Positions 1 through 64,000 of a DNA stretch of 64,000 nucleotides are shown one piece after another. The notes beneath the pieces were generated by a model. That model saw nothing but the letters and a program-made list of their open reading frames with translations, made no database searches and was not told the DNA's origin. Every line of letters begins with the position of its first letter. The first letter of the stretch is position 1. Source of the stretch: Cohnella kolymensis (GTDB taxonomy: Bacteria; Bacillota; Bacilli; Paenibacillales; Paenibacillaceae); the NCBI RefSeq assembly GCF_000829465.1, contig NZ_JXAL01000016.1, positions 1-64,000 of the forward strand, given 5' to 3'. The translations under genes were made by a program, and so were the position numbers.

Positions 1-1
1 A

Positions 2-208
2 TGGGTCATGGGCGGTAGGCGGAAGCAGCATGGGATCGATGGGTTCCGATGGGCGGGTATGGGCGGCAGCAGCATGATGGGTGGAACCGGATATCTGCCG
101 ATGGACGGAACGCGTACGGCAATGGGCGCCATGGGACCTATGTCCGGCGCTATGCCGATGGATGGCGGACTTACGGCCGCTCTCGCGAATCTCGGCAACC
201 GTCAATAG
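2..208 (+). CDS. C-terminal end of a Gly/Met-rich protein (5' end outside window)
   Basis: The frame that stays open from the window edge to the TAG at 206-208 encodes a low-complexity tail rich in Gly, Met and Ser (repeated MGG, GAM and PMDGG units) ending in LTAALANLGNRQ. The frame one base away carries a similar Gly/Ser/Met stretch (GGSSMGSMGS) over bases 21-47 before it stops, so a frameshift near base 48 is possible. A strong terminator follows at once, which supports a real gene end. Such tails occur in spore-coat and cell-surface proteins, but the family cannot be named from this fragment. Confidence 0.4.
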   Translation, partial: WVMGGRRKQHGIDGFRWAGMGGSSMMGGTGYLPMDGTRTAMGAMGPMSGAMPMDGGLTAALANLGNRQ

Positions 209-225
209 TCCGATACAAACGCGAA

Positions 226-256
226 AACCCGTTCGGCGCCGCCGAACGGGTCTTTG
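226..256 (+). terminator. Rho-independent terminator after the leading partial gene
   Basis: Perfect 10-bp arms (228-237 and 241-250, CCCGTTCGGC and its complement) around a 3-base loop are followed by a short T-rich stretch. It separates the upstream gene from the thiL operon. Confidence 0.75.
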
Positions 257-316
257 CATGTTCAGGCACACCCCGATATAATTAATGACAAAATGACGTA
301 TAAAGGGGATTTTCCG

Positions 317-1339
317 GTGCCGACAATTGACGAGTTCGGACTCATTCGCGTCTGGACGGAAGACCGTCAGTCGAAGGAATTCCTGCAAGGCTCGGGAGTA
401 ATTCTGGGGATCGGTGACGACACTGCGATCGTGCAAGGAGCATCCGGTCAGGAATGGCTGCTGGCGATGGACACTATGGTTGAAGAGGTGCATTTTCTTT
501 CGGATACCATGTGCGAAGAAGACATCGGTTATAAAGCCCTCGCCTCCAATATTAGCGATATTGCTGCCATGGGTGGTGTGCCCAAGTTCGCTCTCGTATC
601 GGTCAGCATACCTCCGAACTGGAATGAGCAGCGCATGAAGAAAGTGTATGACGGTCTCTACGAGTGCGCTGCGCAGTATGAAGTGGCGGTTGTCGGCGGC
701 GACACTACCGCTGCGCCGCGTCATTTGGTCGTCTCGGTTACGGTGATGGGCACAGTTGAAGCAGGCCGGGCTCTTCGCCGGAGCGATGCCGGTCCGGGCC
801 AGTTCGTGTTTCTGACGGGAGCCACGGGATTATCCGCGGCAGGGCTTCACGGTTTATTGCCGAAACCTGAAGGCAGCCGAAGCCCGCGCCCACCGCAGCG
901 ATTAATTAAGGCGCATCAACGTCCTTCACCTTCCGTTAAGGCGGGCCGGCTTCTGGTCGAACAGGGCTGGGGGTCCGCACTCAATGATATAAGTGACGGC
1001 TTAGCTAGCGAGGCTTGGGAAATCGCGGAAGCGTCGAGTGTTCGTCTCATATTGAAGGAAGCCCAGCTTCCTTTGTCAGGGGAACTCGCTGCGTATGCCC
1101 ACCGATGCCGGATCAACCCGCTGGATTGGGTGCTGTACGGCGGTGAGGATTATGTGCTGCTGGGCACTGCGGATCACCGGCATGAAGCGGCGATGAAGGA
1201 ACAGTTTCGCGCGGAAGGAATACCTTTGTTCATTATCGGAGAAGTGGAACAAGGCGCGCCGGAAGTATTACTCGAAGCCTCATCAGGTCGCAGACAGCAA
1301 ATTTTAAAACAGGGCTACAATCATTTCTCGAAGGGATAA
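317..1339 (+). CDS. thiL: Thiamine-monophosphate kinase ThiL
   Basis: ThiL phosphorylates thiamine monophosphate with ATP to give the cofactor thiamine diphosphate in the cytoplasm. The protein has the PurM/ThiL-fold signatures in order: GIGDDTA near the N-terminus, DTMVEEVHF, the NISDIAAMGG segment, VVGGDT, NDISDGLA and LYGGEDYVLL. These Asp-rich loops bind the Mg-nucleotide. Length (about 340 residues) fits the family. I chose GTG 317 because AAGGGG lies 8 bases upstream and the protein then begins VPTIDEFGLIR, close to known ThiL starts; the in-frame ATGs at 254 and 293 have no ribosome site and 254 lies on the terminator tail. It opens a tight operon with the t6A genes, the same order as ydiA-ydiE in Bacillus. 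Confidence 0.93.
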   Translation: MPTIDEFGLIRVWTEDRQSKEFLQGSGVILGIGDDTAIVQGASGQEWLLAMDTMVEEVHFLSDTMCEEDIGYKALASNISDIAAMGGVPKFALVSVSIPPNWNEQRMKKVYDGLYECAAQYEVAVVGGDTTAAPRHLVVSVTVMGTVEAGRALRRSDAGPGQFVFLTGATGLSAAGLHGLLPKPEGSRSPRPPQRLIKAHQRPSPSVKAGRLLVEQGWGSALNDISDGLASEAWEIAEASSVRLILKEAQLPLSGELAAYAHRCRINPLDWVLYGGEDYVLLGTADHRHEAAMKEQFRAEGIPLFIIGEVEQGAPEVLLEASSGRRQQILKQGYNHFSKG

Positions 1340-1347
1340 CCGGGCGC

Positions 1348-1866
1348 ATGCAGCGAAATAACAAGGAGATTCACACATTAGAATTCGTGCTCCATGCACA
1401 GAACGAAGCGGATACGGCTCATTTTGCGGCGGCATTGGCGCAGCTTGCGGCACCTGGAACCCTTCTGGCGCTGGACGGCGATTTGGGCGCAGGGAAGACG
1501 AGGTTCGCACAAGCCTTTGCTCATGGGCTCGGTGTGCCTGGAACCGTGAACAGCCCTACTTATACGATTATTAAAGAATATGATGGCGGCAAATTGCCTT
1601 TTTACCATATGGATGTCTATCGATTGTCGCTTCCGGAAGCGGATGAGCTCGGATTGGACGAGTATTTTCACGGGGAAGGCGTAACATTAGTAGAGTGGGC
1701 CTCCATCATCGAACCGATCTTGCCGCCGGAACGGCTGCACATTCGGCTGGAAACAACAGGACCGCACTCGCGGAAAATCGTTTGCCGGCCTATTGGACAA
1801 AGGTATGAAGCCTGGTGCAGACAACTTCGACTGCGTAAGGCGGAAGAGGAGGGTACGGCAGGATGA
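1348..1866 (+). CDS. tsaE: tRNA t6A biosynthesis ATPase TsaE
   Basis: TsaE is the P-loop ATPase that works with TsaB and TsaD to add threonylcarbamoyl to A37 of ANN-decoding tRNAs. The protein (172 residues) shows the Walker A motif GDLGAGKT at about residues 48-55, the family SPTYTIIKEY segment and VEWASII, all typical of TsaE/YjeE. It begins 8 bases after the thiL stop and its 3' end overlaps tsaB by the ATGA arrangement, so translation is coupled. ATG 1348 sits behind AAGGG at 1331-1335; a downstream AAGGAG (1363-1368) has no start codon at good spacing. Confidence 0.93.
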   Translation: MQRNNKEIHTLEFVLHAQNEADTAHFAAALAQLAAPGTLLALDGDLGAGKTRFAQAFAHGLGVPGTVNSPTYTIIKEYDGGKLPFYHMDVYRLSLPEADELGLDEYFHGEGVTLVEWASIIEPILPPERLHIRLETTGPHSRKIVCRPIGQRYEAWCRQLRLRKAEEEGTAG

Positions 1867-2657
1867 AACACGATGCAAATGAAACGGGTGATCGCTCGGT
1901 CACCATACTGTCCTTCGATACATCCACCGCTTCGCTCGCTGCAGCTATAGTTAGAGACGGCGAGACTGTGGATTCAATTCTATCTTTCAGCGAACGCAAT
2001 CATTCCGTTAAAGTGATTTCAGAGATCAAGGACCTGCTGCAGCGTAACGGTCTGAAAGCACAAGATATAGATGCGATTGCAGTCGGTCAAGGACCGGGAT
2101 CTTACACCGGCGTCAGAATTGCAGTCACTGCGGCCAAAACGCTGGCTTGGACCTGGAACAAACCGCTTATCGGCGTGTCCAGCTTGGAAGCTTTGGCGCT
2201 TGGAGCATGGGAGTCTTTACAATCCGCTGACGAGAACATCGGCACAGATCGGGCTGTGTGGATCATCCCTCTCATGGACGCGCGTCGAGGACAAGTCTAC
2301 ACGTCGCGATATGCCGCCGGCCATCCGCGTAAATGGGAAACACTCGACGAAGACGGGATCAGGCTGATCGCCGGCTGGTCACAATTGCTGGAAAATGAAG
2401 CCACGGATGACGAACGAGTGTCTGCAGTTTGGTTCGTCGGCGAAGTCGCACCGCATTCCGCCGCTATCGAGATGGCGGAGCAGTCGGGCATGCGGCTTCG
2501 CACCTTGGCATGCGATATGGATGCGGGAGCATTAGGCCGGCTTGCGGAAATCCGTTTTCGTGAAGGCGGCCGGGATGATGTGCATTCTTTCGTTCCGAAT
2601 TATACTCAGCTCGCGGAAGCGGAAGCCAAGCTGCTCGCAGCATCGCGGGGAGAGTGA
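1863..2657 (+). CDS. tsaB: tRNA t6A biosynthesis protein TsaB
   Basis: TsaB is the inactive ASKHA-fold paralogue that forms the core dimer with TsaD in the bacterial t6A complex. The sequence has the N-terminal ILSFDTSTASLAAAIV strand, the GQGPGSYTGVRIAV signature and the following KTLAWTWNKPLIGVSSLEALA helix, all diagnostic. At 264 residues it is slightly longer than the E. coli and B. subtilis forms, with an N-terminal extension of about 12 residues (MKHDANETGDRS). The ATG overlaps the tsaE stop. The 3' end lies 4 bases before the rimI reading frame begins. Confidence 0.93.
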   Translation: MKHDANETGDRSVTILSFDTSTASLAAAIVRDGETVDSILSFSERNHSVKVISEIKDLLQRNGLKAQDIDAIAVGQGPGSYTGVRIAVTAAKTLAWTWNKPLIGVSSLEALALGAWESLQSADENIGTDRAVWIIPLMDARRGQVYTSRYAAGHPRKWETLDEDGIRLIAGWSQLLENEATDDERVSAVWFVGEVAPHSAAIEMAEQSGMRLRTLACDMDAGALGRLAEIRFREGGRDDVHSFVPNYTQLAEAEAKLLAASRGE

Positions 2658-2661
2658 AAGG

Positions 2662-3207
2662 ATGCGGCAGAAGATAGAGGAAATCGAGGATCGCATGAAT
2701 TACAGGAGCATGACTTTGGACGACATCGGCATGATCGTACAAATCGAGCGGGAGTCTTTCACCGCGCCATGGTCGGAAGAAGCCTTTCGCACCGAACTTA
2801 CACAAAATGCTTTCGCCAAATATATGATTATGGAACTGGATGACAAGGTGTTGGGTTACGGCGGCATGTGGCTTATTGTCGATGAGGCGCATGTGACGAA
2901 CATTGCCATCCGGGAGCAGTATCGGGGCCAAGGCTATGGAAAGAAGCTGCTCCGAGAAATGATGAAAACCGCGCTCTGGCTTGGTGCGCTGCGTATGACG
3001 CTGGAGGTGCGGGTCTCGAACGAAAGAGCGCAATCCTTATATCGTAAAATGGGATTCTACCCATCCGGCATCCGCCCGGCTTACTATTCGGATAATAGAG
3101 AGGATGCGCTGATTATGTGGGCGGAGCTTACGTCCAACGGATCGGCCGCCGATGCGGAAACGGCAGGAGGCCGGGAAGGGGACAGACATGAGTGGAATGG
3201 CAACTAA
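2662..3207 (+). CDS. rimI: Ribosomal protein S18 alanine N-acetyltransferase RimI
   Basis: GNAT-fold acetyltransferase expected to acetylate the N-terminal alanine of ribosomal protein S18 from acetyl-CoA. Motifs: the N-terminal DDIGMIVQIERESFTAPWS block, the acetyl-CoA loop REQYRGQGYGKKLL, the EVRVSNERAQSLYRKMGF segment and a YYSDNREDALIMW tail, as in Bacillus YdiD. ATG 2662 keeps the coupling to tsaB, but ATG 2695 has a better ribosome site (GAGGA at 2686-2690) and gives MNYRSMTLDD, so the true start may be 2695. The last residues overlap tsaD by 20 bases. Its place between tsaB and tsaD is the conserved Bacillota order. Confidence 0.9.
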   Translation: MRQKIEEIEDRMNYRSMTLDDIGMIVQIERESFTAPWSEEAFRTELTQNAFAKYMIMELDDKVLGYGGMWLIVDEAHVTNIAIREQYRGQGYGKKLLREMMKTALWLGALRMTLEVRVSNERAQSLYRKMGFYPSGIRPAYYSDNREDALIMWAELTSNGSAADAETAGGREGDRHEWNGN

Positions 3208-4231
3208 GCCGGACTATCTGATGCTTGCGATCGAAACGAGCTGTGACGAGACATCGGTTGCAGTCGTTAAAGGCGGCCGGCAAATACTTTCGAATATCGT
3301 TTCCAGCCAGATCGAGACACACCGCCAGTTCGGCGGCGTCGTTCCGGAGATCGCTTCCCGCAAGCATGTGGAGAGCATTACGGTCATCATTGAGGAAGCA
3401 TTCAAAAAAGCGGGCGTAAGCCCGGGAGATATAGATACGGTAGCGGTTACGCAAGGGCCAGGGCTGGTGGGAGCATTGCTGGTCGGGATTGTGGCGGCCA
3501 AAAGCCTTGCTCTTGCGCTGGATGTTCCCCTCATCGGAACGCATCATATTGCAGGCCACATCTATGCGAATCAATTGATTGGGGATATTCTCTATCCTGC
3601 TCTCGCGCTCGTTGTTTCCGGCGGACATACAGAGCTTGTTCTGATCGAAAAGGAAGGACAATTCCGCATCGTCGGCCGAACAAGGGATGATGCGGTGGGC
3701 GAGGCGTATGACAAAGTCGCGCGCGCGCTCAAATTTCCTTATCCCGGCGGGCCGCATGTCGACCGTCTTGCGCATGAAGCGCAGGATGAGGTGGTGCTTC
3801 CGCGTTCCTGGCTGGAACCGGACTCCTATGATTTCAGCTTCAGCGGGTTAAAATCCGCCGTGCTGGCGGAAATCAACCGTTCCCGGATGAAAGGGGAAAC
3901 TCCCGATTTTTCAGCTTTGGCTCGTGGATTTCAGCAATCGGTTATAGATGTCGTCACGGGCAAGGCGATGAGAGCAGCGGCGGAATTCGGCGTCCGGCAG
4001 CTGCTTCTCTGCGGAGGGGTGGCGGCAAACCGGGGATTGAGGGAGACGTTGACAGCCTTGTGCCGGGAGGCGAATTTACCGCTGTTGATCCCGCCCCATG
4101 TTCTGTGTACCGATAATGCGGCGATGATTGGCGCAGCTGCGGATTTGAAGTGGCGCAGAAGCGAGTTTACCTCACTCGATATGAAAGCAGAGCCGGGCTT
4201 CTCGTTGGAAGACTGGTCGGTCAAAGGGTAA
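3188..4231 (+). CDS. tsaD: tRNA N6-adenosine threonylcarbamoyltransferase TsaD
   Basis: TsaD transfers the threonylcarbamoyl group from TC-AMP to A37 of tRNA. The Kae1/TsaD signatures are intact: AIETSCDETSVAVV at the N-terminus, the metal-binding THHIAGHIYA (two His three residues apart), the SGGHTELVL loop, GEAYDKVAR, and the DNAAMIGAAA C-terminal block. I used ATG 3188 (MSGMATKPDYLMLAIETS) because GGAAGGGG at 3174-3181 lies at good spacing; the upstream in-frame ATG at 3152 lies inside rimI. Length of 347 residues is normal. It ends the thiL-tsaD operon; a perfect promoter for the next unit begins 10 bases later. Confidence 0.95.
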   Translation: MSGMATKPDYLMLAIETSCDETSVAVVKGGRQILSNIVSSQIETHRQFGGVVPEIASRKHVESITVIIEEAFKKAGVSPGDIDTVAVTQGPGLVGALLVGIVAAKSLALALDVPLIGTHHIAGHIYANQLIGDILYPALALVVSGGHTELVLIEKEGQFRIVGRTRDDAVGEAYDKVARALKFPYPGGPHVDRLAHEAQDEVVLPRSWLEPDSYDFSFSGLKSAVLAEINRSRMKGETPDFSALARGFQQSVIDVVTGKAMRAAAEFGVRQLLLCGGVAANRGLRETLTALCREANLPLLIPPHVLCTDNAAMIGAAADLKWRRSEFTSLDMKAEPGFSLEDWSVKG

Positions 4232-4241
4232 AAAGACGGAA

Positions 4242-4270
4242 TTGACAGATAATTTTCCGGTGAATATAAT
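4242..4270 (+). promoter_or_regulatory. Sigma-A promoter of the T-box/leuA transcript
   Basis: TTGACA at 4242-4247, a 17-base spacer and TATAAT at 4265-4270 form a full-consensus promoter just before the first T-box leader. A perfect promoter is logical upstream of RNA elements that control expression only by termination. Confidence 0.85.
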
Positions 4271-4276
4271 AAGATC

Positions 4277-4580
4277 AATCCCCGAAAAGCGGGAACATAG
4301 CCAAATAAACGCAAAGATCAGGAACAGTAGGGAATTCACCCGGCATACAGAGAGCTGCGGGACGGTGCAACGCAGCGGAAGGGAACCCGAAACTCGCCTG
4401 GGAGCGGACATGTGGAAGGATCGGCCTAAGTCCGATCAGTACACTTGTACGGTGAACCTCCGTGACAAGGTGTAAAGCGGATATTCCCCTTCTGGTATGG
4501 AGGCAGGGACATCAACAAGAGTGGTACCGCGGAAGGCCATCGTGCCCGCCGTCTCTTATTCAGGAGACGGCGGGCTTTTA
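4277..4580 (+). promoter_or_regulatory. T-box leader 1 (leucine specifier CUC)
   Basis: The T-box core AGAGTGGTACCGCGG is at 4518-4532 and is followed by an intrinsic terminator (perfect 12-bp arms 4544-4555 and 4564-4575, then TTTTA). Upstream, the stem I region has the AGAGAGCTGCGGG...CGCAG distal element. The specifier loop carries CTC at 4393-4395 in the context GAAACTCGCC. Uncharged tRNA-Leu(GAG) would pair with CTC and, through its ACCA end, with TGGT in the antiterminator, letting transcription pass. Boundaries are approximate because no covariance model was run. Confidence 0.88.
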
Positions 4581-4589
4581 TATTAAGAA

Positions 4590-4906
4590 CGCAATGAACG
4601 GGAGCAGTAGGAACCCCTTATCGTGCAGAGAGCTGCGGGTTGGTGCGACGCAGCCGTATAAGGGATCCGAACTCGCCCGGGAGCGGAAACGTGGATCGAA
4701 GGACGGCCTCCAGCCGCCATCGGGTACACGGGTACGGTTGGCCTCCGATATCGGGCGCTCGCCGCTTCCATCGACCGAACGATGGAAGCCGGCGCATAAG
4801 TGGGAGGAACAGTTCGCCGTTCGGAAGCGAACCCCTTCAAGCGGAGTGGTACCGCGGCGGCTCACAAGCCCGTCGTCTCTAGCCTTAAGAGACGACGGGC
4901 TTTTTG
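4590..4906 (+). promoter_or_regulatory. T-box leader 2, tandem (leucine specifier CUC)
   Basis: A second, complete and diverged T-box follows directly: distal stem I element at about 4626-4653, specifier CTC at 4672-4674 (GAACTCGCCC), T-box GGAGTGGTACCGCGG at 4843-4857 and a terminator with arms near 4868-4880 and 4888-4900 followed by TTTTT. The two leaders differ clearly in the linker between stem I and the T-box, so this is an old duplication and not a copy error. Two leaders in series require two readthrough events before leuA is made. Confidence 0.88.
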
Positions 4907-4953
4907 TCGTTCTCTCGATATGCCGTACTCACAATTTCAAGGAGGTTAACTTA

Positions 4954-6506
4954 ATGACAAGCACAAACAAAAGACGAATTCAAATTTTCGATACGACATT
5001 GAGAGACGGCGAGCAAGCTCCCGGAGCATCCTTGAAACCCGAGCAGAAAATTGTCATTGCCCGCCAGCTTGCCCGCTTGGGAGTGGATGTCATAGAGCCC
5101 GGCTTTCCGATCTCCAGCCCCGGGGAGTTCGAGGCGATCCGGCAAATTTCACGCGAGCTTCAAAACGTAGAAATTTGCGGGTTTGCACGCTGCGTAAAAG
5201 CGGACATCGACGCTGCGGCAGCGGCAACGCAAGACGCGGCCCGCCGGCGTCTGCATCTGTTCATCTCTTCTTCACAAATACACCTGGATTTTCAGCTTCG
5301 TAAAACCCAGGACCAAGTTATTCGCATGCTGCGCGACATGGTTGCCTACGGAAAACAATTCGTCGACGAAATCGAGTTTTCACCCATGGATGCTTCCCGT
5401 TCAACTGAGGAGTTTCTTATTCAAGTGGTTGAGGCGGCCATCGAGGAAGGAGCAACGATCATCAACATTCCGGATACAATGGGCTACGCCCTGCCGGAAG
5501 AGTTCGGGCCGCTCTTTTCCCGGCTGCGTAAAGCGGTGCGGGGCGCAGACAGAGTGGTATTCAGCACCCACTGTCACAACGATTTAGGTTTGGCTGTTGC
5601 GAACAGCCTTGCTGCGATCCGCCACGGCGCAACTCAGGTCGAAGTAAGCGTCAATGGAGTCGGGGAGCGCGCGGGCAATTGTGCTTTGGAGGAGCTGGTT
5701 ATGGCCGTTCAGACGCGGGGCGAGTCCATTGGGGTTGAAACCGGGATCCGCACGGATCAAATTTACGAGACTCCCGCTTGGTAAGCCGAACCATGCATTT
5801 TCCGGTTGCCTTTAACAAACCTATCGTCGGAAGAAACGCGTTCCAGCACGAGTCAGGTATCCATCAGGACGGACTGCTTAAAAACCGCAGCACGTACGAG
5901 ATTATGGATCCGGAAGCTATGGGCATACCTCGGAGCATGATCATTCTGGGCAAACATTCCGGCCGTCATGCCATTAAACACAGGGCAGCAGAATATGGGG
6001 TGACGTTGGCAGATTCCGCGATGGACGACTTGTATCGACGATTCAAAGAAAAAGCGGATGAGCAGAAAATCATTACAGACGACGTTCTTCTCCAGCTGCT
6101 CGGCGAATCGACGGGCTCGAGCATAGAGCCGTTCACTTTAGTGGATTTGCAAGTGCTGGCCGGTTCCAACCGTTCCCGGATCGCGTCCGTTACCATAAGC
6201 AGCGCTGAGGATGGCATCGGCAAAACCTATACCGGAGCCGGTGAAGGTCCGCTTGAGGCGGTTATCCATTGTATCCGTCAAGCAATGCCTGTCGAGGCGG
6301 TATTCGAGGATTTGGAACTTCAATCACTTTCTACCGGTGAGGAGGCATTCGGGGAGGCGGTAGTTACTGTAGTGAGCAACGGACAAAGGTTCCGAGGCAC
6401 TGCGATTCACCAGGACATCATTCTGGCCTCTGCACGTGCTTATGTCTCTGCCTGCAATTCCGCGTTGCTGGCGGACGGCAATCGAAAGGTGCGTAAAGAA
6501 GCTTAA
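4954..6506 (+). pseudogene. leuA: 2-isopropylmalate synthase LeuA (one-base frameshift)
   Basis: First step of leucine synthesis: acetyl-CoA plus 2-ketoisovalerate to 2-isopropylmalate. The first part (4954-5784) has the catalytic FDTTLRDGEQAPGASL motif, EIEFSPMDASRS, STHCHNDLGLAVANSLAA and GVGERAGN. The second part (5778-6506, another frame) resumes with the HESGIHQDG and GKHSGRHA motifs and the C-terminal regulatory domain. A missing T near 5771-5772 would restore ETSRLVSRTMHFPV, the expected family sequence, and a protein of about 517 residues. ATG 4954 follows a perfect GGAGG. The double leucine T-box upstream fits the pathway. No other leu or ilv gene follows. The indel could be real or a sequencing error. 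Confidence 0.9.
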
Positions 6507-6529
6507 CTAGGTCCATTTAACCCGTTGTC

Positions 6530-6690
6530 AGCGGCTTATTTGCACACTCAGCCCCGGCTGAGCTCGTGTAAGCCGCTGGGAGCGGCTTATTTGCGCATTC
6601 AGCCACTGTTCAGCTCGTGTAAGCCGCTGGGAGCGGCTTATTTGCGCACTCAGCCGCGGTTCAGCACGTGTAAGCCGCTGGGAGCGGTTT
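6530..6690. repeat. 51-bp tandem palindromic repeat (three copies plus a partial)
   Basis: Units start at 6530, 6581 and 6632, exactly 51 bases apart, with a fourth truncated start at 6683. Each unit begins AGCGGCTTA and ends TAAGCCGCT, so every copy can fold into a long hairpin; in copy 1 the inner arms (CTCAGCC/GGCTGAG) also pair. It lies between the convergent leuA and ydiF genes, where at least one copy may act as a bidirectional terminator. Confidence 0.85.
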
Positions 6691-6731
6691 AACTGCCCAT
6701 ATTACCGAATCAAGGACAGTAAAAACCCCTT

Positions 6732-7002
6732 TGTGGACAAGGTTATCCACAGGGCTTGTGGATAGTGGGGATAAAATTGTGAAACCGTTGGCGCAGATGA
6801 CGGATGAAAAAATGAAGCGGGGGATGAGTTTTTCAATTCTCTTTTCATAGATTTGTGGATAATGGGGATAAATCGGTGGAAAAGTGTACCTTCTGCTAAA
6901 AAAAGACATAAAAACAGCCTGCGCACCAAGAAGAATGCGGAGGATTAAAAAATCCGCCGATCGCCCTTGTTATGCGCAAGCTGTGGATAGGCCTGTGTAT
7001 AA
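6732..7002. promoter_or_regulatory. DnaA-box cluster
   Basis: Eight 9-mers equal or close to the DnaA box TTATNCACA occur in 271 bases. Exact matches: TTATCCACA at 6743-6751, TGTGGATAA at 6854-6862 (reverse orientation) and TGTGTATAA at 6994-7002. One-mismatch copies: 6732-6740, 6757-6765, 6766-6774, 6863-6871 and 6982-6990. No dnaA or dnaN is near, so this looks like an intergenic DnaA-binding or titration site and not the origin itself. Confidence 0.6.
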
Positions 7003-7021
7003 GTAAAATAAATAAACCGAT

Positions 7022-8938
7022 TTATTCTTCCATCAATTGTTCCCAAGCTTGGTAGGCCTCATCCAGTGCCTCACGCTTTTGCTCGGCTTCCGCCTGTTTA
7101 TCCCGGAGTTTCATATAATCCGTGCTCAACTCCGGCGAAGCCATTTCCTCTTCCAAGCCGGTCAGCTCGGTCTCCAGCTTCGCGATATCCGCTTCCGCCT
7201 GCTCCCGTTTGCGCTGGCGCGCGCGTTCCTCGCGTTTTGCCTGCTTATCCGCTTCATAATCGCTTACAGACGGATCCGAAACTTTTGAGGAAATGGTATC
7301 CGCAGCGTTTTCCCACTCCAGCATTTCTTGTTTTTTCGCAACCATTTCGTCATAATTTCCGAGGAAATGCTCCGTCCCGTTCGGATGAAGCTCGACAATG
7401 CGATCAGCGATCCGATTCAGAAAATAACGGTCGTGAGATACGAAAATCAGGGTGCCGTCATATTCATCAAGCGCAGCTTCCAGCACTTCGCGGCTCATCA
7501 GATCCAGATGATTCGTCGGCTCATCGAGCAGCAGAACATTGGCTTTGCGCAGCATGAGCTTCGAGAGAGCTACCCGCGCTTTTTCTCCGCCGCTTAAGGA
7601 GCTGATTTTCTTCCGGACATCATCGCCGCTGAACAGAAAATTACCGAGCACGGTGCGAATTTCTGCTTCAGGAAGCTGGGGGAACGCGCTCCACAGTTCT
7701 TCAAGCACCGTATTGCCGGGATTCACTTCCCGTTGTTCCTGATCATAGTAACCGAGAGAGATTCCCGCTCCCCATTCAATGGTGCCGCTCCGCAATTCTA
7801 ATTTGCCGATGAGCGTCTTTAACAAGGTCGTTTTACCGACACCGTTCGGTCCTAACAAAGCAAGCCTTTCACCTCTTTTAACCTCAAACGTAACGTTTTG
7901 AAACAGGGCTTCCAACTCCGGCTTAGGAGCTGCAGAACAATTAACGGCCCTAAGAACCTCTTTGCCGCTTCTTCGCTCAGTTGTAAAAGAAAAACTGGCT
8001 TGCCGCAGACTTCCCGGTCTTTCCAGCCTTTCAATCCGTTCGATCGACTTCTGCCGGCTCTGTGCCCGTCTCGTCGTAGATGCCCGCGCAATGTTGCGCT
8101 GCACAAAGTCCTCCATACGCGACAGTTCTTTGCGCTGCTGCTCATAGAGTTTAAGCTGTTGGGCGAAAGCTGCAGCCTTCAGCTCCATGAATCGCGTGTA
8201 GTTGCCCGTATATCGGATGGCCGCATGCCGTTCGATTTCTACGATGGAAGTAACCGTTGCGTCAAGAAAATAACGGTCGTGGGAGACGATGACCATAGCG
8301 CCGGAATACGAACGAAGATACTGTTCCAGCCAGCTCAATGTGTCGATGTCCAGATGGTTGGTCGGCTCGTCCAGCAGAAGCAGGTCCGGATGAACGAGCA
8401 GAAGTCTGGCCAATGCCAATCTCGTCCGCTGTCCGCCGCTTAAAGAGGAAACAGGCGTATCCGGGGCGAAATCTCCGAAGCCCATGCCGTGAAGAACGCT
8501 GCGAATGCGGTTATTCATCTCGTATCCGCCATTTTCCCGAAACTTTTCACTTAGATCGGCGAACTGGGAGACCAAGGATTCATAACGCTCCGGATTCTCC
8601 AGCTCGGCAGGGTCGGCCATGCGTTCCTCCAAGCCGCGCAAAATCCTTTCCTGCTCCAGGAGTGGTCCGAATGCCGAGATCATTTCCTCCATGATCGTGA
8701 GGTGTCCTTGGAGGCCTCCGTTTTGTGCCAAATATCCGATTCGCAGCTCTCTCGGTTTGGAAATCGAACCGTTATCCGCTGTTATTTCCCCGGCCAATAT
8801 TTTGAGGAACGTCGATTTTCCTGCGCCATTTACGCCTACGAGGCCTATTCGCTCGCGTTCGTTTATTTGAAGTGAGACTCCTTCGAGTACGGGGGTCACG
8901 CCATAATGTTTGGTAATGCCTGATGATTGTAAAAGCAA
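7022..8938 (-). CDS. ydiF: ABC-F family ATPase (YdiF type)
   Basis: Soluble twin-ATPase protein of the ABC-F group, whose members bind the ribosomal E site and tune translation or antibiotic resistance; there are no membrane segments. Each half has a Walker A (GVNGAGKS near residue 36; GPNGVGKT in the second half), an ABC signature (LSGGQRTRLALARLL; LSGGEKARVALSKLM) and LLLDEPTNHLD. The halves are joined by the long charged linker typical of ABC-F, and the C-terminus is a charged coiled coil from about residue 560. TTG start at 8938 with GGAGGG 8 bases upstream. It occupies the ydiF place after tsaD in Bacillus order but is inverted here and convergent with leuA. Confidence 0.93.
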   Translation of the reverse strand: MLLQSSGITKHYGVTPVLEGVSLQINERERIGLVGVNGAGKSTFLKILAGEITADNGSISKPRELRIGYLAQNGGLQGHLTIMEEMISAFGPLLEQERILRGLEERMADPAELENPERYESLVSQFADLSEKFRENGGYEMNNRIRSVLHGMGFGDFAPDTPVSSLSGGQRTRLALARLLLVHPDLLLLDEPTNHLDIDTLSWLEQYLRSYSGAMVIVSHDRYFLDATVTSIVEIERHAAIRYTGNYTRFMELKAAAFAQQLKLYEQQRKELSRMEDFVQRNIARASTTRRAQSRQKSIERIERLERPGSLRQASFSFTTERRSGKEVLRAVNCSAAPKPELEALFQNVTFEVKRGERLALLGPNGVGKTTLLKTLIGKLELRSGTIEWGAGISLGYYDQEQREVNPGNTVLEELWSAFPQLPEAEIRTVLGNFLFSGDDVRKKISSLSGGEKARVALSKLMLRKANVLLLDEPTNHLDLMSREVLEAALDEYDGTLIFVSHDRYFLNRIADRIVELHPNGTEHFLGNYDEMVAKKQEMLEWENAADTISSKVSDPSVSDYEADKQAKREERARQRKREQAEADIAKLETELTGLEEEMASPELSTDYMKLRDKQAEAEQKREALDEAYQAWEQLMEE

Positions 8939-9020
8939 GAGGTATCCCTCCGAAGATTTAATTTCGTCTTAATAATTCAAGTGTATCTTAAATGCAGGGG
9001 ATCGTCCAAGCGGCATTCTT

Positions 9021-9050
9021 TTGGCGCAAATAGGTGAAAAATGATAAAAT
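9021..9050 (+). promoter_or_regulatory. Possible promoter for the folate/molybdopterin operon
   Basis: TTGGCG at 9021-9026 and TAAAAT at 9045-9050 (preceded by TG in an extended -10 arrangement) with an 18-base spacer lie 40 bases before the first gene of this unit. The match is moderate. Confidence 0.45.
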
Positions 9051-9089
9051 AGAACTACTTTTTGACGGATTAAAAGGTGGGTTTCCTTC

Positions 9090-9731
9090 ATGGTAGCGTC
9101 ACAAGGCAAGCCTGATAAAAGAGAATGGCGCAGCCGCATGACAGCCGTGCGGGAATCGCTGTCGGCGGATGAAAGGAAAAAGCGTTCCGATGAGCTCAGC
9201 CGTCTGGTGCAGGACCAAATCCTTATCCCCCTTCGGCAGAGTCTGAACCGGTCATTGAACTTATGCGCATACGCTGCTTTCCGCTCCGAGGCGGACCCGG
9301 TCCGGCTTCTCGAACAATGTTGGCAGATGGGGGACGCGATCTATGCTCCGGCAATTCTGCCGGCCCAAGAAGGAATGCAGTTAAGAAAGGTCGAAGCATT
9401 GTATAGCTGGATTCCCGGCAAATGGGGAGTGCCGGAGCCGGATCCCCGTCAAACGGCGCTCTGGGAAGACACGCAGCCGATCGACATTGTACTTGTCCCC
9501 GGATTAGCCTTCAGCAAGAATGGCGGCCGGCTGGGATATGGCGGCGGACATTATGACCGGCTGTACGAGGCCATGACGGCAAGCGGCAAGCAGAACCCGC
9601 TGTGGATCGGCTTTGCATTTTCCAATCAGGTTGTGGAAGAGCCGCTGCCGGTAGAATCCCATGATCTAAGGCTCGATGCTTTGGCTACAGATAAGGGTAT
9701 TATTTGGTTCAACGATCAGGGGGGATTGTAA
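9090..9731 (+). CDS. 5-formyltetrahydrofolate cyclo-ligase
   Basis: Converts 5-formyl-THF to 5,10-methenyl-THF with ATP, returning a folate storage form to one-carbon metabolism. The N-terminal [24 protein letters not shown] block, [14 protein letters not shown], the [22 protein letters not shown] loop (substrate and Mg-ATP binding) and the late [25 protein letters not shown] segment are all hallmarks of the family. Length 213 residues, a little longer than usual (about 190-200). AAAAGGTGGG precedes the ATG. The stop overlaps the moaC start (TAATG), so the two genes are translationally coupled. Confidence 0.92.
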
Positions 9732-10231
9732 TGGCTGATGCGGAAGATCGTCTGACCCATTTTAATGAACAGGGCCGCGCGGTTATGGTTGATGTGTCCG
9801 ATAAGCCGGTGACAGCCCGGGTGGCCGTTGCGCAAGGGCTAGTCACGATGGCGCCGGATACGCTGCAGCGAATTAAAGCGGGTTCCGTGGCCAAAGGGGA
9901 CGTGCTGGCTGTCGCTCAAGTTGCCGGTATTCAGGCCGCCAAGCGGACTTCCGATTGGATTCCGATGTGCCACCCGCTGCCGTTAACCGGCGTCAACCTG
10001 AAATTCGCGGATAACGGAGCCGATACTCTCACGATTACCGCCGAAGTGAAAACGACAGGCAAAACAGGCGTGGAAATGGAAGCACTTACTGCCGTCTCCG
10101 CAGCCGCGTTGACCGTTTACGATATGTGTAAGGCTCTCCAGAAGGATATGGTGATCGGTCCGGTGAAGTTATTGATAAAGAGCGGCGGGAAATCCGGCGA
10201 TTATACCTACAACGCCGGAGAAGCCGAATAA
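9731..10231 (+). CDS. moaC: Cyclic pyranopterin monophosphate synthase MoaC
   Basis: MoaC closes the cyclic pyranopterin ring after MoaA, an early step of molybdenum cofactor synthesis. Diagnostic segments: [16 protein letters not shown] near the N-terminus, [12 protein letters not shown] (active-site His), the [17 protein letters not shown] block and the [12 protein letters not shown] helix. Length 166 residues, normal. CAGGGGG lies just before the ATG, which overlaps the preceding stop by one base. In Bacillus the next gene is rex; here it is a MogA-type gene, so the locus has been rebuilt into a two-gene Moco unit. moaA, moeA and molybdate transport genes are not in the window. Confidence 0.94.
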
Positions 10232-10273
10232 GATTGCAATAGCGTCGCATTCATGGGAGCGGGGGGATGGAAC

Positions 10274-10776
10274 ATGCGTTGGAAGGTCGCTCTTTTGACG
10301 GCAAGCGATAAAGGATCGCGCGGGGAACGTGAAGATACAAGCGCCCAAGTTGTACGCGAGTTGGTAGAGGAAGAGCTGGGCGGAGACATAGTAGATTATC
10401 GCATCGTTCCTGACGAAAAGGATGAAATACGGGCAGCTTTGATTGAAATGGCGGATTATTTTCAGGCGGATCTGGTGTTGACTACAGGCGGCACGGAACT
10501 GGCGATCCGCGACGTCACTCCTGAAGTGACTCTTATGATTGCTGAGCGTGTTGTTCCTGGTATGGCTGAGGCTATGCGTGCAGCTGTAATGCAGCGCTCC
10601 CGCCGCGGCATGCTTTTCCGGGGCGTCTGCGCCATTCGGGGACGAACCTTGATCCTGAATTTGCCCGGGGATCCGAAGGGCGTCATGAACATTTGATGGC
10701 CGTTATGGACATGCTCCCGGAAGCATTGGATCAAGTGAAAGGGTTAAGAGGACTGAGTCAGGAACAAACCCTTTGA
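10274..10776 (+). pseudogene. mogA: MogA/MoaB-type molybdopterin adenylyltransferase (frameshift near the 3' end)
   Basis: MogA-fold proteins adenylylate molybdopterin before molybdate insertion. The reading frame gives ALLTASDKGSRGEREDTSA, RIVPDEKDEI, VLTTGGTELAIRDVTPE and LILNLPGDPKGV, then stops early after MNI at 10696. Restoring one C near 10684 continues the frame as HEHLMAVMDMLPEALDQVKGL to a stop at 10774-10776, giving about 167 residues, the usual length. The nucleotide loop reads TGGTELAIRD where the family normally has TGGTGxxxRD. ATG 10274 is preferred to ATG 10253 because the run of G at 10259-10267 is at proper distance. Confidence 0.85.
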
Positions 10777-10903
10777 AGCAGCGGGCGGACAAATAATTGT
10801 CAAGGAAATACACTACTTCCGTGAACAATGGTATGATATGATACTGATATTAGGCGTAATGTCGGCATATTTTTGAAATAGATTGAGAACGGAGGTTATT
10901 CTC

Positions 10904-11134
10904 ATGTCCGGAATTGGCGCTTCAGGAATTATATTGCTGGTACTTATTGCGCTGCTTCTGTTCGGACCGAACAAGCTGCCTGAATTAGGACGCGCATTCG
11001 GCCGCACACTGCGTGAATTCAAAAAAGGCGCTAACGATCTCATGGACGATTCCAAAGACCGTACCGCGGGTAGGGTGGACGTATCCCCCGAGGAGAACGA
11101 GCAGCCGAAGGCGGAACGCCGTCTCCCGGAATAA
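10904..11134 (+). CDS. tatA: Sec-independent translocase protein TatA
   Basis: Pore-forming subunit of the twin-arginine translocase in the cytoplasmic membrane. A short N-terminal segment is followed by one transmembrane helix (ASGIILLVLIALLLFG), the conserved FGPNKLPELGRAFGRTLREFKKG hinge and amphipathic helix, and an acidic hydrophilic tail, 76 residues in all. ATG 10904 follows GGAGG at 10891-10895; the longer frame from 10883 lacks a site. With the adjacent tatC it forms a minimal TatA-TatC system, as in B. subtilis, where no TatB is needed. Confidence 0.93.
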   Translation: MSGIGASGIILLVLIALLLFGPNKLPELGRAFGRTLREFKKGANDLMDDSKDRTAGRVDVSPEENEQPKAERRLPE

Positions 11135-11156
11135 CTCGGGTTTACCGGTATACATC

Positions 11157-11210
11157 AAGGGGCTGTCCCATTGCGCAGATAAGTGCTTGCGTGCGGGATA
11201 GCCCTCTTGT
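11157..11210 (+). terminator. Hairpin between tatA and tatC
   Basis: AGGGGCTGTCCC at 11158-11169 can pair, with one mismatch, with GGGATAGCCCT at 11195-11205 around a 25-base loop; TCTTGT follows. It may reduce transcription into tatC so that TatA is made in excess, as the complex needs. Confidence 0.45.
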
Positions 11211-11258
11211 GCGAGTAAACACTTTGACGGACTACCGTATTAATCGAGGAGGCAAGCT

Positions 11259-12047
11259 ATGGCGCAAAGTCCCGACTCCCGGCCGGATGAGAATTGGATG
11301 CCGGTATTGGAGCACGTAGGTGAACTGCGAAAGCGGATCATCTATTGTTTGATCGTATTTGTTCTCGGTCTGGTCGGCGGCTTATTCGGCGCCCAGCCCT
11401 TGTATGATTATTTGGTAGCCGCAGCCCCGGTGGAGCAGTTGAAATTGAATGTATTCTCCCCTTGGGACGCAATCGGCCTATATATGAAATTTGCGATACT
11501 CATTTCTTTCATTGCCGCCATCCCCTTCACCCTGTTTCAATTGTGGGCATTCGTGCGCCCGGCATTGGGAGAGAAGGAGCAGCGGTCCACGCTTCAATTT
11601 GTTCCCGGAGCGCTGCTTATGTTTCTGATCGGTCTTGCTTTTGCCTACTTTGTCGTTTTTCCGATGGCTTATCTGTTTACAGACAAAGTGTCGACCAGCC
11701 TAGGCTTGCAACAGTTGTACGGAGTGACGCAGTATTTCGCTTTTCTTTTCAATATTTTGCTGCCGGTCTCCTTACTGTTCGAGCTTCCTCTGATTATTCT
11801 GTTTCTCACCCGGATCGGAATCCTGAATCCGAGACTGCTGCAGAAAATGCGCAAAGTCGCTTGGTTTGCGCTCATAGCCATCGCCACGATGATTACGCCG
11901 CCGGATGTCGTTTCGGATGTGCTGGTCTCCGTGCCGCTCGTTCTACTGTATGAGTTCAGTGTGCTGCTGTCACGTATCGCCTATCGCAAACGTATTCAGG
12001 CACGTGAGAGCAAAGAGGCTCAATTGGCCGCGCAAGACAACCTTTAA
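11259..12047 (+). CDS. tatC: Twin-arginine translocase subunit TatC
   Basis: TatC is the polytopic membrane receptor for twin-arginine signal peptides. The 262-residue protein has the N-terminal cytoplasmic signature MPVLEHVGELRKRI, six predicted membrane segments and the conserved loops SPWDAIGLYMKFAIL, FQLWAFVRPALGEKE, FAFLFNILLPVSLLFELP and MITPPDVVSD. A strong GAGGAGG lies before the ATG. It is transcribed with tatA. No obvious Tat substrate gene (for example a dye peroxidase or phosphodiesterase) lies beside it. Confidence 0.95.
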   Translation: MAQSPDSRPDENWMPVLEHVGELRKRIIYCLIVFVLGLVGGLFGAQPLYDYLVAAAPVEQLKLNVFSPWDAIGLYMKFAILISFIAAIPFTLFQLWAFVRPALGEKEQRSTLQFVPGALLMFLIGLAFAYFVVFPMAYLFTDKVSTSLGLQQLYGVTQYFAFLFNILLPVSLLFELPLIILFLTRIGILNPRLLQKMRKVAWFALIAIATMITPPDVVSDVLVSVPLVLLYEFSVLLSRIAYRKRIQARESKEAQLAAQDNL

Positions 12048-12122
12048 CAGGTCGCCATGGACTGTTGATCAAGGAATGAATGAGGTTCTTCCAAAAGGGA
12101 AACAATGGAAATCGTGACGATC

Positions 12123-12162
12123 GGTGCGGATCCGCTGCAGATGCGGATCCGTATTTTTTTTT
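12123..12162 (+). terminator. Rho-independent terminator of the tat operon
   Basis: CGGATCCG is repeated on both sides of a short loop (about 12127-12134 and 12144-12151), forming a GC-rich stem, and a run of T follows at 12153-12162. Confidence 0.8.
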
Positions 12163-12185
12163 GTGAAGGATTATCTCAAAAGGGC

Positions 12186-12214
12186 TTGAAAACCAACTTC
12201 AAAATCAGTATCAT
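12186..12214 (+). promoter_or_regulatory. Sigma-A promoter of groESL
   Basis: TTGAAA at 12186-12191, a 17-base spacer and TATCAT at 12209-12214 stand directly upstream of the CIRCE element, which would then overlap the start of the transcript. Confidence 0.75.
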
Positions 12215-12226
12215 AGAAAATGGTTA

Positions 12227-12253
12227 TTAGCACTTGACGCAATCGAGTGCTAA
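12227..12253 (+). promoter_or_regulatory. CIRCE operator (HrcA binding site)
   Basis: TTAGCACTT, a 9-base spacer and GAGTGCTAA match the CIRCE consensus TTAGCACTC-N9-GAGTGCTAA with one change (C to T in the left arm). It predicts HrcA repression of groESL relieved by heat shock; hrcA is not in the window. Confidence 0.95.
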
Positions 12254-12307
12254 CAGGGGTACAACCCGCAAAAAAACTTTACACCTATTTAAGAAGGAGG
12301 CTTTTTC

Positions 12308-12592
12308 ATGATCAAACCTTTGGGTGATCGCGTACTTGTCGAAGCAAGCGCAAAAGAAGAAAAAACCGCAAGCGGCATCGTTCTGCCGGACACGGCGAAA
12401 GAGAAACCGCAAGAAGGAACCATTATCGCGGTAGGAGCCGGCGCACTGAACAAGGACGGCGAGCGGATCGCGCTGGAAGTCAAAGAAGGCGACCGTGTAT
12501 TGTTCTCCAAATATGCCGGTACCGAAATCAAGTATGAAGGCAAAGAGTACTTGATTATGAAAGAAAGCGACATTCACGCAATCGTAGGCTGA
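12308..12592 (+). CDS. groES: Co-chaperonin GroES
   Basis: Heptameric lid of the GroEL folding chamber. The 94-residue sequence has the N-terminal [19 protein letters not shown] signature, the mobile loop with SGIVLPDTA, and the C-terminal [14 protein letters not shown] strand. AGAAGGAGG lies 8 bases before the ATG. First gene of the CIRCE-controlled heat-shock operon and co-transcribed with groEL 84 bases downstream. Confidence 0.98.
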
Positions 12593-12616
12593 TTGCGCGC
12601 AGAGATAGCAACATAA

Positions 12617-14311
<1,695 letters not shown>

Positions 14312-14333
14312 TAAGCAGTATACTGCGCAACAT

Positions 14334-14366
14334 AAGCCCGGCCAGATATCTGGCCGGGCTTTTTAT
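14334..14366 (+). terminator. Rho-independent terminator of groESL
   Basis: AGCCCGGCCAGA and its reverse complement pair perfectly around position 14346 and are followed by TTTTT at 14360-14364. Confidence 0.9.
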
Positions 14367-14410
14367 CGTATGATGTTCCACATAGAGAGATCATGCTCTT
14401 TTAAATCTGA

Positions 14411-15682
<1,272 letters not shown>

Positions 15683-15697
15683 GGCTAATGCATCAAA

Positions 15698-16489
15698 TTA
15701 ACTCAATCTCATACGCTTCATGTAACCCATTTTCATAGATATCTCGTTGGCGGCCTCCATCACATTTTTTGCGAAGAAAGGTATTTTGGATAGAGTAATC
15801 CTTTGTTTCGGCCCGACGGTGGTAATCGAGGAAATGACTTTCCCGGTGTAGTCCCGGATCGGCGCAGCTACCGAGTGAACGCCTTCCAAAAGCTCTTCAT
15901 AGCTTGTTGCATACCCCTTTTCCCGGATTTCCTCCAATGTCTTGTTGAGGAGTCTGGGATTGGTAATCGTGGACTTGGTGTATCCCTTTAGACCGTTTTC
16001 AATATAGTCGTTAATGTATTCAGGAGTTTGATGGGCAAGCATGACTTTGCCGGAGCTCGTGCAATGGAGTGGATTCCTTCTGCCCACATGCGTCAAAAAG
16101 CGCACGAGGTGATTGCATTCCACCTTGAGCAAGTAGATGATATGGCCGTCATCCAGCACGCCGATATGGGCCGTTTCATCCACTTTGTTTACCAGATTTC
16201 GCACGACCGGCAGCGATTCATTGTAAATGTCCAAGTTGGATGTTACGACACCGCTTAGTGCCAGAACGGAATACCCGAGCCGGTACTTTTGCGTCTCTTT
16301 ATCTTTTATCAGAAAGCCTTCTTCCGCCAATGTGGTAACCAGACGATGCACCGTGCTTTTGCCCAGCCCCAAATTGTTCGAGATATCCGTAATTCCTTGC
16401 AAGGGATTGTCCAAAGTGTAGGAACGAAGGATTTGAAGGGCGTTTTGCAGGGAGGATAGGAGCCTTTTCTCGCTTTTTTCTGCTGACAC
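15698..16489 (-). CDS. IclR-family transcriptional regulator
   Basis: The N-terminal winged helix (residues about 14-75, with GITDISNNLGLGKSTVHRLVTTL as recognition region) and the C-terminal ligand-binding domain (VRNLVNKVDETAHIGVLDDG, HCTSSGKVMLA, GVHSVAAPIRDYTGKV) define the IclR family. Many members control aromatic catabolism (PobR, PcaR types). GTG start with AGGAGG 8 bases upstream. It converges on pobA and is divergent from the dioxygenase gene, so it is the best candidate regulator of both. The ligand, perhaps 4-hydroxybenzoate or protocatechuate, is inferred from the neighbours only. Confidence 0.88.
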   Translation of the reverse strand: MSAEKSEKRLLSSLQNALQILRSYTLDNPLQGITDISNNLGLGKSTVHRLVTTLAEEGFLIKDKETQKYRLGYSVLALSGVVTSNLDIYNESLPVVRNLVNKVDETAHIGVLDDGHIIYLLKVECNHLVRFLTHVGRRNPLHCTSSGKVMLAHQTPEYINDYIENGLKGYTKSTITNPRLLNKTLEEIREKGYATSYEELLEGVHSVAAPIRDYTGKVISSITTVGPKQRITLSKIPFFAKNVMEAANEISMKMGYMKRMRLS

Positions 16490-16689
16490 TGCAGGAACCT
16501 CCTGTGAACTGAACGATTATGAACCATTTAGAGCTCATGTAAGTACCGTATCGTAAAAATGTAAATTGCGCAATTGTCTGTCTCCGTGTTCCGGATAAAG
16601 GAATCGGTCTATTGCATTAAGAGCAAATAAGCATTATTTTAATGAAAAGGTTTACATTCGTGAAGGAAGCATATACAGGAGGGATTCGA

Positions 16690-17490
16690 ATGTCACTGCA
16701 GATGGCTTTGCTGGCAGCGCATGTTCCAAGCATCTGTCATGAGGAGAGGTCTCCGGCATTTCAACAGGAATTAATCAAAGGGCTGCGGCAAATGCGGGAT
16801 CGCATGCAAGAGATGCAGACCGAAGCGATCGTGTTGATGTCCTGCCATTTTCCAACAACGTTTCATCATTATGTCGATGCCACACCCCGGCATACAGGAA
16901 TACTGACGGCGCTGGAATGCCCGGATTTAATCTCGGATGTGCCGTATGACCATCCGGGGGATCACGAGCTTGCCAGCCAGCTGGTGGCAGCGGGAAGGGA
17001 CGCGGATTTACCCGTCGTGAAACTCGATGATCCGACTTACATTTGGGACTACGGTACAGTGGTTCCCCTGCGATATTTGGTGCCCGAGCAGAATATTCCG
17101 ATCATCAGCCTTTCCATTTGCTGTGCGGCAAGCTTAGATGAAACGTTCAAATGGGGAGAGCAAATCGGCAAGGTGCTTCGGGAGACAAACAAGAAAGTGG
17201 TATTCGTCAGCAGCGGCGCCTTGTCCCACAATCTGGTCAGAGGGCGGGAGAACATGCCGTCAAGATCGGAACAGGCTATGGATAATCAATTCATTCAGTA
17301 TATGATGACCGGAGACTATGCGGCCGCGCGCGAAATGTTGAATCAATATTCAAAAATAGCCGGCGTAGAGTCGGGAGGACGTCATCTGGCGGCTCTTCTC
17401 GGCGTATTGGATAACGAACAGAAAGCCGAGTTCTGGGGCTATGGTCAATCATCGGGCAGCGGAAATGCCATTATCTCTTTTGCTTCTTAA
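16690..17490 (+). CDS. Class III extradiol ring-cleavage dioxygenase (LigB family)
   Basis: LigB-type non-haem Fe(II) dioxygenase. The N-terminal LLAAHVPSICHEE supplies the expected metal-binding His, a second His cluster is in VLMSCHFPTTFHHY, and VFVSSGALSHNLVRG plus the GVESGGRHLAALLG segment (candidate Glu/His ligands) match the fold. ATG 16690 follows AGGAGGG; the frame open from 16642 has no ribosome site. PobA makes protocatechuate, so this enzyme probably cleaves that ring (a 2,3- or 4,5-cleavage), a route known in Paenibacillus. The downstream semialdehyde dehydrogenase or hydrolase genes are missing here, so the rest of the pathway must be elsewhere. Confidence 0.82.
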   Translation: MSLQMALLAAHVPSICHEERSPAFQQELIKGLRQMRDRMQEMQTEAIVLMSCHFPTTFHHYVDATPRHTGILTALECPDLISDVPYDHPGDHELASQLVAAGRDADLPVVKLDDPTYIWDYGTVVPLRYLVPEQNIPIISLSICCAASLDETFKWGEQIGKVLRETNKKVVFVSSGALSHNLVRGRENMPSRSEQAMDNQFIQYMMTGDYAAAREMLNQYSKIAGVESGGRHLAALLGVLDNEQKAEFWGYGQSSGSGNAIISFAS

Positions 17491-17496
17491 ATGTTT

Positions 17497-17543
17497 AATA
17501 CAAAAGGTGGTTCCTGATCAATTCAGGAACCACCTTTTGTATT
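17497..17543. terminator. Bidirectional terminator between dioxygenase and livF
   Basis: A perfect inverted repeat with arms 17497-17517 and 17523-17543 around a 5-base loop stands between two convergent genes. The A-rich 5' edge and T-rich 3' edge allow termination in both directions. Confidence 0.9.
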
Positions 17544-17551
17544 GAACGCTT

Positions 17552-18262
17552 TTAAACGCCCAAGTATTGATGCTGTATTTCCTCGTTCGCAAGCAGCTCC
17601 TGAGGTGTGCCTTTCCACACGATGTGCCCCTTGTTCATGACAAGCACCTCGTCGGCTGCGCCGCAAGCCAGGTAAAAGTTCTGCTCCACCAAGAGAATGG
17701 ATAAGCCGGTTTCCTTCAACTTCTTAATGATATCCCCTACCTGCTCGATAATGACCGGTGCCAATCCTTCGGACGGTTCATCCATGAGAATGAACTCCGG
17801 GTTCGTCATGAGGGCTCTTCCGATGGCCAGCATCTGCTGCTGTCCGCCCGAAAGCTGAGTGCCCATGTTATGCTCTCGTTCTTTGAGGATCGGAAACAGT
17901 TTATACACTTCGTCCAAGGTCCACTTTTGCCTGCTGGATTCCGTACTGCGGCTGTCTTTGGCGGGCACCGTCAAGTTCTCCCGGATTGAAAGCGAAGGGA
18001 AGATCCGTCTTCCTTGGGGCACCAAGCCGATGCCGCGGCGGGCGATCTTATAAGGCGGCAGGCCGGAAATCGGTTGGCCCTTATAAGTAATGCTCCCTTG
18101 CCGCGGAGGAGTCAAGCCTGCAATGGAATGGATGGTCGTCGTTTTGCCCGCTCCGTTGCGTCCGAGAAGGGCGACGCATTTTCCTTCGGGTACTTCGAAC
18201 GAGAGTCGCTGCAGGATGTGGCTGTTTCCGTAATACGTATCTACTTGATCCAGCTTAAGCAT
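17552..18262 (-). CDS. livF: Branched-chain-type ABC transporter ATPase LivF
   Basis: Second ATPase of the LivFGHMK importer family (HAAT). Walker A GRNGAGKT, signature LSGGQQQMLAIGRALM and Walker B FILMDEPSEGLAP are present, and the length (236 residues) is typical of LivF. ATG start; it overlaps the end of livG by 8 bases. Last gene of the five-gene operon livK-livH-livM-livG-livF on this strand, closed by the bidirectional terminator. The location beside pobA suggests uptake of an aromatic acid or related compound and not necessarily leucine. Confidence 0.9.
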   Translation of the reverse strand: MLKLDQVDTYYGNSHILQRLSFEVPEGKCVALLGRNGAGKTTTIHSIAGLTPPRQGSITYKGQPISGLPPYKIARRGIGLVPQGRRIFPSLSIRENLTVPAKDSRSTESSRQKWTLDEVYKLFPILKEREHNMGTQLSGGQQQMLAIGRALMTNPEFILMDEPSEGLAPVIIEQVGDIIKKLKETGLSILLVEQNFYLACGAADEVLVMNKGHIVWKGTPQELLANEEIQHQYLGV

Positions 18263-19010
18263 GTTTAAGCGTGCCTCCCCCGAAGTAAATTTCTTTCACA
18301 CGCTCGTCACCCTTAATCTCCTCCGGCGCGCCGCTCAAGAACACTTCGCCATGATGCAGCACGGTAATGCGGTCGGCAATGGAGAACACCACTTCCATAT
18401 CATGTTCGATCACAAGCAGGGTGATCGAGCGGGGCATGCTTTGAATGAGCTTGGTCGTTTGTATCGTTTCCGCGGGAGACATGCCCGAAGTAGGCTCATC
18501 TAAAAGCAAGATTTTCGGCTTGGAGGCGAGAGCGAGCAGTACTTCCAGGAGTCGTTGTTCGCCGTAAGACAGCTCGTTCACCACACGGTCCCGACGATCC
18601 CAGAGGTTCCATTCTTTCAGCAGATGTTCCGTTTCTTCCAATACGTCGGTAAATTTATTGATAGGCTTGAAGAAGTTGAACCGGTAGGGTTTACAAGCGT
18701 TGATCGCTAGGTGCAGGTTCTCCTCAACGGTCAGACTTCCGAACAGATTGTTCTTTTGGAAGGTTCTCGACATACCGACACCGACGGCGGTGTACGCCGG
18801 CAGCCCGCTGATTTGCGTATTGTTCACCGTTACCGTGCCTTGATTGATCGGCAGCGTTCCTGTGATGCAGTTGAACAAGGTTGTTTTGCCGGCACCGTTC
18901 GGTCCGATTACGACATGGCGTTCTCCTTCCCGAACTTCAAGAGAAACGTCCTTTAACACGTTGAGCGCTTTGAACGATTTAGACAGATGTTCCACTTTTA
19001 GAAGAGTCAA
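18255..19010 (-). CDS. livG: Branched-chain-type ABC transporter ATPase LivG
   Basis: LivG-type ATPase: Walker A GPNGAGKT, the long family-specific insertion around SRTFQKNNLFGSLTVEENLHLA, signature LSYGEQRLLEVLLALA and Walker B ILLLDEPTSGMSP. TTG start at 19010 with AAGGAGGG about 8 bases upstream; the start lies inside the end of livM (32-base overlap), so translation is coupled. 251 residues. It energises the LivHM permease together with LivF. Confidence 0.9.
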   Translation of the reverse strand: MTLLKVEHLSKSFKALNVLKDVSLEVREGERHVVIGPNGAGKTTLFNCITGTLPINQGTVTVNNTQISGLPAYTAVGVGMSRTFQKNNLFGSLTVEENLHLAINACKPYRFNFFKPINKFTDVLEETEHLLKEWNLWDRRDRVVNELSYGEQRLLEVLLALASKPKILLLDEPTSGMSPAETIQTTKLIQSMPRSITLLVIEHDMEVVFSIADRITVLHHGEVFLSGAPEEIKGDERVKEIYFGGGTLKHA

Positions 19011-19986
19011 TGCCGGTTCCCTCCTTATGCTGCATATTCTGATCCCGGTTTTTGCGTCGGAAAAGCAGGTTCCATATCAACGAGACGATATGAATGATTC
19101 CTCCTCGGCCGTAAAGGACGATCGCTACGAAAATCAATCCCATAATGATTGGCCAACGCTCGGTGTAAGAGCTGATATAATTCTGCAGGATAACGAAGAA
19201 TCCGGCACCGATTGCCGGTCCCAGCAGCGTTCCTACGCCGCCGACGATAACCATGATCAGTGCTTGGCCGGAGAACATCCAGTTGAGCAGGTCCGGGGAA
19301 ATATACTCGTTGAAGTAGGAGTAGAGTCCGCCAGCAAACCCAGCCATCATGCCGGACAGCGTGTAGACGACAAGCTTATAATTACGGGTGTTGTATCCGA
19401 GTGCCGTCATCCTGGACTCGTTTTCTTTAATCCCTCTGACGCTCTTGCCGAGCGGGGAGGAAATGAACACGCGAAGCAAGAAATAACTGGCTGCAAAAGC
19501 AACAGCGGTCACATAGTAAAAGGTCAAGCGGCTGTCGATGGCACCGAATCCAAGGTCAAAGGTTGCCAGAACCGGCTTCCCGTCTACCCCGCCGGTGATA
19601 TCCTCCATCTTGTAAGCGATGGCGTACAACATTTGGCCGAACGCCAATGTAATCATCAAGAAATAAGCGCCGGATGAACGAATAAATAACAATCCGGAAA
19701 TGAATGCGAGAATACCGGACACAAGGATTGCGGCGAGCAGCAGCACATACGTATTGTTCAGATGATCGCCGATTAATGTAACCGTATAAGCGCCTGCTCC
19801 GAAAAACGCTGCATGGCCGAGTGAAACAAGACCGGCAAAACCGATAATCAGGCCGAGACTCATGACGAAGATGGCCATAATGAGCACTTCGCTGCCCAGC
19901 TTCAATCCGTATGAGGAAAGCAGGAGAGGCATTACAGCCAGGACAACGAGAAGGACGAGGTTAAGCCATAATGGTCGATTTTTCAT
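18979..19986 (-). CDS. livM: Branched-chain-type ABC transporter permease LivM
   Basis: Polytopic permease of about 335 residues with eight or nine hydrophobic segments. Family signatures include GLIIGFAGLVSLGHAAFFGAGAY, the GIKENESRMTALGYNTRNYKL loop (contact with the ATPases) and the VGGVGTLLGPAIGAGFFV block. Its ATG overlaps the livH stop (ATGA). The C-terminal 35 residues are hydrophilic. It works with LivH as the heterodimeric channel. Confidence 0.9.
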   Translation of the reverse strand: MKNRPLWLNLVLLVVLAVMPLLLSSYGLKLGSEVLIMAIFVMSLGLIIGFAGLVSLGHAAFFGAGAYTVTLIGDHLNNTYVLLLAAILVSGILAFISGLLFIRSSGAYFLMITLAFGQMLYAIAYKMEDITGGVDGKPVLATFDLGFGAIDSRLTFYYVTAVAFAASYFLLRVFISSPLGKSVRGIKENESRMTALGYNTRNYKLVVYTLSGMMAGFAGGLYSYFNEYISPDLLNWMFSGQALIMVIVGGVGTLLGPAIGAGFFVILQNYISSYTERWPIIMGLIFVAIVLYGRGGIIHIVSLIWNLLFRRKNRDQNMQHKEGTGIDSSKSGTSV

Positions 19987-20852
19987 GCGTGAGCCCCCCG
20001 TCCAAACAAGCCGTTCGGTTTAATCAAAAGCACCACAATCATAATGGCAAAGATCATCGCCATCGTGAAGGAAGGGAACAGGACACGTCCAAGTGTATCT
20101 ACAACACCGACCATAATGGCCCCGATGAAAGCGCCTTTCCAGGTTCCGAGCCCGCCGATCACCACAATGACAAGGGAGGAGATCAGGATTTCAGAATCGA
20201 TGCCTACATACATTCCCATAATAGGTCCGCCCAAAACTCCGCTAAGGCCGGCCAGCCCTGCGCCGAAGGCAAAGATGCACGTGAACACCACTTTAATGTT
20301 AATGCCGAGTGCCGACAGCATATCGCGGTCGTCGACTCCAGCCCGAATCATCGCGCCGACTCGCGTTTTGTTCTCCATATACCAGAGAAGCACCGCAAGC
20401 ATACAGCCGACGAGGATGACGAAAATGCGGTAAGCCGGGAAAATCATAAACCCAAGGTCCGCGGAAACGTCCAATCCCGAGGGAACAGGCAGAGTCAAAG
20501 GACTCGTTCCCCAGATCCACTTGACGACATCCGCAAATATAAAAGAAAGCCCGAACGTGAGGAGCACCTGTTCCAGCTCCTTGCCGTACACCCGTTCAAG
20601 CAGCAGTTTCTCCATCAGGACGCCAAGAATGGCCACAACGATGATCGACAGAAGCATTGACAGCCAAAATCCGAATTGCCGGCCTATAAAGTAATAGGCG
20701 ATATACACACCTGCCAAGTAAAATGTTCCATGCGCCAAGTTAACGACATTCATTAATCCGAAAATAATCGATAAACCGGCCGCGATCATAAACAACAGCA
20801 TGCCGTAGGCGAGCCCGTTTAATAAATGCATTGTCAGTGTTGTAACAGACAT
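19983..20852 (-). CDS. livH: Branched-chain-type ABC transporter permease LivH
   Basis: 289-residue membrane protein with the LivH signatures NGLAYGMLLFMIAAGLSIIFGLMNVVNLAHG and IGGLGTWKGAFIGAIMVG, plus the GVDDRDMLSALGINI coupling loop. I placed the start at ATG 20852 (MSVTTLTMHLL) because GAGGAGG lies 7 bases upstream; the longer frame to 20915 runs into the livK 3' region without a ribosome site. Co-transcribed with livK 69 bases upstream. Confidence 0.9.
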   Translation of the reverse strand: MSVTTLTMHLLNGLAYGMLLFMIAAGLSIIFGLMNVVNLAHGTFYLAGVYIAYYFIGRQFGFWLSMLLSIIVVAILGVLMEKLLLERVYGKELEQVLLTFGLSFIFADVVKWIWGTSPLTLPVPSGLDVSADLGFMIFPAYRIFVILVGCMLAVLLWYMENKTRVGAMIRAGVDDRDMLSALGINIKVVFTCIFAFGAGLAGLSGVLGGPIMGMYVGIDSEILISSLVIVVIGGLGTWKGAFIGAIMVGVVDTLGRVLFPSFTMAMIFAIMIVVLLIKPNGLFGRGAHA

Positions 20853-20921
20853 GGGATCCTCCTCTTTCCTCACTCGTACATAGGTGAAACGGGGGGACAC
20901 GCCCCCCGTCATCACTTAAAC

Positions 20922-22124
20922 TTATTTTGCCGGCGGTGCGTCCGGTATTTTCAGACCTTTCGCTGCGATACCGAGAATCTCTTGTTCGATTTTTCCGTCT
21001 TTCCAAACGTTCTTTGCCAGATACATATCCAAAGCCAAGTTGTGAGTGTTCGGATCCATAACCAGCTCGCCGCGAGGGCTGCTGAAGCTGATATCTTTCA
21101 AGACTTTGATCAAATCCTCGGATTTCGTGCTGCCGGCTTTTTCAACCGCTTTGCTGATGACTTGAGCCACATCGTAGCCTTGGACATTGAAGTAGTTAGG
21201 CGTTTTGTTGTATTTCTTGGTGAATTCCTCAACGAACTTCTTGTTGGTTGCATTGTCGACTGTGGCCGTATACATCGTAGCGCCGATAATGCCTTCCGCT
21301 GCTTTGCCCGCAGGTACTGTTACAAGCGGGTCAAGGAATTCCTGTGTGCCTGTCAATGGAATTTTACCTTTCAGACCGAACTGCTCATACTGCTGGACAA
21401 AACGGATTGCATCCGTACCGGCCAAGAACGGGAACACCAGATCCGGTTTGGAGTCTTGAATTTCCGTCATGTAGGTTGCGTAATCGTTCGTGCCGAGCTT
21501 CGGCCATGCTTCTTTTACGATCTCGCCGCCGGCTTTGATGAAAGCCGCTTTGAAAGCCTCGATCGTTTCGTGGCCGGCCGGATAGTCTGGAGCGATGACA
21601 TAAGCTTTTTTGCCGACATTTTTGTAAATATATTCTGCGCCTGGAGTGCCGTCCTGCCAGTTGGAGATAGATACGCGGTAGATATAATCGCTTTTCTTAG
21701 CCCATGAAATATCATTGGCCGCTGCATTGGCGTCGATCAGCACCATTTTGTCTTTCTCAATCACGTCGCGAAGAGCGTAAATAACGGCTGAAGAGATAGG
21801 GCCCGTCAGAATGTCAACTTTCTCGTTCTCTACCAGGGAACGGTATTTGCGAAGAGCGACTTGCGGGTTGGCTTCATCATCCTCATATTTAATCGTTACG
21901 GGACGGTCGCCGATTTTGTTGCCGTTCAATTCGAAGTACAGTTCCATACCTTCTTTGATACTTTCGGAAAGTGGAGCGAAGTTGCCCGAGAAGGAGAGGA
22001 TGGCGCCGATTTTAATAGGCCCGTCGGACTTGCTGCCTGTTCCCGAGTTTTGTCCGCATGCGGTCAGAACCAATAAAAGCGCTGTCAATGCAAACAAGAT
22101 CTTGCTCAGTTTGCCTTTCTGCAT
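20922..22124 (-). CDS. livK: Branched-chain-type ABC transporter substrate-binding lipoprotein
   Basis: Type I periplasmic-binding-fold lipoprotein (400 residues). The signal peptide ends with the lipobox LLTACG, so it is anchored outside the membrane. IKIGAILSFSGNFAPLSESIKEGMELYFE and the DDEANPQVALRKYRSLVENEKVDILTGP segment are typical of the HAAT binding-protein family (amino acids, amides and some aromatic acids). AGGGGG precedes the ATG. First gene of its operon. The ligand is unknown; proximity to pobA makes an aromatic carboxylate a reasonable guess. Confidence 0.9.
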   Translation of the reverse strand: MQKGKLSKILFALTALLLVLTACGQNSGTGSKSDGPIKIGAILSFSGNFAPLSESIKEGMELYFELNGNKIGDRPVTIKYEDDEANPQVALRKYRSLVENEKVDILTGPISSAVIYALRDVIEKDKMVLIDANAAANDISWAKKSDYIYRVSISNWQDGTPGAEYIYKNVGKKAYVIAPDYPAGHETIEAFKAAFIKAGGEIVKEAWPKLGTNDYATYMTEIQDSKPDLVFPFLAGTDAIRFVQQYEQFGLKGKIPLTGTQEFLDPLVTVPAGKAAEGIIGATMYTATVDNATNKKFVEEFTKKYNKTPNYFNVQGYDVAQVISKAVEKAGSTKSEDLIKVLKDISFSSPRGELVMDPNTHNLALDMYLAKNVWKDGKIEQEILGIAAKGLKIPDAPPAK

Positions 22125-22294
22125 TCTGTGTTACCCCCTTGAAATAGTTGGCCGTTCTTGATGTAAATATATCGAAAATTAAGTATTATGAAAACGCTTA
22201 TATTCCGGCATAGTAAACAGCGCATATTTTCTGCCTAAAAAGTCGAAGAAACATAAACGGTAGGGGAATATGTCGGTTGATCAGATCGAAGGAC

Positions 22295-22335
22295 AAAAAA
22301 ACAAGCCGGCTCCGGTGGAATGCGGGAGCCAGCTT
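22295..22335 (-). terminator. Terminator of the M20 amidohydrolase gene
   Basis: AAGCCGGCTCC (22303-22313) and GGAGCCAGCTT (about 22324-22334) pair with one mismatch. On the minus strand the hairpin is followed by a run of seven T, so it terminates the gene at 22370-23542. Confidence 0.75.
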
Positions 22336-22369
22336 GGAATCGGTGCGTTTTCTATTTAACTTTTGAGCG

Positions 22370-23542
22370 TTATCGATTGATTTCAAACTCATCGCGGATT
22401 TGCTTTAGCAAGTCTGGTCGGGCCAGCACTTCAGACGCAGTAAAAGCTAACATAGTGGCGCCGAACACCATAGCCTCGTAGGCTGGAGCGGTTTGTGCGG
22501 CGTCGCGGAACTCTACCGTATGCAAATTATAAGGTTGATCTACAACTTTAATGTAAGGATGAATCGCGGGACAGCGCAAAGAGACGTTGCCCAGATCCAA
22601 TGAGCCGTGATCTTTGCCGATCGGAATGTCCTCCGGTTTAATTCCGGCTGCGAGCAGATTTGCGGTAAAAATGTCGGACAATGTTTCATTCGTTCTCATT
22701 TCGTCGTAAGAATACTGGTAATTGCTGACGGTAAGCTTGCTTCCGGTAGCTAAGGCCGCCGCTTCGGCACAGACAGTGACCTTGCGCGAGAGCTCGTTGG
22801 TATATGCCCGGCTGGCGGACCTGACATAAAATTGGGCTGCCGCATATTCGGGTATAATATTGGGCGCCTGTCCCCCATTGGATATAATACCGTGAATTCG
22901 TGAATCGCTCTGGGTTTGCTGGCGCATTGCGTTCACGGAATTGAACAATTGAATGACCGCATCCAGCGCGTTAATACCGAGGTGCGGGTTGGCTGCCGCA
23001 TGTGCGGGCTTGCCGTGGAATTCAAACTGCAGCGCATCCATAGCGAGCGAAGCTCCCGATCTCTCATAGGTGTGGAAGGGGTGCGCCATCAGTGCGATGT
23101 CGCAATCATCGAACAAGCCTGCGGCGGCCATATCGACTTTGGCGCCCATGGTCTCCTCGGCCGGCGTTCCATATACACGGATCGTACCGCCCGTCTCTTC
23201 CGCTATGGCTCGCAATCCGGCTGCTGCGCCGAGCGACATGGTGCAGATCAGATGATGGCCGCATGCATGTCCGATCTCCGGGAGAGCATCATATTCAGCG
23301 AGCAGGGCGATGACGGGACCGGGTTTTCCGGAGCGGTATTCGGCGATGAATGCGGTAGACAAGCCCAGAACTTCCGTCTTAACGTTAAAGCCGAGCTTTT
23401 GCAGCTCCGAAACGAGCAATTCTGAAGCTTGCTTCTCCTCGTGCCCTAGCTCGGGATGTGCGCCGATAAATGCTGCAACTTCCTTTAACCGCGGTGCATA
23501 TCGGGAGATCGTATCGCGAATGGTGCTTTTTAATTGTTCCAT
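22370..23542 (-). CDS. M20-family amidohydrolase (AbgB / PM20D2-like)
   Basis: Zinc-dependent M20 peptidase-like enzyme, 390 residues from ATG 23542 (GGAGCC site upstream; the frame continues to 23602 without one). Features: HPELGHEEKQASELL, ALLAEYDALPEIGHACGHHLICT (metal ligands His and Asp), GTPAEETMGAKVDM, the dimerisation domain insert with HGKPAHAAANPHLG, and the final IHTVEFRDA-like NLHTVEFRDAA block. The pattern is closest to the p-aminobenzoyl-glutamate hydrolase / amidohydrolase branch and not to carboxypeptidase G2. Probable substrates are N-acyl or dipeptide-like amides; none can be fixed from sequence. It stands alone between two transporter operons. Confidence 0.8.
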   Translation of the reverse strand: MEQLKSTIRDTISRYAPRLKEVAAFIGAHPELGHEEKQASELLVSELQKLGFNVKTEVLGLSTAFIAEYRSGKPGPVIALLAEYDALPEIGHACGHHLICTMSLGAAAGLRAIAEETGGTIRVYGTPAEETMGAKVDMAAAGLFDDCDIALMAHPFHTYERSGASLAMDALQFEFHGKPAHAAANPHLGINALDAVIQLFNSVNAMRQQTQSDSRIHGIISNGGQAPNIIPEYAAAQFYVRSASRAYTNELSRKVTVCAEAAALATGSKLTVSNYQYSYDEMRTNETLSDIFTANLLAAGIKPEDIPIGKDHGSLDLGNVSLRCPAIHPYIKVVDQPYNLHTVEFRDAAQTAPAYEAMVFGATMLAFTASEVLARPDLLKQIRDEFEINR

Positions 23543-23780
23543 TGGAAGGCTCCTTCGATCGTTTCTTATTAATACTATGGTAGCCCTCACGCAGGGAAAC
23601 AATCAAGCCCCATGAGGATAAAAGTAACCGTTGATTTTCTGGCGTTGCAATTCATATCAAACAACCGCCTGATTTCGTTGAAAAATTGTAACTTTTTCCG
23701 GTATTCCATTGGGCTTTTATGCATTACAATAAATAAATATTCATCACGAGAAATTATAACTTACAGGAGATGGACAGGCT

Positions 23781-24632
23781 ATGAAAAAAGGAATTTTGCT
23801 CGTTCTGTCGTTAGTGCTGGCTTTCGCGCTTGCGGCTTGCGGAAAAAAAGAAGAAAACTCAGGTTCGAACGCGGCCCCGGGCGCAAGCCAAAGCGGCGCT
23901 CCAAGCAACACGGCTTCCGGTAAGCTGGCAGACATAAAGAAGGCCGGAAAAATCGTACTGGGTACAAGCGCGGAGTATGCACCTTATGAGTTCCATAAAA
24001 TGATTGACGGTAAGGATCAAATTGTTGGTTTCGACATTGAGATCGCCAAGGCAATCGCAGCAGATATGGGAGTCGAATTGGAGATTAAAGATATGCAATT
24101 TGACAACCTGTTGACGGAACTGAAGCTGGGCAAAATCGATTTTGTTCTTGCAGGAATGACGCCGGATGAAGATCGTCGTAAGAGCGTAGATTTCTCCAAA
24201 AACTATTACGAAGCAAAGCAAGCCGTATTCGTTAGAGCTGAAGACAAAGATAAGTTCAAAACCATGGCGGATCTTGAAGGAAAGTCTATTGGCGTACAAA
24301 TGGGCTCGACTCAGGAGAAAATTGCAAAAGGAATTAAAGATGCAAAAGTAAAGTCGCTCGGTAAAACAACAGAATTGGTTTTGGAGCTTAAATCCAAGAA
24401 AGTCGATGCTCTCATTGTGGAACTTCCCGTGGCGCAAGGCTATGTCAATAAAAATCCCGATCTGGCTTTGACGGATGTCGTGCCCGAATATCAGGACGGC
24501 GGTTCTGCTGTAGCGGTAAACAAAGGAGAGGCGGATCTACTTGCTGAGATCCAAAATTCGCTTGACCGTCTAATGGCAGAAAAAACCATCGATAAGTGGG
24601 TTGCTGAGATGACCGAATTGGCGGACAAATAA
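23781..24632 (+). CDS. Polar amino acid ABC transporter substrate-binding lipoprotein
   Basis: Type II (SBP family 3) binding lipoprotein of 283 residues. Signal peptide with lipobox ALAACG, a low-complexity linker rich in Ser/Gly/Ala (residues 25-48), then the core: GKIVLGTSAEYAPYEF, VGFDIEIAKAIAADMG, LLTELKLGKIDFVLAGMTPDEDRRKSVDFS and the VDALIVELPVAQGY hinge. The Arg/Asp residues in the RKSVDFS block are typical of amino acid binding. GGAGATGG precedes the ATG. Followed by a permease and an ATPase, so this is a complete importer for a polar amino acid such as glutamine, arginine or cystine. Confidence 0.9.
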   Translation: MKKGILLVLSLVLAFALAACGKKEENSGSNAAPGASQSGAPSNTASGKLADIKKAGKIVLGTSAEYAPYEFHKMIDGKDQIVGFDIEIAKAIAADMGVELEIKDMQFDNLLTELKLGKIDFVLAGMTPDEDRRKSVDFSKNYYEAKQAVFVRAEDKDKFKTMADLEGKSIGVQMGSTQEKIAKGIKDAKVKSLGKTTELVLELKSKKVDALIVELPVAQGYVNKNPDLALTDVVPEYQDGGSAVAVNKGEADLLAEIQNSLDRLMAEKTIDKWVAEMTELADK

Positions 24633-24654
24633 GCCGTTAACTTGGACAGGCGGA

Positions 24655-24703
24655 GGGGAAATAGAGGCGGCTATTATGAAGCGCCCCTGTTTCCCTTTTT
24701 TCA
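24655..24703 (+). terminator. Attenuating hairpin between binding protein and permease
   Basis: GGGGAAATAGAGGCG and CGCCCCTGTTTCCC pair with two mismatches and are followed by six T (24696-24701). Partial termination here would give more binding protein than permease, a common design in this transporter family. Confidence 0.6.
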
Positions 24704-24728
24704 GGGTATGAGGGGAGGACAATAAAGC

Positions 24729-25401
24729 GTGAGTTTAGCCTATAACTGGGATTTTTCTTTTTTGGATGAGTATGGTTCGTTATTTTGGGTCGGAACGAAA
24801 ATGACCTTGTCCGTATCACTTGTGGCGGTAATCGGCGGACTTCTTGTAGGGATTCTTGTGGCGCTGGTGCGGTTGTCACGAATTTGGCCGATTCGATTCA
24901 TTGGAACGACATACGTTGAAATTATTCGGGGCACGCCGCTGCTCGTACAGGTGTATTTATTTTATTACGGATTGCCGCTTTTCTTGGGCGTCGACTTAGG
25001 CATCTTTGCCGCAGCTTGTATTGCTTTGTCCATTAACAGCGGAGCATACATTGCTGAAATCATGAGAGCCGGTATCCAAGCCGTCGATCGTGGACAGATG
25101 GAGGCAGCACGTTCTCTCGGTATGAGCAGAACTATGGCGATGAGGCCAAATCATTTTGCCGCAAGCTTTTAAAAACGTTTTGCCGGCAATCGGTAATGAA
25201 TTTGTTGTCGTAGTGAAGGAATCTTCCGTGCTCTCCATCGTCGGGTTCGCTGAATTGACTTATCAAGCGAATGCCATTCGAGGCGCCACTTATTCGCCAT
25301 TGGAACCGCTGATTATTGTAGCAGGAATATACTTTGTGCTTACGTTTACGCTGTCCAAGCTTCTCGGAATCGGTGAAAGGAGGTTGAAAGCCAGTGATTA
25401 A
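24729..25401 (+). pseudogene. Polar amino acid ABC transporter permease (one-base frameshift)
   Basis: HisM/GlnP-type permease. The first frame (24729-25172) gives GTKMTLSVSLVAVIGGLLVGI, IRGTPLLVQVYLFYYGLP and the EAA-loop start ARSLGMSRTMAMR, then runs out. The second frame (to 25401) continues as ILPQAFKNVLPAIGNEFVVVVKESSVLSIVG, the rest of the EAA coupling loop and the last helices. Deleting one C of the CC at 25146-25147 gives AMRQIILPQAFKN, exactly the family pattern, and a protein of about 223 residues. GTG start with GAGGACAA upstream. The gene overlaps the ATPase start by 8 bases. Confidence 0.88.
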
Positions 25402-26116
25402 AGTGCGCGGATTGACCAAATCGTTCGGTAAAACGAATGTCTTGAATGGAATCGATGTAGACATCGCCAAAGGGGAAGTTGTCGTGGTGATCGGGCCTAG
25501 TGGTTCCGGTAAAAGCACTTTTCTGCGCTGCTTAAATCTTCTTGAGGCGCCTACGGGCGGTGAAATCGAATTTGAGGGCAAAGAAATCACAGGCAGCGGC
25601 GTAAATATCAATGTGCTTCGTCAGAGCATGGGCATGGTGTTCCAGCAGTTTAACCTGTTTCCGCACAAGACGGTAATGCAAAATATAACCCTTGCTCCCA
25701 TTGGGGTCAGGAATACACCCAGAGAGGAAGCGGAGCGAATAGGCATCGAATTGCTTCGCCGAGTCGGTCTGGAGGATAAGCGGGATGCTTATCCGAACCG
25801 GCTCTCGGGCGGTCAGAAGCAGCGAGTGGCGATTGCGCGCGCGCTGGCGATGCGGCCTCATGTCATGCTGTTCGATGAACCTACATCCGCACTCGATCCG
25901 GAGATGGTAGGCGAAGTACTCGACGTCATGAAGTCCTTGGCCCGCGAAGGGATGACAATGGTCATCGTCACGCATGAAATGGGATTTGCGCGTGAAGTCG
26001 GCGACCGCCTGCTGTTTATCGACGGCGGGGTCATTGTAGAACAGGGGAATCCACGGGACATCTTCTCGGCCCCGCAGCATCCGAGGACCCAGGAGTTCCT
26101 CAGCAAAGTGTTGTAA
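25394..26116 (+). CDS. Polar amino acid ABC transporter ATPase
   Basis: 240-residue ATPase of the GlnQ/HisP family: Walker [10 protein letters not shown]-loop [19 protein letters not shown], signature [17 protein letters not shown], Walker [22 protein letters not shown] and switch His in [16 protein letters not shown] start overlapping the permease stop, preceded by AAAGGAGG. It completes the three-gene polar amino acid importer and is followed by a strong terminator. Confidence 0.95.
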
Positions 26117-26123
26117 AACAAAC

Positions 26124-26165
26124 AACAGCTTCACTGACAGCCATTGTCGGTGAAGCTGTTATGTA
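26124..26165. terminator. Terminator after the amino acid importer
   Basis: AACAGCTTCACTGACA and TGTCGGTGAAGCTGTT form a 16-bp stem with one wobble around a 5-base loop. It lies between convergent genes and probably serves both. Confidence 0.8.
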
Positions 26166-26181
26166 TTATAGGGGCACCCAA

Positions 26182-27375
26182 TTAGATAACAAGGGGCGGC
26201 TGCTGAACTGCCGAGTCTGTCTTGAATGCGGCCTTCACCAGGTTTAACGACGGCAGGCTGTATTCGCGTGACAGGATATGTACTCGAGGAGCGACCACCT
26301 TGATTTCTTGCTCCGTTCCTTCAATGATGGCGTGATCCCCGATAATCGCGCCTTCGCCGATAATGGCTCTGCTGATCCGTACATGGTTACCGATAACGGC
26401 GTTCGGCATCACATAACTGTCGCTGATGGTGCTCTCTTGGCCGACATAGACTCCGGAAGAGATGACGGAGCGATGAACTTTTCCTTCGACGGAGCAGCCA
26501 TGCTGTATAATCGAACGTCTCAACTCACAATAGGGGTTCGTGGAAGCGCTGAAATACTTTCCGGTAGAAGCAATCGGCCATTCGAGACGGATGGGTTCAA
26601 ACCTTCCCTCGATTAAGTCCATATTGGACTCCCATAGGCTGTCTATCGTTCCGACATCCCTCCGTATCCGTCAAAAGGATAAGCGGTGAGCGGTGTTCCG
26701 GTTTGGACCAACAGCGGGATGACATCCTTGCCGAAGTCGTGACTGGAATGATCACGATACGCATCCTCAATTAAATACTTCCGCAAATCCGCCCAACGGA
26801 AAACATAAATACCCATTGAGGCCAAATTGCTTTCCGGTCTGGAAGGCTTCTCTACAAAGTCGGTAATTTTCAAGGATTCATCCGTGTTCATAATACCGAA
26901 TCGTCCGGCATCCTTCCAAGGCACCCGTTTGACCACGATCGTGGCGGAGGCGCCCTTGTGCCGATGGTATTCCAGCAATGGACGATAATCCATCGTGTAA
27001 ATATGGTCTGCGGATAAAATTAACACGTGGTCCGGATTCTGACTGTCTACATAATCGATGTTCCGGTAGATGGCATCTGCCGTTCCGCGGTAGTTTGTGC
27101 CGGTGCGGCTTGCGGGGAGTATACGAAGTCCACTTTTCTTATCGGAACCGAGCCATGCTGCGCCATCCCCAATATGGCTTTCCAGGGATTCCGATTTATA
27201 TTGAGTAAAAATTCCGATGAATGCCGGAGTTCGCGCAGTTGCTGAGTGGAAAATCAACGATGCGGTACCGCCCGCCGAAAGGAACGGCTGGTTTAGCCCA
27301 CTCGCCGGTCAGCGGCTCCAGTCTTTTTCCTTCCCCTCCGGCTAGAAGCAGGGCTATGCAAGATTCGCTTATCAT
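26182..27375 (-). pseudogene. glgC: Glucose-1-phosphate adenylyltransferase GlgC (two frameshifts)
   Basis: GlgC makes ADP-glucose for glycogen. From ATG 27375 the frame reads [48 protein letters not shown] and breaks; it resumes as [45 protein letters not shown] and FVEKPSRP, breaks again after YPFDGY, and ends with the left-handed beta-helix (hexapeptide repeats near VIGNHVRISRAIIGEGAIIGD). The first break fits loss of one ATCGG unit from a tandem pair (plus-strand 27214-27218); the second fits loss of one base next to 26663, restoring YWRDVGTIDSLWES. Repaired length is about 399 residues. No glgA, glgB, glgD or glgP is adjacent, so it is an orphan here. Confidence 0.85.
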
Positions 27376-27402
27376 TCGGAATGGATGCCTCCTGAATAAA
27401 AG

Positions 27403-28216
27403 TTAACCGTGAATTAATGACTCCGCGCCATCCACGAATACGACCGACCCGGTCACATGATCCGACTCGTCCGAAGCCAGGAACAACACCAGATTTGCAA
27501 CCTGGCGCGGCTGCCCGGCTTTATGTTTCAACGGTTGATCCCCTTCGGGGAATTCAACGGGTATTTTGATGTTCTCCACTTCAGGTCGGCGTTCGGTACT
27601 CTCTCCGATGTTCGTCTCGATTGCGCCTGGGCAGATCGCGTTCACGCGGATTTTGTACCGGGCCAATTCCAGTGCCGCCATTTTCGTAAAAGCCACTTGC
27701 CCCGCTTTGGAAGTGCTGTACGCACTGAAGCCGAAACTGGAGAATACCCGGTTCCCATTGATGGAGCTCGTGATGACAATGCTGCCGCCGCCATTCTTTT
27801 TCAGAGCGGCAATGGCATGTTTCAAGCATAGAAACGTACCTGTCAGATTGATGCTCATCGTCCGGTTCCAATCGTTAAGCTCCATCGATTCGATGGGTGA
27901 CAGCACGCCGTTGATACCGGCATTCGCGACAAGGATATCCAGACGCCCCCAATGCTCAAGCACGGAAGCTATCGCCTTTCGGATATCTTCTTCCTGCGAA
28001 ATGTCGGCTTCCAAGACCAGCGATTCAGCTCCGGCCTTCTCTATTTGCTGCTGCGCTGCTGCCAATGGAGAGCCCTGGAGGTCCAGCAAGGCGATTTTCG
28101 CGCCTTCCTCTGCCATTCGCACAGCGGATGCGAGACCGATCCCCGGATGCGGCACCCGTGACGACTGCCACCTTACCTGACAGCCTGAGACGGCCGGCAC
28201 TGTGCTGGTCAAACAT
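27403..28216 (-). pseudogene. Short-chain dehydrogenase/reductase (one-base frameshift near 5' end)
   Basis: Classical SDR. From ATG 28216 (AAGGAGG about 10 bases upstream) the frame gives LSGKVAVVTGAASG, then needs removal of one G from a GGGG run (plus-strand CCCC at 28141-28144) to continue as IGLASAVRMAEEGAKIALLDLQG. Further motifs: DILVANAGINGV, SIVITSSING, catalytic Tyr/Lys in AYSTSKAG, and RVNAICPGAIETNIG. The intact protein would be about 270 residues. The NAD(P) motif TGAASGIG and Asp after the second strand (LLDLQ) favour NAD. The substrate is unknown; the glgC neighbour might suggest a sugar dehydrogenase but that is weak. Confidence 0.85.
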
Positions 28217-28478
28217 GGGATTGGGATACCTCCTTAGGTTCATGATTCCGTTGCTTGATCACAGACTGCCGTTTATTAATCCATTACCCCGGGCAGTGCG
28301 CGTTAAACAAGATGCGCTATGTAACATTGAGCCCGATTTTCATCCTATTTTGGAACGACTTGACCTATTCATCTGAAATTTATAACTTGTCAGGCTCGTC
28401 ATGCTAGTCTGCATAATCGGCCAAGTCCCCTCATAGACATGAACCATGGAATAACCAAAGTGCAGAGGGGTGGATCGC

Positions 28479-29591
28479 ATGCGTCGTCGGATCCCATGGA
28501 TCACCGCTGTTGCCCTGCTTATTACCGTCCTGTTGGCCGGTTGCGGGAGCAAGAATGCGGATTCGATCGTGAAGGACCTGGACAAAGTCGTGGGTAAAAT
28601 GGAAAGCTATGAAGGAAGCGGCACGATGAAATTACATACCGGACAGCAGCCGCTGGAGTATGAAGTGGAAGTATGGTACCAGAAACCGCAATATTACCGG
28701 ATCGCCCTTACGAATGCCAAAAGGGACATCACCCAAATCGTGCTTCGCAACGATGAAGGGGTGTTCGTACTCACTCCGCAGCTGAACAAGAGCTATCGTT
28801 TCCAAAGCGATTGGCCGGACAACCAGGGGCAAGTTTACTTATATCAGACACTGGTGCAAAGCATCATGCTGGACGAATCGAGACAGTTGACGACAGACAA
28901 GGACACTTATGTGTTTGATGTGATGGCAAGCAATTACCAGAACGGGTCGTTTGCGCGGCAGAAAATATGGCTCTCGCAAAATGACTATTCGCCTAGACAC
29001 GTTGAAGTGACGGATACGAACGCGAACGTCATGATCGAGGTCGACTTCAAGAACTTCAAGTTCGGCAAGAAATTCGATAAATCCGCATTCGATATGGATA
29101 CGAACATGGGATCCAAGCCGGGGACGAAGCCCTCAACCGGCGCAGGAGATGGCTCAAGTCCGGATGCTACAGCGGCACCGGGTGCATCCGCATCGCCGGA
29201 AGATGCAGACGGTGTGAACGAGGAAGACGCAAGCACACTGCCTGAGCAGAGCTTGGACGTTGTGGAACCCGATCCGGAAGCGCTGCCGGTGGGCGTGCAA
29301 TTCAAGGATAGAGCGGAAGTTCAGCTCGGTGAAAATATGGGCGTGATGCTCAGATATTCGGGTACGTACGATTTCACGATCCTGGAGATGATTCCTAAGG
29401 ACCGCAAAGCTTTGAACAGTGAAGGAATCGTCCAGGACCTCGGCTTTACGGTCGGACATCTGTCGCTTGGCGATGTTAAAACCTTGACCTGGACGTATCA
29501 AGGCATAGAATATCGGCTGACGAGCGCGGATCTGCCGCAAGAGGATATGGTGACCATCGCGCAATCCATGGAGCAATCGTCAGGTAAATAA
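28479..29591 (+). CDS. ydcC: Sporulation-related LolA-like lipoprotein (YdcC/GerS type)
   Basis: Signal peptide with lipobox LLAGCG, then a LolA-fold domain (residues about 28-210: YEGSGTMKLHTGQQPLEYEVEVWYQKPQYYRIALTN start) and, after a Pro/Ser/Gly/Asp-rich linker at about 212-260, a C-terminal DUF4367-type domain. In Bacillus the ydcC gene lies directly upstream of alr, as here, and is expressed in sporulation; the clostridial relative GerS is needed for cortex handling. ATG 28479 follows GAGGGGTGG; the in-frame GTG 28470 is the alternative. The linker is longer than in short YdcC proteins. 370 residues. Confidence 0.8.
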   Translation: MRRRIPWITAVALLITVLLAGCGSKNADSIVKDLDKVVGKMESYEGSGTMKLHTGQQPLEYEVEVWYQKPQYYRIALTNAKRDITQIVLRNDEGVFVLTPQLNKSYRFQSDWPDNQGQVYLYQTLVQSIMLDESRQLTTDKDTYVFDVMASNYQNGSFARQKIWLSQNDYSPRHVEVTDTNANVMIEVDFKNFKFGKKFDKSAFDMDTNMGSKPGTKPSTGAGDGSSPDATAAPGASASPEDADGVNEEDASTLPEQSLDVVEPDPEALPVGVQFKDRAEVQLGENMGVMLRYSGTYDFTILEMIPKDRKALNSEGIVQDLGFTVGHLSLGDVKTLTWTYQGIEYRLTSADLPQEDMVTIAQSMEQSSGK

Positions 29592-29600
29592 TGGGATAAG

Positions 29601-29631
29601 AGGCCGGTCTTTAGCAGATCGGCCCCTTTTG
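29601..29631 (+). terminator. Terminator after ydcC
   Basis: GGCCGGTCT and AGATCGGCC form a 9-bp stem with one G-T pair and are followed by CCTTTT. Confidence 0.7.
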
Positions 29632-29737
29632 CTGCGAAAAGGAAAAGGTTGACTGCCTTAATTGCGTTGACAGTACCGCCCGCACCCGGTAACATTACTT
29701 TATTGTGTAGATGTACAACAGGGGTGGTGACCGGTCT

Positions 29738-30919
29738 GTGGACTGCTATTACCGGCCGACCGTGGCCGAGATTTCGCTGGATGCCCTCGGACGCAACATC
29801 GGAGCATTCCGCGAACGTTTGGCCGCCGGCACCAAATTGCTGGCTTCGGTGAAGGCCAATGCCTACGGTCATGGTGCGGCTGAGGTTGCGCGGCACGCCG
29901 TTGCCTGCGGAGCCGATTATTTGGGAGTCGCATTTTTGGATGAGGCGCTTGAACTGCGGAAAGCAGGCATTCAGGCGCCGATTCTGGTGCTTGGATATAC
30001 GCCGCCGGAAGGGTTTCCGGTTGCGCGCGAGCACAATATAACGCTTACGCTGTACCGTGATGAAATGCTGGACGCTGCACGGAGCTTACCTGAAACAGGA
30101 AAAAAATTGAAGGCCCACATCAAGATCGATTCCGGTATGGGGCGTCTTGGGCTTCTGCCGGGGCAGCAAGCGGAAGGCTTTTTGGAGCGGGCGTTTGCCA
30201 TCGGTCAGCTAGAGGTGGAAGGCTTGTTCACCCACTTCGCCAAGGCGGATGAGCTTGATAAGCAATACACCATGATGCAGGCGGAGCGGTTCTCCACCGT
30301 CGTGGACTACGTCCGCCGAAGCGGTATGCCGGTGTCGATCGTCCATTCGGGCAACAGTGCGGCCGGGATCGATCTGCCCGGGCATGTCGGCGAGATGCTC
30401 CGGCTTGGCATCAGCATGTACGGACTTTATCCGAGCAGTGAAGTGGGCACTCAAGCGATTCAACTGGAACCGGTGCTCTCTTTGAAAACAAAAATAGTTC
30501 ATGTAAAAAATGTGAAGGCCGGAGAAGGTATCAGCTACGGTTGCCGGTATTTCACAACAGGTTTAGAGACGATCGGTACACTGCCGATCGGCTATGCGGA
30601 CGGATTCAGCCGCATGTTGACCGGTAAGGCGGAAGCGCTGCTCAGAGGCGTTCGCGTTCCCGTGGTCGGGACGATTTGCATGGATCAATGCATGATCCGG
30701 GCCGGCGACGCAAGGCTGGAGGGTGAGCCCCCGATCGAACCCGGAGAAGAAGTCGTGCTGATCGGACGGCAGGGGAACGAGTTCATATCTGCAGAGGAAC
30801 TGGCCGCAAAGCTTGGTACGATCAACTATGAGCTGATCTGCATGATAGCATCTCGTGTACCGCGTATATACCAAAGTAATGGGAATGTTGCTGCTGTCAC
30901 CAATGCGCTTCTGGTATAG
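29738..30919 (+). CDS. alr: Alanine racemase Alr
   Basis: PLP enzyme that supplies D-alanine for peptidoglycan. The PLP lysine lies in SVKANAYGHGA, the catalytic tyrosine region is GEGISYGCRY, and IKIDSGMGRLG, HSGNSAAG, RLGISMYGLYPS and GTICMDQ are all present. I prefer GTG 29738 (393 residues, starts VDCYYRPTVAEISLDAL) because GGGGTGGTG lies upstream; ATG 29711 would add nine residues but has no ribosome site. Next to the NdoAI/NdoA pair as in Bacillus. Confidence 0.94.
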   Translation: MDCYYRPTVAEISLDALGRNIGAFRERLAAGTKLLASVKANAYGHGAAEVARHAVACGADYLGVAFLDEALELRKAGIQAPILVLGYTPPEGFPVAREHNITLTLYRDEMLDAARSLPETGKKLKAHIKIDSGMGRLGLLPGQQAEGFLERAFAIGQLEVEGLFTHFAKADELDKQYTMMQAERFSTVVDYVRRSGMPVSIVHSGNSAAGIDLPGHVGEMLRLGISMYGLYPSSEVGTQAIQLEPVLSLKTKIVHVKNVKAGEGISYGCRYFTTGLETIGTLPIGYADGFSRMLTGKAEALLRGVRVPVVGTICMDQCMIRAGDARLEGEPPIEPGEEVVLIGRQGNEFISAEELAAKLGTINYELICMIASRVPRIYQSNGNVAAVTNALLV

Positions 30920-30978
30920 ATTTACAGCTGTTTTTTGTGCTCCACCGGCAGGAAAGTGAAAGGTATAGCTAGAATGAA

Positions 30979-30997
30979 ATACGAATGATATTCGTAT
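30979..30997. promoter_or_regulatory. Palindromic operator overlapping a -10 box before ndoAI
   Basis: ATACGAAT, a 3-base spacer and ATTCGTAT form a perfect inverted repeat (30979-30986 and 30990-30997). The sequence TATAAT at 30995-31000 overlaps the right arm, so a protein bound here would block transcription of the antitoxin-toxin unit. Confidence 0.6.
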
Positions 30998-31067
30998 AAT
31001 TATGTGTTGTCTCATGCATACTGGAAATTAGGTCGCGTCTTGGAAAATCTTTGGGGGTGTCTGTTCG

Positions 31068-31349
31068 GTGGCCAATTTGCACAATACGAAGCGCATTATG
31101 ATTAGTCTTCCGGATCATTTGCTGCGGGAAGTGGATTTTGTCGTGGCAAAGGAAAATACGAATCGGAGTGAAATTATCCGTCAGGCCATGAAGTATTACC
31201 TGGTAGACCGGAAAAAGCGGTTGATTCACGACGCCATGCAGCGCGGGTATATGGAGATGGCCAAAATTAATCTGAACATGGCATCGGAAGCTTTTTATGC
31301 CGAAGAAGATGCCGAAAGCACACTCGGACGCCTCGTTAGCGGGGTGTAA
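31068..31349 (+). CDS. ndoAI: Antitoxin NdoAI (EndoAI, MazE-like)
   Basis: 93-residue ribbon-helix-helix antitoxin: TKRIMISLPDHLLREVDFVV (RHH strand and helix), NRSEIIRQAMKYYLVDRKKR, then an acidic, flexible C-terminal half (YAEEDAEST) that would block the toxin groove. GTG start after GGGGGTG. It is 3 bases upstream of the toxin gene. In Bacillus the pair sits in the same place after alr. It probably represses its own promoter through the RHH domain. Confidence 0.94.
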   Translation: MANLHNTKRIMISLPDHLLREVDFVVAKENTNRSEIIRQAMKYYLVDRKKRLIHDAMQRGYMEMAKINLNMASEAFYAEEDAESTLGRLVSGV

Positions 31350-31352
31350 CGT

Positions 31353-31703
31353 TTGATTGTCAAACGCGGGGATGTATTCTATGCGGATTTGTCGCCGGTC
31401 GTCGGCTCGGAGCAAGGTGGCGTACGCCCTGTGCTGGTGATCCAGAACGATATCGGCAACCGTTTCAGCCCAACAGTCATTGTCGCCGCAATTACGGCAC
31501 AAATCCAAAAGGCGAAATTGCCTACACATGTTGAAATCGAAGCCAAAACGCACGGCATGGAACGCGATTCGGTCGTACTGCTCGAACAGATACGTACAAT
31601 TGATAAACAGCGTTTAACGGATAAAATCACTCATCTGGACGAGGAATCCATGCGTAAAGTGGATGAAGCGCTGCAGATCAGCGTAGGGTTGATCGATTTC
31701 TAA
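31353..31703 (+). CDS. ndoA: Toxin NdoA (EndoA, MazF-family endoribonuclease)
   Basis: 116-residue MazF/PemK-fold RNase that cuts mRNA at a UACAU site in Bacillus. The sequence is almost identical to Bacillus Endo[60 protein letters not shown] and [17 protein letters not shown] start 3 bases after the antitoxin stop, so translation is coupled and the antitoxin is made first. A terminator follows at 31724. Confidence 0.96.
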
Positions 31704-31723
31704 GCTAAACAGGCTGTTCACCC

Positions 31724-31755
31724 GAACACTTCAGGGATACTGAAGTGTTTTTTAT
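31724..31755 (+). terminator. Terminator after ndoA
   Basis: GAACACTTCA and TGAAGTGTTT form a 10-bp stem with a 7-base loop followed by TTTTTATT. Confidence 0.85.
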
Positions 31756-31777
31756 TAGCAAGAGGAGTGGTTTAATT

Positions 31778-33682
31778 TTGTCTGAACCGATACAAGAGGG
31801 CAAGCTGCTTAACAAGCTCGCTCGGCCATTCTTTTATACATTTATTCTGCTGATGCTGAAGCTTATGCTATTTCGTCTCTTTTTGTTCGATGACGCCGGA
31901 TGGAGCAGGCTTCCCGCAGACGGCTTGGCACTGTTGGCCATCCTGTGCTTGGTTGAACTGGCAACTTCGGCTGCGTGGAAACGGATGTGCTTCTTCATCG
32001 TGAACTTCATTTTCTCATTGATCCTGTTCGCGTCAACCGTGTATTACTCCTATTACGGATCTGTACCGACCTACACGGCGTTGTTGGCATTAAAGCAGGT
32101 GATGCAAATCAGAGCCAGTGTCGAGTCAACCGTCCGGCCGGGTTATTTTTTATTTTTTGCCGATCTGATTGTACTGATCGCAGTTTGGATGGCATACCGG
32201 AAAAAGATGAGGTTTGCCGCAACCATGAAAAGCAATCTCGCTTGGAAGACGGGAGTTATGGTTATAGCCCTCGTGTGTATTTTCGTTTCCGGGAGGTACA
32301 TCCAATCCGGCGGCTCTATCGCCAATGAGAACGCGGAATTGGAGAGCCTGGGCTTTCTGGATTACCAGGTATCAGCTGCAATTAAGCTAAGCCGGGAAGA
32401 CGAGGCAGCCAAGGGCGGCAGTCTGCAGGACACAGCGGCGAAGCTGGATAAGCTCGAAGCCGACTACCCCTTGCAGACTCGTGCAAAGAAACTCGATAAG
32501 CCTGCGTACTTCGGCGCCGCGAAAGGGAAGAATCTGATCATCGTGCAATTGGAGGCTTTCCAGAACTTCCCCATCCATCTGTCGCTAGGCGGGCAAGTGC
32601 TGACGCCTGTGTTGAATCGGCTGACTGATGAGGGTCTATACTTCCCGCACGTCTTCCAGCAAATCGGACAAGGGAACACCGCGGATGCGGAGTTTATGTC
32701 GAACACATCTATTTATCCTACGGGAAAGATTGCAATGTCTATGGGATATGGGGACCGGGAGCTGCCGAGCTTACCTCGGCTTCTGCAGAAATACGGCTAT
32801 GAGGCTTCTACTTTCCATGTTAACGATGTGAAGTTCTGGGATCGGAACAAGCTTTATCCCGCTCTCCATTTTGATCACTATTACGACAAACCGTTTTATA
32901 AGAATGATCATTTTAACGATTTCGGACCTTCCGATGAAGAACTCTATAAACTCGGGATGGATAAAATATTAGCTCGTGCGAAGCAGAACAAACCGTTCTA
33001 TGCGCAGTTCGTTACCGTGTCCAGCCACCATCCTTTCAAAATTCCGGACGATCGCAAGCGGATCGCCATTCCGGAATCGATGCAGGGAACCCAGCTTGGC
33101 GATTATTTGGCTGCCGTCAATTATACGGATTATGCACTGGGAACGTTCATCGACCGGTTAAAGCAGGAAGGCTTGTGGGACAATACCGTTCTTGTGGTGT
33201 ACGGTGACCATTTCGGGCTGCAGCCGCAGGACAATGATCCGGCATTTATCAAATCGCAGCTTGGCATCACCTATGACCCGGTCGTGAGTCGCTTTAACAT
33301 CCCTCTCGTCATCCATGTACCGGGTAATGACAAAGGGAAGGTGATCGAACAAGCCGGCGGGCAGCTCGATTTTCTGCCGACCGTTGCCAACCTTTTGGGC
33401 GTTAACCTGAAAAGTGAACATTTCACCGCATTTGGTCATGATTTGCTGAATATTGAACGTAATACGTTCGGCATGCGCTACTATTTGCCGACTGGTTCAT
33501 TTATCAATAATGATATTCTGTTTGTGCCCGGCAAAGGGTTCGATGATGGAACGGCCGTCTCGATCAAGTCACTGGAACCGGTAAAGGATATATCGCCATA
33601 CCGGCAGGACTATGAGTATACTTTGAAGCTGTTGAAGCTTTCCGACGAGTACGTCAGACTTTTGCCGAAACGCGCGCCTTAA
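31778..33682 (+). CDS. LTA-synthase-family sulfatase-fold membrane protein
   Basis: Five N-terminal membrane helices (about residues 20-190) precede an extracellular alkaline-phosphatase/sulfatase-fold domain. NLIIVQLEAFQNFP gives the first metal Glu, QGNTADAEFMSNTS contains the catalytic Thr, and VVYGDHFG gives the late Asp/His pair, as in LtaS, YfnI, YqgS and YvgJ. It would transfer glycerol-phosphate from phosphatidylglycerol to teichoic-acid precursor or polymer. TTG 31778 is chosen because GAGGAG lies 10 bases upstream; the upstream ATG lies on the ndoA terminator. 634 residues, typical. Monocistronic between two terminators. Confidence 0.88.
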   Translation: MSEPIQEGKLLNKLARPFFYTFILLMLKLMLFRLFLFDDAGWSRLPADGLALLAILCLVELATSAAWKRMCFFIVNFIFSLILFASTVYYSYYGSVPTYTALLALKQVMQIRASVESTVRPGYFLFFADLIVLIAVWMAYRKKMRFAATMKSNLAWKTGVMVIALVCIFVSGRYIQSGGSIANENAELESLGFLDYQVSAAIKLSREDEAAKGGSLQDTAAKLDKLEADYPLQTRAKKLDKPAYFGAAKGKNLIIVQLEAFQNFPIHLSLGGQVLTPVLNRLTDEGLYFPHVFQQIGQGNTADAEFMSNTSIYPTGKIAMSMGYGDRELPSLPRLLQKYGYEASTFHVNDVKFWDRNKLYPALHFDHYYDKPFYKNDHFNDFGPSDEELYKLGMDKILARAKQNKPFYAQFVTVSSHHPFKIPDDRKRIAIPESMQGTQLGDYLAAVNYTDYALGTFIDRLKQEGLWDNTVLVVYGDHFGLQPQDNDPAFIKSQLGITYDPVVSRFNIPLVIHVPGNDKGKVIEQAGGQLDFLPTVANLLGVNLKSEHFTAFGHDLLNIERNTFGMRYYLPTGSFINNDILFVPGKGFDDGTAVSIKSLEPVKDISPYRQDYEYTLKLLKLSDEYVRLLPKRAP

Positions 33683-33717
33683 ACTCGTTTTATTCTGTAT
33701 TCATAGAAGGTATAATC

Positions 33718-33749
33718 GAAGGAGCGTCCCTTGAGGGGCGCTCCTTTGC
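33718..33749 (+). terminator. Terminator after the LTA-synthase-like gene
   Basis: AGGAGCGTCCC (33720-33730) and GGGGCGCTCCT (33735-33745) form a stem with one wobble, loop TTGA, then TTTG. Confidence 0.75.
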
Positions 33750-33779
33750 AGGTGTAACCATGATGGGAGCTATGGATGT

Positions 33780-35959
33780 ATGACGGAAACCAACCAGGCT
33801 TTGGCTAAAGAAACCGAACAGAGAATGATAAAGCAGATCGCAAGTGAGCTTGGGATCGGTGCTGCGCAAGTGCGGACAGTCGCTTCGCTGCTCGATGACG
33901 GCAACACAATTCCTTTTATCGCGCGTTACCGGAAAGAAATGACGGGTGAACTCGATGAGAATCAGCTGCGCGCCATCGAAGAGCGCCGCAGCTATTTGAA
34001 AGGGCTGGAGGATCGCAAAGTCGAAGTCATCCGGTTGATTGATGAGCAGGGCAAGCTTACTCCCGAACTTGAAGCGTCTATCCGCAAGGCCGTGAAGCTG
34101 CAGGAAGTGGAGGATCTCTATCGTCCCTATCGGCAAAAACGGAAAACTCGCGCAAGCGTGGCCAAGGAACGCGGGCTTGAGCCTCTGGCTGAGTGGCTTC
34201 TTGCACAGCCTAGAAGCGGCGATGTACCTGCTGAAGCAGCGAAGTACATCGACGAGGACAAAGGTGTGAATTCGGCGGAAGATGCCTTGCAAGGAGCGAT
34301 GGACATCATCGCGGAGGGCGTTGCCGACGATCCCGACATTCGCAAATGGGTGCGTAAGTTTACTTGGGATCAAGGAATTCTTATAAGCAAAGCGAAGAAT
34401 AGTGAAGCCGAATCGGTATACGAGATGTATTATCAATATTCCGAGCCAGTCAAAAGACTGCCGCCTCACCGCATTCTTGCGATCAATCGCGGCGAACGAG
34501 AAGATGTCCTGAATGTATCCATAGATGTACAGGCGGATCGGATTGCAGCGGAATTGCACCGCAGATTGATCAAAGGTCCTTCCACGGCTCGAGATGTGCT
34601 TGCCGCAGCAGCTGAAGATGCCTACAAGCGGCTGATTGCACCTTCAATTGAGCGTGAGCTTCGCGGAGAATTGACGGAGCGAGCGGAGGAGCACGCCATC
34701 AGCATCTTCTCCGAAAACCTGCGCAACCTGCTTCTGCAGCCTCCGGTGAAAGGAAGGGTCGTGCTCGGCGCGGATCCCGCTTTTCGCACAGGCTGCAAGC
34801 TTGCGGTCGTAGATGAGACGGGCAAACTGATGGAAGTGTCCGTCACCTATCCGACGGCGCCGCATCACAAAACCGCTGAAGCAGAGGCCACATTCCGGCG
34901 GTTGATCAATCAATACGGCGTTGAGCTGATCGTCATCGGTAACGGTACGGCATCCCGGGAAACGGAGCAGTTTGTGGTCAGTGTCATTCACGCATGCCGG
35001 ATAAGGGGCTTCAATATTTGATCGTCAACGAAGCGGGTGCGAGCGTGTATTCCGCATCCAAACTGGCGCAAGAGGAGTTTCCCGACCTGGACGTGGCAGA
35101 GCGCAGCGCGGTGTCCATCGCCCGAAGATTGCAGGATCCGCTGGCGGAGCTCGTAAAGATCGAACCCAAAGCAATCGGTGTCGGCCAATACCAGCACGAT
35201 GTCACGCAAAAGAGGCTGGATGAAAGCTTGTCCGGTGTCGTGGAATCCGCGGTTAACCATGTAGGGGTTGACGTAAACACAGCTTCTCCTTCTTTGCTGT
35301 CGTATGTTTCCGGGATCAATGCCACTTTAGCTCGTAATATTGTTAAGGTGCGTGAGGAGAACGGAAAGTTCATCGAGCGCAAACAGCTGCAAAAGGTGCC
35401 CAGATTGGGTGCCAAAACGTATGAGCAATGTGTCGGCTTTCTGCGTATTACGGAAGGCAAAAATCCCCTGGATCGCACGCCGATCCATCCGGAATCGTAC
35501 GATGTAGTGAAGAAATTATTCCAGGATCTCGGGTTGCAGCTTGCGGACATCGGTTCAGAGCCGCTGAAGGCAAAGCTTAGAGAGATTGAGCTGGAAGAGG
35601 TTGCCGGGCGGCTGGGTGTCGGCGTGCCTACACTGCGAGATATCGTAGACAGCCTCCAGCGTCCCGGCCGTGATCCGCGCGATGAGCTTCCGCCGCCGAT
35701 CTTCCATACGGACGTGCTGGATATTGAAGATCTGAAGCCCGGCATGGAGCTTAAAGGGACGGTTCGAAATGTGGTAGATTTCGGCGCTTTCGTCGACATC
35801 GGCATCAAAAATGACGGTCTCGTGCATGTCTCCCAAATGAGCAGCAAGTTTGTGAAGCATCCGACCGAGGTAGTCGCAGTAGGGGATACGGTGACGGTGT
35901 GGGTGTTGACCACAGATTTGAAGAAAGGCCGCGTGAGCTTGACGATGCGTCAGCCGTAA
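33780..35959 (+). pseudogene. tex: Tex-family S1 RNA-binding protein (one-base frameshift)
   Basis: Tex (YdcI) is a conserved nucleic-acid-binding protein linked to transcription and RNA turnover. The first frame (33780-35021) gives the N-terminal Tex domain (TIPFIARYRKEMTGELDENQLRAI, YRPYRQKRKTRASVAKERGLEPLA) and the YqgF-like RNase H fold (GADPAFRTGCKLAVVDETGKLME), then drifts at VIHACRIRGFNI. The second frame resumes as MPDKGLQYLIVNEAGASVYSASKLA, followed by the helix-hairpin-helix region and the C-terminal S1 domain (GTVRNVVDFGAFVDIGIKNDGLVHVS). A missing base at about 34993 restores the whole protein of about 727 residues. Bacillus has the same order tex-cmpA-sprT. Confidence 0.92.
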
Positions 35960-35987
35960 GGATCGGACGAATTGGAGGATGAGTCGG

Positions 35988-36437
35988 ATGACTCCGGAAA
36001 ATTGTATCGGATCGCATCATCCCAAATGGTTTGGATTGGCAGTGCAAGCCTTAGTTATATTATCGAAAGAAAACATCCAAACATGCCCTAGTGTAGAACT
36101 TGCGGCCTATCTCCAATCGGAAGCCACTTTGCTGCGGCGTATTCTCGCGATCCTGGCAAAAGAGGGGATATTGGAAACCCGTGAAGGCCGTGACGGCGGT
36201 TATCGGTTGAAAAGAGATCCTTATTCGATTACCTTGTCTGAGGTGTATAACACACTTCAGGTGAGCGACCCGCTGTGCTACGGCATCATAGAAACAGCGG
36301 GCTCCCACCCTTTCGGCGTGGAGATGAAGTCGATTTTCGCGGATATCACTGCCGAAATGGATCGTGCTGTGCTGGATCTGCTTGGGCGATATACGATTGG
36401 CGGGATTGCCGAGCGAGCGAATGGATTGCGGAATTAG
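35988..36437 (+). CDS. Rrf2-family transcriptional regulator
   Basis: 149-residue winged-helix regulator: FGLAVQALVILSKEN helix, CPSVELAAYLQSEATLLRRILAILAKEGILETREGRDGGYRLKR (recognition helix and wing) and a C-terminal dimerisation helix. The three-Cys cluster that binds Fe-S in IscR and NsrR is not present in the usual place, so this is likely a non-Fe-S member (CymR or YwnA type, or a redox or electrophile sensor). ATG 35988 follows GGAGG at 9-base spacing; ATG 35979 overlaps that site. It is followed by a terminator, a palindrome-rich operator and a nitroreductase, its probable target. Confidence 0.82.
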   Translation: MTPENCIGSHHPKWFGLAVQALVILSKENIQTCPSVELAAYLQSEATLLRRILAILAKEGILETREGRDGGYRLKRDPYSITLSEVYNTLQVSDPLCYGIIETAGSHPFGVEMKSIFADITAEMDRAVLDLLGRYTIGGIAERANGLRN

Positions 36438-36469
36438 GGGAAAAATCACAAAAGTCGGGGGGGAAGCAT

Positions 36470-36493
36470 GGGCGGTTGACACCGCCCTTTTTG
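36470..36493 (+). terminator. Terminator after the Rrf2 regulator
   Basis: GGGCGG and CCGCCC with a 6-base loop, followed by TTTTT at 36488-36492. Confidence 0.75.
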
Positions 36494-36499
36494 TGGGGT

Positions 36500-36552
36500 T
36501 ATACTGTGCTAGAAATCGTTACAGTTAACTGTGGTAAAAATTACACAGTATA
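36500..36552. promoter_or_regulatory. Nested palindromic operator before the nitroreductase
   Basis: An inner perfect palindrome ACAGTTAACTGT (36521-36532) sits inside an outer inverted repeat TATACTGTG (36500-36508) / CACAGTATA (36544-36552). The centres coincide near 36526, giving four ACTGT half sites. This looks like a site for a dimer of dimers, most simply the adjacent Rrf2 regulator. Confidence 0.6.
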
Positions 36553-36587
36553 GAGAAATATTACTTTTTGGATGGAGGAGATTTTGA

Positions 36588-37238
36588 ATGTCGGCAACAC
36601 AAACGGTTAAAGACGAGACGTTCTCTGACGTGATCCGCGAGCGTCATTCCGTAAGATCATATGATTCCAAGTTTAAAATATCTCGCGATGATATGAAGGC
36701 TCTGTTGGCTGAGGCAATGCTTGCGCCATCCTCGTCGAATCTGCAGCCTTGGCGGTTTCTTGTTATTGATGAACAGCCGTTGAAGGAGAAGCTCTTCCCC
36801 ATCGCTAACAATCAGCAGCAGGTTTTAGATGCTTCAGCGGTGATCGCCGTGCTCGGTGATGTGGAAAGCTACAAATTGGCTGAGACGATTTATGACAGGG
36901 CTTTTAAAGCCGGTTACATGCCGGAAGACAGGAAGAACGCGTTCGTGGAGCGAACGGTAGCGATGTACTCTTCGCTTCCGCCCGAAGTCATGAGGAGAAT
37001 CGTCTATACGGACGGCGGGCTCGTATCCATGCAGCTGATGCTGGCAGCGAAAGCAAGAGGTTACGATACCGTGCCGATGGGCGGATATGATGCGGAGAAG
37101 TTTGTTAAAGCGTTCGGAATCGGTGAGCGTTACGTGCCGATTATGCTGATTGCGATTGGTAAAGCGGCTAAACCCGGCCACCCGACCGTTCGGCTGTCGG
37201 TAGATGAAGTGACGAGCTGGAATGAAATGAAGCTGTAA
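36588..37238 (+). CDS. Nitroreductase-family flavoprotein
   Basis: FMN-dependent oxidoreductase of 216 residues. IRERHSVRSYDSKFKIS, LLAEAMLAPSSSNLQPWRF (FMN contacts), VYTDGGLVSMQLMLAAKARGYDTVPMGGYD and VPIMLIAIGKAAKP are the usual nitroreductase blocks. ATG after ATGGAGGAG. It probably reduces quinones or nitro compounds with NAD(P)H; the true substrate is unknown. The regulatory context (Rrf2 regulator, nested palindrome) suggests induction by an electrophile or redox signal. Confidence 0.9.
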   Translation: MSATQTVKDETFSDVIRERHSVRSYDSKFKISRDDMKALLAEAMLAPSSSNLQPWRFLVIDEQPLKEKLFPIANNQQQVLDASAVIAVLGDVESYKLAETIYDRAFKAGYMPEDRKNAFVERTVAMYSSLPPEVMRRIVYTDGGLVSMQLMLAAKARGYDTVPMGGYDAEKFVKAFGIGERYVPIMLIAIGKAAKPGHPTVRLSVDEVTSWNEMKL

Positions 37239-37242
37239 AAAA

Positions 37243-37287
37243 AAAAGACCGATTCCTGCCGCCTCGCGGCGGTGGGTCGGTCTTTTA
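37243..37287. terminator. Terminator between nitroreductase and cmpA
   Basis: AAAAGACCGA and TCGGTCTTTT flank an inner GCCGCC/GGCGGT hairpin. A-runs before and T-runs after make it suitable for both convergent genes. Confidence 0.85.
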
Positions 37288-37293
37288 GCTTTA

Positions 37294-37434
37294 TCAATGC
37301 TGAACCCCAGCGGTGTCTTTGGATTTCTCCGGTCGTGCTCGATAATAAAACCAGCAATCGTTCAGCAGACGAATTTGCCGGCGATCTTTTTTCTGGAACG
37401 CGGACATCAATTGATGGCAAAGCCATTGCGGCAC
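37294..37434 (-). CDS. cmpA: Cortex morphogenetic protein CmpA
   Basis: 46-residue sporulation protein. From GTG 37434 (GGAGGGAGG about 9 bases upstream) the sequence is PQWLCHQLMSAFQKKDRRQI followed by RLLNDCWFYYRARPEK, matching the short CmpA of Bacillus (PxWLQKQMQRAFxxKDxxQIKLLNxCWxFYR) over almost its full length. CmpA acts with the ClpXP protease to degrade SpoIVA in spores whose coat or cortex assembles wrongly. In Bacillus it is also found between tex and sprT. The C-terminal ten residues are an extension. Confidence 0.85.
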   Translation of the reverse strand: MPQWLCHQLMSAFQKKDRRQIRLLNDCWFYYRARPEKSKDTAGVQH

Positions 37435-37521
37435 AGAAATCGCCTCCCTCCGATTCCAGATCTGTATTACTAACATATGGAACTGGGCGAATGTCCGTGC
37501 AGGTCCGATTCACACGGTTAC

Positions 37522-37878
37522 TTACAGCAAGCCCTCTTCTTCGTACCATTGCTCCAGCTGTGCTTGCAGTGCGCGAATTTCCGTAAGAAGCGAGATCAGC
37601 GGGTAGGAATTTTCACGAATGGCGGAGAATGATTGCTCAAGCTGATTAATATATTCAAGGCCGTTCGTCGGTGACCGGGTGTCATCGAGGAGCTCGACTG
37701 TGCGGCATTCTGCTACTGCTTTGGGAAGCTTAGGCACGTTGTCCGCAGTCAGCTTGGACAGTTCCTTGTGCAGTCTAAGATTAAGCGCGCTCAATTGATA
37801 CGCATGTGAAGCGGGCATTTGGACGAACTCCAGACGTCCATCGTCAGACTGCATGAGAATATAAGCCATTTCCGGCAT
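37522..37878 (-). CDS. Hypothetical protein, 118 residues
   Basis: Soluble, mostly helical protein starting MPEMAYILMQSDDGRLEFVQM, with possible coiled-coil stretches (LRLHKELSKL, LEYINQLEQSF, LLTEIRALQAQLEQWYEEE). I do not recognise the family. ATG 37878 has GAGGGGGG about 12 bases upstream; ATG 37899 would add MRGERRI and overlaps that site. Its position between cmpA and sprT suggests a conserved Paenibacillaceae gene of unknown role. Confidence 0.6.
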   Translation of the reverse strand: MPEMAYILMQSDDGRLEFVQMPASHAYQLSALNLRLHKELSKLTADNVPKLPKAVAECRTVELLDDTRSPTNGLEYINQLEQSFSAIRENSYPLISLLTEIRALQAQLEQWYEEEGLL

Positions 37879-37999
37879 AATGCGGCGTTCCCCCCTCATC
37901 CATTTCTACTTGACAGTGTAGCCCAACCCCAGTCTACAATTCAAGTAGGACCAAGCCGCGGACGGTCGTGAATCTCCGGATGAAAGGAAGGGGATCGTA

Positions 38000-38464
38000 G
38001 TGGACAATCAAGAACTTCAGCAGTGGGTGGAACAGGTCTCTGCCCGGGATTTCGGCAGGCCGTTCCTGCACCGGGCAACCTTCAACGGACGGCTCAGGAC
38101 AACCGGCGGACGTTATTTTACCAAAACCCATAATATCGAGATCAGCCCTCACCAGCTGGAAGTGCACGGCAAGGAAGAGACGGAAGCGATTATCAAGCAT
38201 GAGCTTTGCCATTATCATTTGCACTTGCAGGGGAAAGGATACCAGCATCGTGATCAGGACTTCAAGTCACTTCTTGTACAGGTAGGCGCGACGCGCCATT
38301 GCAGTCCGCTGCCCGGTGCCGCTCGCCGGTTGCCGGTGCGCTATTTGCTGGTATGTGACGCATGCGGCATGGAGTACCCGCGCAAACGCCGGGTTGATCC
38401 CCGCAAGTATGCTTGCGGCCGCTGCAGGGGACGTCTGAAGCTGTACCAAACTAAGCCGCAATGA
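38000..38464 (+). CDS. sprT: SprT-like zinc metallopeptidase-fold protein
   Basis: 154-residue SprT family protein (YdcK type). KHELCHYHLHLQG carries the HExxH-like zinc motif (here HELCH) followed by a third His in QHRDQDF. The C-terminus is a zinc ribbon with CDACGM and CGRCRG. Related eukaryotic Spartan proteins cut DNA-protein crosslinks; the bacterial function is not established. GTG 38000 follows AAGGAAGGGG. Gene order tex-cmpA-sprT then tRNA genes is also seen in Bacillus. Confidence 0.9.
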   Translation: MDNQELQQWVEQVSARDFGRPFLHRATFNGRLRTTGGRYFTKTHNIEISPHQLEVHGKEETEAIIKHELCHYHLHLQGKGYQHRDQDFKSLLVQVGATRHCSPLPGAARRLPVRYLLVCDACGMEYPRKRRVDPRKYACGRCRGRLKLYQTKPQ

Positions 38465-38545
38465 GGGTTATATGCATGTTATTTTACAATCATACCGGCA
38501 TCATCTGGAACATATTACCCTAAGCTAAAAACGGGCTTTCAAGGC

Positions 38546-38574
38546 TTGACTTCACTTTTGAATCATGTTAAATT
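38546..38574 (+). promoter_or_regulatory. Promoter of the tRNA-Asn/tRNA-Ser pair
   Basis: TTGACT at 38546-38551, 17-base spacer and TAAATT at 38569-38574 lie 23 bases before the tRNA-Asn gene. Confidence 0.55.
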
Positions 38575-38596
38575 TATTCTTGTCGCTTTTGAATAT

Positions 38597-38672
38597 TCCC
38601 TGATAGCTCAGTTGGTAGAGCACTCGACTGTTAATCGAGTTGTCACAGGTTCGAGTCCTGTTCGGGGAGCCA
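38597..38672 (+). tRNA. tRNA-Asn (anticodon GTT)
   Basis: A full cloverleaf can be drawn: acceptor TCCCTGA/TCGGGGA, D arm with AGCTCAGTTGGTAGAGC, anticodon loop CTGTTAA, T arm GGTTCGAGTCC, and an encoded CCA end. Only one base separates it from tRNA-Ser. Confidence 0.97.
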
Positions 38673-38673
38673 T

Positions 38674-38764
38674 GGAGAGATACCCAAGTGGCTATAAGGG
38701 GCTCCTCTGCTAAGGGAGTAGACGTGTCATGCGTGCGAGGGTTCGAATCCCTCTCTCTCCGCCA
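38674..38764 (+). tRNA. tRNA-Ser (anticodon GCT)
   Basis: Class II tRNA with a long variable arm, acceptor GGAGAGA/TCTCTCC, anticodon loop CTGCTAA, T loop GGTTCGAATCC and encoded CCA. GCT reads AGC and AGU serine codons. Confidence 0.97.
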
Positions 38765-38891
38765 CTCAACCAAAAACGACTATGGAAGGGCCTCATCGGC
38801 GTTTGCGCTGGTGGCTCTTTTTTCATGAAAAGGGCCAATACACCGATATTCAGTGCCTGATTTTACCTTAAATAATATTGCCGAATTATGC

Positions 38892-38920
38892 TTGCCTTCA
38901 GTCCGGTATTCAGATATAAT
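38892..38920 (+). promoter_or_regulatory. Promoter of tRNA-Glu and following tRNAs
   Basis: TTGCCT at 38892-38897, a 17-base spacer and a perfect TATAAT at 38915-38920, 56 bases before tRNA-Glu. Confidence 0.7.
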
Positions 38921-38975
38921 CAGTCTTGTCGTCTGAAACGGGTTATCGTTGAATTCCGGAATCGCAAGCCCGAAT

Positions 38976-39050
38976 GGCCCGTTGGTCAAGTGGTTAAGAC
39001 ACCTCCCTTTCACGGAGGTAACAGGGGTTCGAGTCCCCTACGGGTCACCA
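38976..39050 (+). tRNA. tRNA-Glu (anticodon TTC)
   Basis: Acceptor GGCCCGT/ACGGGTC (one wobble), anticodon loop CTTTCAC, T arm GGTTCGAGTCC and encoded CCA. Confidence 0.97.
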
Positions 39051-39055
39051 CTCGC

Positions 39056-39131
39056 GAGCCATTAGCTCAGTTGGTAGAGCACCTGACTTTTAATCAGGGT
39101 GTCGAAGGTTCGAGTCCTTCATGGCTCACCA
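39056..39131 (+). tRNA. tRNA-Lys (anticodon TTT)
   Basis: Acceptor GAGCCAT/ATGGCTC, anticodon loop CTTTTAA, T arm GGTTCGAGTCC, encoded CCA; 5 bases after tRNA-Glu. Confidence 0.97.
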
Positions 39132-39180
39132 GGTTTATTTGATCCGGAAGGCGTGAAACCTTCGGACGACATTCATATAT

Positions 39181-39266
39181 GCGGTCGTGGCGGAATGGCA
39201 GACGCACCAGCTTGAGGGGCTGGCGGGAGCAATCTCGTGGAGGTTCGAGTCCTCTCGACCGCACCA
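39181..39266 (+). tRNA. tRNA-Leu (anticodon GAG)
   Basis: Class II tRNA with long variable arm; acceptor GCGGTCG/CGACCGC, discriminator A and encoded CCA, anticodon loop TTGAGGG. It decodes CUC and CUU, and so is the tRNA predicted to bind the CUC specifiers of the two T-boxes upstream of leuA. Its 3' part is duplicated at 52155-52219. Confidence 0.97.
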
Positions 39267-39271
39267 TACTT
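39207..39271 (+). repeat. Left copy of 65-bp direct repeat (putative attachment site in tRNA-Leu)
   Basis: The last 60 bases of tRNA-Leu plus five flanking bases are repeated without mismatch at 52155-52219, 12,948 bases downstream. Duplication of a tRNA 3' end is the usual product of tyrosine-integrase insertion. Confidence 0.75.
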
Positions 39272-39283
39272 AACAAATGACGA

Positions 39284-39309
39284 AACCCTTGCGGAGCAAG
39301 GGTTTTTTG
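39284..39309 (+). terminator. Terminator of the tRNA cluster
   Basis: AACCCTTGC and GCAAGGGTT flank a short loop and are followed by TTTTT. The same 18-base core ACCCTTGCGGAGCAAGGG recurs at about 59718-59735. Confidence 0.8.
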
Positions 39310-39551
39310 AGTTTTTCTTTTATTGGCCGTAAATGTTTAAAAAAGGCTAGTGATGAAGAATGGGGACTTTTTGGGAAATCTATAATACCAGTGTATTTAT
39401 TCGTTAGTCGGGCACTTCAGCCTAATGCCAGGACTTTTGTAGGGCACTTTGAAGAGGTTAGAAAACAGAAATGAATTGATGATAATGAAAATAAAAAGCA
39501 TGACATTACTCGAGTTTGATCGATTAACTCAGCAAGGATCTTGGAAACTGC

Positions 39552-39585
39552 CGTGGAGGTTCGCGTCATTTCGACCGCACCATAC
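39552..39585 (+). repeat. Degenerate third copy of the tRNA-Leu 3' end
   Basis: CGTGGAGGTTCG (39552-39563) and TCGACCGCACCATAC (39571-39585) match the tRNA-Leu 3' end with only three substitutions between them. The rest of the interval 39267-39699 holds no convincing gene, so it looks like a scar of an earlier integration at the same tRNA. Confidence 0.65.
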
Positions 39586-39699
39586 ATACAAATTAAAGGG
39601 TTTTGCAACTCACGACTTAGTGGGCTCTTTTTGCTTAGTAAAAACCACTCTTTCGCGGTTTTGTTAGCCGTACAAGAGGTGGTTTTTCGCTATTGATTT

Positions 39700-40674
39700 T
39701 TAACTTTGTTTTAGAGGGTGCGGTCGGCGTAGAGGTACTGTACCATCAGCTTTATTCACAAGGTTTTTGCTGCTGGAGCGCATGATGGCAGTTCCACCAA
39801 ATATTAGTACAGCGCTTAGGAGGGTTGACGGAGAGGCAGCGGTTCCCAGCCAGACCCATTGCGCCGCAGCCGCAAAAATGGGCTGAGGGTATAAGGTCAA
39901 AGATGAAGCGATGCCGGCCGGCAGACGCTTGAGTCCATAGCCGTTAAGGACATAACCCAACAGACTGACAAGAAACACGATGAAAGCCAACTCGGCCCAA
40001 TCAATCGGTTGAAAATAAGACAGTGATAAAACGGCTGCTTGAATTCCTCCTACAAAAGGGGCAATCATCCATAAACCGATTGTCCCGACGACGGACGTAG
40101 CCATAAGTACATCCCGGAAAGGCAGGGTTTGGAATAACTTTCGAGATGACGCCGTATACACGGCAAATGCGGCGGAGCTAATAAGTCCATAAACAATTCC
40201 GCGGGTCGATGCGGCTTCACTCCATTGATCAATGATAAGAACGGCTGCCCCCAGCAATGAAACCAGCATACCGACCCAAGTTTTGCTCGGGATTCTTTCG
40301 TTAAAGCAGTACCTTTCTATAAGCGTGGCAAAAAAAGGTGATATACTGACCAGCATAAGAACGGTAACGGGTGTGAGCAACATCAGCGATTTGTAAAAGA
40401 AAACCGGAAACAGAATGGAAAAGCACAACCCTGAAATCACTATTTGTAAGAATATTGTTTTACTCCGCCTCAGGATGAAGCCAAGATTCGAATACCATGG
40501 CAGGAAAAACAGCGCGAACGCCGTAAATCTTAAAAGCGTCAATGGAAACGGTTCGATACGATCGCCGATAGATTTTCCAAAGACTCCGTGTAGTCCCCAA
40601 ATGGCGGAAACGAATAAAAGAGCGGCAAAAGCCAGTGAATTTTCGGATGTCCATTTGTTTGATTTTATATTCAT
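39700..40674 (-). CDS. EamA-family (DMT superfamily) transporter
   Basis: 324-residue membrane protein with ten hydrophobic segments in two EamA repeats (first: FVSAIWGLHGVFGKSIGDRI, RFTAFALFFLPW; second: YGLISSAAFAVYTASSRKL, GYVLNGYGLKRLPAGIASSLTLYPQPIFA). Such proteins usually export amino acids or metabolites. ATG 40674 follows GGAGGG; the upstream ATG is not needed. Divergent from a LysR regulator with a shared 150-base control region, a classical regulator/exporter pair. First gene inside the tRNA-Leu-flanked segment. Confidence 0.85.
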   Translation of the reverse strand: MNIKSNKWTSENSLAFAALLFVSAIWGLHGVFGKSIGDRIEPFPLTLLRFTAFALFFLPWYSNLGFILRRSKTIFLQIVISGLCFSILFPVFFYKSLMLLTPVTVLMLVSISPFFATLIERYCFNERIPSKTWVGMLVSLLGAAVLIIDQWSEAASTRGIVYGLISSAAFAVYTASSRKLFQTLPFRDVLMATSVVGTIGLWMIAPFVGGIQAAVLSLSYFQPIDWAELAFIVFLVSLLGYVLNGYGLKRLPAGIASSLTLYPQPIFAAAAQWVWLGTAASPSTLLSAVLIFGGTAIMRSSSKNLVNKADGTVPLRRPHPLKQS

Positions 40675-40732
40675 TGCCTTCCCTCCAAGCAGCAAACACA
40701 TTTACTCTCGCAAATTTAGCAATCTCTTGGAC

Positions 40733-40760
40733 TTAAGTTTAAGAAGCGTCTTATCATAAG
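40733..40760. promoter_or_regulatory. Candidate LysR operators between eamA-type gene and lysR
   Basis: Two short inverted repeats lie in the divergent control region: CTTAA-N2-TTAAG near 40733 and CTTAT-N1-ATAAG near 40750. They are plausible binding sites for the adjacent regulator but no consensus is known. Confidence 0.4.
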
Positions 40761-40826
40761 TAAAATGAATGTTTATAATGGGTATGTTGAATAAATTTAA
40801 TGTAATGAGTCGCTGGAGGTTTCTGT

Positions 40827-41705
40827 GTGACAATTGCAAAATTCGAAGTATTCAATACGGTCATTGAACTCGGGAGCCTCACAAAGGCAGCCGAGGCGCT
40901 TCATCTAACGCAATCGGGTGTCAGCCATGCGATTGCGAGTCTCGAAACGGAAATGGGATTTCCGCTACTGATACGAGGCCGTTCCGGAATCAGCCTCACC
41001 TGCGATGGGGAAAGGATTTTGAAATATATTCGGGATATTCTTCAGAAGAACGAACAGATCAAACAGGAAGCCGCTATCATTAAGGGTCTGGAAATCGGGA
41101 CGGTGCGCGTCGGCACGTTCCCGAGTGTATCCATCCAATGGCTTCCCGGTATATTGAAGGAGTTTCAGGCTCAGCATCCATCTATTGAAATAAGGCTCTT
41201 GGAAGGGAATTATGATGAGGTCGAACGGTGGATTTTGAACGGCGATGTCGATTTCGGCTTTATATCGTTACCAACTGCGGCCCCCTTCGAGACGATTCCG
41301 CTAAAGAAAGACAGGATGCTCTGCATCATGCCCCAGGGACATGCGCTGAGCGAAAAACAGACGATTCGTATCGAAGACATCTGTGAAGAATCGTTTATCA
41401 TGCCTAAGGACGGATGTGACAATGACGTTCGCAGAATGTTTAGAGAGGCTGGGGTAAAACCGAATATCCGGTTCGAAATGGCGCTTGACCAAGCCATCAT
41501 TGCCATGGTCGCAAACGGGCTCGGCGTCAGCATTCTACCAGAGATGATTTTAGCGGGTACGGCGAATCATGTTCATATGGCAAGCTTCGATCAGGACAGC
41601 TACCGTTCCTTGGCTCTGGCATCCGTATCTTTCAAACAGATGTCACCAGCCTCCAAACGGTTTATCGGATGTGTGAAGGCGTGGGTGGTAGACCTACTTC
41701 AATAA
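40827..41705 (+). CDS. LysR-family transcriptional regulator
   Basis: 292 residues: N-terminal HTH (FEVFNTVIELGSLTKAAEALHLTQSGVSHAIASLETEMGFPLL is the canonical LysR recognition region) and a C-terminal type II binding-protein-like effector domain. GTG start with GGAGG six bases upstream. Divergent from the EamA exporter, so it most likely activates that gene in response to the exported compound. The effector is unknown. Confidence 0.92.
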   Translation: MTIAKFEVFNTVIELGSLTKAAEALHLTQSGVSHAIASLETEMGFPLLIRGRSGISLTCDGERILKYIRDILQKNEQIKQEAAIIKGLEIGTVRVGTFPSVSIQWLPGILKEFQAQHPSIEIRLLEGNYDEVERWILNGDVDFGFISLPTAAPFETIPLKKDRMLCIMPQGHALSEKQTIRIEDICEESFIMPKDGCDNDVRRMFREAGVKPNIRFEMALDQAIIAMVANGLGVSILPEMILAGTANHVHMASFDQDSYRSLALASVSFKQMSPASKRFIGCVKAWVVDLLQ

Positions 41706-41732
41706 AAAAAGCTTTGCAAAAAAACAATATGA

Positions 41733-41748
41733 TTTGCAGAAATGCAAA
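41733..41748. promoter_or_regulatory. TTTGCA-N4-TGCAAA operator 1
   Basis: Perfect 6-bp inverted repeat with a 4-base spacer, 40 bases before the AAA+ regulator gene. An identical element stands before the livK operon (42783-42798), and a lone TTTGCA half site is at 41713-41718. This suggests autoregulation plus control of the neighbouring operon by the same protein. Confidence 0.65.
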
Positions 41749-41787
41749 GTTCGGATTTTTAATTAGATTAATGAAGGGGGGATTACG

Positions 41788-42765
41788 TTGTCAGCGCATC
41801 GGAACAGCGATTATTCAGAGTTTGAATTTACTAAAGCAAAAGCGGTCCAACTGCTTTATGAGCAAGTCGATCAAGTGGCCCAGTTTGATTCGAATGTGCT
41901 GGTTCTCGGGGAATCCGGAGTGGGAAAAGAAGTTGTTGTACAAAGGATTCATGAAAAGAGTCCGCGCCGGAACGGACCGTTTGTTAGGATCAACTGCGGG
42001 GCTATTCCTGAGAATTTGATGGAATCAGAAATGTTCGGATATGCGGAGGGAGTTTTTTCGGGAGTCAAACATCAGGGAAAACTCGGGCTCATTTCGTTGG
42101 CCAACCGCGGGACTCTTTTCTTGGATGAAATCGCTGAGTTGACGCTCCCGATCCAAGGCAAGCTGCTGCGCGTCATACAGGAAAGGCATTTTTATCCGAT
42201 TGACTCAGTGGAGGCGATTACAGTAGATATCCGGGTGATTACGGCCACCAGCCGGAATTTGCGCAGCCTGATTGAAAGCGGCAAATTTCGCGAAGAGTTG
42301 TATCACCGATTGAATGTAGTGCCCATTAAGGTACCGTCATTGCGGGAACGCAGAGAAGATATTCCCGGATTTATTGATTTTTTTGTTAATTATTTAAACA
42401 GGAAGTATTCGAAAAGAAAAATAATCAGCGCCAGTGTCGTAAACGTGCTTATGCAGTATCAATGGCCGGGAAATATTCGTGAATTGAAAAATTTGGTGGA
42501 GCGTCTCGTCGTGACAAGCAGAGAGAATCTTATCGATATCTATGATATTCCGCCGGAGATCTTGGACAGCATCGAAGAAAACCGGACCAAGCCGGAACAA
42601 GCGCAACGCAGTTTAAGGGAAATGCTGGAAGGATATGAGTACGATATTATCAAAGAGGCAGTCCGACGCCACAAGACACTTCTTAGCACCAGCACCGAAC
42701 TCGGAATCGATGTTTCTACCCTCTCAAGAAAATGTAAGAAGTACAATATTAAGCTGCAAGGTTGA
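41788..42765 (+). CDS. Sigma-54-interaction-type AAA+ transcriptional regulator without sensor domain
   Basis: 325 residues: AAA+ domain with Walker A GESGVGKE, Walker B LFLDEIAEL, RNLRSLIESGKFREELYHRLNVVPI, the WPGNIRELKN signature and a C-terminal Fis-type HTH (STSTELGIDVSTLSRKCKKY). There is no PAS, GAF or response-regulator domain; only about 20 residues precede the AAA+ core. The GAFTGA loop that contacts sigma-54 reads GVFSGV, and no TGGC-N8-TTGC promoter is seen nearby. It may act without sigma-54, as TyrR does. TTG start after AGGGGGG. It lies directly upstream of the nitrogen-compound operon and is its probable regulator. Confidence 0.85.
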   Translation: MSAHRNSDYSEFEFTKAKAVQLLYEQVDQVAQFDSNVLVLGESGVGKEVVVQRIHEKSPRRNGPFVRINCGAIPENLMESEMFGYAEGVFSGVKHQGKLGLISLANRGTLFLDEIAELTLPIQGKLLRVIQERHFYPIDSVEAITVDIRVITATSRNLRSLIESGKFREELYHRLNVVPIKVPSLRERREDIPGFIDFFVNYLNRKYSKRKIISASVVNVLMQYQWPGNIRELKNLVERLVVTSRENLIDIYDIPPEILDSIEENRTKPEQAQRSLREMLEGYEYDIIKEAVRRHKTLLSTSTELGIDVSTLSRKCKKYNIKLQG

Positions 42766-42782
42766 TTGCCAAGATTCGACGT

Positions 42783-42798
42783 TTTGCAAAAATGCAAA
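42783..42798. promoter_or_regulatory. TTTGCA-N4-TGCAAA operator 2
   Basis: Same dyad as at 41733, here 121 bases before the substrate-binding protein gene of the operon. The identity of both 6-bp arms and of the 4-base spacing supports a real protein-binding site. Confidence 0.65.
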
Positions 42799-42919
42799 GC
42801 GTCTTTATAGTGGAAAAATCGACTAGTTTACAACATGTTTTTATATATGTTAAAAAAGATTACATCTACTACTGAAAGCTGTGTAGGCGGTTGATCAAAA
42901 AGGGGAGGCAAGCAGCAGC

Positions 42920-44050
42920 ATGAAAAAAGGCTTAAAGCTATTGGCGGCGATTTCAGTTGCGGCATTTGCAATTACGGGATGCTCAGCAAACTCGGGCGGA
43001 GGCAGCTCCGACACATTGAAGATCGGGCTGGCGGCACCGCTTAGCGGAGCTTCCGCACAAGACGGCGAATCTATTAAAAAAGGTGTCGAACTTGCAATTA
43101 AATTAGCAAACGACGCCGGCGGAATCGACGGCAAGCAACTCTCTCTTACCGCATTAGACGACAAAGGCGATCCGAAAGAAGCTACCAACGTTGCGAACAA
43201 ATTGGCATCTGACAAGTCGGTGCTCGCAGTTGTAGGCCACTTCAACAGCAGCGCGACGTTGGCCGGCGCACCGGTTTATAACAGAAACAAAATTGTTGAA
43301 GTGTCTCCAGGTTCAAGTTCACCGAAAGTCACGGATGCCGGGGATTATACTTTCCGTGTCATCACGACTGATGCTTTCCAAGGCGAATTTGTCGCAAAAT
43401 GGACGAAAGAAGAAGGCCTTAATAAAGTTGCGATCCTCTACGAACAAACCGATTACGGTGTAGGACTTGCGGATGTTTACCAAAAGGCGGCTGAAGCAAA
43501 CGGAATTCAAATCGTTGCCTCCGAGGCGTATACCGCCGGTCAAACCAAGGACTTTGCTTCCGTATTAACCAAAATCAAAGAAAAGCAACCAAATGCTATT
43601 TTCATAGGCGGTCTGTACAATGAAGCTGCATTGATCGCGAAGCAAGCCAAACAGCAAGGCATACAGGTTCCTTTCCTTGGCGTGGATGCATTGTTCTCCG
43701 ATGCGCTGATCAAATTGGGCGGTGACGCGGTTGAAGGCTTCCTGATCCCGGGATTCTTTAATCCCAATAGCGATGCAGCAGAAACCAAGAAGTTTGTTGA
43801 CGCCTACAAGGCGGCTCACAATTCCGATCCAGGAACATACGCAGCTTACGCGTTTGATGCGACGAACATCATCATTGAAAGCATCAAGAAAAACGGTGCG
43901 GACCGTGAAAAAATTCAGCAGTACATGAGCAGTTTGAAAGGCTTTAAAGGCGCAACCGGCGTTAACGATTTCGATGAAAAAGGCGACGTACTGAAGAACC
44001 CTGAAAAATTAATCGTCAAAGACGGGAAGTTCCAGCCTTATAAAAAGTGA
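42920..44050 (+). CDS. Branched-chain-type ABC transporter substrate-binding lipoprotein (island)
   Basis: 376-residue type I binding lipoprotein: lipobox ITGCSA, then LKIGLAAPLSGASAQDGESIKKGVELAIKLAN, the ALDDKGDPKEATNVANKLASD segment, VGHFNSSATLAGAPVYNR and the GTYAAYAFDATNIIIESIK end region. The SGASAQDGESIKKG loop and the Ser/Thr in HFNSSAT usually hold the ligand alpha-amino and carboxyl groups, so the ligand is probably amino-acid-like or an amide. First gene of the operon that runs to 50803. AGGGGAGG precedes the ATG. Confidence 0.9.
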   Translation: MKKGLKLLAAISVAAFAITGCSANSGGGSSDTLKIGLAAPLSGASAQDGESIKKGVELAIKLANDAGGIDGKQLSLTALDDKGDPKEATNVANKLASDKSVLAVVGHFNSSATLAGAPVYNRNKIVEVSPGSSSPKVTDAGDYTFRVITTDAFQGEFVAKWTKEEGLNKVAILYEQTDYGVGLADVYQKAAEANGIQIVASEAYTAGQTKDFASVLTKIKEKQPNAIFIGGLYNEAALIAKQAKQQGIQVPFLGVDALFSDALIKLGGDAVEGFLIPGFFNPNSDAAETKKFVDAYKAAHNSDPGTYAAYAFDATNIIIESIKKNGADREKIQQYMSSLKGFKGATGVNDFDEKGDVLKNPEKLIVKDGKFQPYKK

Positions 44051-44056
44051 TTTTTT

Positions 44057-44085
44057 CGGGCAAGGGTTAACGACCTTTGCCCGAA
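44057..44085 (+). terminator. Hairpin between binding protein and permease genes
   Basis: CGGGCAAGGGT and ACCTTTGCCCG pair with one mismatch around TAACG. The weak T-tract suggests partial termination or mRNA stabilisation, so the binding protein would be made in excess. Confidence 0.6.
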
Positions 44086-44105
44086 ATTGTTGAAAGGAGA
44101 CATCT

Positions 44106-44978
44106 ATGTTCTCGCAGCAAATTGTGAACGGTTTAACGATCGGGATGATCTACGCGCTTATTGCTATCGGGTATACAATGGTTTACGGAATTTTAAAAAT
44201 CGTAAACTTCGCTCACGGAGATATATTCATGATGGGCAGCTTCTTCGGCTTAATCCTGATCAGGAATGCAGGCCTTCCGTTCGTGGCGGCTTTTGCTGCT
44301 GCGGCTGTTTTAACGGCCCTACTGGGGATCATTGTGGAACGTTTTGCTTATCGGAGGCTTCGATTTGCGGATCGGATCGTCCCCCTCATCAGCGCGATGG
44401 GAGTGTCGATCTTCTTGGCCAACTTGGCCCAGAAACTGTGGGGTTCTGAGGTACATACTTTTCCTCAGGTTATTCAAATCAAAACTTATTCGATTGGAAG
44501 CGTGACGTTTTCAACCATTCAAATCCTTATCGTTACATTGTCGATCATCGCCATGATAGCTTTGCATTTGTTTGTTCATAAAACAAAAATCGGCACAGCC
44601 ATGCGCGCCACTTCGATCAGCATCACGAATGCCTCATTAATGGGCATCAACACGAATTTCATTATTATGCTTACCTTCGCGATCGGTTCGGCATTAGCGG
44701 CAGCGGCAGGTATTTTAGTAGGAATTTACTACGATGCCGTTTATCCGACGATGGGTTATACAGCAGGCCTCAAAGCGTTTACTGCGGCCGTACTGGGCGG
44801 CATCGGAAGCATTCCGGGTGCGATGGTGGGCGGACTTTTGCTGGGTGTTACCGAGAATTTGGGCAGCGCTTATATCGCTTCCAAATTCCAGGATATCATT
44901 GCATTTGCTATTTTGATCTTGGTTTTAATAGTGAGACCTACGGGTATTCTTGGCAAAAAAGAAATCAAAAAAGTGTAG
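44106..44978 (+). CDS. Branched-chain-type ABC permease LivH (island)
   Basis: 290-residue permease with the LivH signatures NGLTIGMIYALIAIGYTMVYGILKIVNFAHG and GGIGSIPGAMVGGLLLG and the ATSISITNASLMGINTNF coupling loop. ATG after GAAAGGAG. It forms the channel with the next gene, LivM, whose start is 8 bases downstream. It is a paralogue and not a copy of the set at 19983-20852. Confidence 0.92.
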   Translation: MFSQQIVNGLTIGMIYALIAIGYTMVYGILKIVNFAHGDIFMMGSFFGLILIRNAGLPFVAAFAAAAVLTALLGIIVERFAYRRLRFADRIVPLISAMGVSIFLANLAQKLWGSEVHTFPQVIQIKTYSIGSVTFSTIQILIVTLSIIAMIALHLFVHKTKIGTAMRATSISITNASLMGINTNFIIMLTFAIGSALAAAAGILVGIYYDAVYPTMGYTAGLKAFTAAVLGGIGSIPGAMVGGLLLGVTENLGSAYIASKFQDIIAFAILILVLIVRPTGILGKKEIKKV

Positions 44979-44986
44979 GTGGAACC

Positions 44987-46005
44987 ATGAAATCCAAAAA
45001 GGTCTTAGCATTACTTACAGCAATTCTGCTGATCGCTCTGCCTTTCTTGTTTCAAGGTCTGGGCAGCGGGGATTTTTTGATGCGGATTGCCGTCATGATC
45101 GGTATTTATATCATTTTGACGCTAAGCTTGAATATAATCGTCGCTACGCCGGGCAGTTTGCTCTGGGACACGCCGCCTTTTACGGGATAGGCGCTTATAC
45201 CGCCGCAATTCTAATGGTAAATTACGAACTTTCCTTTTGGCTGGCGCTGCCTGCAGCGGCTATCGTCAGCGGTTTCTTCGGTTTCCTGCTCGGAACTCCC
45301 GTGATGCGTCTCAAAGGTGATTATCTCGGGATCGTAACTCTCGGATTCGGGGAAATCGTACGTCTGATCTTCGTCAATTGGATTGATCTTACAAACGGGC
45401 CTATGGGCATTCCTGCGATACCCTCACCTTCAGTCGGCGGATATACGCTGACTTCGAATAGTGATTTTTATTATCTCGTCCTTGTCATCACAGTCGTAAG
45501 TGTATTTATTATCCGCCGAATCGTTCAGTCCGGCTTCGGCCTGAATTTGCTTACCGTCCGCGAGGATGAAATCGCGGCTGAATCGATTGGGATTCGTCCG
45601 ACCCGATACAAGTTATTGGCCTTCACCATCGGGGCACTGTTTGCCGGCGTTGCAGGTGCGCTGTTCGCGGTCACTGCGATGTTCGTCAGCCCTGACTCAT
45701 TCCAATACGTAGAGTCGGTGAACATTCTGGCGATGGTGGTTTTGGGTGGGACAGGAAGTATTGCAGGTTCGGTCTTAGGTGCCACTATCCTTACGGTAGC
45801 TCCGGAGATTCTACGATTTATCAGCGATTACCGGATGATCCTGCTTGGTCTAGTTATCGTCCTTATGATGGTATATAAACCGTCAGGTTTCTGGGGTGAA
45901 AGCAAACGGAAACGGAATTTCTTCGGTAAGACGGGAGGTTATCAAGATGGAAATCTTACGGCTGGAGGGAGTTACGGTCAAGTTCGGGGGACTGGTCGCG
46001 GTTAA
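44987..46005 (+). pseudogene. Branched-chain-type ABC permease LivM (island; one-base frameshift)
   Basis: The first frame (44987-45190) gives the N-terminal helices to TLSLNIIVATPG; the other frame carries YAGQFALGHAAFYGIGAYTAAILMV and everything after it, including GDYLGIVTLGFGEIVRLI, REDEIAAESIGIRPTRYKL and VLGGTGSIAGSVLGA. Restoring one G near 45142 gives NIIVGYAGQFALGHAAFYG, exactly the family motif. The frame then reads through the livG start to 46005, a 59-base overlap. About 340 residues when repaired. Confidence 0.88.
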
Positions 46006-46711
46006 CAAAGTTGACCTTCACATGGATCAAGGCGAAATTCTTGCTTTGATCGGTCCGAACGGCGCCGGTAAAACGACCTTATTCAATCTCTTAACCGGTA
46101 TCTATTCCCCGACCTCGGGTACTGTTTTCTATAAGCAGCAGCCGGTCAATAAGCTGAAGCCATACGAACGTGTGGATCTAGGCATTGCCCGAACGTTCCA
46201 GAACATACGTCTCATTAAAAATATGACGGTTCTAGAGAACGTTTTGGTGGCTCATAAAGGCTGCAATTCTGAGTCGGTATGGCGGTCCATGTTTTTAACG
46301 AGCAAAACCAAACAACAGCGTCAAAACGTTGTGGCTGATTGCATGGAAGTATTGAAGATCGTCGGGTTGGATTCTAAAATCGATGAGCTAGCCGGAAATC
46401 TTCCTTACGGGGAACAAAGGCTGCTGGAAATCGCCCGCGCTATGGCGACGAAATGCCGGTTGCTCTTGCTGGATGAGCCGGCAGCCGGTATGAATTCACA
46501 AGAAAAAAAGCAGTTGGTTGACGTCATTCGCAACCTGTCAAAAACATACAACGTTGAAATTTTGATCATCGAGCATGACATAAGGATGGTCATGAGCATT
46601 GCCGACCGGGTCGTCGTCTTAGAGCATGGCGAGAAAATCGCTGAGGGTATCGGCCCGGAAGTACAGAACAATCCAAAAGTCATCAAAGCCTACTTAGGGG
46701 AGGACATATAG
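45947..46711 (+). CDS. Branched-chain-type ABC ATPase LivG (island)
   Basis: 254 residues; Walker A GPNGAGKT, LivG insertion IARTFQNIRLIKNMTVLENVLVA, signature LPYGEQRLLEIARAMA and Walker B LLLLDEPAAGMNS. ATG 45947 follows GGGAGG; the frame open from 45896 has no ribosome site. The stop is 2 bases before the ureohydrolase start, which places that enzyme firmly inside the transporter operon. Confidence 0.92.
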   Translation: MEILRLEGVTVKFGGLVAVNKVDLHMDQGEILALIGPNGAGKTTLFNLLTGIYSPTSGTVFYKQQPVNKLKPYERVDLGIARTFQNIRLIKNMTVLENVLVAHKGCNSESVWRSMFLTSKTKQQRQNVVADCMEVLKIVGLDSKIDELAGNLPYGEQRLLEIARAMATKCRLLLLDEPAAGMNSQEKKQLVDVIRNLSKTYNVEILIIEHDIRMVMSIADRVVVLEHGEKIAEGIGPEVQNNPKVIKAYLGEDI

Positions 46712-46713
46712 TC

Positions 46714-47694
46714 ATGAGCAGCAAAAACATCTACGGTAACACACCTTGTTTCCTGGGAGCCAAAAACATCAGCGCAGATAAAAACACCGAGGGCCTGGAC
46801 GTAGCGGTATACGGCGTACCGTGGGAAGGTGCTGTTACTTGGGGTGATTATACGGGTTGCGAATTGGGTCCTAAGGTCATGCGTCTTGTAAGTGCGAGAT
46901 ATACCGGTTACCTGCCGGAAATCGACCATTTGGACGTATTTGAACATATGAAGCTGGGTGATATGGGTGACGTCGATATCGTCCCTGCGGATGTAGAAGA
47001 GACGATGCGACGCATTGAGAACTTCGCTTCCGAGGTGTGGGATTCTGGTAAGTTTGCAGTAGCCCTGGGTGGAGATCACGGAATTACGTTTCCGATTGTG
47101 AAAGCCTTGGCACAAAAGACGGACGGCGAAGTGGGAATCATTCACTTGGACACGCATTACGACAACAAACCGAACTTCGCCGGTGATAAATTCGCCCGCT
47201 GCTCGCCGTTTGCCCGCTTGTACGAGCAAGAAGGTGTGAGAAGTGAGTCCATCGTTCACGCAGGGATCCACGGCCCAAGAAACCATCCGGACAACGGCCG
47301 ATTGGCCAACTCCGTAGGCGCCACAACGATCACCGTTCGAGATATCCGCAAGAACGGCAACCTTCAGGCGCTCGCTAAACAAATGCACGACATTGCAAGC
47401 AAAGGCACGAAAGCTGTATACCTCAGCATTTGTTCCGACGTCATGGACTATGCCTTCAACCCGGGTGGACCTGCTGACGGCAACGGTTTAAGCTCCTATG
47501 AACTTCTCGAATTGGTCTATGAAATTTGTAAGCTGGGCGTGGCGGGAATGGACTTCGTGGAGATTTATCCGCAGCACGACGCGAACAAATTCTCCGCTCA
47601 TATCGCTTCGACCATTGTGCTTTATGCTTTAGCAGGTGTCATCCATCATCGCGAGAATGCAAGGATGGGAGAAAAGGAATATGTTAAAAATTGA
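46714..47694 (+). CDS. Ureohydrolase (agmatinase/arginase) family protein
   Basis: 326-residue member of the binuclear Mn/Ni ureohydrolase fold, whose enzymes hydrolyse guanidino groups (arginine, agmatine, guanidinobutyrate, guanidine) or formimino groups. Metal motifs seen: GGDHG (Asp121, His122), DTHYD (Asp146, His148, Asp150) and a late motif reading SICSDVMD where the family has SxDxDxxD, so the first Asp is replaced by Cys240 while Asp242 is kept. The following DP is DY. This departure makes plain agmatinase activity uncertain. Inserted between livG and livF, so it belongs to the importer operon; GGGGAGG lies before the ATG. Confidence 0.8.
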   Translation: MSSKNIYGNTPCFLGAKNISADKNTEGLDVAVYGVPWEGAVTWGDYTGCELGPKVMRLVSARYTGYLPEIDHLDVFEHMKLGDMGDVDIVPADVEETMRRIENFASEVWDSGKFAVALGGDHGITFPIVKALAQKTDGEVGIIHLDTHYDNKPNFAGDKFARCSPFARLYEQEGVRSESIVHAGIHGPRNHPDNGRLANSVGATTITVRDIRKNGNLQALAKQMHDIASKGTKAVYLSICSDVMDYAFNPGGPADGNGLSSYELLELVYEICKLGVAGMDFVEIYPQHDANKFSAHIASTIVLYALAGVIHHRENARMGEKEYVKN

Positions 47695-48388
47695 GGGATT
47701 AACGATCCATTATGGCGTTATCCCGGCGGTAAAAGAATTAAATATTGATATCCCGCAAGGAAAGGTGGTCTGTCTGATCGGAACCAATGGTTCCGGCAAG
47801 ACGACTACCCTTCGGGGGATTTCCGGGATTATTAAGCCCAAATCAGGCCGCATATTGTTCGAAGGAAAAGACTTGAGCAGGCTCGATTCTCACGAAATCG
47901 TTCGAATGGGAATATCTCAAGTTCCGGAAGGGCGCGGAGTATTCGCCGACCTGACGGTGCTGGAGAACCTGAAGCTCGGCGCCTTTATCCGCAAGGATAA
48001 GCAGGCGATTAATAAAGATTTGGAAGAGGTTTTCGCTCTTTTTCCACGATTAAATGAACGTAAACACCAGCAATCAGGTACACTAAGCGGCGGTGAACAG
48101 CAGATGCTGGCGATGGGGCGCGCGCTAATGGCAAGGCCTAAGTTATTGCTGCTTGATGAACCCTCGATGGGGCTCGCTCCGATTATCGTAAAGGAAATCT
48201 TTAAAATCATCAAAAGAATTAACGATGAAGGGACCACCGTCCTGCTTGTAGAGCAAAACGCCAATATGGCTCTGTCGGTAGCGCATCACGGCTATGTGTT
48301 GGAAACCGGAGAGATTGTCGCGCAAGGAACTGCCGATGAACTGCAGAATAATGATATGATCCGTAGAATTTATCTAGGAATCCACTAA
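47681..48388 (+). CDS. Branched-chain-type ABC ATPase LivF (island)
   Basis: 235 residues; Walker A GTNGSGKT, signature LSGGEQQMLAMGRALM, Walker B LLLLDEPSMGLAP and LLVEQN. ATG 47681 with AAAAGGA just upstream; it overlaps the ureohydrolase 3' end by 14 bases, so the two are translationally coupled. Completes the second HAAT importer in the window. Confidence 0.92.
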   Translation: MLKIEGLTIHYGVIPAVKELNIDIPQGKVVCLIGTNGSGKTTTLRGISGIIKPKSGRILFEGKDLSRLDSHEIVRMGISQVPEGRGVFADLTVLENLKLGAFIRKDKQAINKDLEEVFALFPRLNERKHQQSGTLSGGEQQMLAMGRALMARPKLLLLDEPSMGLAPIIVKEIFKIIKRINDEGTTVLLVEQNANMALSVAHHGYVLETGEIVAQGTADELQNNDMIRRIYLGIH

Positions 48389-48400
48389 GGAGGTATTGCT

Positions 48401-48919
48401 ATGGAACCGAAGGAGAAGCTTGAGCCGGTCTCGACGCATGCCATAATGGCGAAGCTCTTTGCTCATGTAGCCAAAGCAGTGGTGGACCGCTTCGGAGAAG
48501 AAGGCAGGGCAGCAGTGAAGGAGGGTGTACGGACATTTGGCGAAGAACGCGGACGAGACATCGCCCGGCGTGCAGCCCTTGTCGGTGAGCCGAATGGGAT
48601 CGAAAACTACTTGCCCAACTATGATCTGGGTCGTTCTGATCTATTCGAATACGAAACTCTGATACATCCAAAAGAAATCGAACAAACGTTCACCAAGTGT
48701 GCTTTTGCGGAGCAATGGAAGAAAGACGGCATGGAAGACGTCGGAATCATGTACTGCGAGATGATCGATCCTGCAATTGCCCGGGGCTTTAACCCCAATT
48801 TTGAGGTTATTCACGATCAATACATCCTCAAAGAGGGTACATGTCATTTCCGGTTTCAAATGAAAGATGATAAAGAAGAAAATAAGGAAGAAACTAAAAA
48901 AGAAAACAAGCAAAAATGA
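48401..48919 (+). CDS. L-2-amino-thiazoline-4-carboxylate (ATC) hydrolase family protein
   Basis: 172-residue soluble protein. The helical N-terminal half (FGEEGRAAVKEGVRTFGEERGRDIARRA) and the KCAFAEQWKKDGMEDVG...YCEMIDPAIARGFNPNFE block with a late CHFRF strand match the ATC-hydrolase family. The founding enzyme opens the thiazoline ring of ATC to N-carbamoyl-L-cysteine, which a carbamoylase then cuts to cysteine; the next gene here is a carbamoylase-type enzyme, which supports a related two-step route. Many family members are uncharacterised, so the substrate may be another cyclic amidine. The last 20 residues are a Lys/Glu tail. AAGGAGG precedes the ATG. Confidence 0.78.
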   Translation: MEPKEKLEPVSTHAIMAKLFAHVAKAVVDRFGEEGRAAVKEGVRTFGEERGRDIARRAALVGEPNGIENYLPNYDLGRSDLFEYETLIHPKEIEQTFTKCAFAEQWKKDGMEDVGIMYCEMIDPAIARGFNPNFEVIHDQYILKEGTCHFRFQMKDDKEENKEETKKENKQK

Positions 48920-48942
48920 GAGGCGTTCGCCTCTTATTTTTC
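48918..48942 (+). terminator. Small hairpin terminator inside the operon
   Basis: AGAGGCG (48919-48925) and CGCCTCT (48928-48934) form a tight stem, followed by TATTTTTCT. It would lower expression of the two last genes relative to the transporter genes. Confidence 0.6.
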
Positions 48943-48954
48943 TAGGGAAAAGCG

Positions 48955-50203
48955 GTGAGTGAGATGGCGGTTCAAGGATCGCGGCTGTGGCAGCGGATAA
49001 TGCGGCTTGCGCAGATTGGCGCGCAGGAGAGCGGTGGGATCAGCCGGCTATCGTTTACCTCTGAAGAGAGAAAAGCGAAAGACTTGACAGCTGAATATAT
49101 GAAGGAAGCAGGACTTGAGGTTCGAGAAGATGCCGCGGGTAATCTAATCGGGCGTAAAGAGTGGAACAACTCACAGTTATCGCCGATTGTCATTGGTTCT
49201 CACATCGACACGGTGGTGCAGGGCGGTAAGTTTGACGGCGCTCTCGGCGTGCTTGCCGGCATTGAAGCGGTTCAGTCGATCGTCGAGCAAGGACTGACGC
49301 TGAAACACCCGGTTGAAGTTGTGGCATTCACAGATGAAGAAGGTGCCCGATTTGGGTTTGGGATGATCGGAAGCAGAGCAATGGCGGGAACGCTTAACGA
49401 AGAGGATCTGAGCTGCAGGGATTCGGAAGGGGTATCCATCAGAGAAGCGATGCTTGCCGCCGGCCTCGAGCCGGCCTTAATCGCTGGCGCCAAGGCACCC
49501 GGAATTCATGCCTATTTGGAGCTGCATATCGAACAAGGCCAGGTGCTGGAGTCAGCGTCTTTACCGGCGGGCATTGTGACTGGAATCGCGGGTCCACTCT
49601 GGATGAAGGTCAAATTAAAGGGCCAAGCGGGGCACGCGGGCGCTGCTCCGATGCGGTTTCGCAAGGATGCACTAGCCGCGGCGGCGGCAGTAATCGTCCG
49701 TATTGAGGACATTGCTCGATCTTATCCCGTTGCAGTGGCTACGGTCGGCAAGCTTCAGTTGCTTCCCGGGGGGATTAATATTATTCCTTCTGATGTAGAG
49801 TTCTCCATAGACTTAAGGGATATTGATGCGAATATACGTGACGAAGCGGAGGCAAAGATTCGCGCCGCCATTGCTGAAATCTGTGTGCCAAGGGGAATAA
49901 CCTGGGAGTTGGAAGACTTTCAGAGGGTTCCCCCTGTTCCTTGCTCGAAACAGGTGCAATCTATCGTTGCGAAGGCCTGCGTCTTGGCCGGCATCGAACC
50001 TCTGTATTTGCCCAGCGGTGCAGGACATGATGCCATGCAGTTCCGGGAAGTTTGCCCGATCGGCATGATTTTTGTCCGTTCCGAGCTAGGGATCAGCCAC
50101 AATCCTAAAGAGTGGAGCAGTTTTTGAGGATTGTGAAAAAGGTGCGCAACTTTTGTATCATACTGTATTGCTTCTGGATCAAGAGTATCAGATCGATCAA
50201 TAA
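48955..50203 (+). pseudogene. N-carbamoyl-L-amino acid hydrolase / allantoate amidohydrolase family (M20; frameshift near 3' end)
   Basis: Zinc M20 enzyme that removes the carbamoyl group of N-carbamoyl amino acids, or acts on ureidoglycine-type or allantoate substrates. Motifs: GSHIDTV, KFDGALGVLAG, TDEEGARFGFGMIGSRA, ELHIEQGQVLE, GHAGAAPMRFRKD, SGAGHDAM and GISHNPKEWS. The frame stops at 50127 after EWSSF; deleting one T from the TTTTT at 50121-50125 continues as EDCEKGAQLLYHTVLLL to TAA 50201-50203, a normal C-terminus, about 415 residues. GTG 48955 or ATG 48964 may be the start. It follows the ATC-hydrolase gene, as expected for a ring-opening plus decarbamoylation pair. Confidence 0.85.
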
Positions 50204-50214
50204 GGGGAGTAGTC

Positions 50215-50803
50215 GTGCGTCATCTGTTGTCTTTTGTGTTCTTTATGGCTGGACTGTTCACCATTGCCGTGGGCAGTGTCTGCATGATCATGGCGGGAAT
50301 AGGCCTGCCGCCGTGGGACGTGCTGCATACCGGTTTGACGAAAACCTGGGGCCTGACCTTCGGGATCTGGTCGCAAATCAGGTACCGTATTGAACATGTT
50401 TTTTATTGGTTATTGGATTGATCGGCTCATGGAATGGGAGTGGATTCCGCACTTTGCATCCTTCCCTGTATCGCTCACCCAATTTATGCTTGGGGTTGCG
50501 TTGACCGGCTGCGGAATCGGCATGTATCTGTCAATCGGCTGGGGCGCCGGTCCGCGGGACGGCTTTACGCTTGCTTTTGCCGCCTTGTTCCGCGCTCGAT
50601 TCGGAGTCATTCGCACGATAATAGAACTCTCAGTTTTGGGAGCAGGCGTATGGCTTGGAGGACCTGTGTTTATAGGTACAATCCTGTTTTCCGTAACGAT
50701 CGGGTATTTTTGCGATATTTTTTATTTCATTTTGGAAAAAAAACTCATGACCGCGTTTACACCAGATTCGGCCGGATCAAAAAAAATGGATGTCGAGCTG
50801 TAA
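50215..50803 (+). pseudogene. YczE/YitT-like integral membrane protein (frameshift)
   Basis: Membrane protein with about five hydrophobic helices. The first frame gives LLSFVFFMAGLFTIAVGSVCMIMAGIGLPPWDVLHTGL...GLTFGIWSQI; the second resumes as NMFFIGYWIDRLMEWEW, MLGVALTGCGIGMYLSIGWGAGPRDGFTLAF and IGTILFSVTIGYFCDIFYFIL. The join near 50380 needs one extra or two missing bases. The GxGxPPWDV and GAGPRDGF repeats are typical of the YczE family (unknown function, often beside transporters). GTG start after AGGGGAG, 11 bases past the carbamoylase stop; last gene of the operon. Confidence 0.75.
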
Positions 50804-50822
50804 AAGCTCGCATCCATTTTTA
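50783..50822. terminator. Bidirectional terminator between the yczE-like gene and proC
   Basis: AAAATGGATG pairs with CATCCATTTT and an inner CGAGCT/AGCTCG stem extends the hairpin around TGTAAA. The two genes converge here. Confidence 0.9.
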
Positions 50823-50826
50823 TTAT

Positions 50827-51654
50827 TTACGAGAATTTCTTTCCAAGTTCAGCCGCTCTTCTTGCCGCGGCCTGCACGCATAACCGAATCGCATCCTCAA
50901 ACCCTCGGGATTGAAGCACATCCAGACCGGCGAGCGTTGTTCCGCCGGGGGAACAGATTTCCACTCGCAGCTTGGAGGGCTCTTTACCCGATTGAATCAG
51001 CATATTAGCGGCTCCCAGCATCGTGTGCTGCACAAGCTCCGTGGCGAACCTTTCGTCCAAACCGACATCGCGTGCCCCAGCCAGCATGGCCTCTACAAAA
51101 TAATAAAAGAATGCCGGTCCGCTGCCGGAAACAGCTGTTAATGAATCGATCTTCCCCTCCTCCACCTGAAACACCTTTCCGATGGATTCGAAAATCTGCG
51201 AGGCGGTCTCAAAATGTATAGCCTCAGCAGCAGCGCCGCCGCATAAACCTGTTACCGATTGGCCGATGGCCGCCGAGGTATTGGGCATGCTGCGAATCAC
51301 GGGCGCATCATGCCCGAGTAGAGCAGAGATACGGTCAGTGGTCACACCTGCGGCTACAGAGATAATTAACTGTCCGCTATGCGTGAATGCCCGGATTTCT
51401 TCCAGCGTAGCTGCAGTGTCCTTAGGCTTCATGGCAAGCATCAATATATCCGCGTGTTTTATGAATTCGGATTTTCGCGAGGCATCAGCCTGTACTCCAT
51501 ACTTTTGGCTCAATTCGTGCAACCGGCTTTCATTTGAACGGTTAGTAACCGAGAGAAACTCAGAATTCACTACGCCTTTTCTAATTAAACCGGATAAAAT
51601 GGCTTCTGCCATCGCTCCAGCGCCAATGAAGCAAATTCTCTTGTTGATCAACAT
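50827..51654 (-). CDS. proC: Pyrroline-5-carboxylate reductase ProC
   Basis: Last step of proline synthesis. N-terminal Rossmann motif FIGAGAMAEAILSGLI, AMKPKD, SVAAGVTTD, VIRSMPNTSAAIGQSVTGLCGG and the C-terminal SGSGPAFFYYFVEAM...GARDVGL and CSPGGTTLAGLDVL blocks are diagnostic; 275 residues. ATG with AAGGGG about 10 bases upstream. Monocistronic and probably unrelated to the operon it converges on, although it lies inside the tRNA-Leu-flanked segment. Confidence 0.95.
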   Translation of the reverse strand: MLINKRICFIGAGAMAEAILSGLIRKGVVNSEFLSVTNRSNESRLHELSQKYGVQADASRKSEFIKHADILMLAMKPKDTAATLEEIRAFTHSGQLIISVAAGVTTDRISALLGHDAPVIRSMPNTSAAIGQSVTGLCGGAAAEAIHFETASQIFESIGKVFQVEEGKIDSLTAVSGSGPAFFYYFVEAMLAGARDVGLDERFATELVQHTMLGAANMLIQSGKEPSKLRVEICSPGGTTLAGLDVLQSRGFEDAIRLCVQAAARRAAELGKKFS

Positions 51655-52343
51655 ATGCCGTTTAACCCCTTTGCAATTTGTAAACCCATTATACCAGAGT
51701 CATATTTATTTTGATGACACTCTGCAAATCGGAATTAATATCCATTGAGGTTTACGACAGGTATGCGGTTACTATTAAAGCCAGTGATTAATAACTTGCC
51801 ATGATGTCCTGGAAAAGAAAAACAAGCTTCAATTTCAGCAGATCATTGTAGTCCTTTAAATCGACCTGTCATTTCCACAAATCGATGCATTTTGTCGCGT
51901 GGAATCTACTGGAATAGGTAAGCGTTGTTTCTGCCGGGAATAATTACACTAACTTTAATCGTATCTACGATTTCTGCATCAACGTCTTTCTCCATCTCCA
52001 TATGATTTCCTTATCTCCCCGATGGGGACAGTTTGGGAACAAATGGGGACATATAAGATCCAACTCAATCCCAATCAATCGCAAAGACGCCATGGAAAAA
52101 GCGCACTGTATCAGCATTCTTCGTATACAAACCCACCAGAAAAGACACTGTCACCCAGCTTGAGGGGCTGGCGGGAGCAATCTCGTGGAGGTTCGAGTCC
52201 TCTCGACCGCACCATACTTGAGGGGACATTAAGGACACCGATACGGCCAGTTTGTCGCTTGCCATTTGTATGCATAAGATACGCCTTTCGTGGGTGACGA
52301 CCATAGAGTAAAGAAACCACCGAAATCTTGAAGGTGGTTGCTT
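51655..52343. other. Intergenic region with the right-hand tRNA-Leu repeat; otherwise no clear gene
   Basis: Apart from the repeat at 52155-52219, nothing is convincing. On the minus strand a 31-codon frame (52001-51906) starts MEMEKDVDAEIVDTIKVSV, ends in TAG and stays open beyond it, and may be a gene remnant. GGGGACA occurs three times (about 52024, 52045 and 52222), close to the repeat, without known meaning. Confidence 0.5.
52155..52219 (+). repeat. Right copy of 65-bp tRNA-Leu 3'-end repeat (putative att site)
   Basis: Identical to 39207-39271. It starts inside the anticodon arm, contains the variable arm, T arm, acceptor 3' strand, CCA and five more bases, and lacks the tRNA 5' part, so it cannot make a tRNA. 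This marks the right border of a possible 12.9-kb integrated segment. Confidence 0.75.
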
Positions 52344-52955
52344 TTACTGATTCAAAATGTAGCGGAATACCATCGTTTCCATGTCATTGAGGATGGACTT
52401 GTACTCCGTTTCCTCGCCACCAAGCATAAAATGAACCGCAAGCCCGTCTCGGACGGACCAGAACAGTTCAGCAGCCGACCTTGCGTCAAGATCTGGCTTA
52501 AATTCCCCGCTGCGTTTGCCTTCCTCAATGATACCTTGGATCAATGACAACGCTTTGCTCATCTGTACGGATAATAAATTTGTTAATTCTGGTTGGCGTC
52601 CGGCGTAGATTGTAAATTCCATTTGAAAAGGCAGCCACTTGCGCAGTTCATCAAGCGATTGCCTGTAAAACTTTGCAAACAAATGACGAAGCTTATCCGC
52701 CGCGCTTGGTATCTCTTGAAACTGCTCGGTGAGTGTTTCCACCATGCCGTTCATTCGGGTGTCAGCCATTTGTATATACATTTCTTCTTTGCTGGAGAAG
52801 TAATTATAAATCAAACCTTTGCTCATTCCCAGATGGCGTACGATATCGTCAATGGTTGTAGCCTGGTAGCCCTTTTCAGTAAAGCAATGTAAGGCCCCCT
52901 CCAAAATAACGGCTCTTTTCTCTTCCTTATATGCATTGGAAACTTTAGGTGACAT
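52344..52955 (-). CDS. TetR-family transcriptional regulator
   Basis: 203 residues; N-terminal HTH (ILEGALHCFTEKGYQATTIDDIVRHLGMSKGLIYNYFSSKEEMYIQM is a textbook TetR domain) and a helical ligand domain. ATG after GAGGAGAG. The promoter region contains AAACTGA-N4-TCAGTTT, a good operator, and the same core recurs at 58819. It resembles efflux-controlling regulators such as YfiR of Bacillus, but no intact transporter is next to it. Confidence 0.9.
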   Translation of the reverse strand: MSPKVSNAYKEEKRAVILEGALHCFTEKGYQATTIDDIVRHLGMSKGLIYNYFSSKEEMYIQMADTRMNGMVETLTEQFQEIPSAADKLRHLFAKFYRQSLDELRKWLPFQMEFTIYAGRQPELTNLLSVQMSKALSLIQGIIEEGKRSGEFKPDLDARSAAELFWSVRDGLAVHFMLGGEETEYKSILNDMETMVFRYILNQ

Positions 52956-53130
52956 CTCGTTCTCTCCTCAAATCTAGTTACGGCGCACTACTTCAGCAGA
53001 CTATAGAACTGTACCGAATCCAACCGTTTCATCACTTCAGTGATAAATATGATCATCTGCTCAAAGTTTATGAAAACGGATGAACTTAAAATGTACTTGC
53101 AATATCACTATTATTTTATCATAATATATA

Positions 53131-53148
53131 AAACTGAACAGTCAGTTT
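53131..53148. promoter_or_regulatory. TetR operator upstream of tetR
   Basis: AAACTGA (53131-53137) and TCAGTTT (53142-53148) form a perfect inverted repeat with a 4-base spacer, 175 bases upstream of the TetR start codon. An A/T-rich promoter-like stretch lies next to it toward the gene, so autorepression is likely. Confidence 0.65.
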
Positions 53149-53158
53149 AATAAAAAGC

Positions 53159-53239
53159 CTCCAAACTGCACAGCTTAAAGCGGCATTGGAACAGGTACGC
53201 GAACAAGAATTGCTGCGCTTATTGCATCAGAGTATCTGA
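53159..53239 (+). pseudogene. Remnant of a coding sequence (C-terminal tail)
   Basis: One frame reads LQTAQLKAALEQVREQELLR, then LLHQSI and a stop at 53237-53239, with clean coding character but no start. It looks like the end of a helical protein whose body has been lost. The rest of 52956-53446 contains the TetR operator and a weak GCACC/GGTGC hairpin near 53280-53310; I see no other gene. Confidence 0.35.
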
Positions 53240-53446
53240 AAACGCTTTAGAGTAGTATTTTCTACTGGTTTGTGCCAATTGCACCTAGACGCTTACCTCT
53301 CGGTGCTTTTCTTGTTTCTTGTGGGCCGGGTATCCAGGGTGATTGGCTAGTTTCAAAAATAAAAGTTTAACCGTTAAAGCCAAATGTCAATTTAAATCAT
53401 CTAATGATTGATAGCGATTATAGAGATAAAGAAGGTGTCGGTATCG

Positions 53447-53953
53447 ATGAGCGATGAGGAACTAATCCGGAAAGCACAAAAAGGAGACTTTCACAGCTTT
53501 GAAGTGGTCGTAATGAAACTGAAAGACAGGGCCTACCGTATTGCTTATTCCTATTTAAGAAATGAATCCAATAGTATGGATGCAGTTAGCGATGCGGTAG
53601 TAAAAGCGTTGCTGAATATTAAAAAACTAAGGGAACCCAAGTTCTTCTCGACATGGTTCATGCGCATTGTGATCAATGAAAGTAAAATTCAACTCCGAAA
53701 ACGTCAAACGACAATTGACATCGCTGATTCATTATACATACCTGGAACGAAAGATACCTCCGCTGAAGTGATGGATTTGGAGCAGACATTGAGCAATTTA
53801 CCCCCGATTGAGAGACTGATCATACAGATGAAATATTATCTGGGTTATTCTTTCGAGGAAATAGCGGATATGACGGAAATGCCGCTTGGAACGGTTAAAA
53901 CAAAACTTTATACCACTCTGCGCCAATTGCGAGTCAAGCTGGAGGTGAAATAA
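53447..53953 (+). CDS. ECF-type RNA polymerase sigma factor
   Basis: 168-residue sigma-70 family protein: region 2 (FHSFEVVVMKLKDRAYRIAYSYLRNESNSMDAVSDAVVKAL and FFSTWFMRIVINESKIQLRKR) and region 4 (LPPIERLIIQMKYYLGYSFEEIADMTEMPLGTVKTKLYTTLRQLR). ATG 53447 follows AAGAAGGTG. The stop touches the start of the next gene (TAAATG), a DUF4179 membrane protein that is the likely anti-sigma factor. SigV/SigW-like stress or envelope control is probable. Confidence 0.92.
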   Translation: MSDEELIRKAQKGDFHSFEVVVMKLKDRAYRIAYSYLRNESNSMDAVSDAVVKALLNIKKLREPKFFSTWFMRIVINESKIQLRKRQTTIDIADSLYIPGTKDTSAEVMDLEQTLSNLPPIERLIIQMKYYLGYSFEEIADMTEMPLGTVKTKLYTTLRQLRVKLEVK

Positions 53954-55429
53954 ATGGCAGCTCAGGGAAATGAATTCAACGAAGAGGACATGGACCTGTT
54001 ATTCGAGCAGACGCTTGGACACCGCATGGATGACAATCAAACGGTTGTTCCATCCGAGCTGGGTGACCGGATTCGTTCCGTCATCCGAAGCACAGCAGAC
54101 CGACAGAGGAAAAATAGACGTTGGCAGCTGAGTATCTCCAGTTCTATAGCCGCGGCAGTCATTCTCCTGGCTGTTATAGTGATTTCTCCTACACTGTCAG
54201 CATTCGCGAAGCAGTGGCTCGGCCTGCAGGTACCCGTCAGTTGGAAAACATTGTTCGCCGAATACAGCGGAATTCAAGATGCGCAGGTTAACAACTATCG
54301 GCCGATACCTCCGGTCACTGTTCAGAAAGACGGTATATCGATCACATTGGAGAATATTTACTTGGAAGAGGAGAGACTTGTTTTCTATGCAGCAATTAAC
54401 GGTGCAGTGGAAAAGCAAAGAGGATATAGAATTGCTTCATCCGACTTTCAACACGCCGGTTGGCGTATGAGTAACACGACCTTGAAAGATGAACATGGAA
54501 AGAAAATTGATGTGGCACAAATCGTCCAGACTTTAGATCCTGCTGAAGTACAGGAATTTCTGAAGACAAAGCCTGATCATCTGAATTTTGAAGTTATGGA
54601 AACTCCAACTTCGGAGGGTGAAAGGGAGCATCATTTTATGGACATTCAAGTTCCTTTCGATGGTTCGTCATTCCTGAAATCAAAGCGAATTGCTCTGGAT
54701 AATGAGCTTACTATAGAGAAAACGGTCTCGGTGGAATTGAATGAATTAACAGTTTCGCCTACGGAGATGAAGCTTAATTACACCCTGCAAAGATCTGAGG
54801 GAATGGAAATCATGATCGATAAGTACGGCTCGGAAGAAAATCCTTATATCGTGGATAAGAATGGTGACGTCTATGCGTCCAAATCGACGGGCGGTCATAG
54901 AATCGACGGTGATCGAAACGAACTCACGTTTCATCCTTCCGTTTATTTCAAATCCGGGGATGAGGCGGAGCTTCATATCGATAAAGTATGGATTACGGAT
55001 AAGAACGACCGTTTATCCTTTGACCTTTCGCTGAAGGATCAGAAGACTTTTCCGCAAACCATACAATTTCACAATCACAAAATAACGATCATGGGCAGTC
55101 GTTATGAGAACGGCCATCTCTACTTGGATATCAATAAGGCCCAGCCGGAGGCAAAGGAATTGCGGCCCTGGAAAATGGAGTTCGGCAACTATATTCTAAA
55201 AATGAACGAAGATCCCGAGTTGTTCAAACTCTATCAAGAGAAATATAAAGTATACTCCGGCCAGGCATATGGCAGATCTTATCTGAAGATCGATTCAAAG
55301 GGAAAAGAAGTTCCCGGTGTTTATCAAGTGATGATTATGGCGCCGGAACAAGATAAATATACACTGAATATTTACAGGTATGAGGATGCAGTTATCGTAA
55401 ACAAGGTCATTCCAATAACCGTTCCTTAA
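53954..55429 (+). CDS. DUF4179 membrane protein, probable anti-sigma factor
   Basis: 491 residues: about 60 cytoplasmic N-terminal residues, one membrane helix (SSSIAAAVILLAVIVISPTLSAF) and a large extracellular region in which the DUF4179 domain (WLGLQVPVSWKTLFAEYSGIQDAQV start) is followed by immunoglobulin-like beta-rich sequence. This design is common for partners of ECF sigma factors in Bacillus and Paenibacillus. It begins directly at the sigma stop codon. No classic zinc anti-sigma motif (HxxxCxxC) is present, so the mode of inhibition is not clear. Confidence 0.85.
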   Translation: MAAQGNEFNEEDMDLLFEQTLGHRMDDNQTVVPSELGDRIRSVIRSTADRQRKNRRWQLSISSSIAAAVILLAVIVISPTLSAFAKQWLGLQVPVSWKTLFAEYSGIQDAQVNNYRPIPPVTVQKDGISITLENIYLEEERLVFYAAINGAVEKQRGYRIASSDFQHAGWRMSNTTLKDEHGKKIDVAQIVQTLDPAEVQEFLKTKPDHLNFEVMETPTSEGEREHHFMDIQVPFDGSSFLKSKRIALDNELTIEKTVSVELNELTVSPTEMKLNYTLQRSEGMEIMIDKYGSEENPYIVDKNGDVYASKSTGGHRIDGDRNELTFHPSVYFKSGDEAELHIDKVWITDKNDRLSFDLSLKDQKTFPQTIQFHNHKITIMGSRYENGHLYLDINKAQPEAKELRPWKMEFGNYILKMNEDPELFKLYQEKYKVYSGQAYGRSYLKIDSKGKEVPGVYQVMIMAPEQDKYTLNIYRYEDAVIVNKVIPITVP

Positions 55430-55449
55430 ACGCTGTTATAAGTGCACGC

Positions 55450-55478
55450 GCCCGGATGTGCTTGTTCGGGCTTCTTTT
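55450..55478 (+). terminator. Terminator after the sigma/anti-sigma unit
   Basis: GCCCGGA and TTCGGGC form a 7-bp stem with one wobble, followed by TTCTTTTG. Confidence 0.65.
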
Positions 55479-55517
55479 GTCATACCTAATTATCCTTATA
55501 CATAGGTGGCTCAAACC

Positions 55518-56714
55518 ATGTTTTATTCCGATTGGCTATATTGGTTGTTCATTGCGTTCGTTTGCTCATCGTATTATTTGCTGCCGGGAAAAATTCGACC
55601 TCTACTCATTGTTGCGGCAGGTGCCAATTTCTATGGCTATTACGCGGGTCCTTTATTGATGCTTTTAATTACTGAGGCTTGCCTGATCGGTTGGGCTGCA
55701 GCTTTCATCTCGCGCCGCACAAAGCGGTGGTTTTTTGCCGGTGTAATAGCTGGCGCGGCTTTGGTTCTCATCTATTACAAATATAATGAGTTACTTCTTC
55801 AACCGGTTTTAAATCTCTTCTCGTTTTTTAACAAACCCTATTTGCCTCGGGCGGATCAGGTCGTACTCCCGCTTGGCATATCCTATTTCACATTCGAACT
55901 GATTCATTATCTGGTCGAGAAGAAAAAGGAGAATCTGCCCGAGCATCGCTTCACCGATTTCCTGGCGTTCGTTTTCTTTTTCCCTACATTATTCGCAGGC
56001 CCGATTAAACAATTTGAAAAGTATTTTCCACAGCTCCGTTCCCGATTCGAATGGGCGAATATGCGGTCGGGTTTGGTACTCATCGCAACCGGTCTTTTTA
56101 AAAAGCTGGTCTTAGCCGGCACACTTGATATCCTTGCACAGCCGCTATATGCGAAAGAGGGGATGGCCGCAGAACAAACGCTTATGCTCTGGGCGGCTTT
56201 GGTCGCTTATACTTTTGTGATTTACTTCGATTTTTCCGGATATTCGGATATTGCCATTGGAACCGCCAGATTGTTTGGCATTGTTCTGCCGCCCAACTTC
56301 CGTAATCCATATTTGAGTCGCAACATCGCAGAATTTTGGAACCGTTGGCATGTTTCACTTGGAGCCTGGCTCACCAAATACATCTATTTTCCGCTAGGCG
56401 GCAGCAGGCTTGCAGAGCATCGGACTTACATAAATCTCATGCTCACGATGACAGTGTCAGGTTTATGGCATGGGGCGGCTTGGCATTTTGTTGTATGGGG
56501 TATGTTTCACGGGGCCATGTTGTGCATTTACCGCTTTTATGTCAAACGGCTGAAGGGTCGAAGCTCGATTCCATTTTTATCTCCTGCTTTCACAGCTTTA
56601 GCTGTTGTATTCACGTTTTTTTGTGTGACGATCAGCCGTATCTTTTTCGTAATGCCGATTTCGGAGGGTTGGAAGTTTTCATTAAAATTACTCGGTCTGG
56701 AAAACTCGATATAG
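55518..56714 (+). CDS. MBOAT-family O-acyltransferase (AlgI/DltB-like)
   Basis: 398-residue polytopic membrane protein. MBOAT blocks: FPTLFAGPIKQFEKYFPQL, VIYFDFSGYSDIAIGTARLFG, NFRNPYLSRNIAEFWNRWHVSLGAWLTKYIYFPLGG and TVSGLWHGAAWHFVVWGMFHG with the catalytic His in WHGAAWH. Such proteins move an acyl group from a cytoplasmic donor across the membrane for polymer esterification. ATG 55518 follows AGGTGG; upstream GTG 55506 is inside that site. It starts a three-gene unit with an SGNH-type protein and a microprotein. dltA and dltC are absent, so the donor is more likely an acyl-CoA than D-alanyl carrier protein. Confidence 0.9.
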   Translation: MFYSDWLYWLFIAFVCSSYYLLPGKIRPLLIVAAGANFYGYYAGPLLMLLITEACLIGWAAAFISRRTKRWFFAGVIAGAALVLIYYKYNELLLQPVLNLFSFFNKPYLPRADQVVLPLGISYFTFELIHYLVEKKKENLPEHRFTDFLAFVFFFPTLFAGPIKQFEKYFPQLRSRFEWANMRSGLVLIATGLFKKLVLAGTLDILAQPLYAKEGMAAEQTLMLWAALVAYTFVIYFDFSGYSDIAIGTARLFGIVLPPNFRNPYLSRNIAEFWNRWHVSLGAWLTKYIYFPLGGSRLAEHRTYINLMLTMTVSGLWHGAAWHFVVWGMFHGAMLCIYRFYVKRLKGRSSIPFLSPAFTALAVVFTFFCVTISRIFFVMPISEGWKFSLKLLGLENSI

Positions 56715-56728
56715 GAGTGATTATTTCA

Positions 56729-57865
56729 TTGGCAACTTTAGTCTATCTAAAAAGTAAATTTGTTCTTAGCTTCTTGATTGCTGCCATAGGAATCACGATC
56801 ATCAATTCACTTGCGGTACCTATTGCATCGGATATGAAGGAGTATGTCGCTTCCTATGCCGACAAGGAACTGCGAGTGCCGCCATATGATTCAATCGTGT
56901 ATACACCATTGTGGGTCGAACATCTTCAAAGCGATCTGGACGGTCAAAAACCTGTAATCGGATTCTTTGGCTCATCGACGGTGTACGGCACAACAGTGAT
57001 GAAGAGTGCCAATACATCGGCCGGAGTATTCCAATCTCATCTTAAGGACCATCGGGTTTTGAACTTGGGTCTTAGCGGTGCGCGTTTTACCGATACTTAC
57101 GCCCTTGTCGAATCCATGATATACGATGTAGATGTTGTTGTTTTTGAAATTAATTACGGCATGACGGTTGTGAGCGAGAACGAGCCGGAACCCGTCGCCT
57201 ATCCGACTTTGATCGGGAAGCTCGGACACTCGATTCCAAGGGAGTGGCTAAAGTCTTTTCCGGATAAAAATGAAAATTCACTGCCAAGCCGAGCGCACGG
57301 ATGGGTGGCGTCTAATCTTATGAATCATTTTACTTTGTACAGAGAGCGGGACGTACTAAGCTATCATTTTTTCAAAACCCGAACACCGAAAGAAAAGTTT
57401 AGGAGGGAATACGATAAGAAAAAAGGTAAACTGACCCCGTACGACCCGATGTATAAACCGTATGACAAGATGTCAACAGAAAGCAAACAGCGGATCGATA
57501 AAGGATTCCACACTTTATATCATTGGAATAAGCCCTTTTCTGAACAGGACAGCTTTGGCCTTTTTATGATCGTTAAGACACTTGAGTTAATCCGGAAGCA
57601 TAACAAGAAAGCGATTTTCTATTCGGCACCGCTGGACTATGAGTTGATAAACAACCGTAAAATGCTTAATTGGAATGATTATGAGCGTGTCATGAGCGCT
57701 TATCGGAAACGAGTGGAAGAAGCCGGGTATCCATTTATCGAGTTCAATAATCGGAAGAATGTCATCCCGCACCGTCTCTACCGGGACCCCACACATTTAA
57801 CTGACGAGGGAAACAAACAGTTCGGAGAAATTCTATTTCAAAAAACTATAACTTTACTGGAGTGA
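56729..57865 (+). CDS. SGNH/DltD-like O-acyltransferase partner
   Basis: 378 residues with an N-terminal signal anchor (FVLSFLIAAIGITIINSLAV) and an extracellular SGNH-hydrolase-like domain. The nucleophile block is VIGFFGSSTVYGTT, a GxSS motif as in DltD and AlgX/AlgJ, followed by NLGLSGARFTDTY and the late catalytic DPTHLTDEGN (Asp/His dyad). It would accept the acyl group and place it on a wall polymer. TTG 56729 is chosen because AGGAGTG lies 9 bases upstream; the frame that extends to 56336 is only the shadow of the MBOAT gene. Confidence 0.85.
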   Translation: MATLVYLKSKFVLSFLIAAIGITIINSLAVPIASDMKEYVASYADKELRVPPYDSIVYTPLWVEHLQSDLDGQKPVIGFFGSSTVYGTTVMKSANTSAGVFQSHLKDHRVLNLGLSGARFTDTYALVESMIYDVDVVVFEINYGMTVVSENEPEPVAYPTLIGKLGHSIPREWLKSFPDKNENSLPSRAHGWVASNLMNHFTLYRERDVLSYHFFKTRTPKEKFRREYDKKKGKLTPYDPMYKPYDKMSTESKQRIDKGFHTLYHWNKPFSEQDSFGLFMIVKTLELIRKHNKKAIFYSAPLDYELINNRKMLNWNDYERVMSAYRKRVEEAGYPFIEFNNRKNVIPHRLYRDPTHLTDEGNKQFGEILFQKTITLLE

Positions 57866-57869
57866 GAGT

Positions 57870-58004
57870 ATGCTCAACAAAGTTCGCCAGGTATTGCTCA
57901 GTATTATAGTGACTTTGGGTTATTCAATGCTTTGGATTGCTCTGTTTTTGGGCATATTATTTTTCGCCTACGAGCCTACAGAATTTATTTATATGAAATT
58001 TTAA
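57870..58004 (+). CDS. Transmembrane microprotein with C-terminal FxYxxF acyl-shuttle motif (DltX-like)
   Basis: 44-residue protein, 4 bases after the SGNH gene, with GGAG 8 bases before the ATG. A short basic N-terminus, one membrane helix (about residues 8-33) and the tail YEPTEFIYMKF. The last six residues FIYMKF fit the FxYxxF hexapeptide found at the C-terminus of DltX, where the Tyr (here Tyr41) carries the acyl group between the MBOAT protein and the SGNH transferase. This makes a complete MBOAT, SGNH and shuttle set without D-alanine activation genes. Confidence 0.8.
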   Translation: MLNKVRQVLLSIIVTLGYSMLWIALFLGILFFAYEPTEFIYMKF

Positions 58005-58026
58005 AAAAAGAAAGGTCGCGATTACG

Positions 58027-58755
58027 ATGAAAATGAAAATGATGATCTTGGTGCTGCTAGGCATATTTTTATTATCCTGCTCTGGATTCAGTTCAGTGTC
58101 GGCAGCTTCTTCCGCCAAAAAGATGACTACTAAGGAAGTTGTCGAAAAGATACTGCATACGAAGCTGGTTCCCACGTATGCCGAGATTGAGGCAAATTCA
58201 ACGGGTTCGGGACATACAGGTATGACCATAAAGGCATGGGATAATACAATCAAAGGTCAATTCCGGACTGAAGAGAAAATAGGTGATACGATCAGCTATT
58301 CGGTCAGTTCGGGCAAAAAAACGATTACCTATACAAAAGGTGAGAATCAGGCAATTGAGTATAATGCCGGAACAACTGTTAGTCTAAACGATGCTAAACC
58401 CGTTTTGAAAGAGATGCAAGAGACAACGGTGCTAACATTCGTTGGAGTAGAAAAACTTCTAAATCGATCCGTGTACCATCTAAAAGGTAAAGGCAAAACG
58501 GAAACAATCACAATTAACAACAGAGGGCAATCTGATTCATTCAAGCATACATATCCAGATAGAGAAATATGGATAGATACAAAGACTGGATTTGTTATGA
58601 AAGATACGGAAAGGGATACACGTCTATCCATTGAAAGGTTTAAGGAAGTCGTGAAAGTTGATTTTGCGCCTAAGTTTAGTGCGGCTACTTTCAAACTGAC
58701 ACTACCTAAAAATGTAACGATTGTGAATGCAGATGATTTGAAACCTAAACAATAG
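58027..58755 (+). CDS. Exported LolA-like lipoprotein
   Basis: 242 residues. N-terminal signal with LLSC lipobox (FLLSCSG at about residues 16-22), then a beta-rich domain with GMTIKAWDNTIKGQFRTEEKIGDTISYS and REIWIDTKTGFVMKDTERD resembling the half-barrel of LolA-like or sigma-regulatory lipoproteins. It follows the acyltransferase unit by 22 bases and may be co-transcribed, which suggests a cell-surface role, but no activity can be named. GAAAGG precedes the ATG at modest spacing. Confidence 0.65.
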   Translation: MKMKMMILVLLGIFLLSCSGFSSVSAASSAKKMTTKEVVEKILHTKLVPTYAEIEANSTGSGHTGMTIKAWDNTIKGQFRTEEKIGDTISYSVSSGKKTITYTKGENQAIEYNAGTTVSLNDAKPVLKEMQETTVLTFVGVEKLLNRSVYHLKGKGKTETITINNRGQSDSFKHTYPDREIWIDTKTGFVMKDTERDTRLSIERFKEVVKVDFAPKFSAATFKLTLPKNVTIVNADDLKPKQ

Positions 58756-58782
58756 TAACAAGGCTTGATTTATTGAAACTGA

Positions 58783-58832
58783 TTGACAAATACTATATGA
58801 AATAATAATATTTAAATGACTGACTGGTCAGT
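58783..58832 (+). promoter_or_regulatory. Strong promoter with TetR-type operator
   Basis: TTGACA (58783-58788), 17-base spacer and TAATAT (58806-58811), followed at 58819-58832 by ACTGA-CTGG-TCAGT. The operator has the same arms and spacing as the one before tetR (53133-53146), so this promoter is probably the target of the TetR regulator at 52344. Confidence 0.7.
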
Positions 58833-58835
58833 TTA

Positions 58836-58925
58836 TTGGGGTTACTCGCATTTTTCACAGTTGCGGGTATCCTTCTTCTCATTTTAATGAAACCTTTTGG
58901 CTCATCAAAATACAATAAAACCAAC
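58836..58925 (+). pseudogene. C-terminal helix of a lost membrane transporter
   Basis: Directly after the operator, one frame reads GLLAFFTVAGILLLILMKPF, a typical last transmembrane helix of an MFS transporter, with no start codon or ribosome site. It seems that most of a TetR-controlled efflux gene was deleted, leaving promoter, operator and 3' end. Confidence 0.45.
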
Positions 58926-58943
58926 TTTGTTAGGGAGGGCATG

Positions 58944-59204
58944 ATGGATATAGCAAAACGGGTAACTATCCTTAAAGGTTATGAAACCGAAATTTACTCA
59001 GTATGTCTCCATTTGCTGCAGTGTGAAGAAAAGGCAATAGAAGCAGCTAAAACAGCATTGTTCAATATTATCAAAGATGATAAATTCTTTCATCATAAAG
59101 AAAAAGACTCAGAAGAATGGATGAGAAAAGAAGCAACAAAAGCTTCCATGGACATATATAAAAAATCAATTCGCGTAGAATACGGCCGTGTTATCCACAA
59201 CTAG
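58944..59204 (+). CDS. Small protein resembling sigma-factor region 2
   Basis: 86 residues from ATG 58944 (AGGGAGG is close upstream; ATG 58941 is an alternative). The sequence ILKGYETEIYSVCLHLLQCE...AIEAAKTALFNIIKDDKFF is similar in pattern to region 2 of ECF sigma factors, but region 4 is missing. This kind of short protein is seen in Paenibacillaceae with unknown role. It is in frame with the transporter remnant upstream, so it could also be read as a fusion from 58836. Confidence 0.5.
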   Translation: MDIAKRVTILKGYETEIYSVCLHLLQCEEKAIEAAKTALFNIIKDDKFFHHKEKDSEEWMRKEATKASMDIYKKSIRVEYGRVIHN

Positions 59205-59238
59205 TAGCATACTGAACAAGTTAGATGAGGTGTATATA

Positions 59239-59421
59239 TTGGACATCAAGGCAAAACGCAGAGTTATGTTAAGTGTCACTGACATTATGAAAAAAATGGG
59301 TGTTGGACGGAATCGAGCTCATGAGATAATTAATAGTGGTGAGTTTCATGTATTGAAGGTCGGACGCAGATATTTAGTCCATGAGCAGATCTTTGAGAAT
59401 TGGTTGAAGGGTGAATGCTAA
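59239..59421 (+). CDS. Excisionase-type helix-turn-helix protein
   Basis: 60 residues: LSVTDIMKKMGVGRNRAHEIINSGEFHVLKVGRRYLVHEQIFENWL is a typical HTH_17/excisionase domain (winged MerR-like fold with a GRRYLV wing). TTG 59239 follows GATGAGG; ATG 59266 is a shorter choice. Such proteins serve as Xis factors of integrated elements or as small regulators. It is the only element-type gene near the duplicated tRNA-Leu ends, but it lies 7 kb outside the repeat pair. Confidence 0.7.
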   Translation: MDIKAKRRVMLSVTDIMKKMGVGRNRAHEIINSGEFHVLKVGRRYLVHEQIFENWLKGEC

Positions 59422-59484
59422 ATAAATTGACCGTATATTGGTCCATTCTGGTGAACATAGTGAAAACACTGGAGGTGATTGAAG

Positions 59485-59673
59485 TTGGAGAAATCCAAAC
59501 TCCTTTTATTGGCAAGTATGTTTTCTTTCCTTGGTTCTCTTTCATTTTTAAGCAGTACATTTGTTTCAGCAAACAAAGTTCCATTCTTTATTTTGTTTAT
59601 CATGTTTTTCTCAATAGGATCCATGTTTTTAGCTTTACACACCAGAAACAAAACATCTGTTAAGAACAAATAA
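59485..59673 (+). CDS. Small two-helix membrane protein
   Basis: 62 residues with two hydrophobic helices (LLLLASMFSFLGSLSFLSSTF and FFILFIMFFSIGSMFLAL) and a basic C-terminus. TTG 59485 is 9 bases after GGAGG; the TTG at 59479 is too close. Unknown function. Confidence 0.5.
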   Translation: MEKSKLLLLASMFSFLGSLSFLSSTFVSANKVPFFILFIMFFSIGSMFLALHTRNKTSVKNK

Positions 59674-59715
59674 TAGGTAAATTGACTATCTTGATCCATA
59701 CTTAATCAGTGACAA

Positions 59716-59742
59716 GAACCCTTGCGGAGCAAGGGATCTTTT
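59716..59742 (+). terminator. Terminator similar to that of the tRNA cluster
   Basis: ACCCTTGCGGAGCAAGGG (59718-59735) followed by ATCTTTTTG. The 18-base core is identical to the one after tRNA-Leu at about 39285. Confidence 0.7.
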
Positions 59743-59947
59743 TGTATTTGTTTATTCGTTGCGCAAAACAATTTTGGAGCTGTGAAGGTTACTTTCGCTC
59801 CGTTGTAGCACGGTGGTAGCAAAGCCATCCAAGAAGCGGTTATAATCATGGTTAAGCTTAACCCAAATATTGGTTTTTCCCGATTCACATTATTATGCAG
59901 TCCGAAGGGGATCAGCAGTTGATGGAAAGTAAGTTAGTCCTCCTCGC

Positions 59948-60058
59948 GGCATCAAAATTCGAGGCATTACCGAAGACGTATTAATTAGCGAATCCGGATA
60001 CGTCTTTACTTCTCTTCAAGGCAAAGACGGCAAGTGGAAGATAGCAAATATCGACTGA
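59948..60058 (+). pseudogene. C-terminal remnant of an unidentified protein
   Basis: One frame reads GIKIRGITEDVLISESGYVF and ends GKDGKWKIANID before a TGA at 60056-60058, with good coding character but no 5' part. In 59743-60092 nothing else is convincing; a minus-strand frame over 59706-59888 has a signal-peptide-like start but no ribosome site. Confidence 0.4.
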
Positions 60059-60092
60059 TGCTAGTGTTAACTCAGGCTAAGGAGGTCCTGTC

Positions 60093-60383
60093 GTGAGAGT
60101 GAGGTTCTCGTACTTGTTGCCCCTAATCCAATTGGTTTTGGTTATTGTTTCGGTGTTGTTTGACTTGAGATCTCAAAATGGAGCCGGTGAAGCTGACAAT
60201 CAGGTGATCGCTAATCTGGTTTCAAATGTCGAGTACTATATCAAAGCAACTCTTGGCTTAACTGACATTGTCAACTTCAGATTTAATTTTATTACTGCAC
60301 TTTTAGGGCTATTGTTTTGGATTTGCGTGGGATTTCTGCTCGATTTGCTCCGGAAACGGAGAAGATCGATTCGTCAGGGATGA
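60093..60383 (+). CDS. Hypothetical membrane protein, 96 residues
   Basis: Two membrane segments (YLLPLIQLVLVIVSVLF and ITALLGLLFWICVGFLLDLL) joined by a hydrophilic loop of about 40 residues, with a basic C-terminal tail. AAGGAGG lies before the GTG. 25 bases before a lipoprotein gene, so likely co-transcribed with it. Family not recognised. Confidence 0.65.
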   Translation: MRVRFSYLLPLIQLVLVIVSVLFDLRSQNGAGEADNQVIANLVSNVEYYIKATLGLTDIVNFRFNFITALLGLLFWICVGFLLDLLRKRRRSIRQG

Positions 60384-60408
60384 TCAATTGATTTTTAGGA
60401 GGAATTAT

Positions 60409-61988
60409 TTGAAACATTTACTATATATCGTTCTGATAACGATTGTATTAAGCGGATGTACAGCTGCCAAAGAGACTTCTATTACTACTGAACATACACC
60501 TCTATCAAGTCAACCGATAAGTAATCAGCTAGCCGAAACAACGGAAGTCGATATTATAAAACGAAGCTTTGACGATGTTGCAGAAAACGATACGGGGTGG
60601 CAAAAAAGTTTATTCAAGGTTATTAGTGATACAGAAACAGTGTATTCGGAAGACAAACTGGATGGAAGCGAAAGCCGTTTGGTCAGATATAATTGGGACA
60701 CAAATCAGTCAGCCGTCTTGTGGCAAGGGCAGCAAAAAATCATTTCGATTGAACGCGTACCAGATAATGAAGACAAACAGGAATTAGAATTCGCGCGACG
60801 CAGGGAGACGAAACAGCACGTTGGTTTAAGCTCTCACAAGGAAAAGTACAGGAATTAGCCGAAGATCAAACCAACCGAGACAATAGAAAGCTTTGGTTTC
60901 CCGATAGAGAACGATACCTATATTTGCACGAGACAGGCAAAAGCCTTGGTGATGGTGCGGGGCCAGAAAAAGTGCCGGCTATTTATAATGTCAAACAACA
61001 GAAAGAAACCATTTTGCCATTTGAAAAAGGATTCTGGGGTGGTCTTCAATGGATAAATCCAGGGGAAACAGTTCTTGCCAGCACGGGTTTTGATGATATC
61101 AGGCAACTTAGAATTCTAAAAATAAAGGAATCAACGGAAAATATGATCCTGAATACCGATAGGACCGGTGATACACATGTGGCAAACAATCCTTCACGGC
61201 ATCAAGTTTTAATTGCAACAGAGGGAAAAGTTAGCCTTTATACGGACAACGCGGAACAAATAGCTCTACCTCAGCTTGATTATTCAACTGACAAGTATAC
61301 AACATCCTTTTACAGCTTTTCGCCAGACGGTAACAAGCTCGTATTCGCAAAAAACACCAGCGAAGGCAGCAGAATAATGTTGAGCGATGCGGACGCCACG
61401 AATCTCAAAACACTTACAAATAATGAAATGGGTATTGTACACCTGGAATGGACACCTTCGTCGAGCTGCTTGATAGCGGCTGTCCAAATCCCTACTACAG
61501 CTGAGGTCTATATGGGACGAATCGTTGTCTCGGAAGCAAATAAATCGACTTTAATAAACGATGGCGAGAAAGTAGGTGAAGAGGCGAACAATATAGGAAT
61601 CATTGACGTCGAACTTCATCTATATAACGAGGGCTCAAAGAAAGCACAGCCGGAATTGTCAACCATGTTCTCTGCCGCAGACGATTTAAAGAAATTTAGA
61701 GAACTGTTCGAAAGTCTGAATCCCAGCGAGAAATTAAGTGCCGATAAAGCTGAGCGAATTGCATTGATATTACAGCATAGCGGGAAGAATGGAAAAGTAG
61801 AAATGCATGATTATTATCTTCTTGTTAAGTTGAACGATGAAAACCTTTATGTAAAAAAGATCAGTTATAGCGACATTAAGTATGGTTTTGATAAATATTC
61901 GAAACAGAAAAATGGCGATATCTTTAAATCTGCTGGGTACGATGATTGGAGCAAGGTAGAACGGAACCAATTACCGTTTTCTATATAA
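60409..61988 (+). pseudogene. TolB-like beta-propeller lipoprotein (one-base frameshift)
   Basis: TTG 60409 follows AGGAGG and starts a lipoprotein signal (LYIVLITIVLSGC). The first frame runs to DNEDKQELEF; the second resumes as IRATQGDETARWFKLSQGKV and continues to 61988. One base missing near 60789 joins them to about 526 residues. The body has propeller-like blades (FSPDGNKLVFAKNTSEGSRIMLSDADATNL, VHLEWTPSSSCLIAAVQ) and a separate C-terminal beta domain. Probably an extracytoplasmic sensor or scaffold; no enzyme motif is visible. Confidence 0.65.
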
Positions 61989-62182
61989 AATGGATGGCTT
62001 AGCGTGTCTAATTGCTTATATTCGATCTGCCGGCGTCGATCAGCAATATGAGAATCAGACATATCTTGATGTGATCTTCAGATCTCAGCTGCGTTATCTA
62101 CGGCTGGTAAGTCAAATTATGATCAGAAGATGATCATTTGATCGAAATATGATACATTATATTCAGAAAGGGGGATTAGTTA

Positions 62183-62932
62183 TTGAATAACGGAAGAGAG
62201 AAAGCCATTTTGGACATGCTCCACCAAAAGTCTTCGTTGTCTGTGGAACAGCTGGCGGAGCATTTTAAGATTGCGGAAGTCACTGTGCGGAGAGATCTGG
62301 CGGAGATGGTGCAGAAAGGCTTGATCATAAGAAAACGCGGCTGGATTTCACTGCCCGGACTGGGCATCGAGCCTTTGTTCAATCAACGGATGAAGGCGAA
62401 CGCTGAACTTAAACATACAATCGCCGCCTACACTGCCGACCAGGTTTGCGAGGGCGAGGTCATTGCCTTGGATGTCGGCACAACGATCGCAGAGCTGGCC
62501 AAAGAACTGCTGCGGAAGAAGAATGTCACAGTGTTTACTTACTCTTTTCAAGCTGCAGGCATTTTGGCGCAAAGCAATCTAAACTTATATCTGGTCGGGG
62601 GCAATCTCCGGAAAACGGAAATGTCTCTGGTCGGCTCGATCACACGCGATACGATAAGCAAGTTTCACTTCGATCGCTTCTTCATGGGCGTGGCCGGTAT
62701 TTCGCCGGATCACGGGCCGACGGATTTCAGCTTGGAAGAAGTGGAAGTAAAGCGAGCCTTCGTCGAAAGATCCAGGCATGTTACGGCATTGGCGGACAGC
62801 ACCAAAATAGGCGCCACTTCGCTTGTGAAAATATGCGAGTTCAGTGACATTGATGAGATTGTGACGAACGATGGAGTGGACAAATCATTGATCAAGCAGA
62901 TCCCGTTCAGCGGCAGGTGGGTGTTTGTATAG
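62183..62932 (+). CDS. DeoR-family transcriptional regulator
   Basis: 249 residues: N-terminal DeoR HTH (ILDMLHQKSSLSVEQLAEHFKIAEVTVRRDLAEM) and sugar-phosphate-binding domain with ALDVGTTIAELAKELL, LYLVGGNLRKTEMSLVG, FDRFFMGVAGI and ALADSTKIG. TTG start after AAAGGGGG. It is directly upstream of a sugar kinase gene and so probably represses a sugar or polyol operon that continues beyond the window. The TGATCA-like boxes before both genes may be its operators. Confidence 0.92.
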   Translation: MNNGREKAILDMLHQKSSLSVEQLAEHFKIAEVTVRRDLAEMVQKGLIIRKRGWISLPGLGIEPLFNQRMKANAELKHTIAAYTADQVCEGEVIALDVGTTIAELAKELLRKKNVTVFTYSFQAAGILAQSNLNLYLVGGNLRKTEMSLVGSITRDTISKFHFDRFFMGVAGISPDHGPTDFSLEEVEVKRAFVERSRHVTALADSTKIGATSLVKICEFSDIDEIVTNDGVDKSLIKQIPFSGRWVFV

Positions 62933-62950
62933 ATAGGATTGTGACACGAA

Positions 62951-62979
62951 AGAGGCAGCGACAATCTGTCTCTTTTTTA
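62951..62979 (+). terminator. Terminator after deoR
   Basis: AGAGGCAG and CTGTCTCT pair with one wobble around CGACAAT, followed by a run of T. Confidence 0.7.
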
Positions 62980-62987
62980 TGTGTATA

Positions 62988-63026
62988 TGATCATATATAG
63001 ATCAATTATTGATAGAAACAAGATCA
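62988..63026. promoter_or_regulatory. Candidate DeoR boxes before the sugar kinase
   Basis: TGATCA at 62988-62993 and AGATCA at 62999-63004 and 63021-63026. Similar boxes (TGATCA at 62120-62125 and 62131-62136, TGATCG at 62139-62144) precede the deoR gene, which suggests one regulator for both units. Confidence 0.45.
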
Positions 63027-63133
63027 TTATATGTTTATTAATTGACCATAATTAAACATCGTGATATATTCAGAAAATAAAGTGCATACATATTTGTATT
63101 GGAACTAAGGGTTCATCCAGGGGGGAATTCGCG

Positions 63134-64000
63134 ATGTCCCGCTACGCACTGGGAATCGATATCGGCACAACTTCGGTTAAAGCCCTTCTGATCAGCCAAG
63201 AAGGCAGAATCATATACGAGACTAACGCACCTCACGACCTTTACTCGGAGAAAATCGGCTGGGCCGAAGAAAATGCCGAGCAGTGGTGGGCGAATACTGT
63301 TTCGGTTATCCGTCAAATTCTCGACAAGGTTCCTGGCGCAGCTTCTCATATCGAAGCGGTCGGAGTAAGCGGAATGGTACCGGCAATTGTCATGCTGGAT
63401 GACCAGGGGCTGCCGCTTCGACGCTCAATCCAACAGAATGACGCCAGGTCGACCAATGAAATTGAAATGTTGAAAAACAAATTGGATCAACAGCGATTAT
63501 ATGAACTCACCGGCGGGTTCACCAATCAACAGCATGTTCTTCCGCGTCTGTTGTGGGTGAAGGCGAACGAACCCGAAGTTTGGTCAAAAACTGCCACCGT
63601 ACTCGGTTCTTACGACTATATCACGTATCTGTTGACCGGCCAAACGTCCATTGAGGTGAACTGGGCGGTCGAGAGCGGTATGTACGACATTCGTCGTGGA
63701 GGCTGGCTCACCGATCAATTGGATGCCTGTGACATCCCGCATTCTATGTTCCCTCAAGTTCACGCATCATCCGAAATTGTCGGAACGATAACAAGTTTGG
63801 CGGCGCAGGCGACCAGTCTTCCGGGGGGCATCCCGGTTATCGCGGGAAGTGCTGACCATGTCGCGTCGACATTGGCTGCAGGCATTGTAGAAGAAGGCGA
63901 CCTGCTGATCAAATTTGGAGGAGCAGGAGACATTCTCTACTGTACCAACCAGATCGTGACCACGCCGGAATTGTTTTTCGATTACCATGTTGTTCCCGAT
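63134..64000 (+). CDS. FGGY-family carbohydrate kinase (3' end outside window)
   Basis: Open to the window end, 289 residues seen. The N-terminal phosphate loop YALGIDIGTTSVKALL, the GWAEENAEQWW segment, AVGVSGMVPAIVMLDD, the SIQQNDARS substrate loop, SYDYITYLLTG and the second-domain start IPVIAGSADHVASTLAAG fit xylulokinase/gluconokinase-type FGGY kinases. GGGGG stands before the ATG at 63134. With the DeoR gene upstream it begins a sugar or polyol use operon. The substrate cannot be named without the missing C-terminal half and the following genes. Confidence 0.9.
   Translation, partial: MSRYALGIDIGTTSVKALLISQEGRIIYETNAPHDLYSEKIGWAEENAEQWWANTVSVIRQILDKVPGAASHIEAVGVSGMVPAIVMLDDQGLPLRRSIQQNDARSTNEIEMLKNKLDQQRLYELTGGFTNQQHVLPRLLWVKANEPEVWSKTATVLGSYDYITYLLTGQTSIEVNWAVESGMYDIRRGGWLTDQLDACDIPHSMFPQVHASSEIVGTITSLAAQATSLPGGIPVIAGSADHVASTLAAGIVEEGDLLIKFGGAGDILYCTNQIVTTPELFFDYHVVPD

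Follow-up and report, generated by a model that had tools for sequence, protein, structure and literature searches.

The Dlt pathway, which D-alanylates teichoic acids, pairs an MBOAT acyltransferase and an SGNH protein with a separate membrane microprotein that ends in FxYxxF. The same three kinds of protein are encoded side by side in Cohnella kolymensis, in a stretch of 64,000 nucleotides that we call the window. This raises the question of what such a trio does where the activation of D-alanine seems to be missing. The first-pass annotation had read the locus as an acyl shuttle placed on a separate microprotein with no D-alanine activation beside it. Our results support this reading and widen it from one locus to a class.

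The gene set in the window

The open reading frames at 55518-58004 confirm the tight unit seen at first sight, with an MBOAT gene, an SGNH gene and a gene for a 44-residue transmembrane (TM) protein ending in FIYMKF. All lie on one strand, and the gaps as called are 2 nt (MBOAT to SGNH) and 4 nt (SGNH to microprotein).

55450..55471, + strand: stem-loop resembling a terminator, in the gap that separates the anti-sigma-like and MBOAT genes (9 pairs, 5 of them G-C, then TTCTTTTGTC)
55518..56714, + strand: MBOAT gene, ATG start, 398 aa (Pfam PF03062, 118.6 bits against a cut-off of 27; alignment with DltB 6bug)
56717..57865, + strand: SGNH/GDSL partner gene with an N-terminal hydrophobic stretch and blocks conserved in seven homologues
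57870..58004, + strand: microprotein gene, 44 aa, single TM segment, C-terminus EFIYMKF, proposed acyl shuttle (Tyr41)

His278 and His318 of the MBOAT protein align with both catalytic histidines of DltB (6bug), His318 being the histidine of the WHG motif. Unlike MBOATs of the fused type, the protein has neither their C-terminal TM helices nor their motif, and its last residues are GLENSI. The SGNH protein scored 21.9 bits with Lipase_GDSL_2, below the Pfam cut-off of 32.9. It nevertheless carries the serine and Asp-x-x-His of SGNH proteins, as S87 (G-x-S) and D357/H360 (D-x-x-H) are invariant in seven homologues, and its block I and V residues are also present in eight partners of other split systems. 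Its start may be either GTG 56717 or the in-frame TTG 56729, which lies 11 nt past AGGAG and by reading better matches the N-termini of relatives. The microprotein gene has GGAG 7 nt upstream of its ATG, and its product matched nothing in NCBIfam and nothing in Pfam beyond chance level. Two AlphaFold single-protein models, each made with the rows of the window, L039 and L040, had a mean pLDDT of 47.8 for the SGNH protein and 41.0 for the MBOAT protein, too low to locate the tail.

An ECF-type sigma factor gene and an anti-sigma-like gene (53408-55429) lie directly upstream of the set; the latter has DUF4179 and DUF5643 matches, both below cut-off. A sigma-like gene and a second gene, identified by eye, also precede a fused MBOAT at locus L074. 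The terminator-like stem, a consensus match of a kind found at 10 sites in the region against 4.7 expected, suggests that the MBOAT set is a transcription unit apart from the upstream genes. Downstream, 22 nt past the microprotein gene, a signal-peptide-like protein of no assigned family with a weak LolA-like score is encoded at 58027-58755, and a reading of the relatives revealed no recognisable counterpart next to their sets.

The source genome (4.34 Mb, 34 contigs, 100% complete) holds two MBOAT genes. The second, on another contig (33), encodes 495 aa with the C-terminus FLYYRF and is followed by a gene whose 423-aa product matches DHHW (203.4 bits) and ALGX, the pair lying at L124:5884-8639. 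As the motif is fused in this second MBOAT, fused and split layouts coexist in one cell.

Separate and fused motifs at MBOAT loci

We next determined where the motif resides in related loci. A microprotein was called by a single rule, namely a same-strand TM segment ending in F.Y..F and a stop, up to 1.5 kb downstream or 2.6 kb upstream of the MBOAT gene, as the locus allowed. Short MBOATs without a tail (377-428 aa) had a separate F-x-Y-x-x-F microprotein at each of 46 distinct loci, of which 28 belong to the window's family and 18 to eight other family-level groups of the phylum. These correspond to 47 split rows, since one stretch of DNA is represented twice, as L015 and as L040 (Paenibacillus sp. 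TCA20). The long relatives (461-503 aa), whose lengths do not overlap with those of the short type, had the motif fused in 24 of 24 cases and a separate microprotein in none, with about 1.2-1.5 kb of DNA covered per side. In the loci examined, the fused and the separate motif are strictly complementary. The association of the microprotein with MBOAT genes, expected under the first-pass annotation, was borne out and is confined to tail-less MBOATs.

All these loci were chosen or returned by similarity to a split MBOAT, with repeats of one place dropped before counting, and we therefore added 20 further MBOAT matches from the phylum, including the three remaining short frames, which are fused-tailed fragments at contig edges. 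Nineteen carry a fused tail, and the sequence of the twentieth stops short of its C-terminus; downstream of these 20 MBOATs no separate microprotein was present. The tail was also fused in all eight plasmid-borne MBOATs of named organisms from five phyla, taken from the 30 rows listed of 77 and 80 matching records. Three tandem MBOAT matches lie on contig 5 of genome G1104 (about 24000-30300), and the two that were read (L143) have fused tails. Applied to dlt operons with upstream DNA, the same rule found DltX in eight of nine. The ninth, L134, yielded no DltX within its DNA. Eight more DltB loci, none of which shows DltX, were too short to hold it.

Could the microprotein be a chance reading frame? 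This was ruled out because a TM segment with F.Y..F and a stop occurred near 46 of 46 tail-less MBOATs but near none of the 24 fused ones, and the antisense strands of all MBOAT loci, scanned by the same F.Y..F rule, contained none. A frameshifted fused MBOAT was also rejected, as the SGNH gene sits between the MBOAT and microprotein genes in the window. Codon comparisons agree with a protein-coding gene. Among pairs of 12 equal-length family copies, which are not independent, codons with a single difference were nonsynonymous in 302 and synonymous in 924 cases in the gene frame, compared with 1062:213 and 1178:147 when the two alternative frames are read. The microprotein frame is under purifying selection, and the microprotein is a real, conserved gene.

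All orthologues examined conserve FxYxxF, as the first-pass annotation required. FIYxxF is present in all 47 split rows, 28 of which have FIYMNF, and the preceding residue is Glu in 28 rows and variable in the remainder. In 14 microproteins tested, a hydrophobic stretch of 19 residues scored 2.2-3.1. The C-terminus likely lies outside the cell, since positive charges are found mostly N-terminal to the TM stretch in 10 of these 14 (the others being L060, L064, L075 and L109).

The split set is a class spread across a phylum, more than a one-genome oddity. Within the window's family, 185 of 295 genomes match the window MBOAT at an E-value of 1e-20 or better. Among the matches listed, 20 other genomes are 58-60% identical with open frames of 400-417 aa, and the remaining ones have at most 46% identity and frames of at least 453 aa. 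All 20, together with two Paenibacillus genomes of another collection, encode all three proteins, with the microprotein separate and its C-terminus FIYMNF. In a sample of the order, with the best four candidates per genome scored, the short type was found in 22 of 392 genomes (716-826 bits), and the only other match at E 1e-80 had 275.6 bits and a 474-aa frame. Among the 37 genomes listed for the source genus, the set occurs in this genome alone, and the window copy branches first within the family clade of the MBOAT tree described below. Such rarity in the genus suggests horizontal arrival or repeated loss.

Beyond the family, 102 of 398 genomes in a phylum sample match at E 1e-45. Eighteen genomes of eight other family-level groups contain a short MBOAT and a separate microprotein of 36-80 aa as called, with C-termini such as FSTGGYQTFIYQNF or FSTGVEARFIYTDF; the microprotein of L112 has no standard start codon. 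Genes in these families usually run SGNH, MBOAT, microprotein, compared with MBOAT, SGNH, microprotein for the family of the window. One non-family carrier belongs to a class in which six of ten genomes match at E 1e-100, and each of these six is among the genomes counted above. A microprotein profile run over 398 class genomes matched in two, the source and one of its family; the other carriers were found through the MBOAT only.

Relation to the Dlt pathway and to fused systems

A genome-wide search of the 39 carrier genomes, in which the best 44-48 candidates were scored for genomes with many AMP-ligases, found DltA over the cut-off in none of the 21 family carriers and none of the 18 others. 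Matches at E 1e-60 were present in 20 of the 21 family carriers (324.2 bits at best; most of the frames are as long as NRPS genes), and none of the 18 others reached E 1e-100. The best DltA match in the source genome scored 140.4 bits against a cut-off of 559.85, and Pfam DltD (PF04914) had no match there. The absence of dltA and dltC, read at first from the locus itself, thereby extends genome-wide for dltA. Six AMP-ligase matches below the DltA cut-off do occur in the source genome, so another activated donor is possible.

The three proteins differ from their Dlt counterparts as well. The window MBOAT scored 195.9 bits with the DltB equivalog model TIGR04091 (cut-off 375). Among solved structures, two DltB sequences were the best hits of an MBOAT profile, followed weakly by HHAT. 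The spacing from His to WHG is 37 in all 47 split rows and in 23 of 24 fused ones, compared with 44 in 16 of 17 DltB sequences (the 17th was not parsed). The difference is a 7-residue, Lys-rich insert of DltB between the two catalytic histidines, which is absent from the split MBOATs; the excerpted text of PMC11035591 places DltC contacts (Lys312, Arg317) in this stretch of DltB. All 47 split rows contain the motif P[LM]GG[SNT][RK], as do 16 of 24 fused rows, and it occurs in none of 17 DltB sequences. In motif and spacing the donor side of the split MBOATs is as in the fused type. The window microprotein had no match to Pfam DltX (PF12459, cut-off 25), a model that gave 64 and 66.8 bits for two true DltX proteins and at most 14.1 for seven split microproteins. 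Gene order in dlt operons is also unlike that of the split set. The first-pass label of a Dlt-like system therefore holds for the three-part wiring and fails for the protein families, because all three proteins fall short of the Dlt family models used.

Profile comparison related the window-type SGNH proteins to those of other split systems (prob 99.7, score 187, 316 columns) and to six partners of fused systems picked by a rule that missed many partners (prob 94.7, score 63), whereas the comparison with DltD gave a prob of 8.4 (score 30, 73 columns). The SGNH proteins of other split systems are not sharply apart from DltD, since they show a distant match to it (prob 86.1, score 51, 88 columns). 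Using two SGNH profiles seeded by 15 proteins, mostly from the same split rows, we found a match adjoining the MBOAT in 46 of 47 split rows. The exception is the window, whose own SGNH protein seeds a profile and whose called frame starts outside the distance rule. No match at E 1 was obtained for the SGNH profile among solved structures.

A tree of 70 MBOAT rows, with tail columns removed, near-identical kin dropped and no root inferred, contained clades of 10 DltB sequences (100/100), 19 family split MBOATs (100/99) and 24 fused MBOATs (100/99.4). The other split MBOATs fall in a fork without settled branching, and a single clade of all 36 split rows was not rejected (p-AU 0.275). Split forms group with fused forms, away from DltB (100/100), and a single change suffices to account for the fused and separate states.

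Proposed mechanism, alternatives and meaning

The reading that we consider probable is a self-contained, three-protein envelope O-acyltransferase, in which acetyl would travel via Tyr41 and the SGNH serine to a wall polymer without loading by DltA. The MBOAT protein would take an acyl group on the cytoplasmic side, most likely acetyl from acetyl-CoA. Within the membrane, its His318 would serve to load the group onto Tyr41 of the microprotein's FIYMKF tail. Outside, the tail would hand the group to Ser87 of the SGNH protein, and this protein would transfer it to a wall-polymer hydroxyl, with a secondary wall polysaccharide as one possible acceptor. In systems of the PatA/AlgI type the MBOAT itself includes the final TM helices and the tail; here the microprotein would take their place, as DltX does in Dlt. 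By analogy with PatA and DltBXD, we infer the acyl-Tyr chemistry, the donor and the topology, and O-acetylation is the presumed reaction. In the excerpted text of PMC12148441, PatA acetylates the Tyr of its fused FXYXXF in an acetyl-CoA-dependent manner, PatB accepts acetyl from a peptide, and the fused pair PatA1B1 acts on secondary wall polysaccharides.

To look for clues to the target, we read 15 neighbourhoods of split sets, with nine proteins scanned by profile and the remainder examined by eye; as only ORFs of at least 90 aa were considered, a short carrier gene could be missed there. No gene was seen to recur outside near kin. One of the 15 neighbourhoods, L117 (10081-13039, minus strand) from another family of the phylum, has genes for CsaB and DUF5693 just upstream of the split set. 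The gene for CsaB, a polysaccharide pyruvyl transferase (TIGR03609, 291.4 bits, cut-off 213.1), shares the strand of the MBOAT gene and lies two genes ahead of it, and the DUF5693 gene precedes that for CsaB. CsaB acts on secondary wall polysaccharides, so its position hints at such a polymer as the target, although this is a lead only; naming the polymer from one neighbourhood is a guess. A polysaccharide deacetylase gene lies beside the set on the other strand at L125, and one glycosyltransferase-like and one PAP2 gene lie near it at L116. The other neighbourhoods had no visible tie to a wall polymer.

Several alternatives share much of this evidence. The set could be what is left of a Dlt operon that kept DltB, DltD and DltX after losing DltA and DltC, either functionless or fed by an unlinked D-alanine carrier. 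The identical wiring, the sub-threshold TIGR04091 score of the MBOAT, the similarity of the FIYxxF hexapeptides to those of DltX and the distant DltD match of SGNH proteins from other split systems would all fit such an origin. Yet DltB forms a clade of its own, its insert is missing in 47 of 47 split rows, the window-type SGNH proteins barely register against DltD (prob 8.4), the DltX model separates true DltX from the split microproteins, and coding constraint has acted on the microprotein. A Dlt remnant is accordingly quite improbable.

A working shuttle might also carry something other than acetyl, such as the acyl group of a different acyl-CoA, or an aminoacyl group supplied by a carrier whose loading is encoded at another place in the genome. 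The AMP-ligases of the source genome that fall below the DltA cut-off are compatible with this, as is a fatty-acid-CoA-ligase-like gene on the opposite strand beside two relatives outside the window's class, L114:9493-11421 and L121:5229-7157 (AMP-binding, 218.8 and 244.6 bits). This gene could hint at a longer acyl chain, or may be a chance neighbour in acyl-CoA-rich genomes. No same-strand activation gene was recognised in the 15 neighbourhoods, most of them read by eye, and the donor-side sequence of the MBOAT is that of the fused type, which makes a non-acetyl group unlikely. Finally, the microprotein might be a structural or regulatory membrane subunit whose Tyr carries no acyl group; a regulatory role of DltX and DltD helices is considered for DltB in the excerpted text of PMC11035591. 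Two observations speak against such a role, and we regard it as very improbable: the microprotein is strictly complementary to the fused tail, in which PatA has an acetylated Tyr, and all 47 rows keep FIYxxF next to a variable preceding residue.

Besides Dlt, two kinds of known system come closest to the split set. PatA/PatB and other fused pairs acting on alginate, cellulose or secondary wall polysaccharide likewise consist of an MBOAT and an SGNH protein without activation genes and share the donor-side sequence; they differ in having the motif and last TM helices on the MBOAT instead of on a separate protein. The OatA-type AT3-SGNH proteins, as covered in the excerpted text of PMC12148441, have a similar acyl relay from Tyr to Ser across the membrane, but use AT3 instead of MBOAT within one fused protein, with the Tyr between TM helices. 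A free shuttle microprotein without DltA looks like an undescribed layout of an envelope acylation machine, because the excerpted text of PMC12148441 (2025) describes MBOAT/SGNH pathways other than Dlt as lacking a DltX-like microprotein and having the hexapeptide fused. Among the open-licence papers listed by literature searches, no title or abstract start describes a free shuttle outside Dlt, and a subscription paper may exist.

The split class also bears on how these machines arose. DltB, which likewise works with a separate X protein (the microprotein), is apart from both split and fused forms in the tree. A tentative scenario, which we would sooner doubt than accept, is that a three-piece machine of MBOAT, SGNH and X came first, with Dlt adding D-alanine loading later and the fused MBOATs descending from one fusion of X. 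The separate shuttle would then be an ancient, widespread arrangement that did not originate with Dlt. This scenario is drawn from a sample of one phylum, picked by similarity, and from a tree without an inferred root. The split class makes the origin of the Dlt pathway testable.

The published model, in which the tail is part of the MBOAT outside Dlt, is broken by the split class, whose shuttle is free and whose carrier genomes yield no DltA over the cut-off. An MBOAT gene that seems truncated can thus belong to a complete system whose small partner is easy to overlook. In these systems the acyl-Tyr carrier would be a small protein of its own, called at 36 to about 80 residues, that can be added, swapped or mutated independently.
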